Shown: piece by piece, positions 1 to 20,217 of the stretch
How positions within the stretch are numbered: the first letter of the stretch is position 1
How the letters are laid out: each line of letters opens with the position of its first letter
Source of the DNA: a virus
IMG/VR virus record: IMGVR_UViG_3300020478_000092
Location: 1 to 20,217 of that record
DNA: 20,217 bases
Strand: one strand, 5' to 3'
The notes under the pieces: model-generated
What the model was told of the DNA's origin: nothing
Database searches by the model: none
The model's input: the letters and a program-made list of their open reading frames with translations, nothing else
Program-made: the position numbers and the translations under genes

Positions 1-171
1 TGCTTGAGAGCCACCTTTATTCTGGACCCAGAAGACATTGTTCAACATGTATCGGTCAATGCTTTGGACACAGGAAGAAACGTAGATGAGGTTATAAGAA
101 CGCTGAAGGCCCTACAATCAGGGGGTCTTACAGGTTGTTCTTGGTCCCCTGGCGATGAGTTTGTTGCATGA
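1..171 (+). CDS. Peroxiredoxin, AhpC/2-Cys type (C-terminal fragment, 5' end outside window)
   Basis: The first frame is open from the window edge to a TGA at 169-171 and reads as the C-terminal 56 residues of an AhpC-type peroxiredoxin. Diagnostic segments are RATFILDPEDIVQHVSVNA, then the GRNVDEVIRTLKALQ helix, then the resolving-cysteine segment GCSWSPGDEF. This layout matches the family, where the C-terminal Cys of one subunit resolves the sulfenic acid on the peroxidatic Cys of the other while reducing peroxides. It most resembles the short-tailed AhpC forms with an xCxW-x-x-GD ending. The peroxidatic Cys lies in the missing part. The stop overlaps the next start (ATGA), so the gene sits in the same transcription unit as the exonuclease. 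In a phage this would be an auxiliary metabolic gene. The family call is strong; substrate and activity are inferred. Confidence 0.82.
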   Translation, partial: CLRATFILDPEDIVQHVSVNALDTGRNVDEVIRTLKALQSGGLTGCSWSPGDEFVA

Positions 172-917
172 AGAACGAGATTCTTTTTTCGTCTCCCTAT
201 GAATACGCTGAACTTTCCCGTGAGACCACGGAGAAGGGGCGTGTTTATTTAAACGGGGAAGAACGACTGAGTTCTGTTACCACGATTCTTTCTAAAACCA
301 AAGCGGAGAACGACAGTCTACAACAGTGGATTGAACGGGTGGGCAAGGAAGAAGCTGAACGCATACGAAACGAAGCGGCAGCTAGAGGCACCGAAATGCA
401 CGAGATTCTTGAAAGACAGTTAAAAGAAGGCAGCATTTGGGACTATTATCCAGAAACACCAGAGCAAAAGCGTGCCTATAAAATGGCCTGTACGATCATG
501 GACCAAGGGTTTCCGTCCATTGACCAAGTGTACGGGTGTGAGATTCCTTTGTACTACCCAGGGAAGTATGCCGGCACCGCTGATGTGATTGGTAGGCATT
601 TAGGCGAAGAAGCTATCATGGACTTTAAACAAACCAACACACCTAAGAGACGAAGGCGCTATGTTTGGGATTATTTTCAACAACTCGCTGCCTATGCCAT
701 GGCACACAACGAAGTTTATGGCACCGAGATTAAGAAGGGTGTGATTATGATGTGCTCAGTAGATTGTTTTTATCAAGAGTTTGTTTTGGAAGGCAGAGAG
801 TTTGAGCGCGCCGCAGAAGCCTGGAACACTCGGCTAGAAAAATTTATTCAGAGTATTCAGCCTCCTTCTCTCGAACAATCTCAGCCTGAGGCTGAGACAG
901 AAGAGGAAGGTTCTTAA
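168..917 (+). CDS. PD-(D/E)XK exonuclease (Cas4/RecB/MGME1-like)
   Basis: A 249-residue protein with the ordered motifs of a PD-(D/E)XK nuclease of the RecB/Cas4/MGME1 type. They are an N-terminal SVTTILS segment near 36-42, the RGTEMHEILE helix with His78, a Glu at 125 (CEIPLYY), GTAD with Asp139, the catalytic DFK at 152-154, and the Q-x-x-A-Y motif at about 172-176. Such phage enzymes degrade or process DNA ends during replication, recombination or host-DNA breakdown. The ATG at 168 overlaps the peroxiredoxin stop by ATGA, so the two are probably translationally coupled. The last 25 codons are hydrophilic (rich in Glu, Gln and Ser) and run antisense through the end of the giant virion-type gene on the other strand. 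Nuclease assignment is firm; exonuclease polarity is not visible. Confidence 0.87.
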   Translation: MKNEILFSSPYEYAELSRETTEKGRVYLNGEERLSSVTTILSKTKAENDSLQQWIERVGKEEAERIRNEAAARGTEMHEILERQLKEGSIWDYYPETPEQKRAYKMACTIMDQGFPSIDQVYGCEIPLYYPGKYAGTADVIGRHLGEEAIMDFKQTNTPKRRRRYVWDYFQQLAAYAMAHNEVYGTEIKKGVIMMCSVDCFYQEFVLEGREFERAAEAWNTRLEKFIQSIQPPSLEQSQPEAETEEEGS

Positions 918-3900
918 AGTAATCATAGACTTCCACGAGAGCATCTATCGGAAAGAAACGCCCTGATGGCAATTGTTCTGCTTCTTCAATGGCCTCTGTT
1001 TGTTTATCAAAATCTTTTTTCAGGCTGGTTAAAGCAGCCCTGCTTTTAAGAGCAAGGTTTTCTTCGTTTCTAAGCATCGCCCTTTGTTTGGCACTTAGTC
1101 GTTCTCTCTTGGTGTTGTCAAGAACAGCCTCCCTAATGTTTAATAGCTCTGCTGCTTTAAAGGTAGAGAAAATATCCTGATTAACAAAATAATTGGACTT
1201 CTGCATAGCAAGATAAGCGTCCAAGAGTTCTTGAGGAGTAACCGCTCCTTTGTTGTACACTTGTTTAGTAAAGATTTTTTCAGCGTCTCTTTGCTCGTTT
1301 AGTAGGTCCGTCAAAGCAAAACTTAAGCTGGAAGTAGGATTAACTCTACTGACTTTAATACCAAAGAAAGAAGCCAAGGCGTCTTCAAATTCTTGCTTGG
1401 TGCCAAAGCGATCGTAGGCTTTCTCCCCTTCTTGTGCACCACGAATCACTTTTTCAGTCGCTGACACAAAACCAGGAGCAACTCGGTCCCAGACATAATT
1501 AAGATAGGCCACGGACTCATCACCAACGCCGCCCAATGGTTTTCCTCTGCCCTCGGCCTCGTTCCAAATAGGTCGACCAGTATTACTGTTTCTGTTTTGT
1601 GCTATGTCTAACATGGCTTGCATATAAATCGAAAGCTCCAGAAAAGGCTCAGAGAAATTCCCCATAGCCTCAGTGATTCCAGAAACAACGGCATCCGACG
1701 TAGAGCGCCCTTCATCCATGGCTTTTGACGCTTCACTAAGAATAGTGGGAGCCATTTTTGCCAGATCGTCATAGACAGCGATATAGCTTCCGTCAATAAA
1801 ATCAAAACCACCGCCCTCTGCCTCGGTTTTTTTAGCGATTGGGATAATCAAATTGTTTTGTGCCCAATCCGGTAAGAACTTTCTTGCGGCCTCAATGTCC
1901 TCATCATCAATATCCGAAACAGCTTGTCCAATAGCTTGAGCCGCTGCACCTACTCCATACGCCGCTGTTCCATACCCTATAAATCGGGCTGCACCACGTT
2001 GTCTTATTGCAGAGTTGCTTGATTTCATTTCTATAAAACTTGTTTGTATAATATTGGCAGATGTTCTAACGATCTCCGTGGGAAAAGCAATAAAGTTTCC
2101 AAACACAGCAAGGGGTCCTGTTCTTAGTGTCTCTGCAAACTTACCTACATAGTCGTAGTTTGGAATGGTTTGTCTGACATAAAACGCGGCCAACTCTTTT
2201 TGCGCCTGTTCAAAACTTTGCCTGTTGATTGTGTAAGACATGTCAAGGGCTTTAGCATGAGCTAAAAGCTGGTTAAAATCAGCTTCTGTAGGGAAAGCTT
2301 TTTTGACCGCCTGTAATTCAGACGCATAAGCCACCACCTTCCAAAAATCATCTGCCGCTGTATAAAAGTCTTCGGCCCGGCTGTACCACCGTTTAAGAGG
2401 GTTAGCTGTCGCAGCAACAAAGTCTCCTGGACCGTCAAAGATTCCGGAACTCGCCGTCCTCCAAGAGGCCAAAAGGTCCCCCAGTCTTACAGAAGTGTTC
2501 AATACACCAAGATCCAAAAGCTCTCGGTAAGTTTCTTGTGCGGCTTGTCTGGAAGTAATAGGTCTTCCTTGTTCATCAACACCTTGTTTCCACAACTGAT
2601 GGCCCACTACTTTCATGGCTTCTGGTAAATTTTTAAAGCCTATAAAGTGCCCATTACCGAGCACAAAAAGTGCCGCACTTAAAAAGTTTCTAATTTGTGC
2701 CGGCGGACTTAAAACAATTTTCCCCAGTTGTATCCACGCTTTTGGAGCAACCACAAGGTTTCTCCAAACGCTGCTGTTGTTAAAACCTACAGCGGGGGAT
2801 TCAGAAACAGCCAAAACTTCAGCCACTTCTTTGGTGGTGTACATACCTTCAAAAGGGTTATAGCCATCAGACGTAACTTTAACTGTGAGACCGCTCTCTT
2901 TTGCAAACCAGTTGGGAGAGATTCCCTGAGTGTCTCCTTTGGGCACAGGCACCGGAGAAAATAAACGTTGACCAGGCATCGCGTTAAGCACAGCCATTCT
3001 CTGCCAAAACCGGTTGCTTTCAAGAACAGAAGACAAACGAGCAGTTGTGACCGCAGCAGCTTCTCCTGGGTTAGTTATTTCTCCCATCAGAGCCCTAATT
3101 TCTTGGGGTATTCTGCGCCGTCTTTTTAATATTTTTTGAGTTGTGTCTGTAATCAAAGCCTCTTCTTCTGTTTGGGGGCTTCCTCTTCCAAAAATACCTC
3201 CCAATTCAGTGGCTTCTTGTTCTCCAATATAGCCTTGGCCTATTAGACGAATATCGTTTTCGATTTCGTCTTCGGTTTTTCCTCTTTTTCTTAGCAAAGC
3301 TCTAACGTCCGCAACTTTTTGTCGCATAACCTTTGCTGATTTAGTGGGCATTGTGCGGTTCCACCAACTCAAAGGATCATACCCCCCGGCCGTTTCAAAA
3401 ATTTGGTAAGAACGGGTCATATAAGAGCCGATGTTCTCTTCAATCACTTCTCTTAAAATCTTTCCACCTTTTTTACTAGACAACACTTCTGCGGGAAGCT
3501 CTTTCAGCAAACGTTTGCTCATCATGTCAATAAAACTACGCAGTTCAATAAAAGGTTCTCGCAACGGCTCAGGAAGATTGTTGGCCGCTTTGGAGGCACT
3601 AAGTTTTTTTATCTTACTGTAGTCCCCCTGTTGTTCTCCTATCATCTCCTCTATTTCTTTTAGGTCGCTTTCCCAAATCATTAGTTGGGTTTCTTTGTTT
3701 CCTAAATTTTCTTTGGTGTTAAACCTTTGGAGCATTGCTTGTTGCGCTTCATTTAAGTTTTCGTATTTTATTTCCCCGCCCCTAAACAACGTTAAAAGGC
3801 TTATGTCCTTTTTAAGCTCTTTAATAGCGGCCTCCCTTTCTTTTCTTTGTTGTTTTAGTTCAGCTATTTCTTCCGGGGACCTTTTATACTTTATAAAGGT

Positions 3901-6222
3901 GCCTCTAAGTTGCTTGGTTATCGCCTTCTCCGCCTCTTCCTGGGTGGAATACATCCCTTTATCTACCGCGTGCGCAATAGCAAGGTCCATAGTGGTCTTC
4001 ATTTGTTCCGCCATTTTGTTCATGGCGCGAATCCGCCCTAGTCGGTCTCTTGACAACATGAAAGCTTCCCATCCTAATGGTCCGCTTGGTGCGAACCAAT
4101 ATTTAAGGCCGCCCATTATGCCTCTAAAAAAATTAGCCGAACGAGACAGTTCCGGAGAAGCATCAAGCAGCAAGGACCTAACTTGTGTATCTACTCGACC
4201 TTTATTTTTTGATTCTCTATATTTATTAAAAAGACCTGTGCCTCCAGTAACCTGTCCTTCTTTATTTGTTTTAATGTCTCTGGTTTCAAACCTAGTGTTG
4301 TCTCTGGTTTCCTGTACATTGTCGGTTTTGTTCAGTGTCTCATTGTCGTCTTCAAAAAAGCGTACGCCCACCGCTTCTCCCTCAATTCCGGTTTGTTCTT
4401 TTACATAATCTTCCCAAGTCTGAGGATTTGCTACGGCTTTTTGGGCCTCCTCAAACTTACCTTTTTCAACAAGAATATAGTTTCCGTCTTGGGCCAAGCT
4501 CATTGGACCCATTTTTTTAATTCGTCTTTTGGTTCTCCTTGAAAAACCTTGGCCCACCAAAAGATTTTGTAGCCTTTCGTTTTGCATGTTCATAGCAGTA
4601 TCATGGTTCATAATCATTTGGGCCATTTCTCTATTAGTGGCTGTTTGTTTTTTTCCTTTTTTTCTAATGGAGGAAGCAAGTCCCCGTTTTTTAAGCTGTT
4701 TTTGAAGAGTCTTGCGGCCTTCTTCCTCTAACAGCCTTAGTCCTGCTTCGTATTCCGCTGTCTGTGCTGCGGCATAAACAATGGAGGCGCCCCCGGTCAA
4801 CGCCCTGCTTTCAATTAGCTTTTGGTTAAGTATCTTATTAATAACTGCTTCTTTGTTGTCTTTTCTACTAACCTGAATTAACCGTATTGAGGGACCATGC
4901 TCCTGTTCTAAAACAAAGCTCTTTGCTTCTTCTAATAATGCTTTTTCGTCTAGCTTTCTTAACTCCTCCCTATTTTTAGCCCGGTCTATTTTTTCTTTTG
5001 CCGTAAGGGCACCAAAGTTTTCTAGGTGATAGTTATGTCGCAATTGGGACTGTCTCTCTTGTACCTCATCCTCGGTCAAAAGATTTATAAGACTTTTATC
5101 GCTGGCGTTTTTTCTTGCTTTCAGGTTTCTACGTTCCGCTTCTTCTCTTAATTGTTCAGAAGACATTTTTTGCCAAGTTTCTCCTGCAACATTAACTTCT
5201 TTTTCCACCTGTTCTCTAATCTCGTCATATCTCTGTTTTACTTCTCGCTCACTTTTCTTTCTCTGATTAACACCGTATTGACTGATGGCCCCGGACACAC
5301 TACCTAGTGTTCCACCACCAATGCTTCCTAACAAGAAAGCGTTGAGCAAAGAACTTTGCAGTTGCCCTTCTTCACTGGCCAAACCGGTTGCGGCTTCAGC
5401 CATAAAGTCCTCGATCCCTTCTTGCGACGCTTCTGTGGCACCTTCCATTAAAGAAGCCTTCACCGCTTGCGCCACTGCCGCTTTAGCCACGCCCTTCTCT
5501 ACCCCTTCGGCCACCAATTTATCGGTGACTTCTTTAAGGGTTGTTTTCTTTAAAAGAACCGGCATTAAAGGTTTAAGACCAAAGGCAATTGAAGCAACGT
5601 CTAGGGAAGCAACCATGGCTCCTCCTGCCATTGCTGCGCCAGGGGATTCAAAATCTTCCCCGGCTCTGGCTTTCATTTCACGATCTACCTCACCGGTACT
5701 GAGTATAAAAGAAGGAAGGAAAGCACCCAAAGCACCGCCTAATAAACCACCAACCGCGGTTCCGGCGGGTCCAGCAAAGGTCCCCAAAGCGGCTCCCGCC
5801 TTGGCTCCCCCAATAGCTGTGGGCATAGAAACAGCAACGGAGGGAAGGATTTGTGCCATTCCTTGTTTAATAAAAGTCATGGCATCGCCCAAGTCTTCCA
5901 CTTCTTCGGCAATCATGGGACGCCCACGTTTGGCTATTTGTTGATCGTTAAAGGCAACGCCGCGATTACCGGCATCAACTAATCTTTCTGAGTCGAACAC
6001 TTCGCCCAACACACGCACGCCAGCCCAACCACTTGCTTGTAGTTCGTCAACTGTTCTGCTTAATACGGAGCCAAAGCCCTCGTCTCTTGGGTCGCCGGAG
6101 ATGGGAGTAGTTGTTTCCTCTAAAGGAGAAAAGGGATCATATTCTTGTTCTTCTAGTGCAACAAAAGGATCATAAACCGACTCTTGTTCTTCTTCTAGCG
6201 CGGCAAAAGGATCATAAGACAT
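844..6222 (-). CDS. Giant virion-type protein, probable internal/DNA-ejection protein (1,792 aa)
   Basis: The largest gene and the last of the leftward unit. I do not recognise a catalytic domain. From the N-terminus: three short YDPFxxLEE repeats (residues 3-36); a Gly/Ala-rich hydrophobic stretch (about 125-176) and another at 193-225; two segments resembling SAP-type helix-turn-helix DNA-binding motifs (about 353-385 and 420-465); long charged helical or coiled-coil tracts; a hydrophobic segment around 1170-1195 (SPPAQIRNFLSAALFVLGNG); then a mixed helical C-terminus. Size, helical content, membrane-active Gly/Ala segments and position at the end of the tail module fit the large internal or ejection proteins of podovirus-like phages, or the broader class of large polyvalent phage proteins. 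The ATG lies one base after the upstream TAA, with GGGG as a weak ribosome site. The 3' end overlaps the convergent exonuclease gene by 74 bp. Gene reality is near certain; role is inferred. Confidence 0.85.
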   Translation of the reverse strand: MSYDPFAALEEEQESVYDPFVALEEQEYDPFSPLEETTTPISGDPRDEGFGSVLSRTVDELQASGWAGVRVLGEVFDSERLVDAGNRGVAFNDQQIAKRGRPMIAEEVEDLGDAMTFIKQGMAQILPSVAVSMPTAIGGAKAGAALGTFAGPAGTAVGGLLGGALGAFLPSFILSTGEVDREMKARAGEDFESPGAAMAGGAMVASLDVASIAFGLKPLMPVLLKKTTLKEVTDKLVAEGVEKGVAKAAVAQAVKASLMEGATEASQEGIEDFMAEAATGLASEEGQLQSSLLNAFLLGSIGGGTLGSVSGAISQYGVNQRKKSEREVKQRYDEIREQVEKEVNVAGETWQKMSSEQLREEAERRNLKARKNASDKSLINLLTEDEVQERQSQLRHNYHLENFGALTAKEKIDRAKNREELRKLDEKALLEEAKSFVLEQEHGPSIRLIQVSRKDNKEAVINKILNQKLIESRALTGGASIVYAAAQTAEYEAGLRLLEEEGRKTLQKQLKKRGLASSIRKKGKKQTATNREMAQMIMNHDTAMNMQNERLQNLLVGQGFSRRTKRRIKKMGPMSLAQDGNYILVEKGKFEEAQKAVANPQTWEDYVKEQTGIEGEAVGVRFFEDDNETLNKTDNVQETRDNTRFETRDIKTNKEGQVTGGTGLFNKYRESKNKGRVDTQVRSLLLDASPELSRSANFFRGIMGGLKYWFAPSGPLGWEAFMLSRDRLGRIRAMNKMAEQMKTTMDLAIAHAVDKGMYSTQEEAEKAITKQLRGTFIKYKRSPEEIAELKQQRKEREAAIKELKKDISLLTLFRGGEIKYENLNEAQQAMLQRFNTKENLGNKETQLMIWESDLKEIEEMIGEQQGDYSKIKKLSASKAANNLPEPLREPFIELRSFIDMMSKRLLKELPAEVLSSKKGGKILREVIEENIGSYMTRSYQIFETAGGYDPLSWWNRTMPTKSAKVMRQKVADVRALLRKRGKTEDEIENDIRLIGQGYIGEQEATELGGIFGRGSPQTEEEALITDTTQKILKRRRRIPQEIRALMGEITNPGEAAAVTTARLSSVLESNRFWQRMAVLNAMPGQRLFSPVPVPKGDTQGISPNWFAKESGLTVKVTSDGYNPFEGMYTTKEVAEVLAVSESPAVGFNNSSVWRNLVVAPKAWIQLGKIVLSPPAQIRNFLSAALFVLGNGHFIGFKNLPEAMKVVGHQLWKQGVDEQGRPITSRQAAQETYRELLDLGVLNTSVRLGDLLASWRTASSGIFDGPGDFVAATANPLKRWYSRAEDFYTAADDFWKVVAYASELQAVKKAFPTEADFNQLLAHAKALDMSYTINRQSFEQAQKELAAFYVRQTIPNYDYVGKFAETLRTGPLAVFGNFIAFPTEIVRTSANIIQTSFIEMKSSNSAIRQRGAARFIGYGTAAYGVGAAAQAIGQAVSDIDDEDIEAARKFLPDWAQNNLIIPIAKKTEAEGGGFDFIDGSYIAVYDDLAKMAPTILSEASKAMDEGRSTSDAVVSGITEAMGNFSEPFLELSIYMQAMLDIAQNRNSNTGRPIWNEAEGRGKPLGGVGDESVAYLNYVWDRVAPGFVSATEKVIRGAQEGEKAYDRFGTKQEFEDALASFFGIKVSRVNPTSSLSFALTDLLNEQRDAEKIFTKQVYNKGAVTPQELLDAYLAMQKSNYFVNQDIFSTFKAAELLNIREAVLDNTKRERLSAKQRAMLRNEENLALKSRAALTSLKKDFDKQTEAIEEAEQLPSGRFFPIDALVEVYDYFKNLPLLSQPQAEIVREKEAEYSE
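879..897. terminator. Perfect hairpin in the convergent gene overlap (candidate bidirectional terminator)
   Basis: Positions 879-886 (tctcagcc) and 890-897 (ggctgaga) form a perfect 8-bp inverted repeat with a 3-nt loop (tga). It lies inside the 74-bp region where the 3' ends of two convergent coding sequences overlap. A hairpin here could stop or slow transcription from both sides. No strong U-run follows on either strand, so it is not a textbook intrinsic terminator. In the exonuclease frame it encodes the alternating SQPEAE tail, so chance symmetry in a repetitive codon run is the alternative. Confidence 0.35.
6115..6216 (-). repeat. Triple YDPFxxLEE motif at the N-terminus of the giant protein
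   Basis: Residues 3-36 of the giant protein contain three copies of an acidic-aromatic motif: YDPFAALEE, YDPFVALEE and YDPFSPLEE, spaced 14 and 11 residues apart. At DNA level the copies share the run coding for YDPF (ggatcata in the + strand) but differ in flanking codons, which suggests selection on the protein rather than recent duplication. A repeated short linear motif in a disordered N-terminus is typical of docking tags. Confidence 0.85.
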
Positions 6223-6223
6223 T

Positions 6224-8575
6224 TTATACCCCGCGCCATGCTTCTACTATAGTCCTACTCGTATGTTTTTTGTTGTTACCACTTCTATCTATAAACGTTG
6301 TTCCTATTAAGCTTCTATAAAGCTCAATGAAATTCATCTCTTTTCCTTTAATAGTTTTTGTTCCTTCTAAACCTGGGCCGAGAACGCCTTGGTCAAGTAT
6401 ATACTGAGCATTTACATCTCCGCCCAGCATCATAGTCTCGATTGCGTCTTCTTTGCTCACTGTGTCTTTCCCCCTGCTTTTCAAAAGGTCTGCCCAAATA
6501 GCCGCTGGCCTACTAGAACTCGGGTCTGCTCCACCAAGTTCAATTTTAAGTCTTTCAAGGTCCATGGCCATTTGGTTTTCAATTTGCGATTGAGCAAGAG
6601 CAGCTTCGGCATCTAACATAGACTTATCAATGTTTGAAAGAATCTCGTATTGCTTAAGCTTTATGTCATACAATGCTTTAACGTCTCGGTCACGTCTGGC
6701 TTCGGTTTCTTGTTTCCTTAAGTTCTCAAACTCTATTTTGTTTCGGTTGTTTTGTTGAAAACGATCCTGCTCAAAGCTTTTACGCAACAAGTCTTTCTTC
6801 ACAGCCGTTGCTCCAGAGCCCACTGTCTGTGTAGGGGTACTAAGTGCCCTATATCTTGCTTGTTCCGGAATCCTTCGCTCAATGTCGTCAAAAATCTTTC
6901 GCATGTTTTCGTCTTGTTTCTTGGCATCTTCCCCGTAGTCTTTGATGCTTTGGTCTAAGATAGATGTTATGCCTTCAATACTTTTTTCCGTGGTTCCTTT
7001 TAATGTTTCCGCTTTTTCTTTTACACCGGCCAAAGGATCGCCTTGTTGCATGAGTCTAATAAGCTCAAGAGCCGTTTCCTCACTATACCCGGCTTGTTTC
7101 GCAGCGTTCAGTACGGCGGCTATGTCTTCCCCGGACCCTTGGAAAGAAAGACCTTGGTCCCCGGACCCTTGTCCTCCTGGTAAACCTCTTTTCTGCGCGG
7201 TAACTTCGATCTCTTCTATAGGAGACTCTTCTATAGGAGGAGCCATCATTTCTTGGTATTGGGTAACAATGGCCCTGGTCCTCGGATCTTTAAGTATTGA
7301 GCTTACTCCCCCGGTTTGCCCAACTTTAGTCATAAACCCTGATTTACGAAAACCTTCTGTGCCTTTAATAGCGTCCAAGAGTTCTTGTTTTGCTTTTTCT
7401 TCGGGGGTAATTTCTTTTCTGCGCTCTTCTAATAACTCTTCATAAGACAGCCCCTCTATTCGTCGTCGTTCTGCGCCCGGCAAAGAAAAGCCGCCTTTTT
7501 GTTCCTCAACTAATTTTTTTATTTGCGCTATATCGGGCCCGTATTTTTTAACCATAAGCTCTTCAGCGGTTTCCAAAGAAACGCCCTCGTTCCTTATGTC
7601 TTCATCTATCCAAGCCCATTCATCCGACACTTCTCCTCCGTCTTGATACCCTGGAATCAGTCCGCCGTTCTTCGCCATTACAGCGGTGTCCATTAACGGT
7701 TCTTCGCTGCCCACTTCGGGGACTTGGAAAATAGCCACGAGTTCTTCACGATAAGGCATAAGATCATCGCTGCTGATTAGGTTAGCGTCTGCCGGGACTT
7801 CTGGATACTTTTCCGTTATCTCGTTTTCAATCCGTCTTGCAGATCGTGCAAGATCGTCCATGCTGCTTTTAATAATAAAGGAAGGACTGTTCCCGGTGGC
7901 CTCTTCCGCTTTAGCGGTGCTTTTTAATATGTTAAATTCTTCGTCTAAGCGGCCCTGCGCTTCTTGTTTTGCCATTGCCACGATTGGTTCATCGTCTTCA
8001 ACTTCTTCGGCGTCCAAGGCCAGTTCAATAATACCTCTTTCGTTAGGCACATTTCTCTCAGGCATAGCTTCTGGCGCAGGCGCAGCGGAAACCGATGCAA
8101 TACCTGGTCCTCCTTGTGCGGCCATTGCGTTTATCATTGGATTGGTTTCTACAATTTCTTCGCCTTCAAACAACTCAGGCATCATGCCGCCATTTTGTAG
8201 GCCGACGATGCCCCCTGTTCTCATTTTAGGTGCACCTCTTTGTGCCTCTATGGCTTTCGCCAAGTCCTGCATGACTTGTTCTTTAGGAACCTGGTGCCCA
8301 CCGGCAATGTTCTTAGCGTGCCAGTGAATCTCCGACTCATAGTCTCTAGGCAAACGGAAACGATTCGGGTCACTCGATGAAAAAAGACGCGCTGTTTTTT
8401 CTATTTCCTTTTGATATTCCGCTTCTTTAGCCAACTGTTCTTGTCTGTACGCAGGCATTTCTTCGACCACGCTTCCTTGCTCGTACCCAGGAATACCTTT
8501 AGGCATGCCCACAAAACCACCGCCCATCATGTTGTGGGGGTTTTTAAACAGTGGTCGTTGACTCCAGCCCGGCAT
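6224..8575 (-). CDS. Virion-type structural protein with Gly-rich motifs and coiled coil (783 aa)
   Basis: A hydrophilic, Glu-rich protein with no recognised enzyme domain. The N-terminal half carries three Gly-rich turn motifs: GGGFVGMPKGIPGY (18-31), GGIVGLQNGGMMP (121-133) and GGLIPGYQDGGEV (304-316), separated by charged or disordered stretches. Residues 453-464 (IEEIEVTAQKRG) look like the plug-start/TonB-box segment of TonB-dependent receptors. Residues about 520-680 are strongly helical and charged, probably coiled coil. Similar GG-x-x-G motifs occur in the neighbouring 365- and 339-residue proteins, which ties them together as one assembly. The ATG overlaps the upstream stop (TAATG) and the gene is followed one base later by the giant gene. 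A role as tail, internal or DNA-ejection protein is inferred from position only. Confidence 0.82.
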   Translation of the reverse strand: MPGWSQRPLFKNPHNMMGGGFVGMPKGIPGYEQGSVVEEMPAYRQEQLAKEAEYQKEIEKTARLFSSSDPNRFRLPRDYESEIHWHAKNIAGGHQVPKEQVMQDLAKAIEAQRGAPKMRTGGIVGLQNGGMMPELFEGEEIVETNPMINAMAAQGGPGIASVSAAPAPEAMPERNVPNERGIIELALDAEEVEDDEPIVAMAKQEAQGRLDEEFNILKSTAKAEEATGNSPSFIIKSSMDDLARSARRIENEITEKYPEVPADANLISSDDLMPYREELVAIFQVPEVGSEEPLMDTAVMAKNGGLIPGYQDGGEVSDEWAWIDEDIRNEGVSLETAEELMVKKYGPDIAQIKKLVEEQKGGFSLPGAERRRIEGLSYEELLEERRKEITPEEKAKQELLDAIKGTEGFRKSGFMTKVGQTGGVSSILKDPRTRAIVTQYQEMMAPPIEESPIEEIEVTAQKRGLPGGQGSGDQGLSFQGSGEDIAAVLNAAKQAGYSEETALELIRLMQQGDPLAGVKEKAETLKGTTEKSIEGITSILDQSIKDYGEDAKKQDENMRKIFDDIERRIPEQARYRALSTPTQTVGSGATAVKKDLLRKSFEQDRFQQNNRNKIEFENLRKQETEARRDRDVKALYDIKLKQYEILSNIDKSMLDAEAALAQSQIENQMAMDLERLKIELGGADPSSSRPAAIWADLLKSRGKDTVSKEDAIETMMLGGDVNAQYILDQGVLGPGLEGTKTIKGKEMNFIELYRSLIGTTFIDRSGNNKKHTSRTIVEAWRGV

Positions 8576-9534
8576 TAAGTAACACCTAAGTTTTTAAAGA
8601 GCTCGGCAATAGTCGTAAAAGGACTGGGGTTCTGGTTTGGATTCCATACCGTACTGATCCCCGTTGTTGGCCCTTGTGGGAACATTCCCTGCATCATACT
8701 GGCAAGGAACTGCATTCTTTGGTAAGGCTCTTTGGCCAATTGAGAAGCAGCATCGTATTGTGAACCGTACATAGTGTCTTGTATGCCTCTGGCCGTTTGT
8801 CCGAGACCGCCTAGTGACGCCATTTGATTACGCAACAACTGTTGTCCCGTTTGTCCGAGGCCCATGATCCCTTGTCCAAGTTGCCCGTACATTTGTGCGC
8901 CTTGCATACCCAGTTGTCCTGCCTGTTGCATTCTTCGTTGTTGGTCAGCAAAAGCGTTTTGAGCTTGCTGTTGTGCTTGAGAGTATCCTTGTGCCCGCAT
9001 TTGTCCGGCTGTGCCCGACATGCCTCTGCCTAATTGTTTAAAACGTTCTTCTGCCATGAGTCGTCCACGACCGCTGCCAAACGCACCGGCATCCACGGCT
9101 TGTGCCCTACTTCCTATGTCTTGTTGTGCCCAGTTCTCATACACGTCATCAAGCGACTTTTGCACCGCCATGTCTTCATAGGGGTTATAAAAAGCTTTGC
9201 CCATGCTTGGGTCATACGCTTGTGCGCCCATGTACCCGGCCTGTGTCCCTTGGCCCAGGGCCCCGAGCCCTTGTCCGTAAGCACCGCCCGCTTGTTGTAG
9301 GTAAGGTTGGAAACCGCCCAAACCCCCACTGAGAGCCCGCGCTTGCATTTCAAACGGGTCTAATCCGGCCACGCCTCGTTGTGGAACAGGCATAGGCTGA
9401 CGGACCAGGTTCATTAAGTTATCAAAGAACCCGCGTCGATACTGCTCGACCCAAGGGGCTTCAAACCCTATCGTACTTTGAGGCCCATAAGGTCCCGAAA
9501 TATTAGGGTCTACATCATCATATCCGTTGCTCAT
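8575..9534 (-). CDS. Gly/Ala/Gln-rich virion-type protein, GAFGSGR family (319 aa)
   Basis: An Ala/Gly/Gln-rich, largely helical protein. Residues 1-60 hold an N-terminal segment (APWVEQYRRGFFDNLMNLV). Residues 115-165 have the pattern YNPYED ... followed by QAVDAGAFGSGRGRLMAEE, which I recognise from environmental phages as a recurring family next to tail-hub and ejection genes. Residues about 170-275 are repeated Gln/Ala/Gly heptad-like units (QAQQQAQNAFADQQRRMQQ and similar), expected to form long amphipathic helices like those of phage DNA-ejection proteins. The start ATG overlaps the upstream stop (TAATG) with an AGGAT ribosome site; the stop overlaps the next start in the same way. Family resemblance is from memory; ejection function is inference. 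Confidence 0.82.
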   Translation of the reverse strand: MSNGYDDVDPNISGPYGPQSTIGFEAPWVEQYRRGFFDNLMNLVRQPMPVPQRGVAGLDPFEMQARALSGGLGGFQPYLQQAGGAYGQGLGALGQGTQAGYMGAQAYDPSMGKAFYNPYEDMAVQKSLDDVYENWAQQDIGSRAQAVDAGAFGSGRGRLMAEERFKQLGRGMSGTAGQMRAQGYSQAQQQAQNAFADQQRRMQQAGQLGMQGAQMYGQLGQGIMGLGQTGQQLLRNQMASLGGLGQTARGIQDTMYGSQYDAASQLAKEPYQRMQFLASMMQGMFPQGPTTGISTVWNPNQNPSPFTTIAELFKNLGVT

Positions 9535-10631
9535 TATCCTATCCCCATTTGTTCTGCTTGTTTCATTAGTTTATACAGTCTCTTTGCCCCTATATTATCC
9601 GTTGCTTTTTTAGTAAACACAAATTCTCCCGGTTCAAGGAAGGCTGGAGTGATGTCCCCATGACTTTTAAGGCCCATAATTCCCCCTTGATTACCGCCCT
9701 CTATTTCTTCTAATAAAGGCATGCCCGAAACGTGTGTGGCTGCGGGCATTGTTGTTCCTTTTGGCATGGCGTATTTTTGCCCTTGAAGAATGTTTGGTCC
9801 TAGCCCCTGCATTACCATGCTTTCCTTGGAAGGCAAGCCCCATTGTTTTCCTATCGCGCTTTGTGCTGCCATTTGCCCAGTTGGGACCTTGTATTTATTA
9901 TAGTCATCAATTGCTTTCTTAGATTTTACTATCTCAAACAATTTTTCAAACCAACTAAGCTCTTCATCGCCTCCACCTAGCCCTTCCCAACCTAACAAAG
10001 AACCAAGACCCGCTATACCCCCTATACCAGATAAAATTGAGCTCCAGTCAATTCCCGACGACATCGAATCTGGTTGTGTTCCCGTGACCGTTATCTCTTC
10101 AATCGTTTCGTTATCAGCGGGAGTGCCTGGGCTTTCATCAGGGATAGCCTCCCAGCCATCACCAAGCCCCCAAACACTCCAAACGTATTTTATGCCGTCC
10201 TTAATGACCTGCATTCCCTCTGTCGGATTTTCTGGAAACTTTTCAACAACGGTTATTTCATCTATTGTGTCTGTTCCTGTCTCTGTTCCTGTTCCTGTTA
10301 TTTCTTCAATTGTTTCGTTATTAGCAGGACCTCCTGGGGTTGTCTCTGTTCCCGTGCCTGTGCTCGCTATGACATCTGCGTAACCACCAAGCACAGAATC
10401 GTCATTTTCTACGCCAGTAGTGTCATCAGCCCCTGCTTGAGCATATTGTTCTTTCCACAGGTCTCCGTATTTTATCCATTCTTCGGGACCCATTGGGCCT
10501 CTATGGCCCAATACGTCTATGATATATTTAGCAAACTTGATCGCGTCCATGGGCGTCATAGTTGCAGGCATACCTAAACTTTCAACTGTTGGTAGCTCGT
10601 TTTCAAAAGGGTTTGTCATTGCATTTGACAT
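9534..10631 (-). CDS. Virion-type protein with Thr/Glu repeats and a conserved LEPGEFVFT C-terminus (365 aa)
   Basis: The N-terminal 90 residues are mixed helical. Residues 90-190 contain degenerate repeats built on ETIEEITxTGT (106-116, 121-130 as DTIDEITVVE, and 175-186), which resemble TonB boxes. Between the repeats, residues 133-163 (ENPTEGMQVIKDGIKYVW) look like a small folded beta unit. Residues 195-221 are Gly-rich. The C-terminus combines GGIMGLKSHGDITP (316-329) with AFLEPGEFVFTKKATDNIGAKRLYKLM (330-356), a conserved-looking tail block seen in several phage structural proteins. The ATG at 10631 follows the upstream stop by one base, and GGAGGAGG is an excellent ribosome site. The module could be a tail or ejection component; no enzymatic motif is seen. 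Confidence 0.82.
   Translation of the reverse strand: MSNAMTNPFENELPTVESLGMPATMTPMDAIKFAKYIIDVLGHRGPMGPEEWIKYGDLWKEQYAQAGADDTTGVENDDSVLGGYADVIASTGTGTETTPGGPANNETIEEITGTGTETGTDTIDEITVVEKFPENPTEGMQVIKDGIKYVWSVWGLGDGWEAIPDESPGTPADNETIEEITVTGTQPDSMSSGIDWSSILSGIGGIAGLGSLLGWEGLGGGDEELSWFEKLFEIVKSKKAIDDYNKYKVPTGQMAAQSAIGKQWGLPSKESMVMQGLGPNILQGQKYAMPKGTTMPAATHVSGMPLLEEIEGGNQGGIMGLKSHGDITPAFLEPGEFVFTKKATDNIGAKRLYKLMKQAEQMGIG
10074..10316 (-). repeat. Degenerate NETIEEITxTGT protein repeats (TonB-box-like)
   Basis: Within the 365-residue protein the segments ANNETIEEITGTGT and ADNETIEEITVTGT are close copies with a third, shorter copy DTIDEITVVE between them. The corresponding DNA is about 85% alike over some 30 bases (compare 10090-10120 with 10297-10330), with differences largely in codon third positions. 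The core acidic-T-I-x-E-I-T-V-T-G is like the TonB box or plug-entry segment of outer-membrane receptors. Confidence 0.7.
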
Positions 10632-10632
10632 A

Positions 10633-11652
10633 TTATCCTCCTCCCCACCACGGCGGTAATGTCCTTATGCCCAAAGGATTTTCCTGTCTAAACCGGTCTA
10701 TTTCTTCTTGAGGTATTCTCGGTGCGGGAGCACCTACAGCGGTGCCGTGTTTTTGTATGTAGGGGGCTATTTCCTCCACAAAGTTTTTCGGCATACCATA
10801 GCTTGTGGCCAAGCTTGGCAAAGCATCAATCCCTGCTGCCCTTAATTCTTTTCCTGTTCCGTATACGCTGCCCATACCAAAATTCTTTTCATAGCGATAC
10901 TTTCTAAAATCTTCAGGTGTTCCGTACTTAGCTTTGTTTTCCTCTGCCGCCTTAATGGCCTCGGCTTCAGGCATGCCTTGGTCTATAAAGGTTTGAGGAT
11001 CTATTAAGCCAGCTATTCTTTTCATTATCCTTTTAGTTTGTCGCTCCTCTTTACGCCGCATTCTTTGCATTTGGCCGTATCCGCCGCCTGCACCTTTTCC
11101 ACCCCCTTTTCCACCAGGGAACCTACCAACACCTGAGTGCATTCTTTGTAAGTTCATCATGGCTGAGGGCCCCGCGTTTCTAAGCCTTTGTGCTGCTGCG
11201 CTGCTCACTTGTCGAGGGTTCATTAGTGCATTAACGACACCAGCCCCAGGTATCATATTACCAAGTGTTTTAAGTAGGCCACCTATTCCGCCTGGGACCC
11301 TTCCCCCGCTTTGAAACTCTAAGGGCCTCTCTACTCTGGGTGGGTTTAGTGTGTCTCTGGGCCCTGTTACTCTTCCTACTTCGTCCCCTTGTATTGGTCT
11401 TTGTACATCCCCGCTTTTTTCTTTATAAGGATCCCTTCTCCCTCTTTTGTCCCCCAGATTTTGTTTCTTCATCCATTCTTCGTTTTCTCTGGCTTTTCTT
11501 TGAAGGAGCTTCTTGACTTTAGGGTTCTTTAGAGCCATCTGAACCATTTGAGGACCATATTTTTGCATCGCTTGCTGGGCACCTCTCATCATTATAAAGC
11601 GGCCTATTGCCATCGCAACAGGGGGAGCTAAAGGTGCTAAAAATAACGGCAT
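10633..11652 (-). CDS. Basic Gly-rich virion-type protein (339 aa)
   Basis: Unrecognised. It begins with a hydrophobic segment (PLFLAPLAPPVAMAIGRFIMM, residues 2-22) that could insert in a membrane. A very basic stretch follows (44-78, KNPKVKKLLQRKAREN ... KRGRRDPYK). Residues 113-140 carry QSGGRVPGGIGGLLKTLG, a Gly turn motif like those of the neighbouring proteins, and 176-192 is a Gly/Lys run. The C-terminal third is charged and helical, ending in PPWWGGG. Basic character plus a hydrophobic N-terminus suits a nucleic-acid-associated ejection or internal protein, but that is inference. AGGAAGAGGA lies just upstream of the ATG as ribosome site. The gene ends one base before the next ATG. Confidence 0.8.
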   Translation of the reverse strand: MPLFLAPLAPPVAMAIGRFIMMRGAQQAMQKYGPQMVQMALKNPKVKKLLQRKARENEEWMKKQNLGDKRGRRDPYKEKSGDVQRPIQGDEVGRVTGPRDTLNPPRVERPLEFQSGGRVPGGIGGLLKTLGNMIPGAGVVNALMNPRQVSSAAAQRLRNAGPSAMMNLQRMHSGVGRFPGGKGGGKGAGGGYGQMQRMRRKEERQTKRIMKRIAGLIDPQTFIDQGMPEAEAIKAAEENKAKYGTPEDFRKYRYEKNFGMGSVYGTGKELRAAGIDALPSLATSYGMPKNFVEEIAPYIQKHGTAVGAPAPRIPQEEIDRFRQENPLGIRTLPPWWGGG

Positions 11653-11697
11653 AGTTGTCCTCTTCCTATCTTTGGATAATTACTTTACTTGTAGGCA

Positions 11698-12024
11698 TTA
11701 TAGGATTGGGACCGTGGTTGCACCGTTTGTTGATACGGTTAAATCGCCAAGTTGTCCCGTGGCTTGCACGCCTTTTCCACTAGGCGAGTATAATGTTTGC
11801 CACTTCTTGCCATCAAAAACTTGCAGACTGTCTTCTGTCAGGTTCCAAATGACGTCTCCGCGACTAAATAAGTTTTGATCGCGGGTTGTGTTAGTATACT
11901 GATAAGTTGCCGTGGGATCAAAGCCTTGTAGGTTTAATTCTAGGATTCTTACCAATCTGTTAAATAAATCTGAGTCCACCTCTCCTAAAGCGGTGGGTAA
12001 ACGTGTGTCTAATAGTCTTGCCAT
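11698..12024 (-). CDS. Small tail-associated protein (108 aa)
   Basis: A 108-residue protein lying directly after the gp10-like gene with a TAATG stop/start overlap. The N-terminal half (LPTALGEVDSDLFNRLVRILELNL) is helical. The middle contains DVIWNLTEDSLQVFDGKKWQTLY, a beta-hairpin-like segment typical of small phage head-tail or tail-fibre accessory proteins. The C-terminus is Thr/Gly/Val-rich (TGQLGDLTVSTNGATTVPIL). No enzyme motif. Tight coupling to the tail-hub gene suggests it assembles with it. Function unknown. Confidence 0.75.
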   Translation of the reverse strand: MARLLDTRLPTALGEVDSDLFNRLVRILELNLQGFDPTATYQYTNTTRDQNLFSRGDVIWNLTEDSLQVFDGKKWQTLYSPSGKGVQATGQLGDLTVSTNGATTVPIL

Positions 12025-13916
12025 TATCTTCTCCCGTCTGGTCGAGTGTTGAGTCGCATGGCCCCGAGCCGCCAGCCCACGCCAAGCCTTACACCGGTTG
12101 ACGCGTCATCGTCTGATTCTAAGCGAACCACGGCTTGTCGTGCTCGTCCTCTTAAATCAACCTTAGTCGTGCTCGCCGTTACTTGGTTGGTGCTCTTAGT
12201 GGTTAGTGTTTCGTTAGGAAAGTTTCTTGTTTTTAACACAAAATTCACCGCTTGATCTGAGCCTCCGTCCCCTAAAAACCGAACATCGGGTATGGCGTTT
12301 TGTATTTGGGTATAGCTATTGCCTATGGCATCCAGCGCAAAATCAGCCGATTCAATATAAACATTGTCCATGGGGGAGCCGTCCGCATCGTTTCCGGTTT
12401 CGTGTTTATAGACATAATTGTTTGTGTCTACTCCGGTTGCTCTCGGATAAGGCTGTACCCCTTCATCCAACCACGCATAACGGACAAGCTCTCCATAATA
12501 CCAAACCTGTTCTTGGTAGTTATAGACCACATAGCGATCTATTTCATCGGAGCTTCCCGAAGGATAAAACCATCCGACCTCGTTGAACTGTCTGTTTAAA
12601 TAGCCAAACGTTTTGAAAGACTGGTTTTGGTTAAAGTCATTAAACACATAGCTGTGCACACTACAAGGAAGTCTTTCGACCGTTCCGCTATATCTGTAAA
12701 AGCCCGAACGATCCATCCAAAAAACACCCGGAGGCGCGTTGACCGCAGCTTTAGGCGAAATCATGCCAACCCCTTGATTAATTAGATTAACTCCAAAAGT
12801 GTAAGGAGGACCAATAAACTGCATACTGTAAAGTGCATCATCTGTCCAAATCAGTATTTCTTGCCGTGAGCGAAGACCGCCGACAATTTGAGTTCCCGCC
12901 GAGAGCCTTAGTGAGCCGGCGGTGTTTGTAAGCTTAGGTTCCCACTGAGTAATATCTTCTTGGTCACACCAACAAATAAACATGGGGTCAATAACACTTG
13001 TTCTAGCTGTTCCACCAGCATTTAAAGGGTCTGCGCCCAAACAAATAACGTGTCGGTCAATATCACTTACCAAGGTTTGCAGTGCCAGTGTTGGCGGCAA
13101 GTTGGCGCCGATAGACGAATCACTTAGGCTCTTGGCCCTGACGCTCGTTCCGTTGTCCTCGGTCCAATAAAAAATGTCCCCTGCTCTTGGATTCATAATA
13201 AGGTCTTCTCCAAAATTATCGTGTGTCCATAACCTTAACTGGTTGTTAAACGCCAGTGCGGAAGCCGAACCAAAAGTTCCGTCGCCCCATGTACTAGCGC
13301 CATAACCTGAACCAGACACATAATCATCGAGGCCGACATTAATCTGATAGGCCCCAACCACACTTGACCCACCATTACCGCTGTCACTGCTGTTAGCTGT
13401 TACGGTGTCCCCGTCAGTGTCTTTGGCTTCAATGGTGTAGCTGTTAGCATTAACAATGGTTGCGATCTGATATTCTTGGTTTAAAACATTAGCAATAATA
13501 TTGCCGCCCAAACTAGCGGCACCGCTAAAGGTGACAAAATCATTTTGGCTTGCGCCATGGGCCGTGTCCGCTACGGTGATCGTAGCGTCCCCGTTGCTCG
13601 CTGAAAACGTTACGTCCCCCGCCGAAGTCGTGGCTCTTATAGGCGTTATATCGTAGAAACTGGTTCCGTCTTTGACGTAATACTTTAAAGTGGTTCCAAG
13701 CCCCAGATATTTGGTGCCGCCTAAAGACACCCAAGCATGGAGAGCACGTCCCGTTCCCAAATAAGTATCGGTTTGCTCTTTAGCCCAGCCACCTATTTTT
13801 TGAGGAAACCCTTTTTTAAACCGTACAAGATTACTGTCAAACCAGCCTCCCTGAGCGGAAAAGGCGGTTCCTTCTCGGTTTATTCCTGGGACCATTTCAA
13901 ACTTAGCGTAAGGCAT
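12024..13916 (-). CDS. P22 gp10-like tail hub/stabilisation protein (630 aa)
   Basis: The pattern of beta-strands and aromatic segments resembles the gp10-type tail accessory family that closes the portal of P22-like podoviruses. It opens with a segment requiring no signal (MVPGINREGTAFSAQGGWFDSNLVRF). It continues through repeated blade-like strands (WVSLGGTKYLGLG, LWTHDNFGEDLIMNPRAGDIFYW, ILIWTDDALYSMQFIGPPYTFGV), then GVGMISPKAAV and FNEVGWFYPSGSSDEIDRYVVYNY. Residues 97-187 form a Ser/Thr/Gly-rich insertion with its own pattern (TAHGASQNDFVTFSGA), probably an extra beta domain. The ATG overlaps the o-spanin stop (TAATG), with GAGGA upstream. Structural role is likely; equivalence to gp10 is by remembered resemblance. 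Confidence 0.78.
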   Translation of the reverse strand: MPYAKFEMVPGINREGTAFSAQGGWFDSNLVRFKKGFPQKIGGWAKEQTDTYLGTGRALHAWVSLGGTKYLGLGTTLKYYVKDGTSFYDITPIRATTSAGDVTFSASNGDATITVADTAHGASQNDFVTFSGAASLGGNIIANVLNQEYQIATIVNANSYTIEAKDTDGDTVTANSSDSGNGGSSVVGAYQINVGLDDYVSGSGYGASTWGDGTFGSASALAFNNQLRLWTHDNFGEDLIMNPRAGDIFYWTEDNGTSVRAKSLSDSSIGANLPPTLALQTLVSDIDRHVICLGADPLNAGGTARTSVIDPMFICWCDQEDITQWEPKLTNTAGSLRLSAGTQIVGGLRSRQEILIWTDDALYSMQFIGPPYTFGVNLINQGVGMISPKAAVNAPPGVFWMDRSGFYRYSGTVERLPCSVHSYVFNDFNQNQSFKTFGYLNRQFNEVGWFYPSGSSDEIDRYVVYNYQEQVWYYGELVRYAWLDEGVQPYPRATGVDTNNYVYKHETGNDADGSPMDNVYIESADFALDAIGNSYTQIQNAIPDVRFLGDGGSDQAVNFVLKTRNFPNETLTTKSTNQVTASTTKVDLRGRARQAVVRLESDDDASTGVRLGVGWRLGAMRLNTRPDGRR

Positions 13917-14302
13917 TATTCTTTTTCCTCTTCTTCGTCCATTTCCTTATAATAGCCGACAATGTGCAGAACTTGTTCTAAATATCGGGTAATTTCACCC
14001 ATCGTCATAGATAGATTCTCATACCCTTGACTGGTTAATCCATAATAAGCAACTCTAGGTTCTTCCCCCGCTTCTATTGCGTCTAAATATTCTTGCATCA
14101 CATCGGGGCTCAATATCCTCCACTCAATTGGAGCAGAATTAATTGCTTCGGGCAAGGGTGGATGATAAATAGGGGGTCGTTCAACCACACTAACCACTTC
14201 CACAGGCTTCACCTCTGGCTGCATTGCTGCCCTGTCTCCTAAAAGAGAAAAATTGGTGCAACCATTAATTAATAGTAGCGGTATTATCAGTAGTTTCTTC
14301 AT
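13916..14302 (-). CDS. o-spanin (Rz1-like outer-membrane lipoprotein)
   Basis: The protein starts MKKLLIIPLLLINGC: a short basic N-terminus, hydrophobic core and lipobox ending in Cys, so it is a predicted lipoprotein that would be lipidated and sorted to the outer membrane. A Pro-rich stretch follows (VVERPPIYHPPLPEA), usual for o-spanins, then a helical acidic C-terminus (EMDEEEEKE). It overlaps the upstream membrane coiled-coil gene by 38 bp in a different frame, the nested/overlapping arrangement characteristic of Rz/Rz1 pairs. I chose the ATG at 14302; a TTG three bases upstream is in frame but less likely. Together with the i-spanin it would bridge the periplasm and fuse the two membranes in the last step of lysis. 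At 128 residues it is long for an o-spanin. Confidence 0.75.
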   Translation of the reverse strand: MKKLLIIPLLLINGCTNFSLLGDRAAMQPEVKPVEVVSVVERPPIYHPPLPEAINSAPIEWRILSPDVMQEYLDAIEAGEEPRVAYYGLTSQGYENLSMTMGEITRYLEQVLHIVGYYKEMDEEEEKE

Positions 14303-14699
14303 CAAACTGCTCTGGATTAGTTATTGCATTTAAATTTTCTATTACCCGCGCTGAAGCCTTGTTCACCTTGCCTTCTAAAACCCCTGGTTCAGTGAGCGCC
14401 ATGCCCTCTAAATTAAAGTTAGCGAACTTGTTTCTCAGTTTAGCTACTTGAGCCATGCTCTCGTTGTATTGAGTATTAAGGCTCTGTATTTGTTGGGCCG
14501 TCTTTTTGGCCTGTTCCAACGCTTTTTTAATCTGCTCGTTTTGTTGTTGGATGGTGTTCTCCAATACTTGTTGATTATTAAGAGCCGTTTGTAGCTCTAC
14601 CTCAAGTTTTTCCATCTGCGCTGCGGTTATTAAATAATAGCCCATAAAAGCAGAACCTAGCGCTAATAATAGAACGCCCAAAAAAAGAGCTAGTTTCAC
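14265..14699 (-). CDS. i-spanin (Rz-like inner-membrane coiled-coil protein)
   Basis: A 144-residue protein with one N-terminal transmembrane segment (residues 3-25, LALFLGVLLLALGSAFMGYYLI) and a long heptad-rich coiled coil from about 28 to 90 (many Gln, Glu, Lys and Leu). The C-terminal tail is Asn/Thr/Glu-rich. This is the standard topology of an i-spanin, with the coil in the periplasm. The start is a GTG at 14699 that overlaps the upstream TGA stop (GTGA), with AAAGGCG as ribosome site. The lipoprotein gene begins inside its 3' end, as expected for a spanin pair. A structural membrane protein is the alternative, but the overlap with a lipoprotein makes spanin the better call. Confidence 0.75.
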   Translation of the reverse strand: MKLALFLGVLLLALGSAFMGYYLITAAQMEKLEVELQTALNNQQVLENTIQQQNEQIKKALEQAKKTAQQIQSLNTQYNESMAQVAKLRNKFANFNLEGMALTEPGVLEGKVNKASARVIENLNAITNPEQFDEETTDNTATIN

Positions 14700-15088
14700 T
14701 CTTTATCGCCTTTAAAGCTCTTAGAAGACCCAGACGTTCCTGCATAGAGCCCAAACCAAGCTGCTCCCGCACCTACAATAATAGATATAAGTCCAGACTG
14801 TTCAAAGGTTGGGTTCTCCAAGTCCATAAACCACATTACGGTGTAGTAAAGTAAAAAGATGTAAACCGTTAAAAAGGCTCTTGGAAAAATACGCCAGGAG
14901 TCCACAGCTTGCGCTAAAAAGATCCATCTCTGATGGGGGTTATTGTTCTTTGTGTCTTCTAAATCTCTTATTTTATCTTTTAAAGCACCAATCTCTTCGA
15001 CCATCGCCATGAATTTATTAAGATCCATTTCGACTTCGTTTCTATCCATGTCGCCTGCAAATCTGCCGCTTGGGTATCCGTCATTCAT
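14696..15088 (-). CDS. Holin candidate, GTA-holin-like membrane protein (130 aa)
   Basis: Residues 17-47 form an amphipathic or coiled-coil helix (MDLNKFMAMVEEIGALKDKIRDLE). Two hydrophobic segments follow: about 70-88 (RAFLTVYIFLLYYTVMWFM) and 97-117 (QSGLISIIVGAGAAWFGLYAG), then a short basic tail (SSKSFKGDK). The motif WRIFPR before the first segment and WFGLY in the last resemble the holin group found beside lysis genes in alphaproteobacterial and gene-transfer-agent-like phages. It lies directly before the spanin pair, a good holin position. GAGGTGA sits a few bases before the ATG. Another holin-like peptide occurs near the lysozyme, so which one triggers lysis is open. Confidence 0.6.
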   Translation of the reverse strand: MNDGYPSGRFAGDMDRNEVEMDLNKFMAMVEEIGALKDKIRDLEDTKNNNPHQRWIFLAQAVDSWRIFPRAFLTVYIFLLYYTVMWFMDLENPTFEQSGLISIIVGAGAAWFGLYAGTSGSSKSFKGDKE

Positions 15089-15096
15089 TTTTCACC

Positions 15097-15465
15097 TCAG
15101 TTCGCTAAAGGGTTTTCGTTTTTATTCTCAAGCCTGTTGACTTGATTTTCTATTGACTCTATTTTTGTCCCGGCTGTTGCTATATCTACATCAAGAACTT
15201 TAATCATGTTTTCGTTTTCTTGCACCGCGGGTAGTATGCTGTCGTCAATTGTTTTATTAATATAATTGACAGAAGTTTCTATGCCACTAAACCGCTCTTC
15301 AATTTCTTGTTGCGCGTCCTCTGTGCCCTCAATACGACCTACCTTTTTCTCTAGGTTCTCTATTCTGTTAATGTATGTAGCGCCCTGGTACCCGAAGCCA
15401 GCCAATGTGCTGACAATACCTGCCAAGGCAATTAATTGTGTTGTTTTTGATTGAAACCAGTCCAT
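15097..15465 (-). CDS. Membrane-anchored coiled-coil protein (122 aa)
   Basis: One N-terminal transmembrane helix (residues 9-31, TQLIALAGIVSTLAGFGYQGATY) followed by a long charged coiled coil (33-115: NRIENLEKKVGRIEG, FSGIETSVNYINKTI, IESIENQVNRLENK). I place the start at the ATG at 15465 because AGGAGG lies four bases upstream; a longer frame reading back to 15522 overlaps the preceding small gene and has no comparable site. The topology resembles XhlA-type or spanin-like lysis accessories. It sits between the basic 44-residue gene and the holin candidate. Function not established. Confidence 0.72.
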   Translation of the reverse strand: MDWFQSKTTQLIALAGIVSTLAGFGYQGATYINRIENLEKKVGRIEGTEDAQQEIEERFSGIETSVNYINKTIDDSILPAVQENENMIKVLDVDIATAGTKIESIENQVNRLENKNENPLAN

Positions 15466-15469
15466 GTTT

Positions 15470-15475
15470 CCTCCT
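15470..15475 (-). promoter_or_regulatory. Ribosome-binding site AGGAGG deciding the 15465 start
   Basis: A perfect AGGAGG, spaced four bases (AAAC) from the ATG at 15465. It also overlaps the TAG stop of the upstream 44-residue gene, so termination there would deliver ribosomes to this start. Confidence 0.85.
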
Positions 15476-15608
15476 AATAATATTTTGTTACTTTTCTTCT
15501 GTCGTTCATTACCGCACCACAACCCTTTGCAATGCCCGATTTTATTGGGCTTTTAGCCTTTCCTCCACGGGGCGTTTTCTTTCCCGATTTAACTGACTTT
15601 ACTTTCAT
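15474..15608 (-). CDS. Small basic phage protein with CGAVMNDRRKVTKYY ending (44 aa)
   Basis: A 44-residue, Lys/Arg/Gly-rich protein. The N-terminus is KVKSVKSGKKTPRGGKAKSP and the C-terminus reads GCGAVMNDRRKVTKYY. I recognise this C-terminal pattern from small proteins in other environmental tailed phages. Its ATG overlaps the stop of the preceding secreted-protein gene by ATGA, and its own stop overlaps the ribosome site of the next gene, so it is embedded in a coupled series. The strong positive charge suggests nucleic-acid or membrane contact. Function unknown. Confidence 0.75.
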   Translation of the reverse strand: MKVKSVKSGKKTPRGGKAKSPIKSGIAKGCGAVMNDRRKVTKYY

Positions 15609-17941
15609 AGCTTAGGCTGCATATCCATTAAATTTTTCATTCCAGTTAAACTTTCGCCATATAAACCAACAAATGCCGAAGTATTATCCGGTATGGATAC
15701 ATTACCATAAATTGCTTTTGGTTCATACCACTCGGACGCGTCCGCTAGAGTTACTTGCCTGTACGCACTAAAGCCAGGTACATAGCCCATATAGGCAACA
15801 AGTTGGCTGGAATCACCGTATTCCCCTGTTTCCTGCTGCTCTTGCTCTAGCTCTTCTTGTTGGTTCTGTATGTTTTGGGCCACAATTTGATCGGCAATCT
15901 GGTCTGCTTCACTTGCTGTCATGCCTCCTGAGACCGCCGTATCAATTTGACCCTGCATGTCTTGTACTTGTGCATCGGTGCCTGTTGTTTGTGCGCCCCC
16001 TACCGTTGGCATAAGGTCTACGGAAACAGAAGCATCGGCAGTAGAGGTCATGGTGTCCGTGGTCCCCGGTCCTTGGTCCGTGGTTGTTGTTTCTGTGTCC
16101 ATGGTCCCCGAACCACTGAACGAGGAGCTCCCTGCATCAGCAGCGCTCATAGACAAAATTTGTTGTGTTTGCGCAGCCGAACTCGCAACCTGAGCAGAAA
16201 TACTTGGTGAGTTATTTGTGCTTATAGAGCCACCGGATACCGAAGACACTACAGCGGTAGCTTGGGAACTAGAAACGCTCGTAGAGCCGCCATAAGAGCC
16301 CCCAGACGAGGCTGAGGTTCCCGTTGCCTGTGCAGAAGTCCCAGAAGTGGTACCGCTTACACTGTTTGTCGCTGCCCTAATGGTATTAGCAACAACATTT
16401 AATTGTTCGGCTTTTTTGTTGTCCTTCTTGGTTTCATTCTCTGCGACAGCAATTTCGACAGCTTCTTCTCTGTCCTCGCTCTCTTCTTCAACTGCCTCCG
16501 TATCCTCCAATTCTCCATCTTCATCCTCAGATAAAGCAGCAATATTTTCAGCTTCCTCTTGCTCAACCCATTCCTCCAATTCTTCTATGGTTTCAAACTC
16601 TAAAAATTCAACGGCTTCCTCTTCAAAAAACTCTTCTATAAGCTCTTCGTGTTCAAAGTGGTCCAATAAAACGGTGTCTATTTCTGGAAGATCGTAGTCC
16701 ACGAACAAAAGGTCTTCCTCATAAAACTCTTCAAAAATAAACACCTCTTCAACGTAGTCGAAGACAAGAGCCTCCTCTTCAAGGAAAGCCTCCAATTCTT
16801 CCACAAACACTGGTTCTTCAAAAAATGGCTCGAAATACTCCTCCTCAAAAAAAGGCTCGAAATACTCCTCTTCTTCAAAATAAGTCTCTATTTCCCATGG
16901 CTCATCAAGAAAACTATCCACTCCTTCATAGTAGTAATCCTCTTGGAAAAACTCGTCTTCATAGTACGAACCGTCTGCAAAATAAGTGCTTTCATCTTCA
17001 TAACCATATTGGTCATAGTCGTCTTCATATCCATACATGTCCTCGTATGCGTTGTAAATTTCATACTCTACCACATACCCTGGACACGCGGGGGAGTGTT
17101 GTGAGTCCAAAGTACATTCATAATCAAATAAGTCGTCCCAATAATTAGGGCACTGAGTAGAATACAGTCCATCTAAATCACATTGCTGTGTCAAGTACGC
17201 AGCAGCATATCCGGCACAAGCAGTGTTGTTTAAAGGGTTGCTACAATCAAGAGCGTTCCCAGAGCCTAGGCCATATAAAGAACCGCCGTTTTCCAATAAA
17301 GTGTTTGCTGCCGTGGCGTTCCAATTGGTGTTGACACAAGTGCCTGCTACATTCGTTGTGCCAGTGCTACATTCGTCATGGAACAAGTAAGTGTATAGTT
17401 CGTCCGCTGCACCTTGTTCTCCAATTAATACATCGTGGTTAATAATATTAAGAGCGCCATAACGATACTCAAAGCTGTCATCTGCTTTCCACAACACAAC
17501 TTCAAAACTATTATCTGTGTTGCTTCTGTTATATTCTCGTAAGTTATACCACCCAAAAACTGTTTTATCGGTAAAATTCTTAGCTAAAACCTTTGATCCA
17601 TTATCTCTTATTAAGTCAGTCCAGAAAGGATAGAGGGTATATGTAATTTCAGGTAAAGGATCAGGTGTGTAGTCATTACAATAGCCTCCTGACGACCCAA
17701 AATGTAGGCACCCATTAGTAGCCATTCGTGCAGTAGTAAAATCCTCGCCATAAAAAGTAAACGTAAAATCTAGTGTAAAGGCTGAAGATACTTGGTCATC
17801 ACCAACAGCCATATTAGTAGTGTTTTGCTCATTGACTAGATTAAAAAGGCTTTGATCTGCCTCGTATACATAAATTGCATTAAGTGTAGAAGCAAATAAA
17901 AGAGCCGATAAGCTAGCTGCCTTTATTAAACTCTTTAACAC
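15605..17941 (-). CDS. Secreted multidomain protein: nidogen-like domain, Cys repeats, acidic-aromatic tract (778 aa)
   Basis: Begins with a GTG at 17941 (AGAGG five bases upstream) and a clear Sec signal peptide (MLKSLIKAASLSALLFASTLNA, probable cleavage after Ala22). Residues 30-175 resemble a nidogen-type (NIDO) beta domain: FTFYGEDF ... ATNGCLHFG ... YPFWTDL ... FEVVLWKADDSFEYRYG. Residues 190-290 are Cys-rich, with three C-x8/9-C units (Cys 233/242, 254/264, 276/286), the second Cys in a CxxY context. Residues 292-500 are extremely acidic and aromatic, including a tandem YFEPFFEEE. Residues 520-650 are Ser/Thr/Gly-rich linker. The C-terminal 70 residues (LVAYMGYVPGFSAYR ... ASEWYEPKAIYGN) form a compact block that I recall recurring in environmental phage proteins. 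It overlaps the previous secreted gene by 29 bp. Role unknown; surface adhesion or envelope modification is possible. Confidence 0.8.
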   Translation of the reverse strand: MLKSLIKAASLSALLFASTLNAIYVYEADQSLFNLVNEQNTTNMAVGDDQVSSAFTLDFTFTFYGEDFTTARMATNGCLHFGSSGGYCNDYTPDPLPEITYTLYPFWTDLIRDNGSKVLAKNFTDKTVFGWYNLREYNRSNTDNSFEVVLWKADDSFEYRYGALNIINHDVLIGEQGAADELYTYLFHDECSTGTTNVAGTCVNTNWNATAANTLLENGGSLYGLGSGNALDCSNPLNNTACAGYAAAYLTQQCDLDGLYSTQCPNYWDDLFDYECTLDSQHSPACPGYVVEYEIYNAYEDMYGYEDDYDQYGYEDESTYFADGSYYEDEFFQEDYYYEGVDSFLDEPWEIETYFEEEEYFEPFFEEEYFEPFFEEPVFVEELEAFLEEEALVFDYVEEVFIFEEFYEEDLLFVDYDLPEIDTVLLDHFEHEELIEEFFEEEAVEFLEFETIEELEEWVEQEEAENIAALSEDEDGELEDTEAVEEESEDREEAVEIAVAENETKKDNKKAEQLNVVANTIRAATNSVSGTTSGTSAQATGTSASSGGSYGGSTSVSSSQATAVVSSVSGGSISTNNSPSISAQVASSAAQTQQILSMSAADAGSSSFSGSGTMDTETTTTDQGPGTTDTMTSTADASVSVDLMPTVGGAQTTGTDAQVQDMQGQIDTAVSGGMTASEADQIADQIVAQNIQNQQEELEQEQQETGEYGDSSQLVAYMGYVPGFSAYRQVTLADASEWYEPKAIYGNVSIPDNTSAFVGLYGESLTGMKNLMDMQPKL
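16811..16864 (-). repeat. Tandem 27-nt repeat coding YFEPFFEEE
   Basis: Residues 360-368 and 369-377 of the 778-residue secreted protein are YFEPFFEEE and YFEPFFEEP, coded by adjacent near-identical 27-nt units. The units lie inside a longer stretch (residues 292-465) made mostly of Glu, Asp, Tyr and Phe. Confidence 0.85.
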
Positions 17942-19088
17942 AAGTGCCTCTAGTTTTTCTAAGCCCCTCTTCGTTCAATGTACCTCTACATTTACTTACA
18001 TAACTATCTTTAGCTTCTTTATAGTCCGGTCGGTCTTTAGGGTTAGCTGCCCAGGCTACCTTTGCCTCGTCGCCTATCTTTCCAAAATAAGGACAAGGAG
18101 TGCCTGCCATCATCATAGATTTAAAAACTCGTGGGTCTAAGCACAGTACAGACACGGCCGCTACCTTCATTCCAGTGTCATAAAGATACTTAGAAAGCTT
18201 TAGCCTTTCACAGTTTTCGTCTCTAACTGTTCTACCCGCAGAGAGTCCAAAGACCTGTCCTTGAAAGGCTCCAGATCGACCAACCGTACACAGATCCTGG
18301 CTGTAGCTCATAATGCTGGGCGCAATGGCTGAAGCAGGAGGCGCCTCGGTCTTAATGTTCTGATTAATGGTTTGTTCGCTCTTCGACTCATTAATATTTC
18401 TGTTTGTGTTGTCAGAGGTGTTTCTGTTCTCGTTCACGTTTTTATTGTTTGTGGTCACATTCGATTCAGAAGTCGACTGATTTACATTCGTGTTTTTGTT
18501 CTCACTGGTCGAAGTATTTACATTCGTGTTGGTGTTGCTATTGGTACTTGTACTTGTACTGGTGTTGTTATTGTTGTTTGTGTTGGTACTTGTACTGGTG
18601 TTGTTATTGTTTGTTGAAACACTCGATGTTGATGTCGATGTGTTGGTGTTCACATTGTTATTGGTGTTCGTCGCTGTTGACGTCGAGGTGTTGGTGTTTG
18701 TATTAGTATTAGTATTCGTATTCGTACCAGTTGATGTGCTTGTGTTTACGTTTGTATTGCTATTGGTGTTTGTCGCAGTCGACGTACTGGTGTTGTTATT
18801 GGTATTGGTGTTCGTATTCGTATTCGTATTGGTGTTCGTCCCAGTCGACGTCGTGGTTGTCGTATTGGTGTTAGTGTTAGTGTTTGTATTAGTGTTAGTG
18901 TTAGTGTTAGTGTTCGTATTGGTGTTCGTATTGGTGTTGGTAGTCGTCGTGGTTGACGTGGTTTCTAAAGAGTTTTGCTCACAGTATTGGGACCCTGCTG
19001 TGCAGTCGCCGGTTTGATCCGCGCTAACATTCGTTGCTACAAGCAACAAACCTAGCCAAATCGCTCCAAAAATGCCCCATTTTTTCAC
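17913..19088 (-). CDS. Secreted Thr/Asn-repeat protein with Cys-rich C-terminal domain (391 aa)
   Basis: GTG start at 19088 with AAAGGAG six bases upstream. The signal peptide is MKKWGIFGAIWLGLLLVATNVSA (cleavage after about Ala23). A short segment with Cys29 and Cys36 follows, then about 205 residues (41-246) of Thr-Asn dipeptides interspersed with Ser, Ala, Gly and Val. The C-terminal 145 residues are a normal globular domain with six Cys (267, 293, 316, 332, 367, 383), including ENCERLKLSKYLYDTGMKVAAVSVLC and MAGTPCPYFGKIG. I recall this end block from hypothetical proteins of other environmental phages. Export plus eight Cys suggests disulfides formed in the periplasm. It overlaps the next secreted gene by 29 bp, so the two are made together. 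Function unknown: envelope spacer, decoy or surface protein are possibilities. Confidence 0.8.
   Translation of the reverse strand: MKKWGIFGAIWLGLLLVATNVSADQTGDCTAGSQYCEQNSLETTSTTTTTNTNTNTNTNTNTNTNTNTNTNTNTNTTTTTSTGTNTNTNTNTNTNTNNNTSTSTATNTNSNTNVNTSTSTGTNTNTNTNTNTNTSTSTATNTNNNVNTNTSTSTSSVSTNNNNTSTSTNTNNNNNTSTSTSTNSNTNTNVNTSTSENKNTNVNQSTSESNVTTNNKNVNENRNTSDNTNRNINESKSEQTINQNIKTEAPPASAIAPSIMSYSQDLCTVGRSGAFQGQVFGLSAGRTVRDENCERLKLSKYLYDTGMKVAAVSVLCLDPRVFKSMMMAGTPCPYFGKIGDEAKVAWAANPKDRPDYKEAKDSYVSKCRGTLNEEGLRKTRGTCVKEFNKGS
17947..17951 (-). promoter_or_regulatory. Ribosome-binding site AGAGG for the GTG start at 17941
   Basis: AGAGG lies five bases before GTG 17941 and inside the 3' end of the upstream gene. 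It supports the GTG as the real start of the signal-peptide-bearing protein, since no nearby ATG would preserve the signal peptide. Confidence 0.65.
18351..18968 (-). repeat. Thr-Asn/Ser low-complexity repeat region
   Basis: Codes residues 41-246 of the 391-residue secreted protein. The base unit is the 6-nt Thr-Asn codon pair, but the synonymous codons vary widely (gtg/att/ttg/tta/ttc patterns on the + strand), so amino-acid identity is conserved better than DNA. A higher-order unit NTSTST(A/G)TNTN recurs, starting near 18669, 18726, 18774 and 18838. A 26-nt direct repeat is at 18550-18575 and 18586-18611, a period of 36 nt (12 codons). Confidence 0.9.
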
Positions 19089-19094
19089 TGTTTA

Positions 19095-19101
19095 CTCCTT
19101 T
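19095..19101 (-). promoter_or_regulatory. Ribosome-binding site AAAGGAG for the GTG start at 19088
   Basis: AAAGGAG is spaced six bases from GTG 19088 and overlaps the TAA stop of the lysozyme gene. This fixes the GTG as start and couples the secreted protein to lysozyme translation. Confidence 0.8.
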
Positions 19102-19627
19102 ATCCCGATAAAATTTTATCCCTCAATCTATTTGCACGGCCCTTAACCTGCACAGCCCAACGCGAGTCCATCATCTCTATAGCGGCTGTTTCGTAGTCTT
19201 TCTTCTCTAGTGCTGCTAAAAACTTCTTAAATTTCAACAGCCTAGTAAGACCAAGGTTAAATCCCATGTTTACTAGGACTCTTTGACGAACGTCATCAAG
19301 TTCACGCCACCAGGGAAGTGCCCTGTCTAAGTCGGCGCAAATGATGTCGATGTCTCTGTTTAGACATTCTAGCACCCTTTCTTCGGGTATAGAAGATCCA
19401 ATAGGCAGACCACATTCAGGGTCTGAGTCTAGGACCAAATGACCTACTCCAAAAGTAGGGTTTCCCAAATGGTCGTTGTATATTTCGGTCTTGTATCCTT
19501 CGTCTCTAATAAGCTCTTTAATTAGTTCTCGTCTGTCCATGGAGTCATTAGAGCCATCCAAAAGAAGCAAAAGTGTCCCAAAGAACATAAGCGAAGCAAA
19601 TCCAAAAGCCTTTTTTGTAAAAGTCAT
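19100..19627 (-). CDS. Phage lysozyme, T4-type muramidase (GH24), with N-terminal hydrophobic segment
   Basis: Matches the T4 lysozyme fold pattern. Glu43 in the RDEG motif, Asp52 and Thr58 keep the E-x8-D-x5-T spacing of the catalytic triad (T4 Glu11, Asp20, Thr26), followed by FGVGH. The C-terminal segment SRWAVQVKGRANRL also fits. It cleaves the peptidoglycan glycan backbone at lysis. With the ATG at 19627 the protein is 175 residues with a hydrophobic segment at 8-23 (GFASLMFFGTLLLLL), which could be a signal-arrest-release (SAR) anchor. No Shine-Dalgarno sequence lies at proper distance before this ATG. An internal ATG at 19540 (Met30) would give a 146-residue soluble lysozyme of T4-like length, so the real start is uncertain. 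It sits just after two small membrane-peptide genes. Confidence 0.9.
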   Translation of the reverse strand: MTFTKKAFGFASLMFFGTLLLLLDGSNDSMDRRELIKELIRDEGYKTEIYNDHLGNPTFGVGHLVLDSDPECGLPIGSSIPEERVLECLNRDIDIICADLDRALPWWRELDDVRQRVLVNMGFNLGLTRLLKFKKFLAALEKKDYETAAIEMMDSRWAVQVKGRANRLRDKILSG

Positions 19628-19679
19628 ATTGGTTGTACAATTCTAGGGAAATCCTACCTTTTTGATATAGCTCCTCCAT
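19548..19679 (-). CDS. Candidate 43-residue membrane peptide overlapping the lysozyme 5' end
   Basis: ATG at 19679, eight bases after the holin-like stop, with AAGGGGG immediately upstream (spacing short). It reads MEELYQKGRISLELYNQYDF then a hydrophobic aromatic segment (about 22-43, KKGFWICFAYVLWDTFASF) and ends in TAA at 19548-19550. It overlaps the first 80 bases of the longer lysozyme frame. Its stop lies seven bases before the internal lysozyme ATG at 19540, allowing reinitiation. Because T-rich DNA gives hydrophobic residues in several frames, it may be a shadow; the ribosome site and exact coupling geometry argue for it. Confidence 0.35.
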   Translation of the reverse strand: MEELYQKGRISLELYNQYDFYKKGFWICFAYVLWDTFASFGWL

Positions 19680-19686
19680 GGCCCCC

Positions 19687-19863
19687 TTATTTCTCGCCGG
19701 GCTTTTGTTTAGCTTTCCACACGTTTAAGGCCATCATGTCGATCAGTTTGTATAGTTTACCGATCCAAACATCATCCTTGGGAGTGGGAGTCACGGCAGC
19801 GATAATGCTGCTCACACTAATTATTGCCATTATTAAAGCGATCATATTTGCAAAAGTTTGCAT
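19687..19863 (-). CDS. Small holin-like membrane protein with PTPKDD motif (58 aa)
   Basis: One transmembrane segment at residues 5-24 (ANMIALIMAIISVSSIIAAV), then TPTPKDDVWIGKLYKLIDMMALNV and a basic tail (WKAKQKPGEK). The P-TPKDD-x-x-IGKLYKLID block recurs in small proteins of many environmental phages near lysis genes; I recall it without a firm function. Location directly before the lysozyme and size suit a holin or lysis-timing membrane peptide. The ATG at 19863 has AGAGGT at proper spacing, located at the end of the preceding small gene. Confidence 0.72.
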   Translation of the reverse strand: MQTFANMIALIMAIISVSSIIAAVTPTPKDDVWIGKLYKLIDMMALNVWKAKQKPGEK

Positions 19864-19874
19864 ATTTAATACCT

Positions 19875-20054
19875 CTATGTTGTGTAAATGTTAAAAATTA
19901 TTCCCGCCATACTAAGGACGAGAGTGATTAATGTTATTAAAATAAACTGTTCAAGTCGAGTAACTCTGTGAATAACCTCCAGCCAACGCTCCGCACAAAC
20001 AGCTTCGTGCTTTTCTATTTTGGCGTTCACCTCAGCTATCGACAACCTACTCAT
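19875..20054 (-). CDS. XhlA-like small membrane protein (59 aa)
   Basis: A 59-residue protein with an N-terminal charged amphipathic helix (residues 4-36, LSIAEVNAKIEKHEAVCAERWLEVIHRVTRLE) and one C-terminal transmembrane segment (37-56, FILITLITLVLSMAGIIFNI). This is the layout of the hemolysin XhlA family, small phage proteins that act with holin and lysozyme. Its ATG overlaps the stop of the upstream oxygenase gene (ATGA), and 11 bases separate it from the next small gene. Family assignment rests on topology and location, not on a unique motif. Confidence 0.68.
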   Translation of the reverse strand: MSRLSIAEVNAKIEKHEAVCAERWLEVIHRVTRLEQFILITLITLVLSMAGIIFNIYTT

Positions 20055-20217
20055 GCCGCTTTCTCAACCTCCCAACAATTCATATTGGAAGCAACTGTTC
20101 GTCTTTCGCCTTCGCCTTTAAATGGATAAACCATGTGCGAGAGCCAAGACGGGAAAATATATAGTTTGCCGACTTCGGGCTTTACTTCAAAACTTTGTGG
20201 CGGTCTAAGCCGTTCCA
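20051..20217 (-). CDS. 2OG-Fe(II) oxygenase, C-terminal fragment (5' end outside window)
   Basis: The leftward frame is open from the window edge to TGA at 20051-20053. It reads PPQSFEVKPEVGKLYIFPSWLSHMVYPFKGEGERRTVASNMNCWEVEKAA. GKLYIFPSWLSHMVYPF is the block holding the second iron-binding His of 2-oxoglutarate/Fe(II) dioxygenases, and the Arg after GEGER matches the residue that binds the 2-oxoglutarate carboxylate, followed by the conserved S-N-x-N strand. The HxD motif lies upstream and is not visible. Such oxygenases are frequent in marine phages, where they may hydroxylate proteins or modify bases. Substrate unknown. The stop overlaps the XhlA-like start by ATGA. Confidence 0.8.
   Translation of the reverse strand, partial: ERLRPPQSFEVKPEVGKLYIFPSWLSHMVYPFKGEGERRTVASNMNCWEVEKAA

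Follow-up and report, generated by a model that had tools for sequence, protein, structure and literature searches.

Gene layout of the locus

The locus described here raises the question of what a phage does with a large protein of exported type, built of a NIDO-like head and a long acidic-aromatic tract, that is encoded among its lysis genes. The window, by which we mean the whole stretch of DNA analysed, is the 20,217-base IMG/VR virus record IMGVR_UViG_3300020478_000092. On the minus strand its genes run in the order lysozyme, Thr-Asn-rich protein (TN), NIDO/acidic protein, membrane coiled-coil protein, holin-like protein, Rz-like protein, Rz1-like protein and a virion protein related to phrog_3287 (PHROGs), which adjoins the cassette beyond the Rz1-like gene (Table 1). 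With a lysozyme (PF00959) upstream and Rz/Rz1-like spanins (PHROGs) downstream, the placement between lysis genes claimed by the first-pass annotation holds in the window. The 29-nt overlap of the NIDO/acidic and TN ORFs was likewise borne out, and AGAGG was seen by eye immediately 5' of the GTG start of the NIDO/acidic gene.

Table 1. Coordinates of the genes and protein regions of the window
Feature	Position	Strand	Basis
Endolysin, phage lysozyme	19100..19627	-	PF00959, E 2.8e-10
Thr-Asn-rich exported protein (TN), 391 aa	17913..19088	-	ORF list; phrog_20531 match
TN C-terminal domain with four Cys	17916..18398	-	Alignment; model
NIDO/acidic exported protein, 778 aa, GTG start	15605..17941	-	ORF list; 69 IMG/VR relatives
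Putative signal peptide, residues 1-22	17876..17941	-	By eye; hydrophobic N-termini also in relatives
NIDO-like domain, residues 30-190	17372..17854	-	Pfam NIDO; profile match to 8gl6_D; dN/dS
Cys-rich stretch with C-x-GY motifs, residues 191-290	17072..17371	-	Invariant Cys columns
Acidic-aromatic tract, residues 291-500	16442..17071	-	Composition counts
Ser/Thr/Gly/Gln-rich linker, residues 501-689	15875..16441	-	Sequence
Conserved C-terminal tail domain, residues 690-778	15608..15874	-	Tail HMM
Single-pass membrane coiled-coil protein ending NPLAN, third module gene	15097..15465	-	Homology to cultured-phage coiled coils
Holin-like membrane protein	14696..15088	-	phrog_10198 (function unassigned there); hydrophobic stretches by eye
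Rz-like inner spanin	14265..14699	-	phrog_739, E 2.3e-7
Rz1-like outer spanin	13916..14305	-	phrog_812, E 9.1e-11; lipobox-like LLINGC by eye

A conserved three-gene module

A scan of IMG/VR identified 69 relatives of the NIDO/acidic protein, hereafter window-type loci; each count below covers only loci with sufficient sequence on the relevant side. TN lay within 900 nt upstream in all 50 loci that extend 700 nt or more in that direction, mostly overlapping by 23-29 nt as measured from the outermost start. The tail HMM matched 57/57 complete ORFs, and a coiled-coil gene ending in NPL followed the NIDO gene in each of the 39 loci that had a full-length ORF and at least 1.5 kb downstream.

A second NIDO clade, reached from the gene next to TN in L167, a bin of a pond metagenome, was represented by 80 loci kept of 94. 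Here TN was directly upstream in 75/77 loci (exceptions L269 and L270), the tail was recognized in 71/71 complete ORFs by a model built without that clade, and a search with the L195 protein placed a coiled coil downstream in 69/69. The coiled coil of this clade showed no significant similarity to that of the window clade (prob 5.7), and matched the cultured-phage set with prob 80.7 and E 1.3e-5; we identify it mainly by its position, membrane stretch and NPL end. The first-pass annotation had described an inserted two-gene system and suggested checking for co-occurrence in relatives. The co-occurrence of the NIDO gene with TN is clear from both clades and the two genes are indeed linked, but the coiled coil is a third gene, so the insertion is not one of two genes.

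The linkage was also seen from the TN side. We found at least 598 relatives of the TN domain among 600 IMG/VR stretches examined and kept 80 TN loci; in four (L123, L124, L133 and L135) the script found no TN ORF. An acidic ORF of exported type followed TN within 1.3 kb in 36/46 testable loci, compared with 0/44 for other long ORFs, which together with the hydrophobic N-termini we count in favour of export. In the other 10/46 the N-terminus of the next ORF was also hydrophobic, and its acidity, at 13-23 D/E per 80 residues, fell short of the 24 required. An NPL-ending coiled-coil gene followed TN in 43/43 testable loci; the search model includes HTVC115P gp52, which has no NPL end, and a recount requiring that end still gave 43/43. 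Over all loci the NPL end was present in 182/199 coiled-coil ORFs and 1/2957 other ORFs, a contrast that is partly built in, as the models selecting the 199 contain these ends. Like gp52, the 12 listed exceptions are coiled-coil ORFs without the motif. This is a real and widespread three-gene module, and its function is what we infer below. We found no publication on it in the literature searched, from which subscription papers were largely absent.

Architecture of the NIDO/acidic protein

The predicted signal peptide of the NIDO/acidic protein was supported by eye, with a Lys-containing N-terminus, a hydrophobic stretch and cleavage predicted between ..STLNA and IYV. Signal-peptide-like N-termini recur across clades. 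Judged by eye, the predicted cleavage sites of both exported proteins lack a Cys, and no lipobox was seen.

The unusual acidic-aromatic tract reported from the sequence is genuine: residues 291-500 hold 88 D/E (42%), 45 F/Y/W (21%) and a single K/R in 210 positions. The densest 150-residue segment contained 68 D/E, whereas shuffling the protein 2000 times, with every fifth position scanned, never gave a segment with more than 49. All 44 full-length proteins, including that of the window, have 59-74 D/E and 0-6 K/R per 150 residues, and the sequence of the tract drifts among them while its composition stays. The NIDO and Cys-rich parts are the best conserved region of these proteins, and parts of the linker the least. 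Thirty-four of the 44 entered set A2, and in L030 and L055 the start region of the NIDO domain is altered or broken. The tandem YFEPFFEEE repeat singled out in the first-pass annotation is real, reflecting a 27-nt DNA duplication (positions 16818-16870, 96% match), but it is a local duplication and not a conserved feature: two EPFxEE copies occur in 3/44 proteins, namely the window and its near-copies L002 and L004.

Scanned whole, the protein matched nothing in Pfam or PHROGs at E 0.5, and a search of the phage collection gave no match. The NIDO domain was seen only in isolated N-domains, and the acidic bias probably masks it in the whole-protein scan. The last 120 residues matched no Pfam family at E 1, the T9SS C-terminal domain being covered only through this general scan. 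In the Cys-rich part, CPW_WPC (7/10 members, best E 0.038) and Cathepsin L (E 0.055) were weak candidates that we treat as chance or unproven. An AlphaFold2 model of the whole protein had a mean pLDDT of 33.

The NIDO-like head: kinship and constraint

The suggestion that the N-terminal domain is NIDO-like was upheld by sequence profiles: Pfam NIDO (PF06119) was detected in 9/10 family N-domains, with a best E of 3.6e-5. The window copy scored E 0.008 and 16.6-17.8 bits, under the curated gathering cut-off of 25. The family profile matched PDB 8gl6 chain D, deposited as RemA from Flavobacterium, at E 6.2e-9, the phage domain aligning to the chain's N-terminal region. The phage proteins differ from it in origin and in their C-terminal part, and the window copy falls under the curated cut-off. 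RemA is a mobile cell surface lectin according to the title of a reference cited in PMC10994853. The available text of that paper names the trapped substrate RemZ, a RemA homologue, and describes only its CTD as well resolved; on that text, the 8gl6 entry provides no NIDO structure. We count this adhesin kinship in favour of a binding function, and by domain kinship the head may have a role in adhesion.

The N-domain of the second clade is homologous to that of the window (hhalign prob 98.0, E 2.5e-13, 30% identity over 142 columns). Despite this homology, five second-clade heads scanned alone matched no Pfam family and their profile matched no PDB chain, and for this reason we name the domain 'NIDO-like'. 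The second-clade NIDO protein had no match in the phage collection; one record of the plasmid collection (Nonomuraea) matched the NIDO region at E 2e-7.

In nine pairwise comparisons the NIDO domain had dN of 0.00-0.14 and dS of 0.21-2.06, some dS values being saturated. With dN/dS far below 1 in all nine pairs, the domain is under strong purifying selection. The other regions of the protein also showed dN mostly below dS, with the exception of the signal peptide in two pairs.

The TN protein

Residues 192-341 of TN match phrog_20531 (function unassigned) at E 5.5e-13. Whole TN matched 0 Pfam families at E 0.5, curlin repeats included, in a scan where composition bias could hide a match. The four Cys of its C-terminal domain are present in 51/51 aligned rows of set A4 (TN and genome rows, near-copies thinned out), most of which were chosen by a pattern requiring the first two. 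The domain was modelled with a mean pLDDT of 76.6 and block means >90 over fragment residues 71-160. At a cut-off of E 0.001 the model retrieved nothing from the PDB (best E 0.38; best Z 3.0 among 829 chains aligned) and 9 entries from BFVD, listed as uncharacterised or unnamed. Absence from the PDB does not prove a new fold.

TN was found in 11 phage records, of which six are Pelagibacter phages. The domain also occurs in bacteria: it was matched in 15/60 genomes from the family of L176 and in 1/190 sampled from its class, namely the genome of L176 itself. The two chromosomal copies that we read are Asn-rich and of exported type, and the next long ORF in L176-L180 is not acidic. The occurrence of the domain in bacterial chromosomes is a hint at its origin.

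An exported Asn/Thr-rich repeat protein, with Asn-rich exported-type copies in the chromosomes of one bacterial family, could build a fibre or matrix outside the cell that keeps infected or sister cells attached to one another, a role comparable to that of the curli of other pelagiphages ('sibling capture'). Pelagiphage curli modules are described in the available portions of PMC7029224, PMC9599517 and PMC9004378, and the first two propose a function for curli in phages. The curli (type VIII) of HTVC008M and Melnitz resemble the TN module, on the same partial texts, in being exported, repeat-rich, binding-domain proteins from pelagiphages or a relative, but they belong to different gene families. 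CsgG, looked for as a mark of phage curli, was found in 0/18 TN-bearing records, some of which may be fragments, and in 4/14 genomes used as a control; on these records we reject the reading of the module as phage curli, as it brings no such outer-membrane pore gene. Curli-bearing (CsgG) and TN-bearing phage records are disjoint (10 and 11, 0 shared), which would fit a functional counterpart, but zero overlap is expected by chance at these numbers and is no test of exclusion. The curli phage Melnitz, moreover, gave no clumping under the culture conditions described in the text available from PMC9004378. We regard a cell-holding fibre as an unlikely function for the module.

The module in cultured phages

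The order TN, acidic exported-type protein, membrane coiled coil is found in HTVC115P, HTVC023P, HTVC033P, HTVC202P, Baldr and Mosig, and in the uncultured MedDCM-OCT-S28-C10. In HTVC115P the equivalents are gp54-gp53-gp52; HTVC023P and Baldr carry one extra small gene in the module. The window coiled coil is homologous to those of this whole set (prob 97.7, E 1.4e-12), and the tail of the window NIDO/acidic protein is homologous to that of a group containing HTVC115P gp53 (prob 96.4, E 1.2e-9). Tail homology between the window and cultured phages is limited to that group, similarity to HTVC023P-type tails being not significant (prob 4.0); tail members matched no Pfam family and no PHROG better than E 0.069. 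The cultured Pelagibacter phages further differ from the window in having heads other than NIDO. CBM_4_9 was weakly detected in 2/5 pelagiphage-type heads, at E 0.012 in HTVC033P and E 0.0026 in MedDCM, both below cut-off. Existing annotations read hypothetical, 'carbohydrate binding domain' (HTVC033P and MedDCM) or DUF2730 (the MedDCM coiled coil). In the Roseobacter phages CRP-207 and CRP-810, TN is followed by a different partner and then a lysozyme, and the CRP-207 partner has no acidic tract.

NIDO-like heads in two clades, weak CBM_4_9 signals in other groups and a tail common to several groups suggest that the head is exchangeable.

Association with lysis genes

The lysis setting was most uniform in the second clade, in which the NIDO gene is followed by the coiled coil, a holin-like gene and a GH19-type endolysin in 69/69 loci with enough sequence. 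Among the window-type loci, many of them short, 52/69 hold a holin-like relative and 19/69 a relative of lysozyme, Rz or Rz1. A search with six endolysins gave hits in 12/69 window-type, 26/80 TN and 0/80 second-clade loci, the last figure fitting the GH19-type enzyme of that clade. HTVC023P (peptidase M15) and HTVC033P (lysozyme) have endolysin-type genes near the module. HTVC115P, HTVC202P, Baldr and Mosig, by contrast, show no annotated lysis gene close to it over the stretches that we viewed. On the sequences compared, we regard the lysis setting as firm in both the window and the second clade, and as putative elsewhere.

These arrangements, including the window order of lysozyme, module, holin-like gene, Rz and Rz1, would also be expected if the module were an accessory or control device of lysis, breaking the outer layers or timing the break in the manner of an added spanin or periplasmic antiholin. 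The coiled-coil protein has a spanin-like topology by eye, and T4 RI is a precedent for a secreted periplasmic regulator of lysis, on the part of PMC8385771 available. Against such a function, the window already has Rz/Rz1-like genes, the lipobox that a two-component spanin requires was seen by eye in neither exported protein, a binding-type head that varies between groups is unexpected in a lysis part, and the four cultured phages just named showed no annotated lysis gene beside the module. We consider a direct role in lysis a doubtful but serious alternative, nearly as likely as the role at release proposed below.

Heads of a binding type, together with a conserved C-terminal tail for docking, are common in fibres. 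This resemblance, and the phrog_3287-related virion structural gene adjoining the cassette, could indicate a tail or head-fibre adhesin of the virion, the N-terminal helix then being no signal peptide. We find such a virion protein improbable, given that signal-peptide-like N-termini recur across clades, that the conserved Cys of TN suit an oxidising compartment and that the second-clade genes accompany lysis genes.

A proposed role in the envelope at release

Differing heads on an acidic stalk, a NIDO head conserved within its clade and the lysis setting together point to a surface-binding complex that acts at release. We tentatively propose, as a possibility that falls short of even chances, that the three genes form an envelope module in which the NIDO/acidic protein does the binding, and which in the window is made among lysis genes. 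From the observed architecture, linkage, constraint and genomic place we infer export, docking and function as follows. Both exported proteins would cross the inner membrane by Sec, and the tail and the Cys-containing TN domain may dock with one another or attach to the envelope. The coiled-coil protein would act as an inner-membrane anchor and the acidic tract as an extended spacer, while the head would bind a conserved surface ligand, either a glycan or an outer-membrane component. The benefit would most likely be felt around release: with the outer surface covered or altered, progeny could leave without re-adsorbing to the infected cell or its fragments.

A functional parallel is T5 Llp, a phage envelope protein said, in the available text of PMC9586334, to keep phages from adsorbing to infected cells and to the fragments left by lysis. 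On that account T5 Llp/Cor and the module would both be phage-made envelope proteins serving the same re-adsorption aim by different routes. T5 Llp/Cor are small lipoproteins acting on one receptor, whereas the window encodes a 778 aa protein with no lipobox in a three-gene set.

Several observations weaken the binding proposal. The NIDO domain is conserved and does not diversify like many receptor-binding domains. The lysis synteny of the second clade is just as consistent with a direct part in lysis, and four cultured phages have no annotated lysis gene near the module. Lysis genes act late. This timing is a further difficulty, as superinfection-exclusion proteins are said to be produced early in the portion of PMC9586334 available. 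The NIDO match of the window lies under cut-off, and second-clade heads match neither Pfam nor PDB. Finally, 10/46 TN loci have a second ORF under the acidity threshold, the CRP-207 partner has no tract and gp52 has no NPL end.

More broadly, and with slightly greater though still less than even confidence, we suggest that the module is a new envelope machine of aquatic phages, consisting of an exported TN scaffold, an exported acidic-stalked protein with a swappable surface-binding head and a tail for docking, and an inner-membrane NPL coiled coil, and serving as a lysis or post-lysis component in two clades. Its carriers would be SAR11 phages, the window's clade and the second NIDO clade, the latter two being those with lysis-region placement. 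If this reading is true, the module would join holin, endolysin and spanin as another type of component acting at or after lysis. Pelagibacter are among the most abundant bacteria of the ocean, and the module genes are present in six cultured Pelagibacter phages, annotated as hypothetical or by a weak domain name. Should the module act at release or re-adsorption, it would give insight into how phages avoid the loss of progeny to debris in dilute water, and its role is accessible in cultured phage-host pairs.

The coiled-coil protein and its C-terminal end

The membrane coiled-coil protein encoded beside the pair (the Thr-Asn-rich exported protein, TN, and the NIDO/acidic exported protein) carried the C-terminal end NPL in 182 of 199 copies across the window and the compared loci (L002-L274), against 1 of 2957 other ORFs in the same loci, a count that is partly circular for the coiled-coil ORFs as the motif was partly built into the search model. 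The NPL end may represent a C-terminal recognition tag. Several TN-bearing loci (L079, L091, L094, L097 and others) encoded a second coiled-coil ORF shortly after TN, which lacked the NPL end and in this respect resembled gp52 of the cultured Pelagibacter phage HTVC115P.

Positions of features in the window and compared loci
Feature	Locus	Position	Strand
Membrane coiled-coil gene	window	15097-15465	minus
Cys-rich C-x-GY stretch	window	17072-17371	minus
Rz and Rz1 matches	L013	5990-6737	opposite to module
Rz and Rz1 matches	L055	7423-7906	opposite to module
62-aa membrane-type protein (phrog_33111), between TN and acidic gene	Baldr, L190	1290-1478	
FecR-type and PA14-like/curlin-type proteins beside the curli genes	HTVC008M, L077	9560-11963	

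Other observations

The Cys-rich stretch of the NIDO/acidic protein weakly resembled the Plasmodium CPW_WPC domain, with a match in 7 of 10 members of the phage protein family (best E 0.038). Among 60 genomes from a single bacterial family (L176, L178, L184-L189), 15 carried TN-domain matches, some of them two or three, and the two bacterial proteins that were read were Asn-rich and of exported type.

The 1,499-base record OR851715.1 (H48), named Salmonella phage S.Kent 1-2-1, contains a CsgG-like gene and is possibly host DNA. By eye, two further proteins are encoded beside the curli genes of HTVC008M: one is of FecR type and has an acidic aromatic stretch, and the other seemingly joins a PA14-like head to curlin-type repeats, another head-plus-repeat design.
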